A DNA stretch of 64,000 bases from Oceanobacillus senegalensis (lineage in GTDB: Bacteria; Bacillota; Bacilli; Bacillales; Amphibacillaceae). The notes below the pieces were generated by a model, which saw only the letters and a program-made list of their open reading frames with translations, was not told the origin of the DNA and ran no database searches. This document shows positions 1 through 64,000 of this stretch, piece by piece. Numbering within the stretch: the stretch's first letter is position 1; the number at the start of each line of letters is the position of its first letter. A program made the position numbers and the translations under genes. Where the stretch lies: NCBI RefSeq assembly GCF_900176885.1, contig NZ_LT839648.1, positions 4,191,359-4,255,358 on the forward strand, in the 5' to 3' direction.

Positions 1-286
1 CCTCGTCCCGCAATTTTCCCCTTCATAGATAAAAGCTCTGTGGTAGCATAGAGGCTTAGTTTTCGGTAATGAAGAAAGTGTGCCTTTCCTTCTTTTATTG
101 ATTAATCCTTCCTTTCATTAGAATCTACCAAAAACAAGTTGCTCTATTTTTGAAGCGCATGCTGTTGAATAAAAGAATTCGCAAACGTATCTAGAACAAG
201 TGAGCAAATCAAAAAAGCCAAAGGAGAACCTTTGGCTTTGGCTTAAAATAGTTGGAAATGGGACGAGGAACCTGACCCTATGTCCC
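1..286 (+). repeat. Inverted-end repeat element, copy A (left end cut by window)
   Basis: This is the first of five related intergenic elements (others at 9114, 15455, 21375 and 22232). The right end at 260-286 begins gggacgaggaacctgaccc, the inverse of the left ends of the other copies. The conserved interior includes a tract near 155 (gaagcgcatg) and the tract aaaatagttggaaatggga next to the right end. The left end is truncated by the window. It lies directly downstream of the oxidoreductase stop codon at 289. The sequence similarity is seen directly; that the element is a mobile MITE/REP-type unit is inferred. Confidence 0.8.
207..241 (-). terminator. Intrinsic terminator for the Gfo/Idh/MocA gene
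   Basis: A perfect stem AAGCCAAAGG/CCTTTGGCTT (215-238) is followed on the minus strand by TTTTTTG. It sits inside repeat copy A and downstream of the minus-strand oxidoreductase, so the repeat appears to provide its terminator. Confidence 0.7.
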
Positions 287-288
287 AC

Positions 289-1455
289 TTAGTTTAATTT
301 CTGTGCTGTTCCTGTACGTGAAGATGTTTCAATTGCGTCGAGAAGTTGATGGCGAACGAGAGCATGGGCAAAATCAGGCGTATGGTTCGTACCTTCACGA
401 ATATCCTTTGCAAATTGCGCATATAGTCTTCTCGTATTATTTGATACACCTTGCTCATATAGTTCCCCTGAATTACTTGATCCATCAACTGGTCCATCTT
501 GAGCTAAATCATAATAAACAGAGGGAATAGTCATTTCGCTGACCACGGTATCTTCCCCGCGGCCACCTTCCAGTTTTAAATCTGTTAACTGAACTTGTCC
601 AATTGGAGCAGTTAAAATCAAGTCCCCCTTAGTACCGTTAATTTCCCAACGCATATTCTCTCCACGAGAGCTACCACCTCGGTAAAATACAGAGATAGCT
701 GCACCACTATTCACTGTACCTATAATAGAAGCATGATTTGGAGAAGTAACAGGAATACTCTCATTTTCCTCCATTAACAGAACTTCTGATTGGTTGGATA
801 CTAGGTTAGCTGAAACACTTGAAAAATCACCGAGCATGTAAGATAAAGCATCTAAGGCATGAAAAATTGGAATAGATAGTAGTGTCGCTCCGTTTGCTGC
901 ATCAAATAAATAGGCATGGTTACGATCGGTAACATTTCCCCAAGCCATGCCTGATCCAACTAGAATGGATCCTTGCACCTCACCAATATAACCATCTGCA
1001 ATTAAATCACGCACGTAACGAATAGCTGGTTGAAAACGTGCCTGTAAGCCTACAGCAGTGCGAACACCAGCTAGCTCAGCGCGTTTAGCAAGATCTTTTG
1101 CTTCTTCTAGACCGTTACCAAGTGGCCATTCAGAAAATACCATTTTACCCGCATCCAGAGCAGCAGAGATTAGTTCATGATGGTAAGGAACCCTTACTGT
1201 TACAACAACTAAATCCACGTCAGGATGATTTACTAAATCCTTATAATGATCAAAAGCTGGCACTCCAAATTCCTTTTCAGCTGCTTCTGCTGATTCACGA
1301 CGGCTCGTACTTACTGCCCGTAGTTCATACTCTTCTGGTAATGCTTTAATAGCTGGAATATGTGCGTTGACTGCCCAACTATCAGGGTTTAATGGGCTTG
1401 CACCAATAATGCCAACACCAATTTTCTTTTTACTCAATTGTTTTTCAGTTGCCAT
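289..1455 (-). CDS. Gfo/Idh/MocA family NAD(P)-dependent oxidoreductase
   Basis: This 388-residue protein has the N-terminal Rossmann fold of the family (GVGIIGASPLNPDSW around residues 12-26, then an AVSTSRR dinucleotide-pocket segment) and a SEWPLG motif near residue 109, in the position of the family's EKP-type catalytic motif. The C-terminal half is the usual alpha/beta substrate domain. Such enzymes oxidise or reduce sugars, inositols or related polyols; the substrate cannot be read from sequence. The ATG start has a good GGAGAGG site upstream. Its stop codon is followed within a few bases by repeat copy A. The nearest neighbour upstream is a broken marR gene, so its former regulator may be lost. 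Confidence 0.9.
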   Translation of the reverse strand: MATEKQLSKKKIGVGIIGASPLNPDSWAVNAHIPAIKALPEEYELRAVSTSRRESAEAAEKEFGVPAFDHYKDLVNHPDVDLVVVTVRVPYHHELISAALDAGKMVFSEWPLGNGLEEAKDLAKRAELAGVRTAVGLQARFQPAIRYVRDLIADGYIGEVQGSILVGSGMAWGNVTDRNHAYLFDAANGATLLSIPIFHALDALSYMLGDFSSVSANLVSNQSEVLLMEENESIPVTSPNHASIIGTVNSGAAISVFYRGGSSRGENMRWEINGTKGDLILTAPIGQVQLTDLKLEGGRGEDTVVSEMTIPSVYYDLAQDGPVDGSSNSGELYEQGVSNNTRRLYAQFAKDIREGTNHTPDFAHALVRHQLLDAIETSSRTGTAQKLN

Positions 1456-1630
1456 GCAACCTCTCCTTTACTCTATTTATTATTCCATTTAATTCGCTTG
1501 CAAATGAAATGATTAAGAAGGAAGGGTTTAAAAATGGTACCCTCCATCTATTTCATGAGCTTCTCAATCATAAACGCTCTTCAGGTCTAATAATTTATCT
1601 TGTTGTTAGGTCGTTCGTAGATTGTCTCTT

Positions 1631-1915
1631 TCAAATTAAACATTCAACCGTTAAATAAATTCTAGCTTTTCCATCTTTTTGGCGATAAACAAATCCTTTT
1701 TGTTCAAGGGCTTATTCCATGTTTGTAACAATGGAAGGTTCGCACTTTAATTTCTCACATAACTCAACTTGTGTAACTCCATCCTTTGTCCATTGTTTGT
1801 ATAATAAATTATCCTGTCCAATATGAAGGTTTACATCGTGTAACAAACGGTTGCATTCTCGGCGCGTTTGAGCTGATATTCTATCAAGAAGTTCTTGGAT
1901 TTCTTCCTCAGCCAA
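1631..1915 (-). pseudogene. MarR-family regulator, broken
   Basis: Translation from a TTG start (GGAAGGTG upstream) gives 67 residues resembling the MarR protein at 4063: both share an xEExIxxLLDxIxAxTRR start, an HxGQD segment and CEPSxxTNM in the recognition helix. Right after TNM the frame meets TAA. The same frame then continues with ALEQKGFVYRQKDGKARIYL, which is recognisable MarR wing sequence but lacks several residues, and stops again at 1631. A few bases therefore appear deleted around the recognition helix and the wing, and the dimerisation C-terminus is missing. It lies between the aldo/keto reductase and the Gfo/Idh/MocA gene. Confidence 0.75.
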
Positions 1916-1945
1916 AGCTTCACCTTCCTTAAGTATAAATAAGAA

Positions 1946-2782
1946 TTAAGGTATAAATGTATCTGGATCCGGGCCAAATCGCTGTCCATTATTTAATGCA
2001 TCGATTTTTTGCATATCTTCTTCTGAAAGCTCAAAATCAAAAATATTCGCATTTTCTTCTATACGCGAAGGGGTGACGGATTTAGGAATCGCAGATACTC
2101 CATGTTGCAAATCCCACCGGAGAATAATTTGAGCTGGTGTTTTTTTATAATTTTTACTAAGCTCTACTAGTAAAGGATTGTCCAAGTTCCCTAGCATTAA
2201 TGGGCTCCAGGCTTGAAGGACAATATTGTTTTCTATGCAAAAAGCGTGCAACTCTTTTTGATTTAATAGAGGATGCCGTTCTACTTGGTTGACCATAGGT
2301 TTAATTTCACTGCCTTCAATCAACACTTTCAAATGAGGGATATTGAAATTAGCTACCCCAATTGCTCGAACGATTCCGTCTCTATAAAGCTTTTCCAATG
2401 CATTCCAAGTATCCAGTAGCTCTTCATCGCTTGCTTTGCCGGGCCAGTGAATCAAAAATAAATCTAAATAATCCAGTCCTAGTTTTTTCATGCTCTCGTC
2501 AAAAGAAGTAAGCGTGAAATCGGAGCTATGCGTCTTATTCCATACCTTTGTCGTCACAAAGAGTTCTTCACGAGCCACACCCGACTCCTTAATTGCCCGA
2601 CCGATGTCTGCCTCATTTCCATACGCAGAAGCTGTATCAATGCCGCGATAACCTATTTTGATGGCGTACTTAATAGCATCTATGCTTTTATTGCTTATCG
2701 TTCTTTCCATTGTGCCTAAACCTAGCCAAGGCATTTTAACTCCATTATTTAATGTTACCGAGTCCTGTAAATTGTTTACCAT
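1946..2782 (-). CDS. Aldo/keto reductase
   Basis: This 278-residue protein is full length for the aldo/keto reductase superfamily. The catalytic tetrad is visible: Asp in DTASAYGNE, Tyr in the same segment, Lys in VTTKVWN and His in LFLIHWPG. The C-terminal NADPH-binding part includes AIPKSVTPSRIEEN. It probably reduces aldehydes or ketones with NADPH in the cytoplasm, as the YvgN/YtbE-type enzymes of Bacillus do; the natural substrate is unknown. The ATG start has GGAGG eight bases upstream. It lies just upstream of the broken MarR gene on the same strand, suggesting they once formed a unit. Confidence 0.93.
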   Translation of the reverse strand: MVNNLQDSVTLNNGVKMPWLGLGTMERTISNKSIDAIKYAIKIGYRGIDTASAYGNEADIGRAIKESGVAREELFVTTKVWNKTHSSDFTLTSFDESMKKLGLDYLDLFLIHWPGKASDEELLDTWNALEKLYRDGIVRAIGVANFNIPHLKVLIEGSEIKPMVNQVERHPLLNQKELHAFCIENNIVLQAWSPLMLGNLDNPLLVELSKNYKKTPAQIILRWDLQHGVSAIPKSVTPSRIEENANIFDFELSEEDMQKIDALNNGQRFGPDPDTFIP

Positions 2783-2929
2783 GTAAATTTTCCTCCATAA
2801 AATTCAATGTAGTTTTAATAGTTTCTTAGAAAGTAATTTTTATCGTAAAAGATTAGCGCAATAGGGGTTCTTCTTAATTGCTATGTTTATTCTTTCACAT
2901 CGATTAACACGGGATTTATAATAAACGGT

Positions 2930-3931
2930 TTAGAACCATAAATCAGCAAGCATCTTCATCGACCGCTTCCTGTCTTCCGGATCGTAGGTGTATGTCACAA
3001 CAATCAGTTCATCGGCCCCAGTGCGTTCCGTAAATTCTTCCAATTTCTTTCGTACTGTTTCCGGAGAACCGACCGCTTTGATGCTGAACATGGATTCGAT
3101 CATTGCCCTTTCTTGTTCCGTTCCTAATTCTTCCGGGTCTACAGGTGGCTGCAGTAATCGCTGTTTTCCTGTTTGAATATCCAATAAATATTGCTGTGTC
3201 GTGGTCCACAGTCTCTCTGCCTCCTCATCGGTTGGAGCAACAAGCACATTTATCCCAGCCATGACATAAGGTTCTTCTATTTGGGCCGTTGGGGCTGTCG
3301 TTTTGAATGCCGAACGATAGATGTCAATTTTCTCTCGATAATTGTCCGGTGTGAAATGGGTGGCAATGGAATAAGGCAATCCCAGCTGACCGGCGATTGA
3401 AGCGCCATTCATACTTGAACCCAAGACCCAGATTGGTACATTTGTGCCTGTCCCGACATTCGAGGTTACAGGTACACTATGCGCCACCCCCTCGTCACTG
3501 AACCATCCCATCAGATTAAAAATCGAATTGGCAAATGATTGCGGATCACTGCCGGAACGAGTTAGGAGCTGAGCTGCCTGCGCATCGGTGCCTGGAGCCC
3601 GTCCGAGGCCCAAATCAATCCGATCAGGAAACAATTGGGCAAGTGCGCCAAAACTCTCAGCTACCTGCAGTGGAGAATGGTTTGGCAGCATGATACCGCC
3701 AGAACCAACACGAATCCTTTCCGTCATCTTTGCAGCCAGTCCAATAAGGTTGGAAGTTGCCATGGATGCCAAACTTTTCGTGTTATGGTGCTCTGCATAC
3801 CAGAGTCTCTTAAAACCAAGCTTATCTAGTAGTTGAGCAGCTTCTAAAGATTGTTCGATTGCTTCTCTTATCGTTTGCCCTTCTGATATACTGACGAGAT
3901 CAAGCACGTTCAATGGTATATGTTTTGTCAC
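2930..3931 (-). CDS. Luciferase-like (LLM class) flavin-dependent monooxygenase
   Basis: The 333-residue product has the bacterial-luciferase-like TIM barrel: LGFKRLWYAEHHNTKS near the N-terminus, RIRVGSGGIMLPNHSPLQVAE (beta-strand 3 region) and FPDRIDLGLGRAPG. This subgroup corresponds to the MsnO8/YhbW-like proteins of about 335 residues that use reduced FMN. The second of two GTG codons (3931) is preferred because GAGGTG lies seven bases upstream; the first GTG (3940) overlaps that site. It is followed downstream by an aldo/keto reductase and preceded by a MarR gene on the same strand, which suggests a stress or xenobiotic response. The substrate is unknown. Confidence 0.9.
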   Translation of the reverse strand: MTKHIPLNVLDLVSISEGQTIREAIEQSLEAAQLLDKLGFKRLWYAEHHNTKSLASMATSNLIGLAAKMTERIRVGSGGIMLPNHSPLQVAESFGALAQLFPDRIDLGLGRAPGTDAQAAQLLTRSGSDPQSFANSIFNLMGWFSDEGVAHSVPVTSNVGTGTNVPIWVLGSSMNGASIAGQLGLPYSIATHFTPDNYREKIDIYRSAFKTTAPTAQIEEPYVMAGINVLVAPTDEEAERLWTTTQQYLLDIQTGKQRLLQPPVDPEELGTEQERAMIESMFSIKAVGSPETVRKKLEEFTERTGADELIVVTYTYDPEDRKRSMKMLADLWF

Positions 3932-4062
3932 TTTGTTCACCTCTATATTATTTTTCCGTATCGCCTATTGCCTTCCTTTTAAACAATATTGCAATAGGAT
4001 TTTTATTCTATATTCATTAGTATACTAAGTATATTCTTAAAAAAGGGGGTTAAACCCTGAGA

Positions 4063-4479
4063 TTAAGAAATATTTTCATGCATTTGTTGCATAAGACGAC
4101 GGAGCAACAAGCGTTCCTCAGGCAAGATCCCTTCCAACATCTTTTCTTGCTGCATTCTCCAAACTTCCTGAACCGGTTCCTGTAACGCTTTACCTTCAGG
4201 TGTTAAATAAACCCTGATCACTCTCCTATCTTTGCTATCACGCGTGCGATAAATTAACCCGTATTCTTCGAGCTTTTTTATCATATTTGTAGTAGTTGAT
4301 GGTTCACAACCCATGCGCTTACTTAACTCAAACTGTGTCATGCCTTCTTCCATCCAAAGTTGGCGAAGTGCATGATCTTGACCAACATGAATGTTATATT
4401 GACGCAAAGATTCAGAGTAGTTACGTCGTGTTCGAGCGCATATTTTATCAAGAAGAATTCGGATTTCGTCCTCAATCAT
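4063..4479 (-). CDS. MarR-family transcriptional regulator
   Basis: A 138-residue winged-helix regulator. The HTH includes MTQFELSKRMGCEPSTTTNMIKKLEE, followed by the wing with DSKDRRVIRVYLTPEG, and a C-terminal dimerisation helix. The start at 4479 is chosen over the in-frame ATG at 4497 because GGAGG lies eight bases before it and the result aligns with the paralogous remnant at 1631-1915. It is likely a repressor of the adjacent luciferase-like and aldo/keto genes, all on the same strand; this target assignment is inferred from position only. Confidence 0.9.
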   Translation of the reverse strand: MIEDEIRILLDKICARTRRNYSESLRQYNIHVGQDHALRQLWMEEGMTQFELSKRMGCEPSTTTNMIKKLEEYGLIYRTRDSKDRRVIRVYLTPEGKALQEPVQEVWRMQQEKMLEGILPEERLLLRRLMQQMHENIS

Positions 4480-4833
4480 ACCCTTGTCCTCCATCACTTA
4501 TTTAATTAGTACCCTAATTATATGTAGTTCATTTATCTGGGTCAAACTATTGTGCTCCGCCACATTTTTTCAGCTCTAAATTCTATTTCTATCGATACAA
4601 AACCTATTTCCTTGTGATACAGTTCATCATAACTTATCTAGATGCGTTTTGTTTTTTAGTTGAAAATAATGCTGAGTTTTCATTCATTTGAACAACATCT
4701 TCATCTATTATTTTACGGTGCCTTGGAGTTGCCAGAGAAGAGAGACAGTTCCACTGTAGTCAGGTTTGCCGCACCTTTGCATCTTCTCTGCTTCAAGAAC
4801 CAATAACTGAATATTCCCTTCCGTTTTTTGCTT

Positions 4834-4860
4834 TACATCTTTTGTGGTGTATCCGATAAA
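4834..4860 (+). promoter_or_regulatory. Possible sigma-D (flagellar/chemotaxis) promoter for the chemoreceptor gene
   Basis: TACA, 14-15 bases, then TCCGATAAA resembles the sigma-D consensus TAAA-N15-GCCGATAT, about 70 bases upstream of the chemoreceptor start. Bacillus chemoreceptor genes are commonly sigma-D dependent. No better sigma-A promoter was seen nearby. The -35 element has one mismatch. Confidence 0.4.
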
Positions 4861-4931
4861 AGAAATAGGGTAAAAGTCCTGCATAACTTTTACTGCTATG
4901 GCAGAATTTGAGATGAAGGAAGGGTTCTAAC

Positions 4932-6635
4932 ATGAAGCGTGCGAGAAGACTTTTTTGGTTTAAAAGCGTTCGGGGGAAGATTCTGTTTGGGTTTTCCATG
5001 GTTATTGTATTGTCGATTTTATTAAGCACATTTACGATTTACTCGATGAATCAGACCAATCGTGATTTAGAAATAATGATGGATAAAGAGCTTACGTTGC
5101 TTATCACAGATGAGCGGCTTGCTCTGGAAATGGCAAATCGTACTAGCTTGATTCGTGGGTACTTGTTAAGTGGGGATGAGCAATATCGAGCGGATTTTCA
5201 AGCAGGGACGGAGGAGAGTATTGCTTTAGAAAATCAGGCACTGGAGATAAGCAACTCTGAAGAATTAAGGCAGTTGATTGATCAAAAGGTTCAATGGGGA
5301 ACCGCGACGGATGAGGCGTTTAAGGCTCTTGATAATGGGGACGAAGCCCAAGCACGGACGATTATGGAAACGAGCGTACAGTCTCTAGGGAAAGAATTAG
5401 TTCAGGGGTTTAGTGAAATAGCCAAAGAAAGAGAAGCAAGCATCCAAACATTGGGAGAAGCGATTCAGCAAAACGGGGAATCTACCATGTTATTTGGGAT
5501 TATCATTTCTGTGCTTGTTGTGGTTCTCGGAATAGTCGTTGCACTGTTTACTGCGTCATCTATTAGTAAGCCAATCCGGACAGTTGTGGAGCGAATAAAG
5601 GCGATTGCAAGTGGTAGCTTGCATCATGAACCGCTAGATTTGAAAACGAGAGACGAGATTGGTCAGCTTGTTGTTGCAGCCAATGATATGAACCAGGATT
5701 TACGAGAAGTCATGACAAAGATTTCAAACGTTTCTTCCACCGTATATTCACACAGTGAAGAATTAACACAATCTGCCAATGAAGTACGGTCTGGTACGGA
5801 ACAAATTTCTACGACAATGGAGGAATTGGCGTCTGGAACGGAATCACAGGCCAATCATTCGAGTGAGCTATCCTCCATGATGACAACCTTTGCGAAAAAG
5901 ATTGGGGAAACGAGTGAGAATGGGGAAAATGTTCAGGACGAATCGAATCATGTTCTAACGATGACGGAGGAAGGAACGGAGCTGATCCATTCTTCTATGA
6001 AACAAATGGAACATATTGATCAACTGGTTCATGATGCTGTACAGAAAGTCGATAGGCTACATGTAAGATCCAAGGAAATTTCTAATTTAGTGACGGTCAT
6101 TCAAGATATTGCGGATCAAACCAATCTCCTGGCATTAAACGCAGCCATTGAAGCAGCAAGAGTAGGGGAGCATGGAAAAGGTTTTGCCGTGGTAGCGGAT
6201 GAAGTAAGAAAACTTGCGGAACAGGTTGGCTATTCGGTAACCAATATCTCGCATATTGTGGAAACGATACAACATGAAATCAATGTGGTCACTGGATCGT
6301 TAAATAATGGATATCAGGAAGTGGAACAAGGCACGAAGGAAATTAGACTAACACGTGATAAATTTAACAGTATTCGACATTCGATAACAGAGGTGGTACA
6401 ACATATCCATGCCATCACAGAAAATATGTCCAGTTTAGCGGCGAATGGGCAAGAGATGACTGGATCCATACAGGAAATAGCGGCGGTTTCGGAACAATCC
6501 GCTGCAGGTATTGAACAAACCTCTGCCTCTTCCCAACAAACATCAAGCTCGATGGAAGAGGTGGCAGGAAGCGCAGATGAATTAGCACGATTGGCAGAAG
6601 AACTGAATGAATTGGTTCAGGGATTTCGATTGTAG
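4932..6635 (+). CDS. Methyl-accepting chemotaxis protein
   Basis: The 567-residue protein has the full receptor architecture: a first membrane helix (about residues 17-38), an extracellular helical sensor of about 150 residues, a second membrane helix ([19 protein letters not shown]), a HAMP domain starting at [17 protein letters not shown], and a long cytoplasmic coiled coil. The conserved hairpin tip [20 protein letters not shown] and following [20 protein letters not shown] lie near residues 391-431, where CheA and CheW dock. The four-helix-type sensor gives no ligand clue. ATG start with AAGGAAGGG upstream. It stands alone; a sigma-D-like promoter is listed separately. Confidence 0.95.
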
Positions 6636-6884
6636 GAAAAGTCGTGCAGTGGGTTGATTCTTCATGACGGTAGGGTCGATTCTTCTGACGCACAGCATGT
6701 GGTGCAAGATGAAATGACCCTGGTGGAAAAGAATCGCTCCGCTGTATCACATTTACCAAAAATTCCCTCCAAAAGCATTGACGGTTCGATGTGATGTAGT
6801 AAAATGAAAGTAGTTATTTATACTTATAGGATTACTGTAAATTAAGAAAGGTTACCTAGAAAAAATGGACTTGGGGGTTTTGAT

Positions 6885-9104
6885 TTGAGAAAGTTTAATG
6901 GAAGAGGTAAAAAAATAGTGGCTACAGGGGCAGTTTCAGCTGCTATGTTTGCTGCAGTGGTAGCGCCAAATGCAGCGTTGGTACAAGCTGCAGATACTAG
7001 TTTCCCAGATTTAAATAAGGGGGATATGTTTTACGAGGAACTAAACTATCTTGTAAGTGAAGGGGTTATTAAAGGATTACCAGATGGTACCATTGGTTCT
7101 ACAAAGGAAATTACCAGAGCTGAAGCAACCGTTATGCTAGCTAGAGTATTAGATTTGGACCATGATACAAACTATGATCCCGGTTTTTCCGATGTAGAGG
7201 AAGGAAAATGGTACTACAATTCTATTGCAGCATTACATGAGGCAGACGTCGTTCAAGGGGATGGTTCAACAGATAAGTTTAGACCAAATGATACCATTAC
7301 ACGTTCTGAAATGGCATCCCTCTTTACGAAAGCATTCGGTTTTGAAGAAAATGTTCGTGTAGGTGCATCCTTTGAAGATGTTTCTTCCTCCGATTGGTTT
7401 GCGGGCTATGTTGGAGCGTTAAAAGAAAATGGTGTGACGAACGGTAAATCAGACACAGAATTTGCACCAGAGGATATTATTACACGTGGAGAAGTAGCAG
7501 CCTTTATTTATCGAAGCTTAGGTGTCGATGAGGAAGCTGTTTCAGAGATTCATCATGTTACAAATTCAACGGTTGAAATCAATGGGGAAACGTACCACAT
7601 TTCTGAGGAATTAACATCCATTTTAAATGCTAGTAATCAAGCAATCTTAGAGAATGCCTTGATCTCATTTGAGTCTGAAAATTCCACCATAACCAAGATT
7701 ACATACTTAGAAATTACAAATGCAGGTGAAGCGGAAGCCGATGGGGACGAATTCGCTGGACATCTCGTATTAGATGGACAAAGCGGTACAATTCATGGAG
7801 ATGTAAAAGTAGCGGCTGACTATGTATCGCTAAACAATCTAACTATTGAAGGTAACGTTGCAATCGGTCATCAAGTAGAAAACAGCTTCTACTCCGATGG
7901 TCTAGTTGTTGAAGGCAAAACGACAATATCGGATGAGGACGGAGAAGCGCAAGCTCAATCCTTGGCACAAATTGCAGAAGAGGATAAGACTAGAGTTGTC
8001 TTTGAAAATGCAACATTAAATGAAGTAGAAGTTAGCAAGAACAATGTTTCCGTAGAATCAAAGGGGAATACTAGTTTAACTGGCTTAGTCATCAAGTCCA
8101 ATGCAAGTATTACAGCCTCAGAAGATGTCGTTATTCCCAAAGTGACATTACGTAACGGATCCGAACAAGTAGAAATCCATGCAACGGTAACCGAATTGGA
8201 AATTGACAGCACAACGGAAACAACGCTAACTGGTGAAGCTACGATTGATACTGTGAAAGTAAAAAACACGGCTAAGGTAAACCTCAAAACAACAGGAGAA
8301 ATTAAAAAGCTAGAGACAGTGAATGAAGAAGCAAAAGTGAACATTGGAGAAGAAACAAAAGTAGAAGATATCACTCTACCAGAAGGCTCTGATGTAGAAG
8401 ACGTTGTGGAAAACTATGACGATGTGAAAGAAAACATTGAAAAGGTCGATGGGGAAGATAACCCTGATTATAAGGATTCCTCTTCTGGTAGTAGAGGAAG
8501 TAGTGGCGGATCCGGTGGTAATGGTGGATCCAATGATGGAGGATCTACTGGTGATGATGTGAAAGAAGAATTCTTGGATGATTTGGAAGATGTAGTGCAA
8601 AATGTGAAAACTAAAAATGTAGAAAAGATTGAAATTGATAAAGACGGTACAAGGACACATATAAATACAACTCTTAGTGTACCGGCTACAATTGATAAAT
8701 TAGTTAGTCAGGTTATTGAAGTAGGAGAAGGTATATTTATAAGTTCACAAGATGGAATTGAAGAAGGAAAAATCACATTCGATATAGTTGATAGGGTTGA
8801 AACAGGGACGGTTGCTTTTACTATAGATGAAACAGAAGAAGTAGGATCTATTACTTTCTCTATAAGTGATGAAGAGGGATTTATAATTTCGACAACTATT
8901 CCTTTCACTATAGATGGCAATGAAATTAACTTAAATCATACAAAAGTGTTAGATGCTGCTAATGAGTTATTAAGTGGAAATTATGATCAACTTAAAGAAC
9001 TTGAAAGCGGATATTCAAAAAAAGCTATCTATGATGCAACAATAACTAAAGATGGAAAAGAAATTAATCTAAATGGAGACCTTGTTTTTACAATTGCTGA
9101 ATAA
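6885..9104 (+). CDS. S-layer homology (SLH) domain cell-surface protein
   Basis: The 739-residue product starts at TTG with GGGGG upstream. It has a Sec signal peptide (basic RKFNGRGKK start, hydrophobic core, cleavage after VQA near residue 35), then three SLH domains over about residues 40-215 (FPDLNKGDMFYEELNYL..., FSDVEEGKWYYNSIAAL..., FEDVSSSDWFAGYVGAL...), which bind pyruvylated wall polysaccharide. A repetitive beta-strand region follows (about 230-530), then a Ser/Gly linker (SSSGSRGSSGGSGGNGG) and an acidic C-terminal domain of about 170 residues that I do not recognise. Composition is acidic, as expected for a wall protein of a salt-tolerant species. It could be the main S-layer protein or an accessory one; no wall-modification genes are adjacent. 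Confidence 0.92.
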   Translation: MRKFNGRGKKIVATGAVSAAMFAAVVAPNAALVQAADTSFPDLNKGDMFYEELNYLVSEGVIKGLPDGTIGSTKEITRAEATVMLARVLDLDHDTNYDPGFSDVEEGKWYYNSIAALHEADVVQGDGSTDKFRPNDTITRSEMASLFTKAFGFEENVRVGASFEDVSSSDWFAGYVGALKENGVTNGKSDTEFAPEDIITRGEVAAFIYRSLGVDEEAVSEIHHVTNSTVEINGETYHISEELTSILNASNQAILENALISFESENSTITKITYLEITNAGEAEADGDEFAGHLVLDGQSGTIHGDVKVAADYVSLNNLTIEGNVAIGHQVENSFYSDGLVVEGKTTISDEDGEAQAQSLAQIAEEDKTRVVFENATLNEVEVSKNNVSVESKGNTSLTGLVIKSNASITASEDVVIPKVTLRNGSEQVEIHATVTELEIDSTTETTLTGEATIDTVKVKNTAKVNLKTTGEIKKLETVNEEAKVNIGEETKVEDITLPEGSDVEDVVENYDDVKENIEKVDGEDNPDYKDSSSGSRGSSGGSGGNGGSNDGGSTGDDVKEEFLDDLEDVVQNVKTKNVEKIEIDKDGTRTHINTTLSVPATIDKLVSQVIEVGEGIFISSQDGIEEGKITFDIVDRVETGTVAFTIDETEEVGSITFSISDEEGFIISTTIPFTIDGNEINLNHTKVLDAANELLSGNYDQLKELESGYSKKAIYDATITKDGKEINLNGDLVFTIAE

Positions 9105-9113
9105 CCGATATGT

Positions 9114-9346
9114 GGGGACAGGCTCCTCGTGAAACCTTAGACAAAAGCCCTGTGATGTCACAGGGCTTTCTTTTTCGGTCATTTTATAAAGCTTGCGTTG
9201 CCTCAGACTTTGATTAACGCTCTTTTTTATTAAAATCTACCAAAAGCAATTTACTCAATTTTTTAAAATGCATGTTGTCGAATAAAAATCGAGCAATGGA
9301 ACCTAAAATAGTTGGAAATGGGAAAAGAAACCTGACCCTCTGTCCC
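9114..9346 (+). repeat. Inverted-end repeat element, copy B
   Basis: The left end ggggacaggctcctcgt and right end (9320-9346, gggaaaagaaacctgaccc) match the family described at position 1, with part of the interior deleted relative to copies C and D. It starts ten bases after the stop codon of the SLH gene and supplies a strong terminator hairpin. Confidence 0.75.
9144..9175 (+). terminator. Intrinsic terminator after the SLH gene
   Basis: A stem AAAGCCCTGTGA/TCACAGGGCTTT with a three-base loop is followed by CTTTTT. It lies 40 bases after the SLH stop codon and within repeat copy B. Confidence 0.85.
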
Positions 9347-9375
9347 GCTCTGTCTCCTCAGAAAGGAGGAAAGGA

Positions 9376-10101
9376 ATGAAAAAGGCTTTAAAAATACTTT
9401 TGATTAGTCTGCTTGTTGTTATCCTAGGTGGTGCTGCCTTCGTGTATTATTACTTAGAACTAAGGACGTATGATATTGCGGAGGATGAAGAATTAGAAAA
9501 GATAAAAGATAGTGAATATGAAATAATCCTACCAGATACAACTACGCAGGAGAGAACGCAGCCTGTGATGGAAAAGGAATCACCCGATGCGCAGAATCCA
9601 GAAGCTGATGATTCTTCTTCATCCCACAGTACAAATGAGAATGACCCTTCTACTTCATCGGATAAAAATCATGCTATGAATCAAGAGAATACCCAGCAAA
9701 AACAACAAGGATCAAGTCAAGAGAAGGAAAGTAGTCCACTCACCAAGGTTACCCCCGAATCTATCATAGAAAAATATAACCCTTCTTTTGAGAGCTTACA
9801 ATCACAGGCAATGGGTAGGATTGATAGTCTTGTTAATCGGGCTTATTCCGAGTATAAGACGAAAAAGGCGAATGGGGAGTCTCTTTCAGCGGGCTATTTC
9901 TATCAAAAGTATAAGGCCGCTGCAGAAGGTCTGGAAAGGAACACTGATCAAGCGTTTCAGGCCATCTTAAATGCTGTACATCAAGAATTACAGGCCAACG
10001 GATATAGTACATCCCATGCCGATGTATTGGAAGAAGCATATGAAGCCCAGAAAAAACAAAGAGAGAATGAAATCATGAGTAAGGTGAAAGACGCATTATA
10101 A
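9376..10101 (+). CDS. Membrane-anchored protein of unknown function
   Basis: I do not recognise this 241-residue protein. It starts at ATG behind AAAGGAGGAAAGG. Residues 5-27 form a single membrane helix or uncleaved signal anchor (ILLISLLVVILGGAAFVYYY). Residues 45-125 are low-complexity and rich in Ser, Gln, Asn and Glu, a likely extracellular linker. Residues 126-241 are predicted helical with several Lys/Glu and Ala-rich segments (SPLTKVTPESIIEKYNPSFE onward). The layout of anchor, flexible stalk and helical head suggests a surface protein. Repeat elements flank it on both sides. Confidence 0.8.
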   Translation: MKKALKILLISLLVVILGGAAFVYYYLELRTYDIAEDEELEKIKDSEYEIILPDTTTQERTQPVMEKESPDAQNPEADDSSSSHSTNENDPSTSSDKNHAMNQENTQQKQQGSSQEKESSPLTKVTPESIIEKYNPSFESLQSQAMGRIDSLVNRAYSEYKTKKANGESLSAGYFYQKYKAAAEGLERNTDQAFQAILNAVHQELQANGYSTSHADVLEEAYEAQKKQRENEIMSKVKDAL

Positions 10102-10102
10102 G

Positions 10103-10137
10103 GGGGAGGCGGGGTCACCTCAACCCTATGTCCCCTC
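10103..10137. repeat. Short repeat relative F between convergent genes
   Basis: A 35-bp stretch (ggcggggtcacctcaaccc, then tatgtcccc) resembles fused ends of the inverted-end repeat family. It fills almost the whole gap between the stop codons of the convergent unknown gene and the acetoacetate-CoA ligase. Confidence 0.5.
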
Positions 10138-10138
10138 T

Positions 10139-12103
10139 TTATTTTATCTCTTCAGCCAATGTTTTATATTCTTCCAGACATTCTGGGTTTACTAAAGAGG
10201 CTTTGTTTTTAACCTCCTGTCCGCGAACAATGGAACGAACGGCTCCTTCTACCTTTTTGCCGTTATTCGTATATGGAATTTCTTTTACAGCATAAATGTG
10301 GCGTGGAACATGGCGTGGTGATGCCTTTTTGCGTACATCACGGCGGATTTGTTCTGCTAGTTCCACATCCACTTCGCCATTCTCTGTAACAATGCACAAT
10401 GCGATTTCTTCATCATTTTCAATTGGAAAGCCAAACACAATGGAGTCTTTAATTTGTGGAATTTGCTCCACTACACGATAGATTTCCGCCGTTCCAATTC
10501 GAACTCCACCTGGATTCAGTACCGTATCCGTTCGGCCATAAATAATGAATGTACCCTCTATTGTTTGTTCCACTAAATCGCCGTGTGTCCAGATGCCCTC
10601 ATGCTTGGCAAAATAAGCGTTGTAATAACGATCGTCTCCACCTTCGCCCCAAAAAGTAAGTGGCATGCTTGGGAAGGGTTGCGTGCAAACTAACTCACCC
10701 TTTTTACCAATGACAGAAGCGCTTCGTTCATCTAAAATATCAACAGCCATACCGAGTGCCTTACATGTAATTTCCCCACGAATAACAGGGTGGATTGGCG
10801 TCCCCATGAAAAAGCAGCCCATAATTTCCGTGCCACCGGAAATGGATTCCAATAAGACATCTTTCTTGATTGTGTTATAAACCCAATCATATTGTTCACT
10901 AATGAGTGGCGAACCTGTCGTCATTACTACCTTTAGAGTAGACAAATTATGATTTTTACCAACTTGATACCCACATTTTTCCAATGAGGCAAGGTATTTT
11001 GGACTGGTACCAAAATGGGTAATACCAATCTCCTCGGCAATCTCCCATAGAATTCCGATGCGATCTTTCCGAATGGGTGAACCATCATAAAGTAAAATAG
11101 CGGCATCACTTGCCAGGCCAGAGACAAGCCATGGGAACATCATCCATGACGTACTTGAATACCATGATAAAACATCACCCTGCTTTACATCTGAGTGCAA
11201 CTGATGCTCTTTCACATGCTGGAGCAATACGCCACCGACAGATTGTACAATGCATTTTGGCATGCCTGTTGTTCCAGATGTATATAAGATATAAAGTGGA
11301 TGATGAAAGGCAACACGGGTGAAAGTTGGTACCTCTACATCATTTGCCAACAGTTCACTCCACGTTGACAACTGAGCACTAGACTCCACCGACAGCCCAG
11401 GTGTTTCCGATAAACTAACAACTGCAGACAAGCCTTTCAACTCCCTTATAACCGCTTGCACGTTGTCGCGGATATTAAAAGGTTTTCCGTTATACTGATA
11501 ATCAAGGGAAGCTATTAGTACTTTTGGTTGGACTTGACCGATGCGATCGATAATTCCCTTAGCACCAAAGTCAGGTGAACACGAGCTCCAAACGGCACCA
11601 AGTGAAGTTGTCGCAAGGAGTGCAACTAGTGATTGCACGTCATTCTTCACAATCCCTGCGACACGATCTCCTTTTTTTACGCCAAGTTTACGTAAGCCTG
11701 TTTGTGCCTTTGCAACCAAGCTGCGCAAATCTTCCATCTTCACCGCCCGTTGAATGCCTTCTTCATTAGCTTCATAAACAGCAATGCGAGAACCGTTTCC
11801 ACGTAATAGATTTTCTGCCAGATTTAAGCTTGCTTCTGGAAACCACTTTGCCCCCAACATACCGCCATCTTCTGCCGGAACGAAGATAGTTTCACCCTTT
11901 TCTCCTATAATGCCAGCGAAATCCCAAACCGCTGACCAAAACGCTTCTGGCTTTACGATGGACCAACGATGCAGGCGTTCATAGGGATGGACTGGAATTC
12001 CTACTTGTTCTGAAAACTTTTTTATATTTGATTTGGACACTCGCTGTTCGGAAGGTTGCCATAGTATATGGTTATCGATTTCTCTCGTCTGTTGTTCTAT
12101 CAT
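10139..12103 (-). CDS. Acetoacetate-CoA ligase (acetoacetyl-CoA synthetase)
   Basis: The 654-residue protein matches the acetoacetyl-CoA synthetase family in length and order: an acetyl-CoA-synthetase-type N-terminal segment (LWQPSEQRVSKSNIKKF), the AMP-binding loop LYILYTSGTTGMPKCIVQS near residue 275, the ISGGTEIMGCF core motif, the hinge region HGDLVEQ...YGRTDTVLNPGGVR, and the C-terminal catalytic lysine in PYTNNGKKVE. It activates acetoacetate with ATP and CoA to acetoacetyl-CoA. The thiolase encoded upstream in the same direction would split that to two acetyl-CoA, and the symporter between them could import the acid. It is the last gene of the apparent operon, 35 bases after the symporter stop. 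Confidence 0.93.
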   Translation of the reverse strand: MIEQQTREIDNHILWQPSEQRVSKSNIKKFSEQVGIPVHPYERLHRWSIVKPEAFWSAVWDFAGIIGEKGETIFVPAEDGGMLGAKWFPEASLNLAENLLRGNGSRIAVYEANEEGIQRAVKMEDLRSLVAKAQTGLRKLGVKKGDRVAGIVKNDVQSLVALLATTSLGAVWSSCSPDFGAKGIIDRIGQVQPKVLIASLDYQYNGKPFNIRDNVQAVIRELKGLSAVVSLSETPGLSVESSAQLSTWSELLANDVEVPTFTRVAFHHPLYILYTSGTTGMPKCIVQSVGGVLLQHVKEHQLHSDVKQGDVLSWYSSTSWMMFPWLVSGLASDAAILLYDGSPIRKDRIGILWEIAEEIGITHFGTSPKYLASLEKCGYQVGKNHNLSTLKVVMTTGSPLISEQYDWVYNTIKKDVLLESISGGTEIMGCFFMGTPIHPVIRGEITCKALGMAVDILDERSASVIGKKGELVCTQPFPSMPLTFWGEGGDDRYYNAYFAKHEGIWTHGDLVEQTIEGTFIIYGRTDTVLNPGGVRIGTAEIYRVVEQIPQIKDSIVFGFPIENDEEIALCIVTENGEVDVELAEQIRRDVRKKASPRHVPRHIYAVKEIPYTNNGKKVEGAVRSIVRGQEVKNKASLVNPECLEEYKTLAEEIK

Positions 12104-12138
12104 TGCATTTTCCTCCTCATTCTATTACCTTCTATTAC

Positions 12139-13641
12139 TTATTTAGAAATAGTTAAAGATTCTTGCTGTTTGGTGGTTGCACTTTGCGTTGCCAAGCACG
12201 TAACTATCATTACAACAAACGCGGAAACAGACGCAAAGAACATGGCTAGATAAATATTTTCAATTATATTTTGGTTTGTAAAAATCACATACAGTACGGT
12301 ACCAGTAATTAAGGCAGCAATGGCACCAGGAGCGTTTGCCTTCTTCCAAAAGTATCCTAATATAACCGGAGCGATAATTCCGCAGATAATTGCTGAGAAA
12401 CTAAATTGAATTAAAATGGATAACGATTCCGGACGGTCTAAGGAAAGATATAATGTAGCTAAACCCGCCAGTACTAAGGACACCTTTGCTACTTTGACCG
12501 CATTCCTATCTAAAACCTTTTTAGTAATCGGCTTTTTCGATAAAATTGGTGCCAATACTTTGTAAAAATCGTTTCCAATACTTGTCGTCACCCCTAGGTA
12601 AAGACTATCCGTACTGGAGAGAATGGCTGAGATCAGTCCTACAACAATGATTGCCGCGATGATTGTTGGGAATGATTCAAGTACATAAACTGGAATCGCT
12701 GCATCCGCACTTGTTAAATACGGCGCAATCACCCGTGCTGCTAAGCCGCCAAGAACCATTAACGTTGAAATTAAAAATAAAATAACACCTGCTGATAATG
12801 TAAATGGAGCAAGCTGCTCTTCACTATCAAGTGACAATACTTTATTTAATAGATGTGGCATTAACACAAAGCTAAATAATAAAAATTGGACGGCCATGAT
12901 TGCTAGTGGAGTATCGTATGGACCTCCAACGGATAGAAAACCTGTTAGACTCGGATCTACCGCCTCAAGCTTGCTTGACAACTCTCCAAATACGTTTAGG
13001 CCGCCGCCAATCGTCCAAAATAACGAAATTAAAATAAGGATAGAAGTGATGGCCATCAAAACCCCTTGAACGCCGTCTGTGATAAGTTGTGCATAGGCAC
13101 CACCAAGTCCTATGTACAGAATCGTGATAAATACACCAATGATAATGCCCCAGAAATACGGGATGTTTAAGACGGATTCAAAGATAGTCGCTAGTCCTAC
13201 GTTTTGACCAACAATATAATACACGTTGAATAAAATTAATATTGCCACAAGCACTTGAAGTGTTTTGCTGTTGTATCTTCTTCCAAGCCATTCCGGCAAT
13301 GTGGAAACCCCACCAAACTTTTTACTGTATCTCCAGAACTTTTTAGCAAATAAAAGTAAACCAATCCACGAAACACCGAAACACCCTAATGTATACCAAA
13401 GCACTGATGTACCATATTCGTAAGCAAGCCCTGGAACACCGATAAATAAATTGGCACTTGCATACGAAGCTGCAAAACTTGCACCAACAATCACAGGATT
13501 TACTTTTCCACGAGCCGTTGCGAAGCCAGACATCGACTTACTGTGTTGATTTCCCTTTCTTCCAATCCAAACAACGACTCCAAAATACCCAATTAATAGA
13601 ATAATAATCGTCCAAAATAAAGGTCCTGTTATGGTAAGCAT
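12139..13641 (-). CDS. Sodium:solute symporter (SSS family)
   Basis: This 500-residue integral membrane protein has about 13 hydrophobic helices and the sodium:solute symporter pattern (GFATARGKVNPVIVGASFAASYASANLFIGVPG near the N-terminus; ISAILSSTDSLYLGVTTSIGNDFY in the middle). It probably imports a short organic acid such as acetoacetate, because it lies between thiolase and acetoacetate-CoA ligase; the substrate is inferred from context. The ATG overlaps the stop codon of a 37-residue accessory protein by one base (TAATG), implying translational coupling. A second, only distantly similar symporter occurs at 17494. Confidence 0.92.
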   Translation of the reverse strand: MLTITGPLFWTIIILLIGYFGVVVWIGRKGNQHSKSMSGFATARGKVNPVIVGASFAASYASANLFIGVPGLAYEYGTSVLWYTLGCFGVSWIGLLLFAKKFWRYSKKFGGVSTLPEWLGRRYNSKTLQVLVAILILFNVYYIVGQNVGLATIFESVLNIPYFWGIIIGVFITILYIGLGGAYAQLITDGVQGVLMAITSILILISLFWTIGGGLNVFGELSSKLEAVDPSLTGFLSVGGPYDTPLAIMAVQFLLFSFVLMPHLLNKVLSLDSEEQLAPFTLSAGVILFLISTLMVLGGLAARVIAPYLTSADAAIPVYVLESFPTIIAAIIVVGLISAILSSTDSLYLGVTTSIGNDFYKVLAPILSKKPITKKVLDRNAVKVAKVSLVLAGLATLYLSLDRPESLSILIQFSFSAIICGIIAPVILGYFWKKANAPGAIAALITGTVLYVIFTNQNIIENIYLAMFFASVSAFVVMIVTCLATQSATTKQQESLTISK

Positions 13642-13754
13642 TATTTATTAGACCCCTTTCTCTCTTTTGTTACATACGATTTTTTCCATATCAGTAAGCC
13701 AACTGCCCAGAATACGGCCAGCAGTAGAAAGTACGTTAATAGCATGATTTTCAT
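13641..13754 (-). CDS. Symporter small accessory protein (37 residues)
   Basis: A short ORF preceded by GGAGG (TGGAGGATGAAA, so the site is close to the ATG) encodes one membrane helix (MLLTYFLLLAVFWAVGLLIW) followed by a basic tail KKSYVTKERKGSNK. Its stop codon overlaps the symporter ATG. Tiny single-helix proteins encoded directly before sodium:solute symporters are a known class in Gram-positive bacteria; the close GGAGG spacing is a mild weakness. It may stabilise or assemble the symporter. Confidence 0.75.
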   Translation of the reverse strand: MKIMLLTYFLLLAVFWAVGLLIWKKSYVTKERKGSNK

Positions 13755-13803
13755 CCTCCAGATGTAATTTTATATTTTCCCCATGGGAATAATCGGATTA
13801 CTG

Positions 13804-13834
13804 TGTGCACTTCGTTAAAAAAACGAAGTGCACA
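13804..13834. other. Perfect 13-bp hairpin between thiolase and symporter genes
   Basis: TGTGCACTTCGTT/AACGAAGTGCACA with a five-A loop lies 40 bases after the thiolase stop. Neither strand has a U-run right after the stem, so it does not look like a classical terminator; it could stabilise or process the message, or partly terminate it. Confidence 0.6.
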
Positions 13835-13874
13835 TCTTCCATATTGATTTTATTTACATGTGAATGATGTTCTA

Positions 13875-15038
13875 CTAGCTCTTTGGAACTTCGATTAAAA
13901 GGGCCATTCCTTGACCACCGCCACCGCAAAGGGAGGCAATCCCTTTTCCACCGCCGCGACGCTTCAGTTCTTTAACAACAGTTAAAGCAAGTCGGAATCC
14001 CGTTCCACCAAGCGGATGACCTACCGCAATCGCGCCACCATTGACATTCACCCTTTCATAGTCAATGCCAAGCTCACGGCAGCTTGCAATAACGACACTT
14101 GCAAAAGCCTCATTGATTTCAAAAAGATCAATATCGTCCAATGTTAGGTTTGTTTTCTCTAAAACTGCTTTAATTGCTTTGGCAGGCTTTGTATGTAAAC
14201 TCGTATCAGGGCCTGCGACTTCAACCCATCCAAGAATGCGTGCCAACGGTGTTATACCAAGCTCAAGCGCCTTCTTTTCGGATGAAACAATACCAACGCT
14301 TGCGCCATCAGTCATTTGCGAGGCATTTCCCGCTGTAATGGTACCTCCTTCTATAAATGCTGGTCTTAATTTCGCTAATTTTTCTTGCGTTGAATTAGGG
14401 CGAATACCTTCATCACCAGAAAGCGTCTTTCCATTCAGGGTAATCGGAACAATTTCTTCCTGCAGAATCCCTTTTTGAAGTGCCGCAGCAGCTCGTTCCT
14501 GCGATAATTGTGCGTATTGATCCTGTTCCTGTCTATCAATCTTAAAATCTTTATTTTTAAAATCAGTTAATACCCCCATCGAATTATCTGCTAATGAGCA
14601 CCATAACCCGTCGTTACTTAATGTATCCGTCAATTGTAGCGGTCCTATCGACTGTTCCTTTCGAATCGCAGCAGTGTACGGGGCATTTGTCATGGAATCA
14701 AATCCGCCCGTAATGTATAATTCGCCTTCACCAAAATGAATACGGCGGACAGCGTCAGATACAGATGCTAATCCAGCTAAACATACATTGTTCAATGTAC
14801 TTGCAGGGACAGTAAGCGATACACCAGCATCTGTCGCAACTCTCCTGGCTGGATTTTGACCTTGCCCCGCTTGAAGCACCTGTGCCAGTAAAACTCCATC
14901 TGCTTCTTTTGCCTCTGGTACTCGTTGCACTAACTCTTTAACAGCTAAAGTTCCTATTTCCTTTGCTTCTAATCCTGATAAAAATCCTTTCCACTTCCCA
15001 AAAGGTGTTCGAACTCCTTCTAATATCACCGTATTCAT
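13875..15038 (-). CDS. Thiolase (acetyl-CoA C-acetyltransferase type)
   Basis: The 387-residue protein has all three thiolase active-site blocks: the nucleophilic Cys in NNVCLAGLASV (about residue 88), the His in NGGAIAVGHPLGGTG, and the second Cys in GIASLCGGGGQGMALLIE at the C-terminus. It would cleave acetoacetyl-CoA to two acetyl-CoA, or run in reverse. It is the first gene of the minus-strand group with the symporter pair and acetoacetate-CoA ligase. A SAM-I riboswitch and terminator lie about 165-330 bases upstream on the same strand. Many thiolases act on longer chains, but the neighbourhood favours acetoacetyl-CoA. Confidence 0.93.
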   Translation of the reverse strand: MNTVILEGVRTPFGKWKGFLSGLEAKEIGTLAVKELVQRVPEAKEADGVLLAQVLQAGQGQNPARRVATDAGVSLTVPASTLNNVCLAGLASVSDAVRRIHFGEGELYITGGFDSMTNAPYTAAIRKEQSIGPLQLTDTLSNDGLWCSLADNSMGVLTDFKNKDFKIDRQEQDQYAQLSQERAAAALQKGILQEEIVPITLNGKTLSGDEGIRPNSTQEKLAKLRPAFIEGGTITAGNASQMTDGASVGIVSSEKKALELGITPLARILGWVEVAGPDTSLHTKPAKAIKAVLEKTNLTLDDIDLFEINEAFASVVIASCRELGIDYERVNVNGGAIAVGHPLGGTGFRLALTVVKELKRRGGGKGIASLCGGGGQGMALLIEVPKS

Positions 15039-15201
15039 ATTGCCTCATCCTTTCGTATAATCAAATCATTTTATTTTTAGAAAAATTAGCATTCCCTCGT
15101 GTTTTAAGGAATGGGCTAGTTTTTCTTATGATTGGGACATTTTTACTACGTGAAATCTTTTTCTTGAGCAAAATTTTATACCTTTTCCTAATGTGCATGT
15201 G

Positions 15202-15236
15202 CAAAGAAAAACCCTCTTTCCAAAAGAAAGAGGGTT
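15202..15236 (-). terminator. Intrinsic terminator of the SAM-I riboswitch
   Basis: Minus strand AACCCTCTTTC/GAAAGAGGGTT with a five-base loop, followed by TTTCTTT. It is the expression platform of the S-box. Confidence 0.9.
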
Positions 15237-15370
15237 GAAATCATAAATACATGATGTTTTCTCCCTCTTATCTTTCAGACACTTCTGCCTGTTGGAAGTA
15301 GCACCATTCCCTTAAAGGGCGGTTGCCGGGCGTCATAGGGCCAATTCCCTCAGCCAACTCGAGATAAGAG
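15202..15370 (-). promoter_or_regulatory. SAM-I (S-box) riboswitch with terminator
   Basis: On the minus strand the region has the S-box landmarks: P1 strand CTCTTATC (15363-15370), then GAGGGA, GGCCC, TATGACGCCCGGCAACC, AAGGG and GGTGC, and closing P1 strand GATAAGAG (15265-15272). About 30 bases later a strong hairpin with a U-run follows. In known examples SAM binding promotes termination, so genes are on when SAM is low. The next gene downstream on this strand is the thiolase, an unusual target since these riboswitches normally control methionine and sulfur genes. Confidence 0.93.
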
Positions 15371-15454
15371 TTATCTATTAAATTTGATTTATAGTTACAA
15401 AGTATCCGTTTATTAAATTATTGAAATATTAACAGAACACAAATAGAAAGTCAA

Positions 15455-15750
15455 GGGGACACGGGGTCAGGTTCCTCGTCCCGTATTTTTCCCCTTCTTA
15501 GACAAAAGCCCTGTGGTGTCGCAGGCCTTTTTTTTCTTTCTTTTAGAAAGTATGCCTTCCCTTCTTATATTAGCTACCAATAATAAGTTGCTCCATTTTT
15601 GAAGCGCATGTTGACGAATAAAAGGAATTCGCAAACGTATCGAGAACAGGTGCGTAAACGAAAAGAACCACAGGAAATAAAATCAAGCAATAGAACCTTT
15701 TTGCTAAAAATAGTTGGAAATGGGACAAGGAACCTGACCCTATGTACCCC
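15455..15750 (+). repeat. Inverted-end repeat element, copy C (complete)
   Basis: A complete 296-bp copy. The left end (15455-15482, ggggacacggggtcaggttc) and right end (15722-15750) are inverted repeats of each other, and each end also has GGGAC...GTCCC symmetry, so each could form a small hairpin. The interior carries a hairpin-T tract after the left end (aaaagccctgtggtgtcgc). Apparent ORFs inside have no ribosome-binding site. Confidence 0.85.
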
Positions 15751-15981
15751 TATTGTATACAAACTACCCATTTATAAAATAATCCTATTTTTATAGAAAT
15801 GAACAAACTCAATAATATCAAGGGTTAATCGGTGTTGTTCTTTATTTTTATGTAAATTTTCAAAATCTTTATTGACGGTTTGGATACAATGTGGTAATTT
15901 TTTTATAAATCTTAATTTACTAAAAAATCTTATTAATCAATTAAGATTTTAAGCTTTAACGATAATCTTGGAGGTATGAAC

Positions 15982-17190
15982 ATGGGAGAGGAAAAAGAAA
16001 GGTTACCACTAGAAGGCATTAGGGTGTTGGAATTAGGAACATTGCTTGCTGGACCATTTACTGGACGACTTTTAGGAGATTTTGGTGCAGAAATCATCAA
16101 AATTGAAGCTCCAGATAAAGCGGATCCATTGCGCGAGTGGGGACAGGAAAAGGATGGTGTTGGACTATGGTGGCCCATACAATCACGGAATAAAAAGTCA
16201 ATTACGTTGAATTTGCGTTTGGAAGAAGGACAGGAAACTTTTAAGGAATTAGTGAAAAAGTCAGATATTATTATTGAAAATTTTCGTCCAGGAACAATGG
16301 AGAAGTGGAATCTCTCGTATGAAGAGCTATCTGAAATCAATCCAGGGATTATCATGACCAGAACTTCAGGATACGGACAGACCGGTCCTTATAAGGAAAG
16401 AGCTGGATTTGGTAGTGTAGGAGAAGCTATGGGAGGTATACGGTATGTAACAGGGTTCCCGGATCGTGCTCCATCAAGAATTGGAATTTCGATTGGGGAT
16501 ACCTTAGCTGCGCTTTTTGCAACAATCGGAACGTTAACAGCACTTAATGAACGTCATCATTCTGGCAAAGGACAGATAGTGGATACAGCAATATATGAAT
16601 CCGTATTTTCTGTGATGGAAAGTTTAATTCCAGATTATCTTCTTGCAGGATATATCCGTGAACGTATGGGAAATATCTTGCCAAACGTTGCCCCTTCTAA
16701 TATTTATTTTACGAAAGATGAAACGTATATCGTCATTGGTGCCAATGCAAACGGGGTGTTTAAGCGATTATGTGAGGCAATGGGGGATCCGGAATTATTT
16801 GAAAATCCGAAATTCCATACCCATTTAGCAAGAGGGGAAAATCAAACAGAACTGGATGAAATCATTGAAGGCTGGACAAAGCAACATGATTCCAAAGAAA
16901 TCCTTGATTTACTGGCTAAAAAGGGCGTGCCATCAGGTCTCATCTATTCTGCAAAAGATATTGTAGAAGACCCGCATTACCAGGAAAGGGAAATGATCAT
17001 CAAAAAGGAACATCCGCAAATAGGAGAGTTTCCAATGCCTGGGGTCGTACCTAAATTAAGTAGAACACCTGGTCAAGTGAAATCAGTGGGTGCGGAGTCC
17101 ATTGGTAAGCATAATGAAGAGGTTTATTGTGGTCTACTAAACTATGATGTGGAAAGGTTCCATGGATTAAAAGAGAAGAATGTTATTTAA
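15982..17190 (+). CDS. CaiB/BaiF family CoA-transferase
   Basis: The 402-residue product is a class III CoA-transferase: LEGIRVLELGTLLAGPFTGRLLGDFGAEIIKIE at the N-terminus, QSRNKKSITLNL, NFRPGTMEKW and SGYGQTGPYKERAGF are family hallmarks. Asp-173 in ISIGDTLAAL falls where the catalytic aspartate (Asp-169 of formyl-CoA transferase) is expected. It moves CoA between carboxylic acids. In this cluster it would activate the imported acid; the human relative SUGCT accepts glutarate and 3-hydroxy-3-methylglutarate. The ATG at 15982 is preferred over 15976 because GGAGG is then correctly spaced. It is the first gene of the cluster. Confidence 0.92.
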   Translation: MGEEKERLPLEGIRVLELGTLLAGPFTGRLLGDFGAEIIKIEAPDKADPLREWGQEKDGVGLWWPIQSRNKKSITLNLRLEEGQETFKELVKKSDIIIENFRPGTMEKWNLSYEELSEINPGIIMTRTSGYGQTGPYKERAGFGSVGEAMGGIRYVTGFPDRAPSRIGISIGDTLAALFATIGTLTALNERHHSGKGQIVDTAIYESVFSVMESLIPDYLLAGYIRERMGNILPNVAPSNIYFTKDETYIVIGANANGVFKRLCEAMGDPELFENPKFHTHLARGENQTELDEIIEGWTKQHDSKEILDLLAKKGVPSGLIYSAKDIVEDPHYQEREMIIKKEHPQIGEFPMPGVVPKLSRTPGQVKSVGAESIGKHNEEVYCGLLNYDVERFHGLKEKNVI

Positions 17191-17239
17191 TTTTTAAAAT
17201 GGGAAAGCGGATTATGAATTTGGGGAGAGGAGTATGTGT

Positions 17240-17497
17240 ATGAGGGATAAACCAGTCAAAGAGCCAATACGGAAAAAATGGATATGGATTGTTTTAGTAT
17301 TCATTGTTCTTGGAAATGTACCATGGTATCTACCAGCAGGAACCTTTGAGCCTTTAATTTTAGGAATTCCTTATTGGGCCTTTATTGTTGTCTTATTTTC
17401 CATCATTTTATGTGGATATTTAAGCTGGCTTTGTATAACGGAATGGCACATTGTGGAATCAGAAGAGGAGAATGAAAAAAAGGAGGGTGATGCATGA
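17240..17497 (+). CDS. Small membrane protein paired with symporter (DUF3311-like)
   Basis: This 85-residue protein has two hydrophobic helices (WIWIVLVFIVLGNVPWYLPA and AFIVVLFSIILCGYLSWLC) joined by a loop containing the PLILGIPYWAF pattern reminiscent of DUF3311 small subunits, plus an acidic tail. The gene overlaps the symporter start by four bases (ATGA), implying coupling. It is probably the accessory subunit of the symporter that follows. The ATG at 17240 is better spaced from GGAGAGGAG than the one at 17234. Confidence 0.8.
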   Translation: MRDKPVKEPIRKKWIWIVLVFIVLGNVPWYLPAGTFEPLILGIPYWAFIVVLFSIILCGYLSWLCITEWHIVESEEENEKKEGDA

Positions 17498-18990
17498 GTG
17501 ATTTAGTTTTTGCTGGTTTGGATGGGGTTATTATTCTCATTGTTTATGCGGCGATAATGTTATTAATTGGGTACTTATCGGGTCGTAAAGATAAGAATTT
17601 ACATGAAAGTTTAGGAAATTACTACTTAGCTGGGAAAAATCTTGGTTTTATCGCATTATTTTTCACCCTTTATGCGACACAGTATAGTGGAAATACCATT
17701 ATCGGATATGCGCCAACTGCTTATCGAACAGGGTTTGTTTGGCTTCAGTCCATTTCTTTTATGACTATTATCATTGGCGTTTATCTTCTGTTTGCTCCTA
17801 GGTTATATGTCATCTCGAAAAGAAGGAATTTTATTACCCCAACAGATTGGATTAGCTTCCGTTTTAACTCGAAACGTGTAACCATCCTAGCCATTTTACT
17901 CATGCTTTGGGGGTTGGGAAATTACCTATTAGAACAGCTCGTAGCTATTGGTCAGGCTGTTGCTGGTTTAACCGGAGGAACCATCCCATATCAATTAGCT
18001 GTGGTTGCTTTTGTTCTCGTTATGTTGACGTATGAATGGCTAGGTGGAATGAAAGCAGTAGCCTTTACCGATGTCATGCAAGGACTGGTATTAATGGTGG
18101 GAATATTTATCTTCTTGGGTGGTGCATTTTATTTAGTTGGTGGTGATATAGGAGCGGTTACACAGCAAATTGCCCAAACAGAACCTGTGAAGGTCGGTGT
18201 ACCAGAACTGATGACATCCGTTAATTGGCTAAGTATGATTCTTTTAGTAGGTTTTGGTGCAGCCATTTATCCGCATGCGGTACAACGGATTTATTCGGCT
18301 GAAAGTGAGCGTACCTTAAAACGATCGTTTGCAAGAATGGCTTGGATGCCACCCATTACAACGGGATTAGTTTTTATCATTGGAATTTTTGGGCTAGCTT
18401 TAATTCCAGGGTTAAATGAAGGAGAGTCTGAACAGATTGTCGGAATGCTTGCAAATGAAATTGCGGCCATTAATGGATTCTTTTACTGGGTAATGATTAT
18501 CTTTTTTGGTGCGATTGTTGCAGCGATTATATCAACAGCTGACTCTGTATTGCTTAGTTTTTCATCGTTAATCTCGAATGATGTCTATGGGAAATATATT
18601 AATCCAAATGCGAAGGAGAAGAAGAAGGTTTTAGTAGGAAAAGTCGTTGGAATCATAGCTGTCGGTGTTTTATTAATGATTGCCTGGAATCCACCTGGTA
18701 CGCTCTATCAAATTTTTGTATTGAAATTTGAATTGTTGGTGCAAGTTTTCCCGGCGTTCGTTCTTGGTTTGTACTGGAAGCGAATGGCAGCAGGGCCTGT
18801 ATTCTGGGGAATGTTAATCGGTGCAATGGTTTCTGGTGTGTTGACATTAACAGGGAATAGCACCTTGATGGGTATTCATGGCGGGGTTATTGGACTAGCC
18901 ATTAACTTCCTTATCGCAGTAATTGGATCCTATTTAATACCGATGACAAGTGAAAAAGAAGAAGAACTTCAGAAAATAAATTTAGCTTAA
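17494..18990 (+). CDS. Sodium:solute symporter (SSS family)
   Basis: A 498-residue polytopic membrane protein with about 13 helices. YYLAGKNLGFIALFFTLYATQYSG near the N-terminus and FFGAIVAAIISTADSVLLSFSSLIS in the middle fit the SSS fold, including the Ser/Thr-Asp sodium-site region. It is coupled to the small membrane protein upstream and followed by the flavin reductase after 15 bases. In this cluster it most likely imports the acid activated by the CoA-transferase. The substrate is not readable from sequence; it is only distantly similar to the symporter at 12139. Confidence 0.92.
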   Translation: MSDLVFAGLDGVIILIVYAAIMLLIGYLSGRKDKNLHESLGNYYLAGKNLGFIALFFTLYATQYSGNTIIGYAPTAYRTGFVWLQSISFMTIIIGVYLLFAPRLYVISKRRNFITPTDWISFRFNSKRVTILAILLMLWGLGNYLLEQLVAIGQAVAGLTGGTIPYQLAVVAFVLVMLTYEWLGGMKAVAFTDVMQGLVLMVGIFIFLGGAFYLVGGDIGAVTQQIAQTEPVKVGVPELMTSVNWLSMILLVGFGAAIYPHAVQRIYSAESERTLKRSFARMAWMPPITTGLVFIIGIFGLALIPGLNEGESEQIVGMLANEIAAINGFFYWVMIIFFGAIVAAIISTADSVLLSFSSLISNDVYGKYINPNAKEKKKVLVGKVVGIIAVGVLLMIAWNPPGTLYQIFVLKFELLVQVFPAFVLGLYWKRMAAGPVFWGMLIGAMVSGVLTLTGNSTLMGIHGGVIGLAINFLIAVIGSYLIPMTSEKEEELQKINLA

Positions 18991-19005
18991 CCAGGAGGGA
19001 GTCCG

Positions 19006-19611
19006 GTGGATATTGATTTACGAGATTTAGAAACAAAACAGGCATACAAACTGATGACAGGGTCTGTTGTACCTCGACCTATTGCTTGGGTGTCGACCAT
19101 GGACCAAAGCGGTAATCATAATCTAGCACCTTTTAGTTTTTTTACCGTTGCCTCTAGAAATCCACCAATGTTACTTATTTCCATTGGTCCTGGTGTCGGC
19201 GAACGGGAAGGTACTGTTAAAGATACGTTATCTAATATTCGGCAGTTGAAACAATTTGTTATCAATATTGTTCCTGCATCATTAGGAAATCCAATGCAAA
19301 AAAGCGCAGAAAACGTACAAAGGGAAACAGACGAATTTAGCTATGCAGGATTAACACCGGTTCAAAGTAAGAAGGTTCGACCACCAAGGGTAAAAGAGTC
19401 CCCCATTTCTTTTGAGTTAGAACTGAATCATATCATGGAACTAGGGAGTGATCATGTAGTTATCGGTCATATTGTTCATTATCATATCGATGACGATTAT
19501 TATCTCGGAAACGATAAAGTAAACCAAGAAAAACTAAGTCCCCTTGGTCGCCTAGCAGGAACGTATAGTGAAATCAGTGATATTTTTACACTTCCAAGGA
19601 GAGAGGAGTAA
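19006..19611 (+). CDS. Flavin reductase family (FMN-binding) protein
   Basis: This 201-residue protein belongs to the split-barrel flavin reductase family: YKLMTGSVVPRPIAWVSTMD, HNLAPFSFFTVASRNPPMLLIS and the C-terminal LSPLGRLAGTYSEI are typical. Start is GTG behind CCAGGAGGGAG. Members either reduce FMN for a partner or bind flavin for their own reaction. Its place between the symporter and the HMG-CoA-lyase-like gene suggests a redox step in the same pathway, which I cannot define. A related gene sits in the mhq-like island at 41186. Confidence 0.88.
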   Translation: MDIDLRDLETKQAYKLMTGSVVPRPIAWVSTMDQSGNHNLAPFSFFTVASRNPPMLLISIGPGVGEREGTVKDTLSNIRQLKQFVINIVPASLGNPMQKSAENVQRETDEFSYAGLTPVQSKKVRPPRVKESPISFELELNHIMELGSDHVVIGHIVHYHIDDDYYLGNDKVNQEKLSPLGRLAGTYSEISDIFTLPRREE

Positions 19612-19615
19612 CGAG

Positions 19616-20524
19616 ATGGATAAACCAAAAATCCACCTTACTGATGTAACAGGTCGTGATGGGTTTCAGATGGAGAAGGAATGGATTGAAACAGAAGATA
19701 AAATCCATATTTTAAACCGAATTATTGGATCAGGAATAAAGAGAATAGAGGCTACTTCTTTTGTTTCACCGAAAGCGATACCACAATTAAAAGATGCAAA
19801 AGAAGTTGTCCGAGAGCTTCATCGTGACCATGTGGAAGTAATGGCACTTGTCCCCAATCTTAAAGGTGCCGAGTTGGCATTGGATTCAGGTGTCGATGTA
19901 GTAAATGTCGTTCTGTCTATTAGCGAGACCCATAACAAGAAAAATGTAAACAAAACGGTTAGTGAATCGTTAGAAAATGTAACGGCTATTCATCATTTAG
20001 TAAGGGATCAATACAAGAAACTAAATGTTAGCCTTGGAACAACTTTCGGATGTCCTTTTGAAGGGCTGTACCATGTTGAAAAAGTGTCAACCATTATTTC
20101 TAAACTTCATTCGGAAGGAATCAATCAAATTACATTAGCAGATACGACAGGCATGGCAAACCCTACTCAAATTAGTAGATTTGTAGAAACCTTAACAAAG
20201 CAGTATCCGGATATTCAATTCAGTCTACATTTACACAATACAAGGGGAATGGGTCTAGTAAATCTCTATGCTGGATATCATGCAGGGATTCGGCATTTTG
20301 ATGCAGCACTTGGTGGTATTGGTGGATGTCCATTCGCTCCAGGGGCAACAGGAAATGTCTGTTTAGAAGATATTGTTCATATGCTTGATTTGATGAACAT
20401 TCCTAATGACCCAGATATGAATAAGTTAATCCATACCTCGAAAGAATTAGAACGTATATTAGGATACAAATTATCAGGACAAGTCATGAAAGCTGGTTTG
20501 GCTAATGAAGTAGTACCAGTATAA
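19616..20524 (+). CDS. Hydroxymethylglutaryl-CoA lyase-like enzyme
   Basis: The 302-residue product is a TIM-barrel lyase of the HMG-CoA lyase group. The signature GIGGCPFAPGATGNVCLED carries the conserved catalytic-loop Cys, and the metal-site HLHNTRG motif is present. The N-terminal motif reads DVTGRDGFQMEKEW rather than the usual EVGPRDGLQNE, so it may act on HMG-CoA or on another 3-hydroxy-3-methylacyl-CoA. HMG-CoA cleavage gives acetyl-CoA and acetoacetate, which is the substrate of the ligase encoded nearby. The ATG at 19616 sits behind GAGAGGAG and just after the flavin-reductase stop; a longer frame exists but overlaps that gene. Confidence 0.9.
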   Translation: MDKPKIHLTDVTGRDGFQMEKEWIETEDKIHILNRIIGSGIKRIEATSFVSPKAIPQLKDAKEVVRELHRDHVEVMALVPNLKGAELALDSGVDVVNVVLSISETHNKKNVNKTVSESLENVTAIHHLVRDQYKKLNVSLGTTFGCPFEGLYHVEKVSTIISKLHSEGINQITLADTTGMANPTQISRFVETLTKQYPDIQFSLHLHNTRGMGLVNLYAGYHAGIRHFDAALGGIGGCPFAPGATGNVCLEDIVHMLDLMNIPNDPDMNKLIHTSKELERILGYKLSGQVMKAGLANEVVPV

Positions 20525-20686
20525 ACGTTTTCAAGACATAGAGCTTCGAAAAGAAATTGGAGAAACTACCATTGTAAAAGGATAAACCGTTTGAAATCGA
20601 ATGGGAAGAACTTGATTTTATGCGGTTTTCTTTTTATGCTTTGCATACAAGTTTTCAATCTATGGGTCTGTCTACTTATATTATGG

Positions 20687-20716
20687 ATTGTATTCTTCTA
20701 TTCGTTTACATACAAT
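20687..20716. promoter_or_regulatory. Possible GntR operator (inverted repeat)
   Basis: ATTGTAT and ATACAAT are separated by 16 bases immediately upstream of the gntR ribosome-binding site. A half-site (ggatacaatg, about 15890) occurs upstream of the CoA-transferase gene. FadR-type regulators often bind such inverted repeats near their own gene, though usually with a shorter spacer. Prediction only. Confidence 0.35.
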
Positions 20717-20736
20717 AAAAGCAGGAGGCAGTTGCA

Positions 20737-21372
20737 ATGGATCCATTTAATTATATGAAGAATGCGATTATTACAGGGGAATATAAACCAGGTAAACGAT
20801 TAACGGAAGAGGCACTAGCAAAGGAATTAAACATGAGCCGTACACCAATACGTGAAGCTATTAATCAATTAAAAAATGATGGGCTTGTAACACCACTGAA
20901 GAGGGGCGTTGTCGTTCGCGAGTTTACCAAGCATGATGTTCTTCAAATCTATGATTTACGTGCACTACTTGAGGGATATGCGGCTAGTCAAGCTGCATCT
21001 TATCGATCTCTAGATGATATAGAAAAAATGATGGTTACCAATCAAAACTATCGAGAAGTAATCCGTGATTTGAATGACGAAAATAGAAGTTCCAAAGTTC
21101 CATCTATCGTTCAGGCTAATCAAGCTTTTCATAAATCCATTCTTGAAGCATCAAACAATGATTATATTTCATTTCATTTATCTAAAGCTGTAGTCATCCC
21201 ACTTGTCTTTCAGTCATTTTCCTGGTATAGCATTTCCGAAATCAATCGTTCCTTTGAAGTCCATGAAACGATTCTCTCCGCTATCGAACGCCAAGAATCG
21301 GAACGCGCTAAAATAGCTATGCAGGAGCATATTTATACAGGACGAGATCACGTATTGAAACATATTGATTGA
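20737..21372 (+). CDS. GntR-family regulator, FadR/FCD type
   Basis: This 211-residue protein has an N-terminal winged HTH (AIITGEYKPGKRLTEEALAKELNMSRTPIREAINQLKNDGLV) followed by an all-helical FCD ligand domain (IYDLRALLEGYAASQAA..., NQAFHKSILEASNN..., HETILSAIERQESERAKIAMQEHI) with the Asp and His residues that usually bind a metal and carboxylate ligand. It is the probable local regulator of the upstream CoA-transferase/symporter/lyase cluster, responding to an organic acid or acyl-CoA. ATG with AGGAGG. Repeat copy D begins two bases after its stop. Confidence 0.9.
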   Translation: MDPFNYMKNAIITGEYKPGKRLTEEALAKELNMSRTPIREAINQLKNDGLVTPLKRGVVVREFTKHDVLQIYDLRALLEGYAASQAASYRSLDDIEKMMVTNQNYREVIRDLNDENRSSKVPSIVQANQAFHKSILEASNNDYISFHLSKAVVIPLVFQSFSWYSISEINRSFEVHETILSAIERQESERAKIAMQEHIYTGRDHVLKHID

Positions 21373-21374
21373 GA

Positions 21375-21685
21375 GGGACGCGGGGTCAGGTTCCTCGTCC
21401 CGCAATTTTTCCTTCTTAGAGAAAAGCTCTGTGGTGTCGTAGAGCTTATTTTCTTTCATTTAGAACGTGTGCCTTCTTTTTTTTATTGATTAACCCTTCT
21501 TTTCATTAGAATCTATAGAAAAAAAGTTGCTCTATTTTGAAGCGCATGTTGCCGAATAAAAGGAATTCGCAAACGTATCGAGAACAGGTGAGCCAACGAA
21601 AAGAACCAAAGGAGATAAAATCAAGCAATGGCCCCTTTTGCTTAAAATAGTTGGAAATGGGAGAAGGAACCTGACCTATGTCCCC
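21375..21685 (+). repeat. Inverted-end repeat element, copy D (complete)
   Basis: A 311-bp copy, closest to copy C, sharing the interior tract ggaattcgcaaacgtatcg and the ends (21375-21401 and 21659-21685). The right end overlaps the last codons of the convergent CBO0543-type gene and provides its TAG stop. The left end starts two bases after the gntR stop codon. Confidence 0.85.
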
Positions 21686-22158
21686 ATCCCCCGTTCTTTT
21701 GTTCCGAATATCGATTTTTCTACTTGATTCTGTATGGCATAAATGATAATCGCGAGTAGGACACTCATGTAGAACCACGAACGACTTCTCATTTTTTGGA
21801 GTTTAAATATTCCTAGTAACTTTGAGATGTAGAAGAATGGATAGGCGTTTATCCAGTCCAGAGCTATATTAATAAGTACATATCTGGAAAAATTCCCATA
21901 GTTGAACTTGAATATCCACATGGTTCCGATAAAATAAGTGCCGAGAAGGTATGATAAATCAACAGGACCTGGGAATAGTGGATTTTTATTGATCCACCAT
22001 TTTCTCTTATTTGCAATGACACTTAACGCACCGAGGAATAAACAGATGAAACTAGAAACAGGCAAAAATCTATAAAAAGTACGTTTCCCTAAACGAGGAA
22101 GTGTAAGCCACGGTAAGATTAACTGAGCTAAGGAAAAAATTATCTTTATTTTATTCAT
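21676..22158 (-). CDS. CBO0543-type small membrane protein
   Basis: This 160-residue protein has about four or five hydrophobic helices and the pattern of the uncharacterised CBO0543 membrane family: ILPWLTLPRLGKRTFYRFLPV near the N-terminus, NKRKWW and WIFKF. A paralog is encoded at 58367. The final residues (RGMGT and the stop) lie within the right end of repeat copy D, so the original C-terminus may have been slightly altered. Function unknown; no operon partner. Confidence 0.75.
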   Translation of the reverse strand: MNKIKIIFSLAQLILPWLTLPRLGKRTFYRFLPVSSFICLFLGALSVIANKRKWWINKNPLFPGPVDLSYLLGTYFIGTMWIFKFNYGNFSRYVLINIALDWINAYPFFYISKLLGIFKLQKMRSRSWFYMSVLLAIIIYAIQNQVEKSIFGTKERGMGT

Positions 22159-22231
22159 CTACTCACTCCTTCACCATATACTAACTGTATTATTAGCTGT
22201 TTTTTAAAATTAATGTATGAAGATATTTTAG

Positions 22232-22442
22232 GGGGACGTGGGGTGGGTTTGTCGTGCACCCCAAAAGTTAGAGTGGAAAAACTAATTTTTGAGGTGTTCT
22301 ATTATGTAGATAAAAGTAGTTAAAGAGTATCAAAATGGATATTTAGGAATTAGAGACTTAGCTAAGAAGCATAATATAAAATCAATAGAGCCTTTAACGT
22401 AAAATAGTTGGAAATGGGACAAGGAACCTGACCCTATGTCCC
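22232..22442 (+). repeat. Inverted-end repeat element, copy E, interrupted
   Basis: The left end (ggggacgtggggtgggtttg) and right end (22416-22442, gggacaaggaacctgaccc) are kept, but most of the interior is replaced by an IS3-type remnant. It lies directly upstream of glpP, whose ribosome-binding site follows the right end within about 15 bases. Confidence 0.7.
22255..22382 (+). mobile_element. IS3-family (IS150-type) left-end remnant
   Basis: It begins tgcaccccaaaagttagag, an IS150-group-like terminal repeat, followed by a broken orfA start that translates to VVKEYQNGYLGIRDLAKKHN, the N-terminal helix-turn-helix of IS3-family OrfA. A stop (TAG) directly follows the apparent ATG. No transposase core remains. 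It sits inside repeat copy E. Confidence 0.65.
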
Positions 22443-22474
22443 GCTATGTCCCGCCCGAGGAGGTGATCGGTTTG

Positions 22475-23017
22475 ATGAAGATAGAGGGAGTTTTGCCGGC
22501 CATTCGTAGTATGAAGGATTTTGAGCGTGTGCTAGAGGTGAAGCAGGATTATGTGGTGTTTTTAGAAACGAGATTGTCGCAGGTGAAGAGCCTGGTCAAA
22601 TATGCACATCAGGCAAAGAAGAAGGTCATTATTCATGCGGACTTGGTTCAGGGGTTAAAAGTGGACGAGTATGGGATGGAGTATTTGATAAATGATGTGA
22701 AAGTGGATGGAATCATCTCAACTAGAGCGAATGTGATTGCAACGGCTAAGCGGCATAACATCACTGGAATTCAGCGCTTGTTTGCGATTGATAGCCATGC
22801 ATTGGATCATAATTTGAAGGTTTGTAAGAAAGTACAGCCAGATTATATCGAGGTCTTACCCGGTATCATTCCACATGTTATCAAGGAAATACGAGAGGAA
22901 ACAGGGATTCCCATCATCGCAGGTGGTTTAATTCGCACAAAAGAAGATGCGATGAATGTATTAAATGGTGATGCCTCTGCAATAACAACTTCCGATAAGC
23001 ATCTATGGGATTTATAG
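22475..23017 (+). CDS. glpP: Glycerol uptake operon antiterminator GlpP
   Basis: This 180-residue protein matches GlpP: EGVLPAIRSMKDFERVL at the N-terminus, VIIHADLVQGLKVDEYGMEYL, DGIISTRANVIATAKRH and a C-terminal PIIAGGLIRTKEDAMNVL phosphate-binding loop typical of its TIM-barrel fold. GlpP binds glycerol-3-phosphate and the mRNA leaders of glp genes, preventing early termination. Two such leaders follow at 23418 and 26007. The ATG at 22475 lies after GAGGAGGTGATC; an upstream in-frame ATG falls in repeat copy E and is rejected. The gene stands apart from glpF by about 550 bases. Confidence 0.95.
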   Translation: MKIEGVLPAIRSMKDFERVLEVKQDYVVFLETRLSQVKSLVKYAHQAKKKVIIHADLVQGLKVDEYGMEYLINDVKVDGIISTRANVIATAKRHNITGIQRLFAIDSHALDHNLKVCKKVQPDYIEVLPGIIPHVIKEIREETGIPIIAGGLIRTKEDAMNVLNGDASAITTSDKHLWDL

Positions 23018-23353
23018 GGACCGAGGGATGGGCACCTTTTCTAAAGAGCTATCGTAGGGTTACCTGGGATAAGACTTTTTTGAGTGTGTATGGTGTTTTT
23101 ATTGTTGTGCGCTGTTAAGAGGAAAGGGGATAAGTTGGCCAGGAAAGCTAATATTTGAAAGTACTCAATCAATGAAGCAAAACACGGAAAGGAACTTTGC
23201 ACTAAAATGGCAGAACCATGCAAGAGGCCCTGGCCTTTTTATGAGCGGTTAGGTGATGTTGCAGAAGAACCGTCCTCACCATACCCCCCACTGCAACACC
23301 GCCTCATCCCTAGGCCTCCCTCATTACTTTTTGTCGAATCTGCAAAAAAATGA

Positions 23354-23383
23354 TTGACAGCGTTTGCAGTTGTGCGATACGAT
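23354..23383 (+). promoter_or_regulatory. glpF promoter with overlapping cre site
   Basis: TTGACA and TACGAT are spaced by 18 bases (sigma-A type). The sequence TTGACAGCGTTTGCAG over the -35 matches the catabolite-responsive element consensus WTGNNARCGNWWWCAW at 14 of 16 positions, so CcpA would block the promoter when a preferred sugar is present. The B. subtilis glpF promoter has the same arrangement. Confidence 0.8.
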
Positions 23384-23417
23384 GTACGTACAAGTTAAAA
23401 AAGTGACGGAGAATGGG

Positions 23418-23484
23418 AGAACCACACGAATACGTACTAGCCGAGGCATAGGTTAGTATCGTTATTGGTGTGGTTTTCTTTTTT
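23418..23484 (+). promoter_or_regulatory. GlpP-responsive antitermination leader of glpF
   Basis: AGAACCACAC pairs with GTGTGGTTTTCT across an inner stem (ACTA...TAGT), followed by a T-run at 23480-23484. A terminator this close to the promoter in a glp leader is the expected GlpP target. The glpD leader at 26007 has the same layout. Confidence 0.8.
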
Positions 23485-23565
23485 CCATCTAATAATAAAG
23501 CGGCCTACTAGAATCATAATATTTACAATAGTCTAATAACTATATACAAAGGGGAGTGTTTGGGG

Positions 23566-24378
23566 ATGTCAGCATTTGTAGGGGAAATCATTGGTACGAT
23601 GATTCTAATTGTTTTAGGTGGAGGTGTTGTTGGCGCTTCTGTTCTTAAAAGTACCAAAGCGGAAGGAACCGGTTGGGTGCTGATTACCATCGGTTGGGGT
23701 CTTGGTGTAACGATGGGTGCTTATGCGGTGGGGGGAATTTCCGGTGCGCATATGAATCCGGCTGTCACTTTAGGCTTTGCGGTTGCTGGTGAGTTTCCAT
23801 GGAGTCAGGTTCCTAGTTATATCATCGCACAATTGATTGGTGCCTTTATTGGTGCGATTCTTGTATTTTTTCAATACCTACCACATTGGGGGAAAACAGC
23901 TGACCCAGCAACAAAATTAGCGGTATTTGCAACTGATCCGGCAATACGCAGCACACCTTCCAATCTAGTCAGTGAAATCATCGGTACCTTTATATTAGTA
24001 TTTGGAATCATGTTTATTGGAGTAAATGAATTCACAGAAGGGTTAAATCCATTTATTGTCGGGTTGTTAATTGTTGCGATTGGGATGTCACTTGGTGCCA
24101 CCACGGGTTATGCGATCAATCCAGCTCGTGACCTGGGTCCTAGAATAGCACACGCGGTTTTACCGGTTCCAGGTAAAGGTGGTTCAGACTGGCGCTATGC
24201 TTGGGTTCCAGTTGTGGGCCCTATCATCGGTGGCGTATACGGTGCTCTATTTTATAAAGCGTTTTTTGAAGGAAAGTTTTCAATTGCTTTTTGGACAGTA
24301 AGTATTATCATAGCATGTGTGTTTTTAACAGCGGCGAAAACAGAGATTAGAAAAGCGAATACTACACAGTCCGTGTAA
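23566..24378 (+). CDS. glpF: Glycerol uptake facilitator GlpF
   Basis: This 270-residue membrane channel of the aquaporin family has both NPA boxes: GAHMNPAVTLGF and GYAINPARDLGPR, the second with the Asp-Leu-Gly-Pro-Arg extension that marks glycerol facilitators rather than water channels. Six membrane helices and two half-helices are visible. It lets glycerol diffuse into the cell, where GlpK traps it as glycerol-3-phosphate. The ATG at 23566 is chosen over an in-frame TTG at 23560 because GGGGAG is better spaced. glpK begins 20 bases downstream. Confidence 0.96.
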   Translation: MSAFVGEIIGTMILIVLGGGVVGASVLKSTKAEGTGWVLITIGWGLGVTMGAYAVGGISGAHMNPAVTLGFAVAGEFPWSQVPSYIIAQLIGAFIGAILVFFQYLPHWGKTADPATKLAVFATDPAIRSTPSNLVSEIIGTFILVFGIMFIGVNEFTEGLNPFIVGLLIVAIGMSLGATTGYAINPARDLGPRIAHAVLPVPGKGGSDWRYAWVPVVGPIIGGVYGALFYKAFFEGKFSIAFWTVSIIIACVFLTAAKTEIRKANTTQSV

Positions 24379-24395
24379 AGAATATGGGGGAATGA

Positions 24396-25889
<1,494 letters not shown>

Positions 25890-25945
25890 TTTTTGCTGTG
25901 AAGGCTGCTCAAGGGGTGGGGCACTATATCCCCTTTGGTCTACTA

Positions 25946-25974
25946 TTGACCCACTTGATGAGAAGTGCTATACT
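25946..25974 (+). promoter_or_regulatory. glpD promoter
   Basis: TTGACC, 17 bases, TATACT: a good sigma-A promoter in the glpK-glpD gap, just before the GlpP-type leader. Confidence 0.8.
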
Positions 25975-26006
25975 ACAATTAAGTTAATACGTTGGATGGA
26001 GATATC

Positions 26007-26078
26007 GAGAGACCACATATCACTCTATTGGTATAAGTATATATCAATAGGGGAGGTTTGTGGTCTCTTTTTGTTTTT
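26007..26078 (+). promoter_or_regulatory. GlpP-responsive antitermination leader of glpD
   Basis: GAGAGACCACA pairs with TGTGGTCTC, followed by TTTTTG. The shape and the ACCACA/TGTGGT core match the glpF leader. It overlaps the spurious N-terminal extension of the glpD frame. Confidence 0.82.
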
Positions 26079-26149
26079 CGAAGGAGAATGAGGAGAGAAT
26101 AAGAAAAACATCGTTACGACATATATTTTTAGAAGAAAAGAAGGGAACG

Positions 26150-27817
26150 ATGGTAATGAAATTTTCAAATACAAACCGAACGGAAATCAAGCAACAAATG
26201 AGGGAACAGGAGCTGGATATGCTTGTCATAGGTGGTGGTATCACGGGTGCCGGGATTGCTCTTGATGCGATTACGCGTGGGATGAAGGTTGCTGTAGTGG
26301 ATATGCAGGATTTTGCAGCTGGTACGTCTAGTCGTTCTACTAAATTAGTCCATGGTGGGTTGCGTTATTTAAAACAATTGGAAGTGAAAGTGGTAGCTGA
26401 GGTTGGGAAGGAACGTGCGATTGTCTATGAAAATGGTCCACATGTTACCACACCAGAATGGATGCTGTTACCTTTTTATAAAGGTGGGACATTTGGCCCG
26501 TTCACGACCAACATCGGTTTAATGATGTACGATTTCTTAGCTGGCGTGAAGAAAGGTGAACGCAGAAAAATGTTTAAAGCCGATGTAGCCTTAAACCGTG
26601 AACCATTATTGAAAAAAGAAGGGATGAAAGGGGCCGGTTACTATGTGGAATATAAAACCGATGATGCTCGGTTAACCCTTGAAGTGATGAAAAAAGCGGT
26701 AGAAAAAGGCGCATTAGCCCTAAACTATATGAAGGTGACCGACCTTGTTTATGAAAATGGCAAAGTGGTTGGCGTGAAAACGGAAGATCTAACGGATGGC
26801 TCGGTAGAAAACTTCCATGCGAAGAAAATTGTAAGTGCTGCTGGTCCGTGGGTGGATACGTTACGTGACATCGATGGTTCGAAAAAAGGAAAAAGATTGC
26901 AGCTTACGAAAGGGATTCACCTTGTATTCGATGGGGAACGGTTCCCATTGAAGCAGGCGGTTTACTTCGATACTCCGGACGGTCGTATGGTATTTGCTAT
27001 TCCGCGTGAAGGGAAAACTTACGTAGGAACAACGGATACCGTTTATACAGGCGATATTGCCCATCCGCAAATGACGGTAGAAGATAGGGATTATGTGATA
27101 AAAGCCATTAATTATATGTTCCCAAGTGTGAAAATTACCGCGGATGATGTGGAGTCAAGCTGGGCAGGATTACGACCATTAATTTATGAAGAAGGAAAAT
27201 CCGCTTCTGAAATTTCCCGTAAAGATGAGATTTTCGTATCGGATACTGGCTTCATTTCCATTGCTGGTGGGAAATTAACAGGATACCGTAAAATGGCAGA
27301 AAGTATTGTGGACTTAGTTGCCACACAGCTCAAGGAAGAGGAAGGTAGAAACTTCCCAGGAACCCTTACGATTAATATTCCGATTTCTGGAGGAGATGTA
27401 GGTGGATCAGAAGGCTTCCAGAAACTTTTAATAGATAAAACCAAAGAAGGGAAAGCAATCGGATTACCAGAAGCACAAGCAAGAGATCTCGTACAACGTT
27501 ATGGTTCAAATATTGATACGGTTTATAACATGTACAAAGAAAATATAGAAGTTGCAGAAGCGGAAAACATCGACCCAGTCGTATTGGCGATGTTACGCTA
27601 TTCGATAGATCATGAGCTTGCATACAAGCCGGTGGACTTCTTCATCCGCCGTACTGGTGCCTTATTCTTCCACATCCATTGGGTCCATGAACACAAAGAA
27701 CCTGTCATTGCCTACATGGCGAAAGTATTCGAATGGACAGAAGAACAAACCAAAGCATACACAAAAGAATTAGATCAACTATTGTATGAAGCAGTCACCC
27801 CAATTGCTGGAGAGTAA
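26150..27817 (+). CDS. glpD: Aerobic glycerol-3-phosphate dehydrogenase
   Basis: The 555-residue product is FAD-dependent GlpD. The Rossmann FAD site LDMLVIGGGITGAGIALDAITRG and FAAGTSSRSTKLVHGGLRYL are near the N-terminus, with KIVSAAGPWVD and SIAGGKLTGYRKMAESIV later. It oxidises glycerol-3-phosphate to dihydroxyacetone phosphate at the membrane and feeds electrons to quinone. The ATG at 26150 is preferred: it follows AAGAAGGG and gives the family's usual length; the 30 extra upstream residues cover the terminator leader. Alternative ATG at 26156. Confidence 0.96.
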   Translation: MVMKFSNTNRTEIKQQMREQELDMLVIGGGITGAGIALDAITRGMKVAVVDMQDFAAGTSSRSTKLVHGGLRYLKQLEVKVVAEVGKERAIVYENGPHVTTPEWMLLPFYKGGTFGPFTTNIGLMMYDFLAGVKKGERRKMFKADVALNREPLLKKEGMKGAGYYVEYKTDDARLTLEVMKKAVEKGALALNYMKVTDLVYENGKVVGVKTEDLTDGSVENFHAKKIVSAAGPWVDTLRDIDGSKKGKRLQLTKGIHLVFDGERFPLKQAVYFDTPDGRMVFAIPREGKTYVGTTDTVYTGDIAHPQMTVEDRDYVIKAINYMFPSVKITADDVESSWAGLRPLIYEEGKSASEISRKDEIFVSDTGFISIAGGKLTGYRKMAESIVDLVATQLKEEEGRNFPGTLTINIPISGGDVGGSEGFQKLLIDKTKEGKAIGLPEAQARDLVQRYGSNIDTVYNMYKENIEVAEAENIDPVVLAMLRYSIDHELAYKPVDFFIRRTGALFFHIHWVHEHKEPVIAYMAKVFEWTEEQTKAYTKELDQLLYEAVTPIAGE

Positions 27818-27876
27818 ATCACAGAGGGGGAAGGGTTCGTGCTGCAAATAGTTCGTACACAAAGGTTATTCCAAAT

Positions 27877-27893
27877 AGATCAAACGTTTGTTT
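27877..27893. repeat. AGATCAAACGTTTGTTT motif, copy 1
   Basis: This 17-base sequence recurs exactly at 63809-63825. It contains the palindrome CAAACGTTTG. The gap after glpD (27818-28122) otherwise holds only the short repeat at 28034. Confidence 0.5.
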
Positions 27894-28033
27894 AATGAAT
27901 TTGGGATGGAGAGCCAGCGCTTGTGTTTTTTTAGAAGTGGATGGATAGAAGGATTTTAGCCTTTCATATCGAATACAAGATAGGATGGAACCATATCTTT
28001 AAGTGTATAGAGTGATCTAGTTTGTAAGCCTCA

Positions 28034-28086
28034 TTTATCGTAGGTTAAGGGGCAGTAACCCCCACACTGATTGACGATTCACTTTA
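28034..28086 (+). repeat. Short intergenic repeat (GGTTAAGGGGCAGTAACCCCC type)
   Basis: tttatcgtaggttaagggg, a short hairpin, then tgattgacgattcactt. Related sequences occur at 50370-50655 and weakly at 57909-57955. It lies in the glpD-bstA gap. Confidence 0.55.
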
Positions 28087-28122
28087 GGCAAACATAATGA
28101 ATAGGGAAAAGGGGATTGAAAA

Positions 28123-28632
28123 ATGGATGTAAAATACCCAATTGGGAAACTACAAGTTCCTGAAAAAGTAACATTAGAACATGTTCAAGAATGGCTAAAG
28201 GAAATAGAAACGTACACGACTCGATTAAGAGAAACAGTTGATTCATTAGGGGAAGAGGAATTAAGTAAAACGTATCGCGAAGGTAGCATGAATGTTCGTC
28301 AACTTGTTCATCACATTGCAGATTCACAGTTGAACATGTATCAACGTTTGAAGCTGGCTTTAACAGATGACCACCCAACCGTACCCGCTTTTGATCAAGA
28401 TAAGTGGGCCATTCAACCTGATACAGAGCTTCCTGTAGAAAGTTCCATTAAAATGTTAGAAGGGATAAATGAGCGCATCGTATCTTTAGGTCATCATTTA
28501 ACAGAGGAACAATTAGACCGTGCCTTTATCCATGAGAATAACGGAAAAATAACTGTTGCAACAAAAGTGGCTAAGTTAGCCTGGCATGAAGAGCATCACT
28601 TAGCCCATATCAAAAATGCATTATCAATTTAA
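28123..28632 (+). CDS. bstA: DinB/YfiT-type bacillithiol transferase
   Basis: This 169-residue protein has the DinB four-helix fold and the YfiT pattern: YPIGKLQVPEKVT at the N-terminus, the metal-binding His in NVRQLVHHIADSQLN, and the final KLAWHEEHHLAHIKNAL with two further ligand histidines. YfiT/BstA enzymes attach bacillithiol to electrophiles and antibiotics in Bacillaceae. The ATG follows GGGGATTG. It stands alone and ends at a shared bidirectional terminator. The bacillithiol role is known for the family; the substrate here is unknown. Confidence 0.88.
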   Translation: MDVKYPIGKLQVPEKVTLEHVQEWLKEIETYTTRLRETVDSLGEEELSKTYREGSMNVRQLVHHIADSQLNMYQRLKLALTDDHPTVPAFDQDKWAIQPDTELPVESSIKMLEGINERIVSLGHHLTEEQLDRAFIHENNGKITVATKVAKLAWHEEHHLAHIKNALSI

Positions 28633-28637
28633 TGCGA

Positions 28638-28668
28638 AAATGGCTTATCGAACCTCGATAAGCCATTT
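28638..28668. terminator. Bidirectional terminator between bstA and the MFS gene
   Basis: AAATGGCTTATCGA/TCGATAAGCCATTT, a 14-bp perfect stem with a three-base loop, lies between two convergent stop codons and ends in T on both strands. Confidence 0.85.
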
Positions 28669-28680
28669 CTGTTAAACAGT

Positions 28681-30159
28681 TTATTTATCCTCTTCCGTAT
28701 CCTCAATTTTTTCCTGTATCTTTTGTTCTTCTTCTCTCCACCATAGCTCTTGATCTGTTTCTTTTATAACTTCTTTGACTTCATGCTCATCCGTCACTGC
28801 AGGTGGGGAACCCCTAAGTGGTTTGCCGGATGTATTTTTCAGAAATAAAGAAACCACCACAATACCTATGAGCGAAGCTACTATTAGATAGTACGCCGGT
28901 ATTAACTCGCTGGCCGTAACGCTGATTAAGTAGGAAATCAGTAAAGGAGTCGTTCCTCCAAATACAGACGCGGAAATATTGTAGGCAATAGCCAATCCTC
29001 CATACCTGACTTCCGTAAAAAATAGGGATGGTAATTGGGAAGTCATCGTACCTTTTATAGACGACAAAAGCGTTCCTAAAATCAACAATCCAAAGAATAC
29101 AAGCCAATTATTCCCACTTCCGATTAATAAAAACGATGGAACCGCCAACAAAATAATACTTATCAAACTCACTTGAATGATTCGTTTATTCCCGACTCTG
29201 TCACCCAAATAACCTATAGTTAATACAATCGGTATCATGATAAACATTACAATCAAAATTAACAGGAGTCCTTTTGTCTCTCCATATCCTAAAACCGCTG
29301 TTAAGTGGGAAGGCATGTAGGTTAGGACGGTATAATCGATTACATTATAGAAGAAAACTAAAATTAAACACATTAATAGTGAACGTCGATGAAACTGAAA
29401 CAATTCTTTCATAGAGACATGCGGTCTTTTTTCCATCTCTTTCGTTTTCTCTTCCATCGCTGCGAAGGCAGGGGATTCCTCTAGGTGGCTTCGGAGATAC
29501 AGTCCTATGATTCCAATTGGGCCGGCAATTAGAAATGGAACTCTCCATCCCCAATCATACATCGTTTCTGATCCCAAAATATAGGTAAGTAACGTAACTA
29601 GTCCTGCCCCAAAAATATAACCGACTAATGTTCCTACTTCCAACCCACTTGCCATAAAACCACGTTTTTTATCCGGGGTAGATTCTGCAATAAAGGTCAT
29701 TGCACCAGCATATTCACCCCCCGTAGAAAACCCCTGTACCAACCTAGCAATAAGCAATAGAATTGGTGCAGTGATTCCAATAGAGGCATAACTTGGGATT
29801 AATCCGATACTGAACGTTGCAACAGCCATCATAATCAATGTGATAGCTAAAATCTTTTTTCGTCCCAATCGGTCACCCAACATTCCAAAGAACATCCCGC
29901 CAATTGGCCGAACAAGAAAGGCAACGGCAAACGTACCAAAACTAAAAACCAATTGAGCAGAATCACTGACACCAGAATAAAACACATGCCCTATGATCAC
30001 AACTAAATAAGAATAAATTCCAAAATCAAACCATTCCATGGCATTACCCAATGCGGTGGTCACCACAGATTTTTTTGCTAAATCAGTGTCAATGACTGTT
30101 ACATCGTCCTCACGAAGCTTGCGTTTTTTACGTTTTCTTTTATCTTTTTTCTGAGCCAC
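28681..30159 (-). CDS. MFS transporter, metabolite:H+ symporter (ProP-like) family
   Basis: A 492-residue, 12-helix transporter. ALGNAMEWFDFGIYSYL opens the first helix as in ProP and related symporters; GMLGDRLGRKKIL is the MFS loop 2-3 motif, and RLVQGFSTGGEYAGAMTFIAES marks helix 5 of the MHS family. A strongly basic N-terminal tail and an acidic C-terminal tail rich in Glu resemble ProP-type osmosensing carriers. It probably imports proline or betaine; citrate or other substrates are possible. The ATG follows GGAGGT. Confidence 0.88.
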   Translation of the reverse strand: MAQKKDKRKRKKRKLREDDVTVIDTDLAKKSVVTTALGNAMEWFDFGIYSYLVVIIGHVFYSGVSDSAQLVFSFGTFAVAFLVRPIGGMFFGMLGDRLGRKKILAITLIMMAVATFSIGLIPSYASIGITAPILLLIARLVQGFSTGGEYAGAMTFIAESTPDKKRGFMASGLEVGTLVGYIFGAGLVTLLTYILGSETMYDWGWRVPFLIAGPIGIIGLYLRSHLEESPAFAAMEEKTKEMEKRPHVSMKELFQFHRRSLLMCLILVFFYNVIDYTVLTYMPSHLTAVLGYGETKGLLLILIVMFIMIPIVLTIGYLGDRVGNKRIIQVSLISIILLAVPSFLLIGSGNNWLVFFGLLILGTLLSSIKGTMTSQLPSLFFTEVRYGGLAIAYNISASVFGGTTPLLISYLISVTASELIPAYYLIVASLIGIVVVSLFLKNTSGKPLRGSPPAVTDEHEVKEVIKETDQELWWREEEQKIQEKIEDTEEDK

Positions 30160-30370
30160 TATTAGATACCTCCTCTTTACTTAGATATTCCCTTGACGGT
30201 TGTAAATATTCGTTACCCAACTCTATATTTGGATGTAAACAACTATCTTTTTTAGCTGTATGCAAACGGGCACTGGAAGGGTATATAAAAGCTTAGAAGG
30301 AATAAACCTCCCCTTTCCCTAATATGTATAGGAATGTGTGATGAATAGTACGCAAAGGATGGAGGTTATT

Positions 30371-32437
30371 ATGGATAACGAAAAATCATCTTCAAGAAAA
30401 AATTCTGGTGACAAGAAAGATGAACAGCTTGAAAACTATCGTCATAAAAACACAGGTCCCGGGAAGAAGATGACCGATGATAATGGTACAAGAGTTTCCA
30501 ATGATCGAACCTCTTTAAGAGCGGGAAGGCGCGGTCCAGCACTTCTTCAAGACTTTCATTTTTACAAAAAACAGACGCACTTTGATCGGGAAAGAATACC
30601 GGAAAAAGTGGTTCATGCAAGAGGTTTTAATGTGTATGGGGAATTTGAGGCCTATCAATCAATGAAACATGTGACACGAACGCATTTCCTTGGCGAGGCG
30701 GGCCGAAAAACTCCCGTAAATGTACGTTTTTCCACATTCCAAGGAAGCAAAGGATCCAAAGACACGGCTGTAGATATTCGAGGATTTGCAACCAAGTTCT
30801 ACACACAAGAAGGGAATTACGATTTGTTATCCCTGCAATTCCCCGTATTTATTGTCGCGGATGGAATGAAATTTATGGATGTCGTTCATGCTGCAAAACC
30901 AAATCCACGCAATGAAATACCACAAGCCACAACGGCACATGATAATTTTTGGGACTATATCGCCAATAATCAGGAAAGCGCACATATGGTGATGTGGTTG
31001 ATGTCCATGCGTGGCCGTCCTCGAAGTTGGCGGATGATGGCAGGCTGGCCGATTAATACATTTTTGTTTGTGAATGAACAAGGAAAAGGCACTTTTGTCC
31101 GGTTTAAATGGATTCCTAAGCTGGGTGTTCATTCTTTGTTACTTGATGAAGCCAATGTCATCGGAGGGGTCGATCCCGACTTCCATCGCCGGGATATAAT
31201 AGAAGCCATACAAAAAGGTTATTATCCGGAATATGAACTAGGTGTCCAGATGATTGCGATGGAAGACGAATTTAAGTATGATTTTGATGTCTTAGATAAT
31301 ACGAAACTTTGGCCAGAAGAAGTGATCCCTATGGAAGTAGTCGGTAAGATGACGCTAAACCGGCTCGTCGATAATTTTTTTGCGGAGGGAGAACAATCTG
31401 CCTTTGACCCTGCGAATGTCGTTCCAGGAATCGACTTTACCAATGACCCTGTTTTACAGACACGAGCCATTGCATATCGGGATACCGAATTGCACCGTCA
31501 TCATTCGGCTAATTTTGAAGAATTACCAGTTAATAAACCGATTGTCGAAACGGATTATAACTTGAGGGACAGTTATTTAAGGTACAGGATTGATGTGGAT
31601 TCTGTCCATTATCATAATAATTCATTAGCTGGAAACACACCATCTGAAGCAACACCGGAAGAAGGCGGCTATGTTCATTATCCGGAGGAAGTAGAAGGTC
31701 AAATGACAAGAGATGTCCCAAGTGACTCCTTTACCGATTTCTTTTCCCAACCTAGAATGTTTTGGAACAGTTTATCATCCATTGAGAGACAGGACCTCAA
31801 AGAATGCCTTACGTATCATCTTCAGTATGTTAAAAGTAAATCAGTCAGACAGCAAAATGTTGATATGTGGGCAAATGTAGATATCGGTTTGGCAACGGTT
31901 TTAGCAGAGAAATTAGGAGTAAATCCTCCTAAAGGATCCCATGTACCGGTTGAAGCCAGTTACCCTTCCCTTAGCCAATTAAATACACCACATGTAGCTA
32001 CTACGCAAAAAGTAGGGGTTCTCATTGGTAATGGGTTTAATGGTAGGGAAGTAAAAAATATGTTGAACACTTTCAAACAAAAAGGGGTATTTATGGATGT
32101 TATTAGTGAACACCTTGGCTTTGTTACCGGATCAGATGGTACGAAAATAGAGGTAAACGAAACGTTTCTAACTAAATATCCTGTTTTATATGATTCCCTT
32201 TACGTTGTTGGTGGAAAAGCTCAGAATCAAGCAAGGTTCATGCAAGACGTACAGGAATTTGTTTTTAAGGCCTATAAACACTTTAAACCAATTGGTGTTG
32301 CAACAACTGGCCAATCGTTTATCTTAACATCTAAAGATAATAACCTAGCGGGCGTTGTTTTTGCAGAAAATAACCCCAATTTTGAGCAAGATTTTATCAC
32401 TGCTATAGGTAAACAGCGTTTTTGGAATCGAACGTAA
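30371..32437 (+). CDS. katE: Large-subunit catalase (KatE/HPII type)
   Basis: The 688-residue product is a clade-2 catalase. The heme-distal His lies in VVHARGFNVYGEFEAYQ, the distal Asn in FWDYIANNQESAHM, and the proximal Tyr in TRAIAYRDTELHRH. The C-terminal 150 residues (QKVGVLIGNGFNGREVKNML onward) form the flavodoxin/DJ-1-like domain of large catalases. The start at 30371 has GGAGG upstream; an ATG 33 bases earlier is rejected. GGGTAT at 30279 with gtatgc 15 bases before it is a weak sigma-B-like promoter, which would fit general stress control. A second such catalase is at 37728. Confidence 0.95.
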   Translation: MDNEKSSSRKNSGDKKDEQLENYRHKNTGPGKKMTDDNGTRVSNDRTSLRAGRRGPALLQDFHFYKKQTHFDRERIPEKVVHARGFNVYGEFEAYQSMKHVTRTHFLGEAGRKTPVNVRFSTFQGSKGSKDTAVDIRGFATKFYTQEGNYDLLSLQFPVFIVADGMKFMDVVHAAKPNPRNEIPQATTAHDNFWDYIANNQESAHMVMWLMSMRGRPRSWRMMAGWPINTFLFVNEQGKGTFVRFKWIPKLGVHSLLLDEANVIGGVDPDFHRRDIIEAIQKGYYPEYELGVQMIAMEDEFKYDFDVLDNTKLWPEEVIPMEVVGKMTLNRLVDNFFAEGEQSAFDPANVVPGIDFTNDPVLQTRAIAYRDTELHRHHSANFEELPVNKPIVETDYNLRDSYLRYRIDVDSVHYHNNSLAGNTPSEATPEEGGYVHYPEEVEGQMTRDVPSDSFTDFFSQPRMFWNSLSSIERQDLKECLTYHLQYVKSKSVRQQNVDMWANVDIGLATVLAEKLGVNPPKGSHVPVEASYPSLSQLNTPHVATTQKVGVLIGNGFNGREVKNMLNTFKQKGVFMDVISEHLGFVTGSDGTKIEVNETFLTKYPVLYDSLYVVGGKAQNQARFMQDVQEFVFKAYKHFKPIGVATTGQSFILTSKDNNLAGVVFAENNPNFEQDFITAIGKQRFWNRT

Positions 32438-32473
32438 TTTCTTTGCTTATTGAAAAACAGACAACGAACATAC

Positions 32474-32509
32474 AACACACACTATTTCTTCGCAGAAGTA
32501 GTGTGTGTT
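32474..32509. terminator. Hairpin after katE
   Basis: AACACACACTA/TAGTGTGTGTT with inner pairing TTTCT...AGAAG. The following T-run on the plus strand is short (TTGTT). Confidence 0.55.
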
Positions 32510-32622
32510 TGTTGGTATAATGGTTAAATGATTTTTAGGATGCTAAATTATTAAGTCAGAATGGTATTGTAGTTGACAGTTTCCAAACAATTATCAATAA
32601 TTTAGCTATAATTACTAAACAA

Positions 32623-32718
32623 AATAGGTGATGGAGTTCACCATAAACCGCCCGTATGAGGCTGATGACTCCTGCCAAAGATAAAAGGGATACCTATGTC
32701 TTTTGGCAGGAGTCCTTT
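32623..32718 (+). promoter_or_regulatory. Fluoride (crcB) riboswitch with terminator
   Basis: GGTGATGGAGTTCACC, then AACCGCC, then GAGGCTGATGACTCCT is the fluoride aptamer core. The 3' part GACTCCTGCCAAAG pairs with CTTTTGGCAGGAGTC followed by CTTTTATTTTTTT, an alternative terminator. Fluoride binding prevents termination in known examples. TATAAT at 32607 may be the -10. The two genes downstream are crcB fluoride exporters, the canonical targets. Confidence 0.96.
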
Positions 32719-32755
32719 TATTTTTTTACAACTGAAAAACAGAGGGGTAATTTAA

Positions 32756-33142
32756 ATGAATTTATTATTAGTGATGACTGGTGGTTTTTTTGGAGCTATA
32801 TGTAGATTTACTTTGGGTGAATGGATATATACAAACAACGGATTTCCTTTAGGTACCTTTTTAATCAACCTCATTGGATGTTTTATTCTAGGGTGGTTTC
32901 TAACATTCGTTAGCCAAAATAAAAAAATAAGACCTGAGTATACTCTGCTAATTGGAACAGGATTTATCGGTTCTTTTACAACTTTTTCAACCTTTTCGGT
33001 AGAGACTCTTAACTTATTCCAGGAAGGTCTTATATTTATGGGGATACTCTATGTGTTGGCTACCACAGTGTCAGGGTTAGTGCTGGCATATGTAGGTCGC
33101 AAATTAGCTTTATCAAGAGAAAGGGAAGGTGATGTAATGTGA
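32756..33142 (+). CDS. crcB: Fluoride channel CrcB/Fluc, subunit 1
   Basis: This 128-residue four-helix protein has the Fluc pattern: GGFFGAICRFTLGEWIY, FPLGTFLINLIGCFILGWF (pore Asn) and GTGFIGSFTTFSTFSVE with the conserved Phe-box residues. Fluc channels are dual-topology dimers that export fluoride. Start ATG after GAGGGG. It overlaps the second crcB by four bases. In heterodimeric systems each gene gives one orientation. Confidence 0.95.
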   Translation: MNLLLVMTGGFFGAICRFTLGEWIYTNNGFPLGTFLINLIGCFILGWFLTFVSQNKKIRPEYTLLIGTGFIGSFTTFSTFSVETLNLFQEGLIFMGILYVLATTVSGLVLAYVGRKLALSREREGDVM

Positions 33143-33498
33143 TATGGGTTATAGGAATAGGTGGTTCTTTAGGTGGCGCAGCTAGATTTATAGTAGGAAA
33201 CTTGATTAGTAAAGGAGCACAAAAATCACATACCTTTCCAATGGGGACTTGGATAATAAATATCACTGGTTCATTTTTACTTGGATTAATTACTCACCTT
33301 CACCTTTCGAATCATATTAGCGAGTGGTTATGGCTTTTTGGTGGTGTAGGTTTTTGTGGTGCATTTACAACTTTCTCAACCTTTGGGAATGAAACCATAA
33401 CTCTAATACAATTAAATAAAATTAAATTAGCTACCATATATGTCGTTACATCAATTGTAGTAGGTATTATTTCAGCAATGATTGGTTTTTACATTTAG
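33139..33498 (+). CDS. crcB: Fluoride channel CrcB/Fluc, subunit 2
   Basis: A 119-residue Fluc protein with GIGGSLGGAARFIVGNLI, FPMGTWIINITGSFLLGL and GVGFCGAFTTFSTFGNE. It starts at GTG overlapping the previous stop (ATGTGA), implying coupling. It is a paralog of the upstream gene, and the pair probably forms a heterodimer of opposite topologies. Confidence 0.94.
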   Translation: MIWVIGIGGSLGGAARFIVGNLISKGAQKSHTFPMGTWIINITGSFLLGLITHLHLSNHISEWLWLFGGVGFCGAFTTFSTFGNETITLIQLNKIKLATIYVVTSIVVGIISAMIGFYI

Positions 33499-33655
33499 AA
33501 TATGTGAATAGGTCAATTAAGTAAGAAGGGCAATCACCCCTTGTGCTAACTGGTTCTTTTCTTCCAGAAGCCAATGGCACCCTTTTTATTAGCAGATTAG
33601 TGAAACAGTACAGATTGTAACATTAAATAAAAACACGACATAAGGAGGAGATTTG

Positions 33656-33859
33656 ATGACATCTTGGGTTTCTTGGGTAGCTGTGGGACTTATAGTATCT
33701 GTATTAATTTATGCGTTTTTTAGCTTATATTTAAAGAAACCGATTGCAGCTGCTTTCCATATTGTTTTGGGGATTTTGTCACTTCCTTCAATTGGATTAT
33801 ATGTGGATAAACAAACCTGTTATATTGAATATTTTAAACACTCTAGCCAACATTATTAA
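33656..33859 (+). CDS. Small membrane protein, unknown
   Basis: I do not recognise this 67-residue protein. Two hydrophobic helices (WVAVGLIVSVLIYAFFSLYL and AAFHIVLGILSLPSIGLYV) precede a polar tail. The ATG is well placed after AAGGAGGAG, which supports a real gene. A GC-poor region with gene remnants follows. Confidence 0.65.
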   Translation: MTSWVSWVAVGLIVSVLIYAFFSLYLKKPIAAAFHIVLGILSLPSIGLYVDKQTCYIEYFKHSSQHY

Positions 33860-33892
33860 ACTATCCTCAACCTATCATGGGGATAGTTTTAA

Positions 33893-34231
<339 letters not shown>

Positions 34232-34505
34232 ATGATAATTTCCTCAGTAATTTCAAATTAAGTATTCAATCATTATCGAATATCTTATAGAATAAAAGAG
34301 AATGTGATGGAAGTTGCCCTTGTTCTTTACAGTGGTAGAGAATGACCAGAATTAGAATTAAATGAATAACATCATGACTATGGATTATGGTTATGATGTT
34401 ATTTTGTTATATAGGTGAAAGAATACACGTAAACAAACTGGTGCGGTACTTGAACAAGCGTATAAAGTATATCCAGTTATTTCTTGAATGGAAGGAGGAG
34501 AAAAA

Positions 34506-34787
34506 ATGGGAACGTTGCTTGATTTACTTGGTTCAATAGGAACGTTAGTAATTTCTTCTATGAAGGATGTTACGGAAGAGGAAATTGAAAAAAACATTGA
34601 ATTCTTAAAAAAATATCAATGGTTCCAGGATTACCTGGATAATGAAGAATATAAGCATCTAATCCATGAAAATAATAATGTGCGGAACACCATTGGAAAA
34701 CTTGATACATATAAAATGGTGAAAAATTCCTATCAACAAAAGTGGAGAAGGAAAATATTCAAATCGTTACTTAAAAATCTACGATAG
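34506..34787 (+). CDS. Hypothetical protein
   Basis: I do not recognise this 93-residue protein. The ATG at 34506 follows GGAAGGAGGAG closely; an ATG 18 bases upstream overlaps the ribosome-binding site and is rejected. It begins MGTLLDLLGSIGTLVISS, a short hydrophobic stretch, then becomes charged and helical with EEEIEKNIEFLKKYQWFQDY and a basic C-terminus (KWRRKIFKSLLKNLR). It may be a small membrane-peripheral protein. No partner gene is evident. Confidence 0.6.
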   Translation: MGTLLDLLGSIGTLVISSMKDVTEEEIEKNIEFLKKYQWFQDYLDNEEYKHLIHENNNVRNTIGKLDTYKMVKNSYQQKWRRKIFKSLLKNLR

Positions 34788-34846
34788 TGTATTGATTTAT
34801 CGAAGCAGGCTTTCATTTTCTTTTATTTATATGGCTGGTACGTGAA

Positions 34847-35204
34847 ATGTTTACTCATACAGAATATCCTTTTATGTATTACTTTCTAGTACCTTTTTCA
34901 ATATTTAATCTTGTAGTTATCTTTATCCATTTTAAGTTTAAGATAGCAGAAGGTTCAAATCCTTTTATTTGCACTTATGATTTACAAAAAGGAAATGGAC
35001 CATAAACAAATGGATTGTATGAAGTTTAAACGTGTTGGTTGGGGAAAGAAAAGTGTTACTGTAAAAAGCAATAAAGGTTTTAATTTGCGAATTTCTAATT
35101 TTTATCCAGAACGAATTTATAATGATTTGATTGACTTTGCAAGTAAGTATGGAATACCTATTTCTAAGAAAAAGGATTATTTATTATTAGAAAAACGAAA
35201 ATGA
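34847..35204 (+). pseudogene. Frameshifted small membrane protein with PH-like C-terminus
   Basis: One frame from 34847 gives a membrane segment (FMYYFLVPFSIFNLVVIFIH) and continues to a stop near 35015. A second frame from 34977 continues with CMKFKRVGWGKKSVTVKSNK and ends DYLLLEKRK, resembling the bacterial PH-like or YdbT-type fold in many small Bacillus membrane proteins. The two frames overlap and join into one plausible protein with a single frameshift near 34990. Family assignment is tentative. Confidence 0.45.
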
Positions 35205-35845
35205 TGTTTTCATTGTGGATCTACGTCCATATTTCAGACACAAAATAGTTACATTTAAAAATACCTTCTAAATTGTACTATTATTTAACCTTTCGAGGCT
35301 TGACATGGACGCCTCGAAAGGCATGATTTCGATGCCTGGAAGCCGGCTATATTAAAAACAATACTAGCATGCTACTGGAGGCTATCATACCCACCACTCC
35401 ATGTAAAGCCCCGTGCAGGGAATTGTCTGTTGTGCAATGCCATCCCTCCTATATTTTTCTTTACTGTGTTGGTCTAAACTTCTTAGAACGAATATTAGCC
35501 TATTTCATCTTACTTCGTTGAGAAGAAAGTCAAAAATATTCTACAACGTTGAAATGCATGATAATATAAGCACATGTTCCTTATTCCATATTGGTTAGAA
35601 TGGGGAGTATAGTGAAGCTAAGGGTACAACCTTTCTAAACTGGGAAAACGACCAGGATAGCAACAAACATTGAACCAATTGTAGATATTACAATTACCCC
35701 ATAATCACCGGGGGTATACTTTAGTGTAAATACCAGTTTATTCATTTAAAGTCATGTATATATATTTACATACGAAGATAATCCAGATTGTCTAATGTGT
35801 TTCATAATTTAATAGAAGTAATATTATTGCTAAAGAAGTTAGAAA
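35205..35845. other. Intergenic stretch with degraded coding traces
   Basis: No intact gene was seen. On the minus strand two short membrane-like fragments can be read, one near 35345-35415 (GALHGVVGMIASSSMLVLF) and one near 35635-35710 (DYGVIVISTIGSMFVAILVV), each ending in a stop and in no connected frame. A hairpin TTCGAGGC/GCCTCGAA is near 35297-35319. These look like decayed genes, but no family could be assigned. Confidence 0.35.
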
Positions 35846-36469
35846 TTGAAAATTAGAGAATTTACTTTAACTACCATTTTTTTATCGGTCATATTATTAT
35901 GCGCTTTTACACCATTTGGTTTTATACATTTAGGAGTAATTAAAGCGACGATAATCCATATTCCAATCATTATAGGTTCCATTATATTAGGACCAAAAAT
36001 TGGTGCTTTCCTAGGATGTGTGTTTGGAATCACTAGTATTGTAACTAATACGCTCGCTCCAACATTACTGTCATTTGCTTTTTCCCCAGCGATTCCTGTT
36101 TTGGGCACAAGCCAAGGAAGTCTTTGGGCATTATGTATTGCAATCGTTCCAAGAGTAATAATTGGTTTTATCCCTTACTATATTTTTAAAGCTGTTGATA
36201 AAACTATAATAAAGAAAAAGTCCAACCAGAAACCGGCTTTATTTTTAACTGGTCTGCTTACAACGTTTATACATACATTTTTAGTAATGGGTTCTATATC
36301 TTTAATATTTCAGGATGCCTATGCTCAAGCTATTCAAGCCAGTAGCACGAGTGCCATTTACCAAGCAGTTTTAACTGTGTTTTTTACAAATGGAATCGTT
36401 GAGGCATTTCTTGCTGCATTTGTAACAGCGACAGTTGTCCCCCCGCTATTTAAACTATCAAAAAAATAA
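35846..36469 (+). CDS. ECF transporter S component (vitamin-uptake type)
   Basis: The 207-residue protein has about six hydrophobic helices. The N-terminal LTTIFLSVILLCAFTPFG, the long HIPIIIGSIILGPKIGAFLGCVFGITSI and a conserved helix with PRVIIGFIPYYIF fit the substrate-binding S components of energy-coupling-factor transporters. These bind a vitamin and share the EcfAAT module encoded elsewhere. The start is TTG with a weak AAAGAAG site, so the start is uncertain. The ligand cannot be deduced (pantothenate-type proteins are similar in length). No ligand riboswitch was seen upstream. Confidence 0.75.
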   Translation: MKIREFTLTTIFLSVILLCAFTPFGFIHLGVIKATIIHIPIIIGSIILGPKIGAFLGCVFGITSIVTNTLAPTLLSFAFSPAIPVLGTSQGSLWALCIAIVPRVIIGFIPYYIFKAVDKTIIKKKSNQKPALFLTGLLTTFIHTFLVMGSISLIFQDAYAQAIQASSTSAIYQAVLTVFFTNGIVEAFLAAFVTATVVPPLFKLSKK

Positions 36470-36568
36470 ATACCGTAATTTAACAACAAAGAAGTCGTGG
36501 AATATTTGAGAAACTTGTCTATTCCTCCGCCCGATATCAATACTGTCAGGGGAAAACAAGGATAAAAT

Positions 36569-36818
36569 ACGGTCATTAACACCACATACACTTCGTCATG
36601 GGTTTGCTATATTGAGTGTAGAACATAAAATGGATGTGTATCGGATTATGCAAACCCTGGGACACGAAATAATTGAGACCACTCCAATTTATTTAGAGAA
36701 CAAGCAAAGTAAAGAAACGAATGCAGCACATGATTGGAAAAATAATACACACCTTAATATGAGGCCGGGACAAAAGTGTTTATATCAATGTGAAATCCGA
36801 ACATGGTCGTGCATATAA
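36569..36818 (+). pseudogene. Tyrosine recombinase/integrase C-terminal remnant
   Basis: The frame reads RSLTPHTLRHGFAILSVEHK, then RIMQTLGHEIIETTPIYLE. This has the family's catalytic Arg in HTLRHGF, the His in LGH, and the nucleophilic Tyr in IYLE. The N-terminal and core domains are missing, and upstream frames are interrupted. The reading frame runs into a 222-bp inverted repeat at 36766 that may have destroyed the gene. Confidence 0.75.
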
Positions 36819-36988
36819 TCCGCTACGGAAATACACTACGCTTTCCGCGGCCGCTGCTGAGCCTACTTCGAGCTATCGCTCTTCGTAGTCTCACCTAGGC
36901 TTTTCTTGCCGCAGGAGTCTCCGTGTATTTCCTTCGCTAGTAAGATGCAATGTTTGGATTTGGGCTAAACACTTTAGTTATGTCCCAG
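36766..36988. repeat. MITE-like element with 'GGGACATAACTAAAGTGTTT' ends
   Basis: The ends, GGGACAAAAGTGTTT (36767) and the inverse of GGGACATAACTAAAGTGTTT (36987), face each other. Inner palindromic parts are ggaaatacactacgctttcc and the inverse ggagtctccgtgtatttcc, plus AATCCGAACAT/ATGTTTGGATT. Repeats of this kind are common in Bacillaceae genomes. No ORF is present. Degraded coding traces on the minus strand follow to about 37240. Confidence 0.75.
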
Positions 36989-37308
36989 ACTCTTTTTTCT
37001 AAAAAAGTCTACCGCTTCGAGCGTTGAAGGAAACAACCCAAAGACTTTTTCTTTTCTATTTTTCTTAGACCTATTGTAATGCTTTTGCGGAAGATGAAAT
37101 TTTTCGTATTTTTTTCAGGTCTCCTAAAGTATCTTCCAAACTAGTAACATTGAAATCCCTTTCTAATAAAATCATATCTGGTTTTGATCAGGTAGCTTGT
37201 TAACAATTAGATCGATATCAAGTCGGTCTTTTTAATTTATTTAATTTCCTGAATATTGTAAGTGGACAAATGAAATGTATGTTAGGATAAACTGTTAGGG
37301 GGATTAAA

Positions 37309-37524
37309 ATGGGAAAAGGCAAAGAAACACCTGAAGAAAGAAGAGAAAGACTAAGACAACAAGGATGGAAAGACAACCAGACTGGCAATTTAAACGATTC
37401 ATTAAATAGAGGTGCTAATGGTAGCCTTGCTGATTTAGTGGGCGGTTTAGGTTGGAAAGGTACAGGAATACTTATTCTTGTCATACTATTAGGATTTATA
37501 ATATATGCCGTTTTCTCTCGTTAA
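37309..37524 (+). CDS. DUF6366-type small membrane protein
   Basis: This 71-residue protein opens with KGKETPEERRERLRQQGWKD, has a polar middle with NLNDSLNRGANGSLADLVGG and ends with one membrane helix (GTGILILVILLGFIIYAVF). The order of a charged N-terminus, GNLND and a single C-terminal helix matches the uncharacterised DUF6366 family as I remember it. The ATG is preceded by AGGGGG. No operon partner. Function unknown. Confidence 0.7.
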   Translation: MGKGKETPEERRERLRQQGWKDNQTGNLNDSLNRGANGSLADLVGGLGWKGTGILILVILLGFIIYAVFSR

Positions 37525-37641
37525 TTGGTGCTCTTCTTGAATAAGAAGGTGTCTTTTTGATATGCCTTCCACATGAAGGGATTAGATGTATAAAGGAAAA
37601 AACATGGTGAACTTTTTCGATCTGGTGTGTGTAAGAAGATA

Positions 37642-37676
37642 AACGCTCAGAGTTTAAAATTTCTGAGCGCTTTTTA
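37642..37676 (+). terminator. Intrinsic terminator
   Basis: ACGCTCAGA/TCTGAGCGC with an A/T-rich loop is followed by TTTTTA. It lies downstream of the DUF6366-type gene. On the minus strand it may also terminate the catalase message. Confidence 0.65.
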
Positions 37677-37695
37677 TGGTATTTTATCAAAAATG

Positions 37696-37785
37696 TGGGG
37701 GTCACCTCAAACCTGTCTTCGTGCCCCTTACTTCGTTATTCCTGACATTCCTTGGGACGCGGGACCTGACCCCATGTCCCGGTCC
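37696..37785. repeat. Short repeat relative G at the catalase 3' end
   Basis: The ends gggggtcacctcaaacctg (37697) and the inverse gggacatggggtcaggtcc (minus strand, about 37785) belong to the inverted-end repeat family. It spans the stop codon of the second catalase and supplies its last 16 residues. Confidence 0.6.
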
Positions 37786-39809
37786 CAGAAGCGGGATTGG
37801 GCAATAGCTGTAACAAAATCCTGCTTAAAATTGGTACTATTTGCTGCCATGACGACACCTACTAGGTTTTCCGAATCTGTTGGTGCAATCATGGACTGAC
37901 CAGTAGTAGCAATACCTAGAGGCTTGTAGAGTTTATAAGCCATGTTCACAAACTCTAAAACATTTTGCTTAAACCTTTTTTCATTAGGAGTATTTCCTCC
38001 GACAACGTAAACGGAGTCAACTAAGTATGGACCAGAAGTCAGGAACGTTTTATTCACCTTGATTTTTCCTCCATTGGCTCCAGTGACGAATCCAAGCCGC
38101 TCGCTAATAATATCGTAAAAAACCTTTTGCTCGTCAAAGAACTGAAGAACCTCGGTTACTTCTTGATCATTAAAACCATTGCCAATCAGTACACCAACTT
38201 TTTTCGTATACGCGCTAGGAGGTGTGTTGAATTGACTTAAAGATGGATAACTATCCGAAACTGGGACATGGCTGCCTGATGGACGAGCAACACCAATATT
38301 ATCTGCAACAGTCGACGCCAGTTCTACATCGACATTGGCTAATAAATTTACATTTTGTTGACGAACGGATTCATCCATTACGTTACCGAGCTGATAGCTA
38401 AACGCTTCGATGGTATGCATTTTTTCTACAGGAGTTAAGCTATTCCAGAATATTCGTGTCTGTGAAAAGTAATCATTGGCCGAATCAATCCGTTTACGCG
38501 TTGTGCGAGCCCCTACTTCTTTCGGATAATGTTCATAACCACCTTCGTCGATTGGTGTTTCATGAGGGGTATTATCCGCTAACGAATTATTATGGTAGTT
38601 CACATGGTCCACATCAATTCGATAACGCATCGGTCCACGTCTTTGGTTATTATGGAATGGACAAACCGGTTTATTAATTGGCAACTGTTGGAAATTTGGC
38701 CCAATCCGATAAAGTTGTGCACTATGATACGCAACTAATCTACCTTGCAATACAGGATCATTGGAAAAATCAATCCCAGGAACAACGTTGGCAGGATTAA
38801 ACGCGACTTGTTCGGATTCAGTATGGTAATTTTCAATGTTTCGATTTAGCGTCATTTTACCAATGATCTCTACGGGAATCAGTTCTTCTGGCCAGAACTT
38901 GGTCGGGTCAAGGACGTCAATATCATATTTGTGCTCATCTTCAACAGGGATAAGTTGAACCCCTAATTCGTATTCCGGATAAGCACCACGGTCAATTGCT
39001 TCCCGGAGGTCTTTTCGATGAAAATCAGGATCAATTCCACCGATTTTAATTGCCTCTTCTTGAAGAAAAGATTCAACCCCAAGAACAGGTTTCCAAACAA
39101 ACCGTACATAAGTTGCTTTCCCTTGTTCATTCACAAACGTATACGTATTAATGGACCACGACTCCATATGGCGATAACTTCTTAACACCCCTCTGTCTGA
39201 CATAATCCATGTAACCATATGAACCGCCTCGGGATTATTCGCGACATAATCCCAAAATTTGTCGTGAGCACCTGTAGCTGTTGGGATATCATCATCCTGT
39301 TTGGATTGGTATGCATGCATTGCATCCGGGAATTTCATTGCGTCAAAGTTAATAAGTACAGGCATAGCAATGGTTGTTAAGTCATAATTTCCCTCTTCCG
39401 TGTATAACTTAACACCCTGACAACGTAAATCTCTCGCTGTATCATACGAACCTCTTGGCCCTTGGACGGTTGAAAAACGAATAGTTAGAGGGGTCTTTTT
39501 CCCAGATTCTTGTAGAAAATTTGCTTTTGTAACATGTTTCATTGATTTGTAACATTCAAACTCCCCATGGGCACTGTACCCTCGGGCATGGACCACCCTT
39601 TCAGGTTCCTCTTCATGTACAAAATGAGTGATTTTTTCAAAGTACTGCCAATCCTCATGTAATGTTGGTCCACGTTCGCCTGCTTTTAATAATTCCCTGT
39701 CATTTGCAATGGTCCTTCCTTGACCGGTCGTCAATGGTTTCCCGATGTGCTGAACACGATACTCGTCTAATTGTTTTTGTTTCTTATCTTTCATTGGATC
39801 GTTATTCAA
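37728..39809 (-). CDS. katE: Large-subunit catalase (KatE/HPII type), second copy
   Basis: The 693-residue protein has the large-catalase landmarks: distal His in VVHARGYSAHGEFECYK, Asn in FWDYVANNPEAVHM, proximal Tyr in GRLVAYHSAQLYRIG, and the C-terminal DJ-1-like domain (VGVLIGNGFNDQEVTEVLQ onward). It starts at TTG after AGGAGG with nine bases spacing. Catalases of this type end near FWDR or FWNR; here 16 further residues (DMGSGPASQGMSGITK) are encoded by a short member of the repeat family. It is a paralog of the protein at 30371, clearly diverged. Confidence 0.94.
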   Translation of the reverse strand: MNNDPMKDKKQKQLDEYRVQHIGKPLTTGQGRTIANDRELLKAGERGPTLHEDWQYFEKITHFVHEEEPERVVHARGYSAHGEFECYKSMKHVTKANFLQESGKKTPLTIRFSTVQGPRGSYDTARDLRCQGVKLYTEEGNYDLTTIAMPVLINFDAMKFPDAMHAYQSKQDDDIPTATGAHDKFWDYVANNPEAVHMVTWIMSDRGVLRSYRHMESWSINTYTFVNEQGKATYVRFVWKPVLGVESFLQEEAIKIGGIDPDFHRKDLREAIDRGAYPEYELGVQLIPVEDEHKYDIDVLDPTKFWPEELIPVEIIGKMTLNRNIENYHTESEQVAFNPANVVPGIDFSNDPVLQGRLVAYHSAQLYRIGPNFQQLPINKPVCPFHNNQRRGPMRYRIDVDHVNYHNNSLADNTPHETPIDEGGYEHYPKEVGARTTRKRIDSANDYFSQTRIFWNSLTPVEKMHTIEAFSYQLGNVMDESVRQQNVNLLANVDVELASTVADNIGVARPSGSHVPVSDSYPSLSQFNTPPSAYTKKVGVLIGNGFNDQEVTEVLQFFDEQKVFYDIISERLGFVTGANGGKIKVNKTFLTSGPYLVDSVYVVGGNTPNEKRFKQNVLEFVNMAYKLYKPLGIATTGQSMIAPTDSENLVGVVMAANSTNFKQDFVTAIAQSRFWDRDMGSGPASQGMSGITK

Positions 39810-40226
39810 AATAATATTCCTCCTAAAGGTTTTTAAGAAATACGATTATTAGATTTCACCAACAACCCACAAATATGCATACTTGGTAAAATTTTGGGGC
39901 GTAAAGGAAGAAGTTTTACTATGAGATGCATGTCATCATAATGAGCTAATTTTATATCCAGTATTGAGCTGCCCGAGAAGGATTAATCGCCTGGATGGGG
40001 CAGAAGAGTGGAATGAGGAACAAGGTGCGTAATGGATCTATGTTATAAATAATGAAGTTTTCACCATTCCTTATTTAAATTTGCAAACATACATATCGTC
40101 GGTCGTCTCTTTTCTTCCAAATGGAGGAAATTATTTTTGAATGTTGTGTTAGTATGGAGTGGGATAGGAGAAGGATGTACGGAAGAATAGATGATCGAAA
40201 ACTGGTTATGGAAATGGGGGAAGTAT

Positions 40227-40856
40227 ATGCGAAAATTTAGTAAATCATTTCTAATATATTTTAGTGGTATCGTTGTATTAACATTAGGAATTTCTCTCAC
40301 GATTCAATCTGAATTAGGAACTTCTCCGTTTGATGCATTACTCGTTGGTTTATATCGCACATTTGGGTTAACGATAGGTAGTTGGGAAATTGTTGTTGGG
40401 TCTGCGATGGTGTTGCTGAATGCCATAGCTCTAAAAGCAAGACCCGAACTTTTAGCTATATTAACTTCCCTTATTACAGGAATTGGTATTGATACGTGGC
40501 TTTTATTATTAGGAGAATGGTTAATACCGCAATATTTCTTGGAACAAGTTTTATTCGTGTTACTAGGCATTCTTTTTAGCGGGATAGGTATTGCTATTTA
40601 TTTAGAGTCAAGCTTTGCACCGAACCCAATGGACCGCTCGATGGTTATTTTAACAGATAAAACAGGGTGGTCCTTTAGTAGGTCACGGGCAATCATTAGT
40701 ATTGTATTAGTCATTATTGCTTTCTTTTTCAATGGTGCGATTGGTATTGGCACCTTGCTTAACGCATTACTTACTGGGGTTATTATCCAGTGGATTCGCC
40801 CATATGTGTTAAACATGCTTTATAGACACCCTATAAAAAAGGAACATATCAGCTAG
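40227..40856 (+). CDS. YczE/YyaS/YitT-type membrane protein
   Basis: This 209-residue protein has about five or six helices with the pattern of the YczE family: GIVVLTLGISLTIQSELGTSPFDALLVGLYRTFG at the N-terminus and LYLESSFAPNPMDRSMVIL in the middle. The start at 40227 has GGGGGAAG nearby; an ATG 36 bases upstream lacks a site. YczE-type proteins have unknown biochemical function. A distant relative is encoded at 51147. The 417-base gap before it holds nothing recognisable. Confidence 0.8.
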   Translation: MRKFSKSFLIYFSGIVVLTLGISLTIQSELGTSPFDALLVGLYRTFGLTIGSWEIVVGSAMVLLNAIALKARPELLAILTSLITGIGIDTWLLLLGEWLIPQYFLEQVLFVLLGILFSGIGIAIYLESSFAPNPMDRSMVILTDKTGWSFSRSRAIISIVLVIIAFFFNGAIGIGTLLNALLTGVIIQWIRPYVLNMLYRHPIKKEHIS

Positions 40857-41004
40857 TTGTTCCAATAATTTGGTGCCTTCCTCAATAAGGATGGTGCTAT
40901 TTTTTTGTATTTTTTTCTTGATAATTCATGCGTAAAAATGAAATCCTGCCGTAAATAAGATTTGACAATATGGAAATGTCGGTTTAAAATTACTTTAAAT
41001 TAAG

Positions 41005-41031
41005 TATATATTAATTCATTATATATTAATT
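41005..41031. promoter_or_regulatory. Putative MarR/MhqR operator (direct repeats TATATATTAATT)
   Basis: TATATATTAATT occurs twice, 15 bases apart. The core ATATTAATT recurs before the MarR gene (44680) and TAATATATTAATC before the DoxX gene (45593). The region is upstream of the mhq-like dioxygenase genes. Shared use by the local MarR regulator is inferred. Confidence 0.45.
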
Positions 41032-41069
41032 AAAAGTAAATAAACAAAAATCCTCTGGGAGGAGAATGA

Positions 41070-41170
41070 ATGGGCTGAATTGGAAAACCTAGTAAAGGAA
41101 CGACGCTCATTAATAATTTTTACCTAATAATCCGATTACTAGAAAAGAATTAAATGAGATATTTGGATAA
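41070..41170 (+). pseudogene. mhqN-like nitroreductase N-terminal remnant
   Basis: Joining two frames gives WAELENLVKERRS, then NNFLPNNPITRKELNEIFG followed by a stop. This is the start of MhqN/YdfN-type nitroreductases (LVNERRSASNFL...PIT.E.LNE.F). At least one frameshift, a stop and loss of everything after about 30 residues leave a relic. It lies where mhqN would precede mhqO in the B. subtilis mhqNOD order. Confidence 0.7.
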
Positions 41171-41185
41171 ATAGGAGGATTGTTC

Positions 41186-41794
41186 ATGCTTTCTTTTGAC
41201 CCTCGAAATAATAAAGAGCGGGAAAATTATAAACTGCTAATCGGCAGTATTGTGCCGAGACCGATTGCGTTTGTGACAAGTATTGCGGAAGATGGAACAG
41301 TAAACGGTGCGCCATTTAGTTATTTCAATATTGTTTCGTCCAATCCACCCATGTTATCTGTATCAACCCAACGGAAAAATGGAGAGATGAAAGATACTGC
41401 ACGAAACATTAAGGAGAATAAAGAATTTGTTGTGCATATCGTGGATGAACAAAATGTTGAAAAAATGAACATCACGGCAGCATCCTTACCACCTAACGTG
41501 AGTGAAATTGAAAAAGCGGACTTATCACCGATTGAGAGTGAAAAACTTTCCGTACCAGGTGTGAAAGAAGCCAAAGTCCGATTGGAATGTAAATTAGAGT
41601 ATTCCCTTGAACTTGGCGAAAATGATTCGATTGGCACGGACTTCATAATTGGAAAGGTCGTCCAATTTCACATAGATGAGGCTATCTATGAAAATGGAAG
41701 AATAAATCACGAGACGCTCGGTGCGGTTAGCCGACTAGCTGGATCTAATTATGCGAAGATCGGTGATGTATTTTCCATAGAAAGACCAAAGTAA
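41186..41794 (+). CDS. Flavin reductase family protein (mhq-like island)
   Basis: This 202-residue protein has the flavin-reductase split barrel: YKLLIGSIVPRPIAFVTSIAE, NGAPFSYFNIVSSNPPMLSVS and the C-terminal LGAVSRLAGSNYAKI. It is related to, but clearly distinct from, the protein at 19006. The ATG at 41186 follows AGGAGG. It is the first intact gene of the operon with the two ring-cleaving dioxygenases, so it may supply reduced flavin or act on quinones. Confidence 0.88.
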   Translation: MLSFDPRNNKERENYKLLIGSIVPRPIAFVTSIAEDGTVNGAPFSYFNIVSSNPPMLSVSTQRKNGEMKDTARNIKENKEFVVHIVDEQNVEKMNITAASLPPNVSEIEKADLSPIESEKLSVPGVKEAKVRLECKLEYSLELGENDSIGTDFIIGKVVQFHIDEAIYENGRINHETLGAVSRLAGSNYAKIGDVFSIERPK

Positions 41795-41810
41795 AGGGGG
41801 AAGAATAAGC

Positions 41811-42734
41811 TTGAAAACATCCGGAATTCATCATATTACGGCAATTGTCAATGATCCACAAGTAAATGTTGATTTTTATTCCAACGTATTGGGATTAAGA
41901 CTTGTGAAAAAAACAGTGAACTTTGACCGACCGGAAGTATATCATTTATATTTTGGGAATGAATCAGGTCATCCTGGAACCATTATCACATTCTTTCCTT
42001 GGCCAAAACTTCCTAAAGGACGTATCGGTACTGGACAAGTAGGTACCACAAGTTATGCTATTCCGGTAGGTTCAATGGATTTTTGGAAAAATCGTTTGCG
42101 TGAACAAGGAATTTCTTTCACATCGGATGTCCGTTTTAACGAAACGTATATCGAGTTTGAAGATCCAGATGGACTAAAACTCGAGATGGTGGAACGGGAA
42201 GAAGGACCAGAAAATAGTTGGAGCACGAAGGGTATTCCATCCAAATACGCCATTAAAGGATTTGGTGGAGCCATTTTAAATTCCAAGCAGCCGAATCAGA
42301 CGGTAGATATATTAGAAAATGTATTAGGAATGGAATTTATAGCTCAAGAGAATAATTATTTACGTTTTCAAACGCAAGGCTCCTTAGGGAATAGGATTGA
42401 TATGAAACTATCTCCATCTGTCCGGGGTCTTGCTGGTGCAGGAACGATTCATCATATTGCATGGAGGGCGAAGGATGATGAAGAACATTCCAAATGGAGA
42501 GAGTTATTGGAAAAGAAGGGATATAAACCGACTGAAATAAAGGAACGTCATTATTTTAAAGCCATTTATTTTTATGAACCAGGGGGAATCCTTTTTGAAA
42601 TAGCGACCGATCCTCCAGGGTTTGCAGTGGATGAAGAACCAGAAAAACTTGGTGAGGAATTGATGCTACCAAGTTGGTTGGAAGCAAAAAGGAAAAAATT
42701 TGAAAAGACTTTACCATCTATTAGGGAGGAATAA
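41811..42734 (+). CDS. mhqO: Ring-cleaving dioxygenase, MhqO type (VOC fold)
   Basis: This 307-residue protein has two vicinal-oxygen-chelate modules. It begins TSGIHHITAIVNDPQVNVDF with FYSNVLGLRLVKKTVNFDRP, and the second module contains IHHIAWRAKDDEEH and FYEPGGILFEIATDPPGF. The His and Glu of these blocks are the expected metal ligands. MhqO-type enzymes are induced by hydroquinones and quinones in B. subtilis. TTG start after GGGGGAAG. The next gene follows after two bases and is its paralog. Confidence 0.9.
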   Translation: MKTSGIHHITAIVNDPQVNVDFYSNVLGLRLVKKTVNFDRPEVYHLYFGNESGHPGTIITFFPWPKLPKGRIGTGQVGTTSYAIPVGSMDFWKNRLREQGISFTSDVRFNETYIEFEDPDGLKLEMVEREEGPENSWSTKGIPSKYAIKGFGGAILNSKQPNQTVDILENVLGMEFIAQENNYLRFQTQGSLGNRIDMKLSPSVRGLAGAGTIHHIAWRAKDDEEHSKWRELLEKKGYKPTEIKERHYFKAIYFYEPGGILFEIATDPPGFAVDEEPEKLGEELMLPSWLEAKRKKFEKTLPSIREE

Positions 42735-42736
42735 AA

Positions 42737-43723
42737 TTGAATCAATTAAAAGGTCTACATCACATAACAGCAATCACAAGCAGTGCAGAAAAGATTTATG
42801 AATTTTTCACGTATGTGCTAGGCATGCGTTTAGTTAAAAAAACGGTGAATCAAGACGATATTCAAACGTATCATTTATATTTTACAGATGATAAAGGAAG
42901 CCCGGGTACCGACATGACGTTCTTTGATTTTCCTGGTATACCAAAAGGCGTTCACGGTACGAATGAAATTTTCAAAACATCCTTCCGTGTGCCGAATGAT
43001 AAGGCACTGGATTATTGGGTAAAACGTTTCAATCGGCTTGAAGTGAAACATACAGGAATAAAAGAGCAATTTGGCAAAAAGACACTTTCTTTTGTCGACT
43101 TTGATGACCAGCAATATCAGTTGATTTCTGATGAAACCAACACAGGTGTTGATTCCGGTACACCATGGCAAAAGGGACCTATTCCTTTAGAATATGCGAT
43201 TACTGGTTTAGGCCCAATCTTTGTACGGGTTGACAATGTTGATTATTTTAAGGAAATGATGGAAAGAGTTCTATTATTTAAAGAAATAGATAACGAAGGT
43301 TCCTTCCACCTATTTGAAACGGGTGAAGGTGGAAATGGTGCCCAAGTCATTGTGGAGTATAATACGATTCTACCTCCAGCACGACAAGGATATGGAACGG
43401 TTCACCATGCAGCATTCCGTGTTAATGACCGTCAAGAATTGGATGAATGGATGAAACAATTGAACACCTTCCGCTTTCCTAATTCCGGATATGTGGAACG
43501 TTACTATTTTGGATCATTGTATACGAATGTGGCACCACAAATATTATTTGAAATGGCAACAGATGGCCCAGGGTTTATGGGGGATGAGCCCTATGAAACA
43601 CTTGGAGAAAAATTAGCTTTACCTCCTTTCTTTGAATCCAAAAGGGAAGAGATTGAAAAGTTAGTTCGACCTATTGACACAGTGAGAAGTACAAAAGAGT
43701 TTGTGAAGGAATATGAGGAATAA
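42737..43723 (+). CDS. Ring-cleaving dioxygenase, MhqO type, second copy
   Basis: A 328-residue VOC-fold protein paralogous to the upstream gene: LKGLHHITAITSSAEKIYEF, YVLGMRLVKKTVNQDDIQTYH, VHHAAFRVNDRQELDEW and LFEMATDGPGFMGDE. Metal-ligand His and Glu positions are kept. TTG start behind AGGAGG. The tandem pair suggests duplication with possible substrate divergence. It lies two bases after mhqO. Confidence 0.88.
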   Translation: MNQLKGLHHITAITSSAEKIYEFFTYVLGMRLVKKTVNQDDIQTYHLYFTDDKGSPGTDMTFFDFPGIPKGVHGTNEIFKTSFRVPNDKALDYWVKRFNRLEVKHTGIKEQFGKKTLSFVDFDDQQYQLISDETNTGVDSGTPWQKGPIPLEYAITGLGPIFVRVDNVDYFKEMMERVLLFKEIDNEGSFHLFETGEGGNGAQVIVEYNTILPPARQGYGTVHHAAFRVNDRQELDEWMKQLNTFRFPNSGYVERYYFGSLYTNVAPQILFEMATDGPGFMGDEPYETLGEKLALPPFFESKREEIEKLVRPIDTVRSTKEFVKEYEE

Positions 43724-43761
43724 AAATGGAATCTCAACCAATAAAAAAAGGGGAATTGACG

Positions 43762-44043
43762 ATGAAACATATCTTTCAAAAAGGAAATGATCCATCCAAA
43801 CCAACATTACTATTATTGCATGGAACAGGAGGGACAGAACATGACCTTCTGCCACTCACAGATAAGATTGATCCAGATGCCAATATTTTAAGTGTACGAG
43901 GAAATGTTCTGGAGAATGGAATGCCACGCTTTTTTAAAAGATTAGCGGAAGGGGTATTTGATGAAGAAGACTTGATCTTCCGTACAAAAGAATTGAATGA
44001 GTTTTTAGATGACGCAGCTGGTAAATGGTACAAGGGTGTATAA
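43762..44043 (+). pseudogene. mhqD-type carboxylesterase, C-terminally truncated
   Basis: The 93 residues match the first half of the MhqD/YodD alpha/beta hydrolase: MKHIFQKGNDPSKPTLLLLH, GTGGTEHDLLPL and RGNVLENGMPRFFKRL. The family is about 200 residues and carries the nucleophile in a GYSNG motif; here the frame stops (GKWYKGV) before it, and I found no trace of it downstream. Active-site Ser, Asp and His are therefore absent. An unusable or new short product is possible. Start at 43762 follows AAAGGGG. Confidence 0.8.
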
Positions 44044-44130
44044 ACATTTACTGCTCGCTATTAACTGGGATGACGGTTAATAGTGAAAGAATGATGTAGT
44101 TTTTAAAAAAGGAAAAGAGGTGCTCGTTGT

Positions 44131-44541
44131 ATGGTAACCCTCTATATAACGCCAAGCTGTACGTCCTGTAGAAAGGCTAGAGCATGGTTTCAAGAAAATG
44201 AAATACCATATAAAGAACGAAACATGTTTTCTGAAACTATGTCGATCGATGAGATAAAAGAAATATTACGATTAACGGAAAATGGGACAGAAGAAATCAT
44301 TTCAACGCGCTCCAAGGTATTTCAAGAATTAGATGGTGATATGAATCAGCTGCCAATGAAAGAGCTATACCCAATGATTCAAAAAAACCCTGGAATTTTA
44401 AAAAGACCAATTATTGTTGATGGAAAAAGATTGCAAGTAGGTTATAACGAAGACGAGATTCGAAGTTTTCTCCCTCGATCCATAAAGACACTTCATTTAC
44501 ATGAAGCTCAAAGAATAATCGATGAAACGGCAATGGGCTAA
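44131..44541 (+). CDS. spxA: Spx/ArsC-family regulator
   Basis: This 136-residue protein has the redox switch CTSC at residues 10-13, the loop [19 protein letters not shown] containing the conserved Gly that contacts the RNA polymerase alpha subunit, and the Spx-typical [20 protein letters not shown] with the Arg that senses sulfate. It ends in the typical [17 protein letters not shown]. Spx binds RNA polymerase and activates thiol-stress genes. It sits within the quinone-resistance island, and quinones are strong thiol oxidants, so a functional link is plausible. ATG behind AAAGAGG. Confidence 0.88.
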
Positions 44542-44679
44542 AACAAATCCCTAGGAGCATTAGATGATATAGGAGTACTTCCTCCAGGCATATTTGTGAG
44601 ATTCATGAATAATAACTGTTGACAAATGTGTGACCAAGGGTTATGTTTATATTGAATTAAATATAAACTAACTCGTAAT

Positions 44680-44692
44680 ATATTAATTATAT
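44680..44692. promoter_or_regulatory. Putative operator upstream of the MarR gene
   Basis: ATATTAATTATAT, part of taatatattaattatat, repeats the core found at 41005 and 45593. It lies 230 bases before the MarR start in a very AT-rich gap (44542-44923) that otherwise holds nothing recognisable. Confidence 0.4.
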
Positions 44693-44923
44693 ATATTTAT
44701 AAAGGAGGGAAGGATATATTCGTATTTGTTTAAAAAGCATAAGAATTTTTTAATCAATTTGAAATAGAGATTTATTAATTGTACGTTACCTTTCGTTATA
44801 TTGACATTTGGTACAGTGCGAGATAAATTATATTTAGTATGAATTTGGGATATATAATTGGATATATATAAATTAAAGGCTTTATATTGCCTCCGTACAG
44901 AAAAGTTAAAAGGAATGAATAAA

Positions 44924-45388
44924 ATGGATAAGTCTAAGCAATACAATGAAAACTCTGAATCATCTTTAAAATTATTCATTGTTTTGTCTCGCGCGTTAGA
45001 ATCTATTGAAAAAAAGTTAGCTGAAAGTATCAAGGGCTATGGACTGAATCTAACAGAGTTTGGAGTTCTTGAGTTGTTATTTCATAAAGGTGACCAGCCT
45101 ATACAGAAAATCGGAAAAAAAATACTGATTGCTTCGAGCAGCATCACCTATGTTGTGGACAAATTGGAAAAGAAAAAATACATCAAACGAGTGGCCTGTC
45201 CAACCGATCGGAGGGTTACTTATGCTGCTATTACCGATGAGGGTAGAGAGTTGATGGAAGAGATTTTTCCGAAACATCAAGCATTAATGACGGAAATGAT
45301 GAGTGTTTTAGATTTAGAAGAAAAGGCGACTATGATTGAGCAATTAAAGAAATTAGGGTTATCTGTAAAGAACTATACAATAGAGTAA
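44924..45388 (+). CDS. mhqR: MarR-family regulator, MhqR-like
   Basis: This 154-residue protein has a winged HTH: LTEFGVLELLFHKGDQPIQ, IASSSITYVVDKLEKKKYIKR and the wing RVACPTDRRVTYAAITDEG. It resembles MhqR/YkvE, the repressor of the B. subtilis mhq genes, and it lies among mhq-like genes. The ATG at 44924 is chosen because AAAAGGA is suitably placed; longer in-frame starts exist at 44858 and 44915. One Cys is visible in the wing (ACPTD). Confidence 0.82.
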   Translation: MDKSKQYNENSESSLKLFIVLSRALESIEKKLAESIKGYGLNLTEFGVLELLFHKGDQPIQKIGKKILIASSSITYVVDKLEKKKYIKRVACPTDRRVTYAAITDEGRELMEEIFPKHQALMTEMMSVLDLEEKATMIEQLKKLGLSVKNYTIE

Positions 45389-45445
45389 TTTTTATAAAAA
45401 GGCTATTGACAACTCATAGGAGGTAACATACAATCTGTATTAGAT

Positions 45446-45606
45446 TAATATATTATGAATTAAATATAATTGTATGTTTCCATTTTTTAAGTAGATATTT
45501 CAGTTTAGTAATATACTAATTAGCATTATTAAGTAGGAAGGTTGTTTTTATTTTTTTTGACTAATATCTTTAATTACTAATATATCAAATAATAATATAT
45601 TAATCA
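45446..45606. promoter_or_regulatory. AT-rich putative operator cluster upstream of the DoxX gene
   Basis: TTAATATATTATGAATTAA (about 45449), GTAATATACTAATTAGC (about 45509) and TAATATATTAATCA (45593) are variants of the motif before the other mhq-like genes. Confidence 0.4.
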
Positions 45607-45647
45607 GGAATAATTAAGTAATCATATGGAATGGAGGAATTATTTTT

Positions 45648-46061
45648 ATGTTATATACAAACAGAGTTGAAATTGGTAATTTTTTACTTCGTGTTGTGAT
45701 AGGACTTGTTTTCTTAGCAAATGGAGTATCTAAGTTTCAAGGTGGAATAGGTAATACAGTTGGTTGGTTTGAAAGTTTAGGAATACCAGGATTCCTTGCC
45801 TATGTAGTAGCCATAGTAGAATTAGTAGGTGGTATTGCAATCATCCTTGGGTTAGGAACCAAGATTGTATCGGTATTATTCGGATTAATTATGCTTGGCG
45901 CCATCTTTACGGTTAAACTTCCAGATGGATTTCTAAATGGATATGTGTATGATCTTGTTTTACTAATCATTTCTGTACACTTGATTATAAATGGCAGCAA
46001 GCTTTTATCTCTTAATCATTTCTTTTTTAAAGGGCAAAATGAGAGTAATTTAAGTAGCTAA
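45648..46061 (+). CDS. DoxX-family membrane protein (MhqP/CatD-like)
   Basis: A 137-residue protein with four helices. VEIGNFLLRVVIGLVFLANGVSKFQGG and the IPGFLAYVVAIVELVGGIAIILGLGTKI block are typical of DoxX. In B. subtilis the DoxX proteins CatD and MhqP are induced by catechol and quinones. Together with the MarR gene upstream and the WrbA-type gene downstream, it supports the quinone-stress role. ATG after GGAGG. Confidence 0.88.
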   Translation: MLYTNRVEIGNFLLRVVIGLVFLANGVSKFQGGIGNTVGWFESLGIPGFLAYVVAIVELVGGIAIILGLGTKIVSVLFGLIMLGAIFTVKLPDGFLNGYVYDLVLLIISVHLIINGSKLLSLNHFFFKGQNESNLSS

Positions 46062-46221
46062 ATCAAGCTTAAATAAATGAAAGAAATAATAAATGGAGAT
46101 TCAAATAAATTCCTCTAATATGGGGATAAGAAGTATGGAGTAACTTCGAGTTCCCCGTTTTAATGGAGGTGGTTTTTATAAGAGTAAGTAGAAAAACAAC
46201 CTAGAAAGGGTGCATAAAAAA

Positions 46222-46881
46222 ATGGGATTATTAGACAAATTATTTGGAAAAACAAAGGAGAATGAAACTATGTCAAACGTTAATTTAGCAGTTGTTTTTT
46301 ATAGTATGAGTGGAACAAACTACCAGTTGGCAAAATGGGCAGAAGAAGGAGCAAAAGCAGCAGGTGCTGAAGTAAAAGTATTAAAAGTAGAAGAATTAGC
46401 TCCAGAATCTGTTATTGAAGGAAACGAAGCTTGGAAAAATACAGTGGAAGCTACAAAAGACGTTCCGGTAGCAACTTCTGATGATCTGGAATGGGCAGAT
46501 GCAATCATCTTCAGTGTACCTACACGATTTGGTAATATGCCTTCCCAAATGAAACAGTTCCTTGATATACAAGGCGGACTTTGGGCAAATGGTAAAACAA
46601 TCAATAAGGTTGTAAGTGGTATGACTTCTGCACAAAACCCACACGGTGGTCAAGAAGCAACACTTCTATCATTGTATACATCCATGATGCACTGGGGTGC
46701 AATTATTGCAACACCAGGTTACACAGATCCAGTCATTTTCGGTTCGGGTGGAAATCCATATGGAACAAGTGTAACCGTAGACCAAGACGGTAAGATGGTT
46801 GAAGATGTAGAAGGTGCTGTGAAACATCAAGCAAAACGTACGGTAACGATTGCTGAATACGTTAAAAAAGGACAGCAATAA
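46222..46881 (+). CDS. WrbA-type NAD(P)H:quinone oxidoreductase (flavodoxin fold)
   Basis: This 219-residue protein has the FMN loop VVFYSMSGTNYQLAKWAEEG, the WADAIIFSVPTRFGNMPSQMKQFLD segment and the NPHGGQEATLLSLY segment of WrbA. WrbA proteins reduce quinones by two electrons and so avoid radical formation. The N-terminal MGLLDKLFGKTKE tail is extra. An alternative ATG at 46270 has a better AAGGAG site and gives the classical WrbA start, so the true start may lie there. It follows the DoxX gene in the island. Confidence 0.9.
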   Translation: MGLLDKLFGKTKENETMSNVNLAVVFYSMSGTNYQLAKWAEEGAKAAGAEVKVLKVEELAPESVIEGNEAWKNTVEATKDVPVATSDDLEWADAIIFSVPTRFGNMPSQMKQFLDIQGGLWANGKTINKVVSGMTSAQNPHGGQEATLLSLYTSMMHWGAIIATPGYTDPVIFGSGGNPYGTSVTVDQDGKMVEDVEGAVKHQAKRTVTIAEYVKKGQQ

Positions 46882-46957
46882 TTTAAATAGATGAAGTGAA
46901 CTCACATATAGGATAAAACATTTATGATATAATCGTTTTTCCTAAAAAGGTTCACGA

Positions 46958-46997
46958 AAGCCTAATGTCTCATTTACAAGAGATATTAGGCTTTTTT
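46958..46997 (+). terminator. Intrinsic terminator after the WrbA-type gene
   Basis: AAGCCTAATGTCTC pairs with GAGATATTAGGCTT, followed by TTTT. It closes the mhq-like island. Confidence 0.85.
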
Positions 46998-47171
46998 ATG
47001 TTTCTTTGCTTACATCCATGTTTTGAAATCCTATCTTGATTAGCAATTATGCTAAATGGGAGGATTGCTGAATAAGCAAAACAGGGTTTTGATACGATTA
47101 AGTGGGAAATCGGCCTAAAATTGGAACTTCTATCCGATTCAACCGTATTAAAATATAAAAGGGTGGGATTA

Positions 47172-47357
47172 TTGAATATTAAACCAGACACCATATTTTC
47201 TATTGTAGGAATAATACTGTGTTTTATCTTATTTGTCGTAGGTATGCTGTTTGCTGAACAAATTCCTTTACTTATTATAGTAGGTATCTTAGGGCTTGGT
47301 GGTATGGGTTATTTTGTGTCTCGCATTGTAACGAGGGCTATGAGAAATCAGAAATAA
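47172..47357 (+). CDS. Small membrane protein, unknown
   Basis: I do not recognise this 61-residue protein. It begins at TTG after GGGTGGG and has two hydrophobic helices (IVGIILCFILFVVGMLFAEQ and IPLLIIVGILGLGGMGYFVS) and a basic tail. A longer frame (from 47121) lacks a ribosome-binding site. No partner gene is apparent. Confidence 0.65.
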   Translation: MNIKPDTIFSIVGIILCFILFVVGMLFAEQIPLLIIVGILGLGGMGYFVSRIVTRAMRNQK

Positions 47358-47553
47358 TTACCTATAATATATTTAAATAAACCAGCAAATAAAGGATGTT
47401 TTTTTAAACAAAAGGTTGCAATACAGTAAGAAGATGATCTAAAATGGTCGCCTTTAATTCATTCCAATAATATGCTTTGGAATATTATATTAGCATGGAT
47501 GTGGAAGTTATTATACGGAGCAGGATCGATATCAAATGGAAAGGGAGGATAAC

Positions 47554-48012
47554 ATGGACGAAACAAAATGGAATATACAAGAAGTGAAGCGCTTGAAAAA
47601 GAAGCAATTAGTCCAAAACAATCTCGTATTGCTTCTGATATTCGCTCTTTTTGGTTATTTTGCCGAGAACGGAAAGTCCTCCCTTCTCATTGGCGGATTT
47701 TGTGTGCTTATGTGGATTATCGTAGTCATCACGTTGTACACCTTAAAGACGGGAAGACCTATTGGTACAAAGACAAATAGAATGGTGCACAAATTGGACA
47801 GCATTCGTTTGGGGGAGAAGCGTTGGAAGCGAAGGAAAATCATTGATACCGTTATTATCAGTGCTATCAGTGTTCTTATTACAGTTTTAGTGTTCGTTAA
47901 TGGTTTAAACTCTATAAGATTGGACTTTCCTATGGATGCTTTCCCATTTATAGGTGCTTGGGTAGGCTATAATATTGGAGAGATTATCCGAATGAAAAAT
48001 TTGTCAGGGTGA
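47554..48012 (+). CDS. Four-helix membrane protein, unknown
   Basis: I do not recognise this 152-residue protein. The ATG at 47554 follows AAAGGGAGG with good spacing. The N-terminus is polar (MDETKWNIQEVKRLKKKQLV), then two helices (VLLLIFALFGYFAEN and LIGGFCVLMWIIVVITLYTL), a basic loop (SIRLGEKRWKRRK) and two more helices (IISAISVLITVLVFVNGL and AFPFIGAWVGYNIGEII). Function unknown. Confidence 0.65.
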   Translation: MDETKWNIQEVKRLKKKQLVQNNLVLLLIFALFGYFAENGKSSLLIGGFCVLMWIIVVITLYTLKTGRPIGTKTNRMVHKLDSIRLGEKRWKRRKIIDTVIISAISVLITVLVFVNGLNSIRLDFPMDAFPFIGAWVGYNIGEIIRMKNLSG

Positions 48013-48197
48013 TTGAAATAAATAAAAGCTTTTATTCAAGGACCCGGAGCGATTGTTCAATAAGTGGCAGTCACCATTCCTTCTGTATCTCATAAATAGA
48101 GGAAAAACGAATTATGTAGGTGGGGGATGAAAGACCCCACCTGATGGAAGATTCACTTCATTCTTTTTAAAACAGCCTTACATCTGTCGCTAACTGA

Positions 48198-49433
<1,236 letters not shown>

Positions 49434-49544
49434 CTATACTCCTCTCACTAGATTCCTATCTTTATTTTGACAGCGAAAAGAGTATAATACAAATATAATT
49501 ATTATTATAATACTATAACAAAAATATTATAGGTGGGATGATGG

Positions 49545-50357
49545 ATGAATACGAATCATTTATCTGTATTTAAGAGAGTGATGGAGATAGGGAATATTAG
49601 CCGCGTTGCAAAAGAAATCCATGTCAGTCAACCGGCTATCTCGATGATGATTAAACGGCTGGAACAGGATGTAGGCGTCCACTTATATACCGTTGTCGGG
49701 AGAGACTTAATGCCAACCGAAGCTGGTCAAACGTTATTGGAGTATGCGGAATCCATTCTGTCTTTAGAAGAACAAGCCTATCGGGCAATGGAAGAATTTC
49801 AGGAAGGGAGTAAAGGAAGAATTGTTGTCGGCACCTCCCAAGTATTAGGTACCTATTTATTACCGAGCATTATCCGTTCTTTTCATGAAAACCATCCCAA
49901 TATTACGGTAGATTGGGAAATAAGAGCAGATCAGGAAATGGAAAGGTTCGTTCGATCAGGCCGTATTGATATAGGTATTACATTAGCACCTCCAGAGGAT
50001 CATTTTTCTTTACGAATAAGGAAAGTATCTGATGATAAACTTATAGGAATTCAGCCTCCATATCCTATCGATTCCCAAACGATATTTATTCCTAGTGACA
50101 TTCCTATAAATGGGGAATTAAATGACCAAACGAAGCGCATCTTTTCAACAGAGGCGGTAAAGCAATATGTCATAAAAGGTATGGGATATGGAATGGTATT
50201 AAAATCTGCGGTAGAGTTAGAGATTTCGTGTGGGAAGTTAAGGGATTGGGATGGATTAGAACCGAGATCTATCCTGTCTAATGTTATAACGCGCCCAGCG
50301 GAACGTCTTTCTAAAAGTGTATGGCTCTTTCTCCATCATTTATCGGAAGAAAGATAA
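49545..50357 (+). CDS. LysR-family transcriptional regulator
   Basis: This 270-residue protein has the N-terminal LysR HTH (VMEIGNISRVAKEIHVSQPAISMMIKRLEQDVGV) and a C-terminal co-inducer domain beginning at GRIVVGTSQVLGTYLLPSIIRSF. It is slightly short for the family (290-300). It is divergent from sufS across a 114-base AT-rich gap containing tataattattattataat-like sequences, the usual site for a LysR operator. Control of sufS is inferred from this arrangement; a sulfur-related effector such as O-acetylserine is possible but not shown. Confidence 0.88.
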   Translation: MNTNHLSVFKRVMEIGNISRVAKEIHVSQPAISMMIKRLEQDVGVHLYTVVGRDLMPTEAGQTLLEYAESILSLEEQAYRAMEEFQEGSKGRIVVGTSQVLGTYLLPSIIRSFHENHPNITVDWEIRADQEMERFVRSGRIDIGITLAPPEDHFSLRIRKVSDDKLIGIQPPYPIDSQTIFIPSDIPINGELNDQTKRIFSTEAVKQYVIKGMGYGMVLKSAVELEISCGKLRDWDGLEPRSILSNVITRPAERLSKSVWLFLHHLSEER

Positions 50358-50369
50358 TTCCATGTGGAT

Positions 50370-50655
50370 GGGTTCACTTTATCGCAGGTTAAGGAGCAGT
50401 AATCCCCCACCTCGGGAAATGGAGGAAACATTAATCTTTTTAGGTGGGGGAGGGTCTTGTGTCATACCCATGTGGTATAAACTGCCCCTAAAAGCCCGAT
50501 TCGTTCATCTAACAATCAGTGGGGATGAAAGGTCAACAAAAACGCGACGTCCTGGGACTGCGATTACTCGCCCCACCAAAAAACATTTGTCGCATTGTCG
50601 ACACTAGCACGACCTGTATCGAAAATCCCCACTGATTGAGATTCACTTTATCTTC
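50370..50655. repeat. MITE-like repeat element
   Basis: A left part (tttatcgcaggttaaggagc, 50378 on) matches the short repeat at 28034. A right part is bounded by the inverted pair ATCAGTGGGGAT / ATCCCCACTGAT (about 50516-50632) and contains aaaacgcgacgtcctggg. It ends with tgagattcactttatc, again as at 28065. No gene lies in it. Confidence 0.6.
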
Positions 50656-50741
50656 AGGATTTTCTGGATCCATCCTATATGCAATAGCAAACCAAATTCT
50701 GATAAGCTATGAAAGGAAGAGAATATGGAAGGAGGATAAAA

Positions 50742-51128
50742 ATGGACGTGGAACAAAATATCTTTATCAAGCAGCCATTGATTTGATAGAAAAAAGATAT
50801 CCTACGTATACTGTATACGGAAGATGGTCGAATGTTAACAAGTGTAGCGCCAGACGTTATCAATGCTTCTACTGAATTATGTATGGGTGCAATCCTGGAA
50901 GCACATAAACGGAATACTAAGGTTACACATACGGTTTGTGTTGTAAGGGATGATGAAAATGCGGAGTTTACCGTTTTAACCCCTTGTGGTGTATGTCAGG
51001 AAAGACTTTTTTACTGGGGAGAAAATGTCAAAGCGGCTGTAACGAATCCAAGTGGTAAACTAGAGTATAAAACATTAAAGGAAATACAACCATATCATTG
51101 GTATAAAGCCTATGAAGCATCATTTTAG
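50742..51128 (+). pseudogene. Cytidine deaminase-like, frameshifted and missing catalytic residue
   Basis: Reading across three frames: MDVEQ, then YLYQAAIDLIEKRYPT, then YTEDGRMLTSVAPDVINAS, ELCMGAILEAHKRN and TPCGVCQERLFYWGE. The PCGVC zinc motif remains. Related proteins read CxETGAI at the catalytic glutamate; here ET is missing (CMGAI), so the proton-shuttling residue is gone. A short GWGG-type segment is also missing between the second and third frames. ATG after GGAGG. The gene is not functional as read. Confidence 0.8.
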
Positions 51129-51146
51129 GCATAAAAGGAGGTTTCT

Positions 51147-51788
51147 ATGAAACGATCGTTTGTACATTCATTTTGGTTTATATTTTCTGTTATCCTTAAT
51201 GCTTTGGGGAATAGTTTTATGATTATTTCTAACCTGGGCAGTGCACCCTGGACCTCTGCGGGGGAAAATCTCGTGTACGTGTTACCTTTTTCCATCGGTG
51301 TTTGCATTATTATTTTGCATCTTTTTGCCTTGTTACTCAGCTATTTTATGAAGGTGAAAATTACGGTGGGAGTAATTATTAAAAGTATGCTTCTGGCATT
51401 CCTATTTGGCGTTTGCATTGATTTATTTTTATACATACACCAGCTCGTATATGTGCCGGAACATACGGCTATCCGTTATATATACTTATTCATCGGGCTC
51501 AATTTCATAGCCATAGCAATATGTATCTATTTCCAAGCAAGTTCTATCTATCTACCTACTGATTTTTTACTGAAGGCCTTCGGGAAACTCATGAAAAATT
51601 ATACATTGGGAACGATTGTATGGACGGCAATACCGTTATCCATAGGGGTGATCATTAGTATCTATCGCCAACAACTAATTGGAATCGGCCCGGGAACATT
51701 GTTGTTTATGTTCGGAAGTGGATTGTTGATAGATTTGTATAATCGTTGGATTGTTATTCGAAAAACTCCTGATAATTTGTATGTTTAG
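51147..51788 (+). CDS. YczE/YitT-type membrane protein
   Basis: This 213-residue protein has about five helices with the family start SFWFIFSVILNALGNSFMIISNLGSAPWTSAGENL and a DFLLKAFGKLMKNYTLG segment. It resembles the protein at 40227 in layout but with limited identity. ATG after AAAGGAGG. It follows the broken cytidine deaminase gene after 18 bases and was probably in one operon with it. Function unknown. Confidence 0.78.
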   Translation: MKRSFVHSFWFIFSVILNALGNSFMIISNLGSAPWTSAGENLVYVLPFSIGVCIIILHLFALLLSYFMKVKITVGVIIKSMLLAFLFGVCIDLFLYIHQLVYVPEHTAIRYIYLFIGLNFIAIAICIYFQASSIYLPTDFLLKAFGKLMKNYTLGTIVWTAIPLSIGVIISIYRQQLIGIGPGTLLFMFGSGLLIDLYNRWIVIRKTPDNLYV

Positions 51789-51854
51789 TTTTACTGATCT
51801 ATGAGGTGCTATTATTAGGCGAAAGTCTATTTTACAGACATGGAGAACAAATAG

Positions 51855-51889
51855 GGGACCAGCTTCGAAGCATTTCGAAGGCTGGTCCC
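51855..51889. terminator. Bidirectional terminator between convergent genes
   Basis: GGGACCAGC-TTCGAA / TTCGAAG-GCTGGTCCC is a near-perfect stem between the YczE-type gene and brnQ. T-runs are weak on both strands. Confidence 0.7.
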
Positions 51890-51898
51890 AGTTTGTGG

Positions 51899-53245
51899 TT
51901 ATGGATTTTTTTTAGAGTTTGCCGGCCAGAAAAGCCCAATCACTGTACCGACTAGAGCTGGTAACATCCAGCCGAGACCAATCTCGTAAAACGGCAAATA
52001 ATCCATATAAAATAAGGTAATCGATTCAAACAAAGCGATGGCAGTGCCTGGCACGCTATCCACTAACGCGTTGTAGCCGTCGAAGAAGCTTACACCGAAC
52101 GTAAATACGATGGCTGATGCGTAAACACTTTGCTTATGACCGAATAATGGTGAACAAAGGGTTAATAAAATCAGAACAATGGCTAACGGATACAATAACA
52201 TTAATACGGGTACTGCATATTGAATGATATTGGTTAGACCAAAGTTGGCAATGAAAAATGACAGAAGACATAGAATCAGAACGAACCATTTATAGCTTAT
52301 TTTTGGAAAAACCTGATTAAAAAATTCGCTACAAGATATAATCAGTCCGATACTGGTTTTTAAACAAGCTAGTACAATAATAATAGCCAGTAAAATATTT
52401 CCGAATGGTCCAAAATAATGCTGAGCAACTGCTGCAAAAATTAAACCACCGTTTTCAAATGCCCCGATGGCCGATATACTCGATGCCCCCATATAAGCGA
52501 TAAGTCCGAAAAGGAGCATCATTAGTCCCATGGCGAAAATGCCTGATTTCAACGTCGCTTTGGCGATTTCCTTCGAATGATGGATGCCTTGTCCCTTTAT
52601 TGCCTTGATGACAACAATCCCGAATGCGAGGGATGCAAGGGCATCCATGGTGTTATACCCCTCTTTAAACCCTGTTATAAAAGGTAAGCCGCTATAATCA
52701 CCAGTTGGCTGACCGAAGTGTCCCATTGGTTTCACGATAGCAGTGATAATGATAATAAATAAAAACAGTAAGAACGCAGGCGTTAAATATTTTCCGATAT
52801 AGTCTATAATCTTTGCCGGATTCAAAGAGAAGAAATAGACAATCACAAAAAACATCAAGCTAAAGATTCCTAAATATAAACTGCTTTGTGTGGGAGATAT
52901 AAATGGTTCAAATCCGACCACGAAAGGAACCGTTGCTGTCCGTGGAATCGCAAAAAACGGCCCGATGGTTAAGTAAAGTGCGATGGAAAAGACCAATCCA
53001 AATAGCGGATGGACTCGACCTGCTAAATCACGTAATCCACTACTCCCAGATAAACCAAATGCCAAAATCCCTATAAATGGTAGCCCAATAGCAGTTATAA
53101 GGAATCCAATTAATGCCGGCCAAAAATTCGTACCAGCGAGTTGCCCCAATTGGATTGGAAAAATTAAGTTTCCCGCACCAAAGAACATTCCAAACAGCAT
53201 CGTGCCAATGATGGCATAAGTAGAAAATGAAATTCGTTGTTGCAT
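51899..53245 (-). CDS. brnQ: Branched-chain amino acid transporter BrnQ
   Basis: This 448-residue protein has about 12 helices and the LIVCS family pattern: AIIGTMLFGMFFGAGNLIFPIQLGQLAG at the N-terminus, GPFFAIPRTATVPFVVGFEP and NTMDALASLAFGIVVIKAI in the middle. It imports leucine, isoleucine and valine with sodium or protons. ATG after AGAAGGAG. A 20-bp tandem repeat lies about 120 bases upstream of its start; no T-box or leader peptide was seen between them. Confidence 0.94.
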   Translation of the reverse strand: MQQRISFSTYAIIGTMLFGMFFGAGNLIFPIQLGQLAGTNFWPALIGFLITAIGLPFIGILAFGLSGSSGLRDLAGRVHPLFGLVFSIALYLTIGPFFAIPRTATVPFVVGFEPFISPTQSSLYLGIFSLMFFVIVYFFSLNPAKIIDYIGKYLTPAFLLFLFIIIITAIVKPMGHFGQPTGDYSGLPFITGFKEGYNTMDALASLAFGIVVIKAIKGQGIHHSKEIAKATLKSGIFAMGLMMLLFGLIAYMGASSISAIGAFENGGLIFAAVAQHYFGPFGNILLAIIIVLACLKTSIGLIISCSEFFNQVFPKISYKWFVLILCLLSFFIANFGLTNIIQYAVPVLMLLYPLAIVLILLTLCSPLFGHKQSVYASAIVFTFGVSFFDGYNALVDSVPGTAIALFESITLFYMDYLPFYEIGLGWMLPALVGTVIGLFWPANSKKNP

Positions 53246-53368
53246 AATTGTGCTCCTTCTAGTTGAATTGAAACTATTTTAACACCTATAGTAGGCGTTA
53301 TCTATAGCTATAAAATAATAGAAATAGTGGAATATTTCACTTAAATATCGGAAGGGGGAGATTGATAG

Positions 53369-53848
53369 GAAAGCTGATAAGTTAGTGTGAAAGCTGATAA
53401 GTTAGTGTGAAAGCTGATAAGTTTGTGTGAAAGCCGATAAACTAGTGTGAAAGCCGATAAATCAGAGTGAAAGCCGGTAAACCAGTGTGAAAGCCGATAA
53501 GTCAGAGTGAAAGCTGATAAGTTTGTGTGAAAGCTGATAAGTTTGTGTGAAAGCTGATAAGTTTGTGTGAAAGCTGATAAGTTTGTGTGAAAGCTGATAA
53601 GTTTGTGTGAAAGCTGATAAGTTTGTGTGAAAGCTGATAAGTTAGTGTGAAAGCTGATAAGTTAGTGTGAAAGCTGATAAGTTAGTGTGAAAGCCGATAA
53701 GTTAGTGTGAAAGCCGATAAGTTAGTGTGAAAGCCGATAAGTTAGTGTGAAAGCCGATAAGTTAGTGTGAAAGCCGATAAGTTAGTGTGAAAGCCGATAA
53801 GTCAGAGTGAAAGCTGATAAATGGGAAGGACCGCTGATAAAATGAAAG
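53369..53848. repeat. Tandem repeat, 20-bp unit, 22 full copies plus 2 degenerate
   Basis: The unit is gaaagctgataagttagtgt. Copies 8-13 carry gtttgtgt endings and are identical; 14-16 are identical; 17-21 are identical with ccgataa. Copies 4-7 are most diverged, and two degenerate copies end the array. Since 20 is not a multiple of three, a continuous protein repeat is not possible. It lies in the 740-base gap between brnQ and the DUF192 gene. Confidence 0.97.
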
Positions 53849-53881
53849 GACTGAACGACTATGAACCTATCATTACATGGA

Positions 53882-53928
53882 TAATAAAAGGACCCTACAT
53901 TCTAGACTTATCTGAAATGTATGGTCCA
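53882..53928 (-). terminator. Intrinsic terminator after the DUF192 gene
   Basis: On the minus strand GGACCATACATT pairs with AATGTAGGGTCC, then TTTTATTAT. Confidence 0.75.
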
Positions 53929-53985
53929 ATATTTTATCCAAAAATTTAACAAATCCCTTGTCTCACCCTACGAGATAAGTTACAT

Positions 53986-54372
53986 TCAATCAAACTTTAC
54001 ATAATCCCCTTCTTTAATTTGATTCTTTTCAAACCATCCTAGATTCACTTCGATGGCATATTGATAAAAACGTTCTGGATTATAGATGGGACAGTCATTC
54101 CCTTGACAAGGTTGCATATCTAGTATTTTTAGAATTTCCCCATCTGAATCAAGAAAAGCAATCGATAAAGGAATGCATGTGTTTTTCATCCAAAAGCCAC
54201 CATATATTTTTCCCGGAAACACAAATAACATCCCCTCATTTTCGGGTAATATTTCAACAAACATTAATCCTTTTTCTATTTTTCTAGGAGTATCTGAAAC
54301 ATGAACCATTAATCTAGTTTCCCTGTATCCACTAAGTATTTTTATTGTTTTCATTCTATTTCTCATGTTCAC
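53986..54372 (-). CDS. DUF192 domain protein
   Basis: This 128-residue protein has the DUF192 pattern: LMVHVSDTPRKIEKGLMFVE, MLFVFPGKIYGGFWMKNTCIPLSIAFLD and NPERFYQYAIEVNLGWFEKNQIKEGDYV. DUF192 proteins are small beta-rich proteins of unknown function, often exported, but here no clear signal peptide is seen. ATG with AAGGTGAGTG before it. Its 3' neighbour is the tandem repeat and brnQ. Confidence 0.85.
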   Translation of the reverse strand: MNMRNRMKTIKILSGYRETRLMVHVSDTPRKIEKGLMFVEILPENEGMLFVFPGKIYGGFWMKNTCIPLSIAFLDSDGEILKILDMQPCQGNDCPIYNPERFYQYAIEVNLGWFEKNQIKEGDYVKFD

Positions 54373-54543
54373 TCACCTTCAAGTACAGGAAAGAAATTTG
54401 GAGATAAAACGAAAGCAAGAAGAAATAATAACTAGCAATCTCCTTTTTCATACTTATTCAACGGGTTTCCATTTCATACTCTTTTAATTGAAAAAGGATG
54501 GGTCAAAATAATTGGAGTTTCTCCTATTTATTTTCTGTTTTGA

Positions 54544-54572
54544 TGTTAACTTTTTAATATACAAATCGTTTA
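54544..54572 (+). promoter_or_regulatory. Possible ECF-type (autoregulated) promoter
   Basis: TGTTAAC, 16 bases, CGTTTA fits the general ECF pattern AAC-N16-CGT, directly before the sigma gene. The leader would be short (about 15 bases). Autoregulation is typical for ECF sigma genes. Confidence 0.45.
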
Positions 54573-54592
54573 ATAAGTAGAAGGGAGGGGAG

Positions 54593-55117
54593 TTGTTGAA
54601 ATTAAATGCAGATCTGCAAGAAATGTTACAGGAAAAATCCGAAATCATTTTTAAGTATTTAGTGAAAATTGGGGCTGCTCCTAGTGATGCAGAAGATATC
54701 ATACAAGAAGCGTTATATAAATTTATCTTATATATGGATTCGATTGATTCTAACAAGGCATACAGTTGGCTATTCCGTGTTTCCCTTAATCGATATTATG
54801 ACTTATGTCGGAAGCAAAAAAGAAACGTTCGAGTATCCATGGAAAACGTTGAACTCGTAGATGAATCTCTTTTACCGGAAGAATTTATTCAACAAGATGA
54901 AAGGAACAAGGAGATCCAAGATTTACTTAATCAATTAACTCCTCTTCACAAGCAACTATTATTATTAAAATATGATTTGGAGTTAAGTTATCAAGAAATT
55001 GCTGAAATGTTGGATTTAAACATAGGTACGTTAAAAACGTATTTATATCGTGCTAGGGAATCGTTTAAACAAAAGTACAGAAGGGAGCAAACAAAAAATG
55101 ACGGATCACAAAGATAG
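54593..55117 (+). CDS. ECF RNA polymerase sigma factor
   Basis: This 174-residue protein has sigma region 2 (SDAEDIIQEALYKFILYMD...AYSWLFRVSLNRYYDLCRKQKR) and region 4 (LTPLHKQLLLLKYDLELSYQEIAEMLDLNIGTLKTYLYRARE), with nothing between but a short linker, so it is an ECF-type factor. TTG start after GGGAGGGG; the next TTG codon is also possible. Its stop overlaps the anti-sigma start by 20 bases, and the two are surely co-transcribed. Confidence 0.9.
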   Translation: MLKLNADLQEMLQEKSEIIFKYLVKIGAAPSDAEDIIQEALYKFILYMDSIDSNKAYSWLFRVSLNRYYDLCRKQKRNVRVSMENVELVDESLLPEEFIQQDERNKEIQDLLNQLTPLHKQLLLLKYDLELSYQEIAEMLDLNIGTLKTYLYRARESFKQKYRREQTKNDGSQR

Positions 55118-56120
55118 TAAAAAGGAAAAAGAACTCAATGAGCTTTTTAATGGTAATTTAAATAAGCCTACATTTAAAAGAACAGTTAGAAAGGCCAAAA
55201 TAATGACCATTATTCGTAACATCGCTATTACGTTATTTGTTGTAATGTTTTTAGTTATCGTCTTAGGTTTTTCTTGGTTATCCATGATGAGATGGAATCA
55301 AGAGAATGCAGTACGAGATATTGAATTATTTACCCGAATAAGTGACCCGAACATAGAAGCGTTAGGCGTTCAAAAGATGGGAAATGGCCTTTTCGAGGGA
55401 ATTTTAATTTTTGACCGCTATAAAGAGATAGAGGGAATACCAGTTAACTGGAGTGATCAAGTGGTTACGTATAGTCTCTTTGGGGGAATTAGTCGTTTAG
55501 CAGGAGACCATACACCGATTCAGTTAATCGACGAAAAGGATGGCCAAAAAAGGTATTACAATCGTGACACCAAACAAAGGATTATGCAATTCTATCATCC
55601 AGAAGTGACATACAATGATGTTAGAAATGACCTGAATCGCTTAAATAATTTGACCGACGAAACGCTCGTTGAAATGGCTCTATCATTTGATAAAAAATAT
55701 ACACCAGAAGAAGTACGTGATTTCATTCATGAAGATGTCACACTCGAATGGTACTGGGCAGATACGTATACGAATTTGGATGGGATAAAAGAAATAAATC
55801 GTGGAGATGAAACCATACCAGCATTTCCAGAATTAGCATCTCAGGTATATGGATTCAACCATTTGCCTCATAATCCTTCCCAAAGTGAAGAGGTGTTTAT
55901 TGAAGACATTAAAACAGGATTTAGTATAGAAGGTGGGAAATACTTTGGAGAATTCCAACGTATTTATAACTATATAAAAGGGAAAACTTCTACTCTTTCT
56001 GCGGACCATGTAGACGTATTAGGTGTTGTTGTAACGGGTACAGCAGCAGAATTAAAAAAATTAAATGATTCCGATATGATTCGTGCATCCGTATTAGGCG
56101 TTACAGCAAATCCATATTAA
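55098..56120 (+). CDS. Anti-sigma factor (Sigma_reg_N/C type)
   Basis: This 340-residue protein has a cytoplasmic N-terminus (KKEKELNELFNGNLNKPTFK, the sigma-binding part), one membrane helix (IAITLFVVMFLVIVLGFSWL) and a large extracellular domain with SDQVVTYSLFGGISRLAGDH and a final VVTGTAAELKKLNDSDMIRA segment. This matches the anti-sigma family with sigma-regulator N- and C-terminal domains in Bacillaceae. The ATG at 55098 lies in the overlapping sigma gene with GGGAGCAA upstream; a longer frame starts within the sigma gene. It probably senses an envelope signal and releases the sigma factor. Confidence 0.88.
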   Translation: MTDHKDSKKEKELNELFNGNLNKPTFKRTVRKAKIMTIIRNIAITLFVVMFLVIVLGFSWLSMMRWNQENAVRDIELFTRISDPNIEALGVQKMGNGLFEGILIFDRYKEIEGIPVNWSDQVVTYSLFGGISRLAGDHTPIQLIDEKDGQKRYYNRDTKQRIMQFYHPEVTYNDVRNDLNRLNNLTDETLVEMALSFDKKYTPEEVRDFIHEDVTLEWYWADTYTNLDGIKEINRGDETIPAFPELASQVYGFNHLPHNPSQSEEVFIEDIKTGFSIEGGKYFGEFQRIYNYIKGKTSTLSADHVDVLGVVVTGTAAELKKLNDSDMIRASVLGVTANPY

Positions 56121-56134
56121 GTAGTATATTTCAA

Positions 56135-56167
56135 AAAGGCATCAATCTTACATAAGATGGGTGCCTT
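56135..56167 (+). terminator. Terminator-like hairpin after the anti-sigma gene
   Basis: AAGGCA...ATCTTA/TAAGAT...TGCCTT with a loop CA; the T-run is interrupted (CATATTT). Confidence 0.5.
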
Positions 56168-56342
56168 CATATTTGCACATGTCATGAAATGGTAATGACA
56201 TGTTTTGAAATATTTGGTACGAGGCAATATGGAGGGAATCCTTTTAATAAGGTTTCCCTATTAATCTAATCGGCCAGTTTAGAATGGAACGAATCCTGTC
56301 TGATAGTAATTGGACAAGAGCTTGTTCAGCGATTGCTTAGGT

Positions 56343-56528
56343 TTAGTTATTTTCTTTTTCTGATAGTAACTTATCTAATTTTTCTTCGATGTTTTTTAAA
56401 CGCTTATTTTTTTTATTAAACTGAAAAGGGAGCGCAATAATCATTACAACGATTGCAATGAAAACGATGAAAAAAATCAGTTGAAAAATCATATCTCCTA
56501 CGTTTAATCCACCAATGGCTGCTAACAA
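56343..56528 (-). CDS. DUF4083-type small membrane protein
   Basis: This 61-residue protein has GGLNVGDMIFQLIFFIVFIAIVV, a cationic segment FNKKNKRLKN and a coiled tail IEEKLDKLLSEKEN. The GDMIFQL motif plus the tail resemble DUF4083, seen in many Bacillus genomes. A TTG start at 56528 is favoured with GGAGG 14 bases before, which is rather far; the longer TTG at 56549 contains the GGAGG itself. Start uncertain. Confidence 0.6.
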   Translation of the reverse strand: MLAAIGGLNVGDMIFQLIFFIVFIAIVVMIIALPFQFNKKNKRLKNIEEKLDKLLSEKENN

Positions 56529-56602
56529 AAAAATAATATATTCCTCCAATCTGAATTTCGGGCAAGTATTTTTATAACCGGATATCTTTTACTATCTTTC
56601 TT

Positions 56603-57244
56603 CTATGACTTCTGCTGCATCCCCTCGTTATGATTTGCATTGGTTTCTTCTATCCTTATCTTCAATAACCATACCATGTCATCTTGTTTTATCATGTTAT
56701 TTAAAGACTCCTTATCTTGGTAATCAACTGTACGAATGGAATTACCTTCCGTTTCCCTATATACTGCTAAGATTTTTGTTTCACCTAATGCTAACTCTAC
56801 TTCTTCATCGCCAATGGCATAGTCCCATGATGTTAACATATCGTCTTTAGTTTCCTTTTCGATTCGTGATGGTTCGGTTCTTACATCGGGTCCATATAGA
56901 AAAACAAAAGTGTCTTCAGAAATTGGATTTATCACTCCAAAACCCAATTGTCCTTCGTTACCATGATTCGGACTGTTGCCGTAAGATAATTGTGTTAGTG
57001 GTTGTGATTCTTTTATTCCGTTTTGGTATCTTTCCATCCAAAGATCTACCCAATGCTTATCTGCATGAAGTAATTTGAAATCAAAATCGAATAGTATCCC
57101 TAAATGTAAATCTTCAAAGGTTTGCACATATTCAGAATCAGAATGAGCGGAAATGGTAGCTACCTTGTCCTTTGAATTGTCGCAACCTGAGATGAGTAGT
57201 ATGCAACATAATAGAATAACATGGAAAATGAAATAGTTTTTCAT
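56603..57244 (-). CDS. Lipoprotein of unknown function
   Basis: This 213-residue protein has a lipoprotein signal peptide: MKNYFIFHVILLCCILLISGC with the lipobox LISGC, so Cys-21 would be lipidated and the protein anchored outside. The rest contains FEDLHLGILFDFDFKLLHAD and FVFLYGPDVRTEPSRI, and I do not recognise a family. The ATG at 57244 follows GGGGGACC; the longer frame upstream lacks a site. It lies 68 bases after the DUF5412-type gene on the same strand. Confidence 0.8.
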   Translation of the reverse strand: MKNYFIFHVILLCCILLISGCDNSKDKVATISAHSDSEYVQTFEDLHLGILFDFDFKLLHADKHWVDLWMERYQNGIKESQPLTQLSYGNSPNHGNEGQLGFGVINPISEDTFVFLYGPDVRTEPSRIEKETKDDMLTSWDYAIGDEEVELALGETKILAVYRETEGNSIRTVDYQDKESLNNMIKQDDMVWLLKIRIEETNANHNEGMQQKS

Positions 57245-57312
57245 CAAAAAGGTCCCCCACAATCTGAAAAGTGAGACTGCCTCAATAAGACAATCCCCGG
57301 TTAGCGAGGATG

Positions 57313-57894
57313 TTAGTTTTGATAGCACGTTTCATATTCGTCTTGCATGATCCAACTTTTACAAGCTAACCCATTTTCGTGATAAATTTCTTTCCCTATT
57401 TCTAATTCGATACTTCGATTTGAGTTTGGATAATCCGGTTCGTTATTTAGAATGTATAGGGTATCCCCATCCAGCCATTCCAATGATATACTCCGTTTTG
57501 CGTCACTATAATAAACCGTCTGAACTTCATTCTTCTCATGGTCCGTGATTTCGACTCATACATTAACACCGCCTGCAGCACCACCATATAGTTCATAATA
57601 GGCATTAGCTGTATATGCATCCGTGGGGGATGTTACAGGTCCTGGTCCTCTTTGAATGGATTCTCGGTCTATTTCATCAAATGTAAGAAAGTACATTTCA
57701 TATAGATAGATGGATGATACCATCACAACCCCCGACAACGTTGCTATCAATAAATTTTTAGGAAACGATTTCTTTTTAATGAAAAAGATTAGTAGATTCG
57801 TACAAAACATCAAAAATAATATAATGGTAATGAACGCAATCAAGAAACCAACTGTAATTAAAATGATAATCCCCCCAAGTTCCATAACGGCCAT
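57313..57894 (-). pseudogene. DUF5412-type membrane protein interrupted by an in-frame TGA
   Basis: The frame runs without shift from an ATG at 57894 to a TAA at 57313 (193 codons) with one TGA at 57556-57558. The N-terminal part has two hydrophobic helices and DAYTANAYYELYGGAAGGVNV, then TGA, then VEITDHEKNEVQTVYYSDAK and ends KSWIMQDEYETCYQN. This matches DUF5412 proteins, where Trp (TGG) is expected at the stop position (GGVNVWVE). A G-to-A change at the third base would explain it. The first 112 residues could be made alone. Confidence 0.7.
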
Positions 57895-57908
57895 CTAAAT
57901 ATCATTTA

Positions 57909-57955
57909 ACAATCAATGGGGTTAGAGGAAGAACCCTTTGATTGAAGATTCACTA
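57909..57955. repeat. Short intergenic repeat (degenerate)
   Basis: caatcaatggggttagagg...ccctttgattgaagattcac is an imperfect hairpin resembling the repeat at 28034 (gattgacgattcac). Confidence 0.4.
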
Positions 57956-58054
57956 TATCTTGTCTATTCCATACTAACATACATAATATTCCAATAATAT
58001 GGTTGAATTTTAAACAAGAAAAGGCGACCACCCCAATTAGGTGAATGCGAAAAA

Positions 58055-58201
58055 TTATTTCTTTTTCATTTCCTCCAATAAAGAAATGATCTTTTCGTTT
58101 TGCTCAATGATGGTTTCATTTTGTTGTTTTAACTTTGTAAAATCAAAGGAGTACAATAATAAAAAGCCAAAAAGTAAAATAAACACGATTACTCCACCCA
58201 T
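58055..58201 (-). CDS. 48-residue single-helix membrane peptide
   Basis: A short ORF behind GGGAGGG encodes MGGVIVFILLFGFLLLYSFD and then a coiled segment (QQNETIIEQNEKIISLLEEM) ending in KKK. The ribosome-binding site and the helix-plus-coiled-coil layout support a real gene. Small proteins of this type are common in Bacillus; function unknown. Confidence 0.6.
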   Translation of the reverse strand: MGGVIVFILLFGFLLLYSFDFTKLKQQNETIIEQNEKIISLLEEMKKK

Positions 58202-58366
58202 GTTCTACCCTCCCAAACTTCCATTTTTAGGTATTTTTAATATACGTTTTCTTTTTCAATCCTGCAATAAGGAAAAATCGGTGCTTCTCCTTCTTTAGGA
58301 AGCACAGGTTATTATAACTGCAATCTATTAGATGTTTGGTGAAAAAAAGAAATGGAAACGTAAATG

Positions 58367-58840
58367 TTAAGTATGATTATGATTCCGATTTTGACTAAAA
58401 TCACAAATAGACTGAAATCCGTAAAGAATGATGGCTCTGAAAAATGTACTTAGTAAGTACTGTAACTTCGACATTTTCTCCAGTGAAAATATCTTATACC
58501 TTTGTACAAAGGTTAATCCCCCATAGAAAGTAAATACAAATTGCAAAATAAAATTTGATATTAAATACAGCGGTAACTTATCATACGTAAATTTTAACAT
58601 CCAAAAGCTACTCACGACATAAGGGCCAAGGTTAAAGAAGTTTATACTTTTGAAAAATGGTATACTTTTATAAAACTTCCACCATTTTCTATTCTCTCCG
58701 AATCCATCTAAGGCTTTCGTTACGGTTGCAATAAATATCACTGCTGGGAGATATTTTTTAAATTCATTCTTTTTAAGTAAAGGGATTGTCAACCAAGGAA
58801 GAACGAATAGTCCTAATAAAAATAATCTATTTCTTTTCAT
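58367..58840 (-). CDS. CBO0543-type small membrane protein
   Basis: This 157-residue protein has the same layout as the one at 21676: LFVLPWLTIPLLKKNEFKKYLPAV, NRKWWKFYKSIPFF and SFWMLKFTYDKLPLYL. Four or five hydrophobic helices. The ATG at 58840 has GGAGG at seven bases; the GTG just before is too close. Function unknown. Confidence 0.75.
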   Translation of the reverse strand: MKRNRLFLLGLFVLPWLTIPLLKKNEFKKYLPAVIFIATVTKALDGFGENRKWWKFYKSIPFFKSINFFNLGPYVVSSFWMLKFTYDKLPLYLISNFILQFVFTFYGGLTFVQRYKIFSLEKMSKLQYLLSTFFRAIILYGFQSICDFSQNRNHNHT

Positions 58841-59109
58841 CACGACACCTCCGATCTTAGTATCTACATCTTTATGGAAGCTAATCTAAAAAGAAATGAT
58901 TAAGATAAACGAAACTGGCCGTTACATAATAAATTAGCGACTGTTGCTTGTTCAGCAATCGTACCCTAAAGTAGTGCCCTTTAGAATCTTCTTTTACACT
59001 TTAGCATAATCCCGTTCATGTATTTTTCTAAAATTTGACTCATTGCAAAGAAGACGCCTTCTTATAAAAGAAAGGCGCCCTTCTGCGTAAGGATGACAGA
59101 TCAAAAGGT

Positions 59110-59157
59110 AGCTAACAAAAATGGAAAGTAGAGAATCCATTTTTGTTAGCTTTTTTC
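59110..59157. terminator. Strong hairpin downstream of the HYR-domain gene
   Basis: AGCTAACAAAAATGGA/TCCATTTTTGTTAGCT, a 16-bp perfect stem, followed on the plus strand by TTTTTT and on the minus strand by ACCTTTTG. It lies between the HYR-domain gene (minus) and the CBO0543-type gene. The rest of the gap 58841-59192 holds only another short hairpin near 59050-59080. Confidence 0.75.
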
Positions 59158-59192
59158 AATGAATACTTGGGTAGATAGTTCCTTTCCATGGT

Positions 59193-62099
59193 TTAACGAT
59201 CTTCTTCTACGATAGTACAGGAAACATCTGAAATATTAGCCTCAATAAAAGTTCCCTCAGGGTAATAAAGAACAATTTGATCCACGGTGGTAATGGGTAC
59301 GTCAAAGTCGCAAAGGGGGATGTCATTACAGTAGTATTGAACGCGATAAAGAATCGTGAATCGTATGGAAACCAAGTTAGCTTCAGGGATTCCAGGGATG
59401 GGCCTAACGTCATCATTTAGGACGGTAAACTCTCCTGAGCCTGGGATGGCATTGCAACGGACGGTAAGTTCGTCTCCAGCCGCTTCACACCGAAGAATTT
59501 GTGCATTGCAATGTTCTGGAACGAAAACCCTTCTTTGATGGTCTGTATAAAAAGCCACCCAATCGTAAACTAGTTGAGTTCGGATAATTTCGAAACCATT
59601 ACTGTCCTGAAGAGAGAAATCACTTACTTCCTGCTGGTTAAGTAAGGTGTTTCGTGGTTCACCTAAGTTTGCCTGGACTTCCAATGTGACATTAGAATGT
59701 ACTTGAACATCTTTAAACAACCCAACATTTAATAGCAACGTGTTCTGACTTCTAACCCTTACTTGAACGGTAAAAGAGCAGGTAGTCATGTTTCCGGCGT
59801 TATCTTCTGCTGTACATGTAACCTCCGTCGTTCCTAAGGGGAAGAAAGTCCCGGATGGAGGGGAGCAGGAGAAGGTTACCCCCGGGCAATTATCTGTAAC
59901 AGTAGGATCAGGGTAGGTTACAACGGTTCCTTCTTCCCCTGGATCCACTTCTACGAGTAAGTCACTCGAACAGGAAATTCTAGGCGGCTCGGTATCATGG
60001 ACTGTCACTTCAAATGAACAAGAGTCACTACTGTTCCCTGATGCATCGGTTGCCGTACACTCGACCGTAGTCATTCCTACCGGGAAAAAGCTACCAGATG
60101 AAGGAGTACAAGCAACGGTAGAATTTGGGCAATTATCCTGTACGATAGGATCTGGAAAAGTAACAATTGCCCCACATTCCCCAGGATCATTGTTCACCAC
60201 GATATCGTCCGGACAAGTAATTTCCGGCGGTTCGGTATCGTTCACAGTGACGGTAAATGTACATTCCGCCGTATTCCCAGCAGCATCGGTAGCGGTACAC
60301 GTCACTGTATTCGTGCCCACTGGAAAAAAGGAACCAGAAGCTGGTGTACAGGAAAATGTGACAACCGTACAGTTGTCGGTGACCGTAGGCTCGGTATAGG
60401 TAACCATCGCCCCACATTCCCCAGGATCATTGTTAACCACAATGTCGTCCGGACAAGAAATCTCCGGAGGTTCGGTATCGTTAACGGTAACGGAAAACGT
60501 ACATGTAGATGTATTTCCAGCGGCATCGGTAGCGGTACACGCCACTGTATTCGTTCCCACTGGAAAGAAGGAACCGGAAGCTGGTGTACAGGAAAATGTG
60601 ACATTTGGGCAGTTGTCGATAACCGTAGGCTCAGTATAGGTGACATTCGCTCCACATTCCCCAGGATCATTGTTCACCACGATGTCGTCCGGACAAGTAA
60701 TTTCCGGAGGTTCGGTATCGTTCACGGTTACCGTAAACGAACACTCAGCTGTATCCCCACTTGCATTGGTAGCTGTATATGTCACCAAGGTGCTACCGAC
60801 TGGGAACGTCTGTTGCTCAGATAAGGTAACAGATGGTTGAGGTGGTGAATAAGTCTCGGTTTGACCATTGCCTGTAATTTCCGTAATTCCGCAATCGTTA
60901 CTGGATGCTGAAATGGTATACGAAACGACGGCTGAACATTCTCCTGTATCATTTTCGACGGTTATATTTTCTGGACATGTAATCCTAGGATTGCAAACAG
61001 GGGCAGCAGAGCTTAACCAAGGATCGTAATCTACATTCCCAACCACTGTATCCCCACCAGGAGTATTTGGACCATCCGGACTTCCCCACCAGTTATTCTC
61101 CGCATTCAAAGGTGTCCCTGTCAGTGAATTATAAAAAAGCCCACCATCGATGTTATCAAAAATGTTGTTAAAGTTTACATGAACATTCGTAGGGAGTTTG
61201 TTATCTATCCCACCCCGTATACCATACGTGGTTTTCCCATCTCCTAGGACACCGTTATCGTGAATACAGTTATTGATGATGTCAATATTATCTATATCAT
61301 AGTCTAGAAATATGGCTCCGTTCCTACTTGTACTGTTATAAATTTCGTTTCCTTCCACTACCGTATCACTTGTTTTAACCGTGATGCCATCTTCAATGAT
61401 GTCATGAACCAGATTGTTGAGAATAAGCCCACCCGAGAGATTAGCATCAACCCCACCAGCATCTCCAAGCTTAATTCCATCATTAATACTAACGTTGTAA
61501 ACAATGTTTCCTTCAATTCTCATAAAGGTTGATTCGTATACATAAATCGCCGCATCCGGTGAACGAATATCATGTACCTCATTAAAGCTAATGACACTGT
61601 CGGTTGTTCCGCAACACATGTTGATTCCATCACCTGCTGTATCGAATACATGGTTATAGCTAATGACACCTTCTACAATGTTGCGCAGTTGGATTCCTTC
61701 ATCTCGATTTGCCGCGTGGATGATATTATAAATGACCTTTGGACGTTGTTTAACTGGTGCGGCAGCTAAGGAGTCGACTAAATCTCCTGTTCCATTTCTT
61801 ATTTCGAAACCGTTCAATGTAACATCATCTGCTTGGATTCTGATAATGGTTGACAAGGTATTATTTCCATCAATGATAGCTTCCGTAGTCGTATCACCCG
61901 GGGTACGTGTCGTGAAGCAGTTTGGGCGTGGATCTACATTTGCTTGCGGCCCGAGAATCGTAACAGGTTTCGTAATGAGGATGGTTGATGAAGGGGTATA
62001 TAGCCCAGCAGCAACATGGACCGTTCCCCCGCTATCTACAGCATTAATTCCAGCTTGTATGGTTGGAAAGTCATCTGGTATAAAAACCTCAGAAGGCAT
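59193..62099 (-). CDS. Beta-helix plus five HYR domains protein (likely spore surface)
   Basis: The 968-residue product has an N-terminal right-handed beta-helix (about residues 5-370; start PDDFPTIQAGINAVDSGGT, repeated NxI/GI turns such as GIQLRNIVEGVISYNHV and the end NNWWGSPDGPNTPGG). Five HYR (hyalin repeat) domains of about 80 residues follow (372-787), each with CPDDIVVNNDPGECG-like, DNCP and SFFPVGTNTV segments and ending DTEPP. A unique C-terminal domain (788-968) follows. No signal peptide or wall anchor is visible, so the protein is probably made and assembled in the mother cell, as coat and exosporium proteins are. A sigma-K-type promoter is at 62183. ATG after GGAAAGGTGG. Confidence 0.88.
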   Translation of the reverse strand: MPSEVFIPDDFPTIQAGINAVDSGGTVHVAAGLYTPSSTILITKPVTILGPQANVDPRPNCFTTRTPGDTTTEAIIDGNNTLSTIIRIQADDVTLNGFEIRNGTGDLVDSLAAAPVKQRPKVIYNIIHAANRDEGIQLRNIVEGVISYNHVFDTAGDGINMCCGTTDSVISFNEVHDIRSPDAAIYVYESTFMRIEGNIVYNVSINDGIKLGDAGGVDANLSGGLILNNLVHDIIEDGITVKTSDTVVEGNEIYNSTSRNGAIFLDYDIDNIDIINNCIHDNGVLGDGKTTYGIRGGIDNKLPTNVHVNFNNIFDNIDGGLFYNSLTGTPLNAENNWWGSPDGPNTPGGDTVVGNVDYDPWLSSAAPVCNPRITCPENITVENDTGECSAVVSYTISASSNDCGITEITGNGQTETYSPPQPSVTLSEQQTFPVGSTLVTYTATNASGDTAECSFTVTVNDTEPPEITCPDDIVVNNDPGECGANVTYTEPTVIDNCPNVTFSCTPASGSFFPVGTNTVACTATDAAGNTSTCTFSVTVNDTEPPEISCPDDIVVNNDPGECGAMVTYTEPTVTDNCTVVTFSCTPASGSFFPVGTNTVTCTATDAAGNTAECTFTVTVNDTEPPEITCPDDIVVNNDPGECGAIVTFPDPIVQDNCPNSTVACTPSSGSFFPVGMTTVECTATDASGNSSDSCSFEVTVHDTEPPRISCSSDLLVEVDPGEEGTVVTYPDPTVTDNCPGVTFSCSPPSGTFFPLGTTEVTCTAEDNAGNMTTCSFTVQVRVRSQNTLLLNVGLFKDVQVHSNVTLEVQANLGEPRNTLLNQQEVSDFSLQDSNGFEIIRTQLVYDWVAFYTDHQRRVFVPEHCNAQILRCEAAGDELTVRCNAIPGSGEFTVLNDDVRPIPGIPEANLVSIRFTILYRVQYYCNDIPLCDFDVPITTVDQIVLYYPEGTFIEANISDVSCTIVEEDR

Positions 62100-62182
62100 G
62101 TTATTCCACCTTTCCGAAAAAAGTTATCCATGGGATAGACTATTGAACGTACGTGTATGATACGATATCCCATACTGATAAC

Positions 62183-62211
62183 TAATATATGGAGAAATAA
62201 CAAAAATGGGT
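62183..62211 (-). promoter_or_regulatory. Sigma-K-type promoter for the HYR-domain gene
   Basis: On the minus strand ACC, 17 bases, CATATATTA fits the sigma-K pattern AC-N16/17-CATANNNTA, 84 bases before the start codon. Sigma K acts in the mother cell late in sporulation. Confidence 0.55.
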
Positions 62212-62227
62212 GGGTGAGAAGTATTAT

Positions 62228-62294
62228 AGGGACAGTTCTTCATGTAGAAAAATAGGATTTTGGTACCACACCCTCTACCGGTATCATAGGAACC
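62228..62294. repeat. Imperfect palindrome with GGGAC ends
   Basis: gggacagttcttcatgtag and, inverted, gggacggttcctatgatacc face each other around GGTACC...GGTATC. It resembles short REP-like elements; no gene is affected. Confidence 0.4.
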
Positions 62295-62448
62295 GTCCCA
62301 AGTTTTTGATGAAAACACTGGTTTGGATATTCTGAATTGTCATCACAAAAGGGGAATTAATAGTATCATCGAATTAGATTATCCTGTTAATGAACAGTAT
62401 AGTGTAGGAATGATGATTATATTTTTATACTGAAAAGGGGATGGAATC

Positions 62449-62667
62449 ATGTTTCAAGATGTTTGGAATCCGACCCAAGAAGAAATAAAAAAGTGGGCAT
62501 ACAGTGAGGCAGACATTCCCGAACAAGATTGGGAATTAACTATCAGTTCGTTTGAAAATATACCGATGATTTGTGCGAGTATAGAGATAAAAACTGTCAT
62601 CACACTTCCTTTTTTTTGTCAGACTGCTGAAAAAAACAAAGCAAGAAAGAAAACCAACAACCTCTGA
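62449..62667 (+). CDS. Short hypothetical protein, possibly truncated
   Basis: I do not recognise this 72-residue protein. The first 46 residues (MFQDVWNPTQEEIKKWAYSE onward) look like ordinary soluble protein and the ATG has AAAGGGGATGG before it. The last 25 residues (FFCQTAEKNKARKKTNN) look like out-of-frame sequence after a T-run (tttttttt) at about 62609. A frameshift in this run is likely, so the gene may be broken. Confidence 0.45.
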   Translation: MFQDVWNPTQEEIKKWAYSEADIPEQDWELTISSFENIPMICASIEIKTVITLPFFCQTAEKNKARKKTNNL

Positions 62668-62819
62668 ATGTGCAATATATGTCCTAACAAAGGTTGCCAT
62701 GGTGGTATGGGTTGGTAGTTTTCTTCTACTTCGATATGGATTTACCCGTTAAAACGTAGGTTGCTATCGGATAAAACCCTTGAATAAGGAATCACATGGT
62801 TTCACTAAAGTCAGTCGTT

Positions 62820-63062
62820 TTACTCACCATCATCCCCAATGTCACCGCCGTTATCCATTCCATCTCCATGACCACTATCATGATCACTTTTAAAAAAATC
62901 ATTGACTTTTGTGATTATCGTTGTATCCTTTGCTTCTATATTTTTTTGTTGTAAAAACTCCCCAAGGGAAAAGCTTTCTACTATCTTTTCTTTATCTTTT
63001 TGAAGGAATAAAATAATAACCAATAGGAGTATCAGCACGATAATCAATAAGACGAGCTTCAT
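62820..63062 (-). CDS. Single-helix protein with His/Asp/Gly-rich tail
   Basis: This 80-residue protein has one hydrophobic helix (MKLVLLIIVLILLLVIILFL), a charged segment (QKDKEKIVESFSLGEFLQQK) and a tail SDHDSGHGDGMDNGGDIGDD. The tail suggests metal binding or a flexible acidic end; I do not recognise the family. The ATG at 63062 follows GGGGGGAA; the longer frame has no site. Confidence 0.65.
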   Translation of the reverse strand: MKLVLLIIVLILLLVIILFLQKDKEKIVESFSLGEFLQQKNIEAKDTTIITKVNDFFKSDHDSGHGDGMDNGGDIGDDGE

Positions 63063-63200
63063 AAAATTCCCCCCTTTTAATAGGATACTAGTAGAAAACA
63101 AAAATAGAACGGTAAACTAGTGAGGGTGTCTTTCTCGAATTCATCATCGTGAAGAATATATGATGGTTGGAGAAAAAACACTCATAATGGAGGTGTGGTT

Positions 63201-63764
63201 ATGCAGGAATATATTGCTGTCCTATCATTACTGTTCATTATCATGATGGTTATTATTCGTGCTAAACAGTTAAGAAAAAAGGGTATTAAGGCTATTAGAA
63301 TTGGTGAGCTAGATAAAAAAGATTTCATCATTATTCCATTTGCATTGCTGTTTTTTTATATCGTTCTCTCTAGTGTTTTTGATTTACCGAAATTAGGTAC
63401 CGAATTATTTAGCAATAGCATCCTTCGTTGGCTTGGTGTCGTTTTGTGCCTGAGCGGTTTAATATTATTCTTGTTCAGTATCCTTTCATTTGGGAAAAGT
63501 TTTAGGGTTGGAATTGATGAAGAAAAGCCAGGTGAACTAATAACAACAGGTGTTTTTGCAATCAGCCGTAATCCTATTTACACTGCTTTTGGGCTTATTC
63601 TAACAGGGATCTTTTTGATTTTACCAAACTGGATAGTGTTATTATTCGTTGTTGGGGGATTTTGGCTTTTTCATCGTCAGGTTAAATTGGAGGAAAAATC
63701 CCTGAAAAAGATTTACGGTAGAGAATACGAAGAATATTGTAAAAGCGTTCGTAGGTACCTTTAG
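63201..63764 (+). CDS. Isoprenylcysteine carboxyl methyltransferase-like (ICMT) membrane protein
   Basis: This 187-residue protein has about five helices. FGKSFRVGIDEEKPGELITTGVFAISRNPIYTAFG and VKLEEKSLKKIYGREYEEYCKSVRRYL form the methyltransferase motif of the ICMT/PEMT family, with the conserved RNPIY and the C-terminal E-E-Y pattern. Bacterial members methylate small molecules or lipids with SAM; the substrate is unknown. The ATG at 63201 follows ATGGAGGTG; the GTG at 63195 overlaps that site. Confidence 0.85.
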   Translation: MQEYIAVLSLLFIIMMVIIRAKQLRKKGIKAIRIGELDKKDFIIIPFALLFFYIVLSSVFDLPKLGTELFSNSILRWLGVVLCLSGLILFLFSILSFGKSFRVGIDEEKPGELITTGVFAISRNPIYTAFGLILTGIFLILPNWIVLLFVVGGFWLFHRQVKLEEKSLKKIYGREYEEYCKSVRRYL

Positions 63765-63808
63765 AGCCATTGATAGGGAAATGGGAAGTTATGAAATGTT
63801 ACAACCTT

Positions 63809-63825
63809 AGATCAAACGTTTGTTT
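63809..63825. repeat. AGATCAAACGTTTGTTT motif, copy 2
   Basis: Identical to 27877-27893. It lies 45 bases after the ICMT-like stop codon. Confidence 0.5.
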
Positions 63826-63956
63826 TCATTCATCTTGGGACGAAGGGAAACCGTTCCATTTAAGTATAGTGGTAAGAGAGGACAATCAATTGTGTTGCGA
63901 ACAAGAAGGCAAGGGGTAGATGTAACTAAAAAAGATATCCTTCATCTCTAATCATC

Positions 63957-63995
63957 ATAAAAAACCGATTCTTAATTTCCTTTTAGAATCGGTTT
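63957..63995 (-). terminator. Intrinsic terminator for a gene beyond the right edge
   Basis: On the minus strand AAACCGATTCT/AGAATCGGTTT is followed by TTTTATG. A gene on the minus strand should end just right of the window. Confidence 0.7.
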
Positions 63996-64000
63996 CATGG

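Follow-up and report, generated by a model that had tools for sequence, protein, structure and literature searches.

A SAM-I riboswitch ahead of a thiolase and acetoacetate--CoA ligase operon in Oceanobacillus senegalensis and other Bacilli

What is a SAM-I (S-box) riboswitch doing in front of genes for a thiolase, a sodium:solute symporter and an acetoacetate--CoA ligase? The question is raised by a locus of Oceanobacillus senegalensis, lying in a stretch of 64,000 nucleotides that we analysed as a whole and call the window. We know of no SAM-related role for acetoacetate. An earlier note, made from the sequence alone, had offered two readings: either SAM controls acetoacetate metabolism here, or the original methionine gene was lost and the riboswitch now sits before an unrelated operon. 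The features concerned are the following.

15426..15454, minus strand: sigma-A-type promoter-like site (TTGACT at 15454-15449, 17-nt spacer, TG-extended TAATAT at 15431-15426)
15265..15370, minus strand: SAM-I (S-box) riboswitch aptamer (Rfam RF00162, complete model; ligand-contact residues kept)
15263..15269, minus strand: antiterminator 5' strand AAGAGGG, complementary to 15228-15234 and overlapping the 3' strand of P1
15228..15234, minus strand: antiterminator 3' strand CCCUCUU, shared with the terminator 5' arm
15202..15236, minus strand: intrinsic terminator with T-rich tail (stem 15236-15210, 12 pairs)
15090..15113, minus strand: second, weaker terminator-like hairpin, inside about 120 nt absent from loci L029 and L030
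13875..15038, minus strand: thiolase, acetyl-CoA C-acyltransferase family (TIGR01930, 410.7 bits, cut-off 240.55)
13641..13754, minus strand: 37-aa membrane-like ORF from the ORF list (a similar short ORF precedes the symporter in L019, by eye)
12139..13641, minus strand: SSS-family sodium:solute symporter (PF00474, 173.2 bits)
10139..12103, minus strand: acetoacetate--CoA ligase, divergent operon subfamily (TIGR01217, 716.4 bits, equivalog cut-off 520.9)

The aptamer and its terminator had been called complete by motif, and both calls hold. Aligned with the Rfam S-box model, 15370-15265 of the minus strand matches RF00162 over its full length (model positions 1-108) at 82.8 bits, above the gathering score of 44.4 (E 4.9e-18), and this S-box is one of 15 above the cut-off in the genome. 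The terminator stem at 15236-15210 completes a predicted expression platform in which P1 and the antiterminator are mutually exclusive. When the leader was folded under constraint, the antiterminator form reached -59.6 and the P1 plus terminator form -59.0 kcal/mol, a balance such as would be expected of a terminator switch. Over 15030-15480 the sequence has two terminator-like sites, where shuffled versions gave 0.4 on average. Elsewhere in the window, at 32618-32681 of the plus strand, there is a fluoride riboswitch (RF01734, 60.6 bits).

The promoter-like site upstream of the aptamer (15454-15426) has 9 of 12 consensus matches and is not significant alone. A pattern scan of 15030-15480 gave three matches over both strands against a shuffle mean of 1.7, so that a single match is weak; the two on the minus strand overlap each other at 15454-15425. 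By eye, a TTGAC...TG.TTA-like pattern occupies the same place in the sequence upstream of L030, L031, L037 and L146. An additional promoter had been suggested for the roughly 165 bases between terminator and thiolase, but the scan gave no promoter-like match on the minus strand of that gap. The gap is much shorter in the aligned same-genus loci L029 and L030, which lack about 120 nt of it. A 134-nt query spanning the gap had one other match in the genome, 69% identical. This extra leader sequence, with its second hairpin, might lower expression. On the other side of the leader, a transposon-like repeat with 28-nt inverted ends (15455-15749, plus strand) abuts the -35 box of the promoter-like site and leaves the box unbroken; of its 24 matches in the genome about a dozen are long, and many lie in or just before the window.

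Downstream on the same strand come the thiolase, the 37-aa ORF, the symporter and the acetoacetate--CoA ligase, in that order. The short ORF had no family match in protein family model searches and is possibly a small partner of the symporter, for which all matched NCBIfam models scored below their own cut-offs. In the thiolase, the residues that we take to be catalytic (Cys86, Asn309, His341 and Cys371) are all present, including the Cys/His/Cys set of the family. A thiolase motif, AGPDxSL..(K/Q)P, was considered as a substrate signature and rejected; it is also common in 41-50% identical thiolases and not special to the operon. The ligase matches PDB entry 4wd1 (E 3e-144). The interval from thiolase to symporter is free of terminator-like sites, though a strong 13-pair hairpin without a T run is found between the thiolase and the 37-aa ORF (13804-13834, minus strand), and the 95-nt region around it has a folding z-score of -3.8.

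A divergent gene run (15976-21372, plus strand) comprises a family III CoA transferase, a small ORF, an SSS symporter, a flavin-reductase-like protein, an HMG-CoA lyase family protein and a GntR-type regulator. The lyase family protein (NF004283, 301 bits, cut-off 246) would release acetoacetate beside the acetoacetate--CoA ligase operon. We take this neighbourhood to be a local feature, since the flanking genes differ in the relatives compared.

The S-box and the operon, in turn, recur together in relatives, whose flanking genes vary. A first thiolase search (98 genomes, our own included, E <= 1e-100) gave 13 matches, nine at 65-100% identity and four at 46-48% that served as controls. An order-wide thiolase profile search (397 genomes, our own included, E <= 1e-150) located the module at 31 loci in 29 genomes of 10 families. 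The module is thus patchy, as 29 of the 397 genomes of the order carry the thiolase. One or two S-boxes head the unit at 36 of 39 Bacilli thiolase loci, made up of 29 of the 31 order-wide loci, with all 29 genomes represented, and seven of eight further Bacilli loci outside that set. Both order-wide exceptions are second copies (genomes G302 and G345). The thiolase comes first at 21 of the S-box-bearing order-wide loci, or second after a molybdopterin oxidoreductase in G071; two are led by the ligase (G312, and G412 with two S-boxes) and six by metY. The extra S-box-bearing loci come from G003, G013, G042, Salinicoccus halitifaciens (L037), Sediminibacillus massiliensis (L038), Gracilibacillus suaedae (L041) and G. 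boraciitolerans (L042). According to NCBI taxonomy, Salinicoccus and Lentibacillus belong to the Bacilli, order Caryophanales. L039 and L040, whose contigs have the same lengths as those of L151 and L155 (records of G319 and G343), were taken to be duplicates and left out. A simple script delimited the operons by the order and spacing of their ORFs; its overlap filter may have omitted small genes.

The module typically pairs a thiolase with a transporter; most instances also have a divergent acetoacetate--CoA ligase, and many a second thiolase and a DUF35 protein. Its arrangement varies. In G108, G174 and G438 it is split: the thiolase stands alone behind one S-box, and in all three genomes ligase, second thiolase, DUF35 protein and symporter are found elsewhere behind two tandem S-boxes. 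In genus g108 (six of six genomes), two S-boxes are followed in the same direction by a metY-CoA_binding fusion, ligase, second thiolase, DUF35 protein, MFS transporter and thiolase. The lead gene of about 600 codons joins a metY-type enzyme (PF01053) to a CoA-binding domain (PF13380); from gene order and gaps, these genes are inferred to be co-transcribed. Relatives carrying a methionine gene at this place had been named as a finding that would speak against the association. Six genomes do have the metY fusion first, but the module follows it there. Split units that both carry S-boxes, together with metY-led operons, are hard to explain as hitch-hiking. S-box control is nevertheless not indispensable, given the two second copies without an S-box and G026, the eighth of the further loci, where the module lies behind a decayed aptamer (P1 3' strand and antiterminator region gone, core bases changed, terminator intact). 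It may also be broken in G312, where two transposase-like ORFs intervene between S-box and ligase operon (L238).

The pairing can be set against chance and against related loci. Ten operon-bearing genomes hold 112 S-boxes in about 40 Mb, a density at which a same-strand S-box would lie within 500 nt upstream of a random gene start in about 0.07% of cases. No S-box was found within 1.5 kb upstream at the four control loci with 46-48% identical thiolases from the same genus or family, nor at 17 canonical acetoacetate--CoA ligase loci hand-picked from 60 matches. A further 73 loci, mostly actinobacterial, had no S-box either, a weak control because their genomes may not use SAM-I at all. Our S-box model R1 was built partly from thiolase-operon S-boxes; the Rfam model alone finds the S-box at seven of eight thiolase loci and also in G180, G319 and G343.

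Of the two readings in the earlier note, SAM control of the operon is the one that gains strong support, on the grounds of conservation across families, unlinked units each with S-boxes and the upstream promoter-like site. We consider it very probable that a working transcription-termination-type SAM-I riboswitch controls the operon, that the module belongs stably to the methionine/SAM regulon of the Bacilli possessing it, and that its proteins import, activate and thiolyse a short beta-keto acid. From the aptamer, the expression platform and their conserved association with the genes, which are read directly from the DNA, we infer SAM binding, a start site, read-through and reactions as follows. 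Transcription would begin upstream of the aptamer. Plentiful SAM would stabilise P1 and keep the antiterminator from forming; the terminator hairpin at 15236-15210 would then switch the operon off. At low SAM the antiterminator would take over and let RNA polymerase through to the genes for thiolase, symporter and acetoacetate--CoA ligase. Their products would take up a short beta-keto acid (acetoacetate or something closely similar) and join it to CoA; thiolysis of the CoA-bound keto acid would yield acetyl-CoA and a second acyl-CoA. As the SAM switch lies ahead of the operon in nearly all examined relatives that have these genes, this little-studied keto-acid pathway is probably switched on at methionine shortage.

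The other reading, a riboswitch stranded before an unrelated operon after loss of its methionine gene, draws on the fact that the operon functions are not textbook methionine genes, and on a leader in which a transposon-like element abuts the promoter-like site and extra sequence follows the terminator. In relatives, however, the S-box is followed by the same thiolase; S-box and module stay together at 36 of 39 Bacilli loci while flanking genes differ, and split modules carry S-boxes on both units. The comparative counts rule out this reading as a general explanation, and we regard it as extremely improbable. An accidental neighbour being set aside, the aptamer could still have changed its ligand. 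Such a change has a precedent in spermidine riboswitches, which derive from SAM-I by alteration of SAM-contact positions, according to the part of PMC10853860 considered here, so the state of those positions matters. The gene association is unusual, and among 87 aligned S-boxes (42 ahead of the module, 45 elsewhere) a paired J1/2 and J3/4 variant (xCGAG with C in J3/4) marks 8 of the 42 module aptamers and none of the 45 others; J3/4 was misread at four of the latter (L006, L189, L191 and L202), none of which has the J1/2 variant. Against this, GCAAC, GTGC, the J1/2 G and the P1 U are kept in 42 of 42 module aptamers, the window's included, whereas the spermidine variants described in that part of the source are altered at such positions. 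We take these residues to contact SAM. In g108, moreover, the S-boxes stand before metY and the module together. A ligand-switched aptamer was consequently rejected on its intact contact residues, and is very unlikely. The carriers of the variant (the window, L030, L031, L032, L035, L037, L038 and L146) belong to more than one family, a distribution that points to joint transfer of aptamer and operon.

Apart from this subset, and apart from the genes regulated, the riboswitch resembles known SAM-I (RF00162): a complete aptamer, SAM-contact residues kept and a P1, antiterminator and terminator layout predicting OFF logic. A terminator-like hairpin follows 41 of 42 module aptamers and 25 of 26 aptamers of the tandem loci, and a crude script found an antiterminator run of at least 6 nt in 30 of 42. 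The window has a single aptamer, unlike the 13 of 29 tabulated loci that have two complete ones in tandem; tandem SAM-I riboswitches are known, and the part of PMC9481103 considered here counts 164 doubles.

That the operon belongs to acetoacetate metabolism, as the earlier note had it, is plausible but unproven, the operon ligase being of a divergent subfamily. Acetoacetate--CoA ligases occur in 82 of 397 genomes, with 86 matches in two score classes: 60 reach 775-898 bits, and the other 26 reach 680-745. As no more than two candidates were scored in each genome, a missing match does not prove absence. Both classes are represented in the window genome, the operon copy at 716 bits and an 845-bit copy elsewhere, about 39% identical. 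While exceeding the equivalog cut-off like known acetoacetate--CoA ligases (TIGR01217; PDB 4wd1), operon-type enzymes form a separate clade: in the ligase tree 32 of them stand apart from 17 canonical ones, to which they are 38-42% identical, and 24 positions differ consistently between the clades (L039, L040 and L042, with an incomplete ligase gene, and the fusion L147 were not included). In L033, L034, L038, L147 and L148 an acetate--CoA-ligase-like enzyme replaces the operon ligase, and L035 has thiolase, symporter and flavoprotein with no ligase alongside; one common substrate is therefore not assured. The transporter is of the SSS type in most operons and of the MFS type in g108, G312 and G412. 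As enzymes and transporters swap across operons, the recurring steps are import, CoA activation and thiolysis. In ketone-body or ato-type acetoacetate use, a transporter, CoA activation and a thiolase likewise come together, and in Ornithinicoccus (L043) the module, there without an S-box, adjoins a short-chain fatty acid transporter gene (PF02667, 431 bits). Here, in contrast, activation is by a CoA ligase and not a CoA transferase, and an S-box stands in front.

Might the substrate, then, be a sulfur- or methyl-bearing beta-keto acid instead of acetoacetate, with the operon salvaging organosulfur compounds for methionine synthesis under the same SAM control? Several operons carry genes in keeping with this: an acyl-CoA-dehydrogenase-type flavoprotein in five (L033, L035, L038, L147 and L148), an NlpA/MetQ-family lipoprotein (PF03180) in L033 and L147, and a molybdopterin oxidoreductase in L035 and L038. 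In L147 (G103) the lipoprotein gene follows a 1061-aa acyl-CoA ligase/flavoprotein fusion. The flavoproteins have 5gj7 and 5z8t as relatives, and their NCBIfam matches include 3-sulfinopropanoyl-CoA desulfinase, SfnB and DszC. The genome's own S-box regulon points the same way, with an SsuA-family binding protein and an SsuE-type FMN reductase, each above cut-off, and an NtaA/DmoA-family monooxygenase, also above cut-off, about 660 nt behind its S-box. So does the separation of the operon ligase clade from the same genome's canonical ligase. On the opposite side, the operon ligase exceeds the acetoacetate--CoA ligase equivalog cut-off, the Ornithinicoccus module adjoins a short-chain fatty acid transporter gene, and the sulfur-type additions are absent from the window and most tabulated operons. 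Their closest named models, moreover, are all below cut-off, far below for the flavoprotein, as are the specific MetQ models for the lipoprotein. We hold this reading to be possible but doubtful. A link between methyl supply and acetoacetate would also be provided by a carnitine route, in which a beta-keto acid cleavage enzyme (BKACE) makes acetoacetate and frees betaine for methionine synthesis, the operon recycling the acetoacetate. The chemistry is neat, but 13 of 25 operon-bearing genomes have this enzyme (PF05853), against 15 of 21 operon-free genomes of the same genera, and with no positive co-occurrence we rejected this route as hardly likely at all.

The same S-box regulon also includes an AhpD-domain protein (loci noted: L001, L002, L008, L013 and L015). 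By eye, L015 and the second gene of L008 seem to encode further monooxygenases. In another genome, G030, an S-box (L195) lies ahead of a short-chain dehydrogenase and an NhaC-like transporter gene.

The SAM-controlled import, activation and thiolysis of a short beta-keto acid could serve methionine metabolism either by supplying acetyl-CoA or by salvaging a keto acid that bears sulfur. Most simply, the acetyl-CoA would go into O-acetylhomoserine, since the operon of one genus begins with a metY-type gene; on reasoning alone, that demand seems small beside central metabolism. Tentatively, it can be proposed that the module imports a sulfur- or methyl-bearing beta-keto acid, that its own ligase clade activates it and that one or two thiolases cleave it, which would leave the half with the sulfur or methyl group for use in making methionine. 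This would be an undescribed branch of metabolism in Bacilli, including several salt-loving genera.

In full-text searches of a literature collection, judged by titles and term counts, we found no report joining a SAM riboswitch or S-box with thiolase, acetyl-CoA acetyltransferase, acetoacetyl-CoA synthetase or acetoacetate, and none on a pairing of sulfhydrylase with acetoacetyl-CoA synthetase, nor among Bacillales SAM regulons. The operon is not mentioned in the part of PMC9481103 considered here. The pairing may already be listed in RegPrecise or in the supplements of PMC3766115.

In summary, the riboswitch is ordinary and the content of the regulon is the news: on comparative evidence, the module is predicted to be a conserved member of the methionine/SAM regulon in the Bacilli that possess it. 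To our knowledge, such a role is absent from metabolic maps. Much can be learned about what genes do from the riboswitch that controls them, and a SAM link kept when the genes are split or when a metY-type gene leads suggests that the module plays a role in methionine/SAM balance. It thus offers a testable route to the substrate of an unstudied clade of ligases and thiolases.
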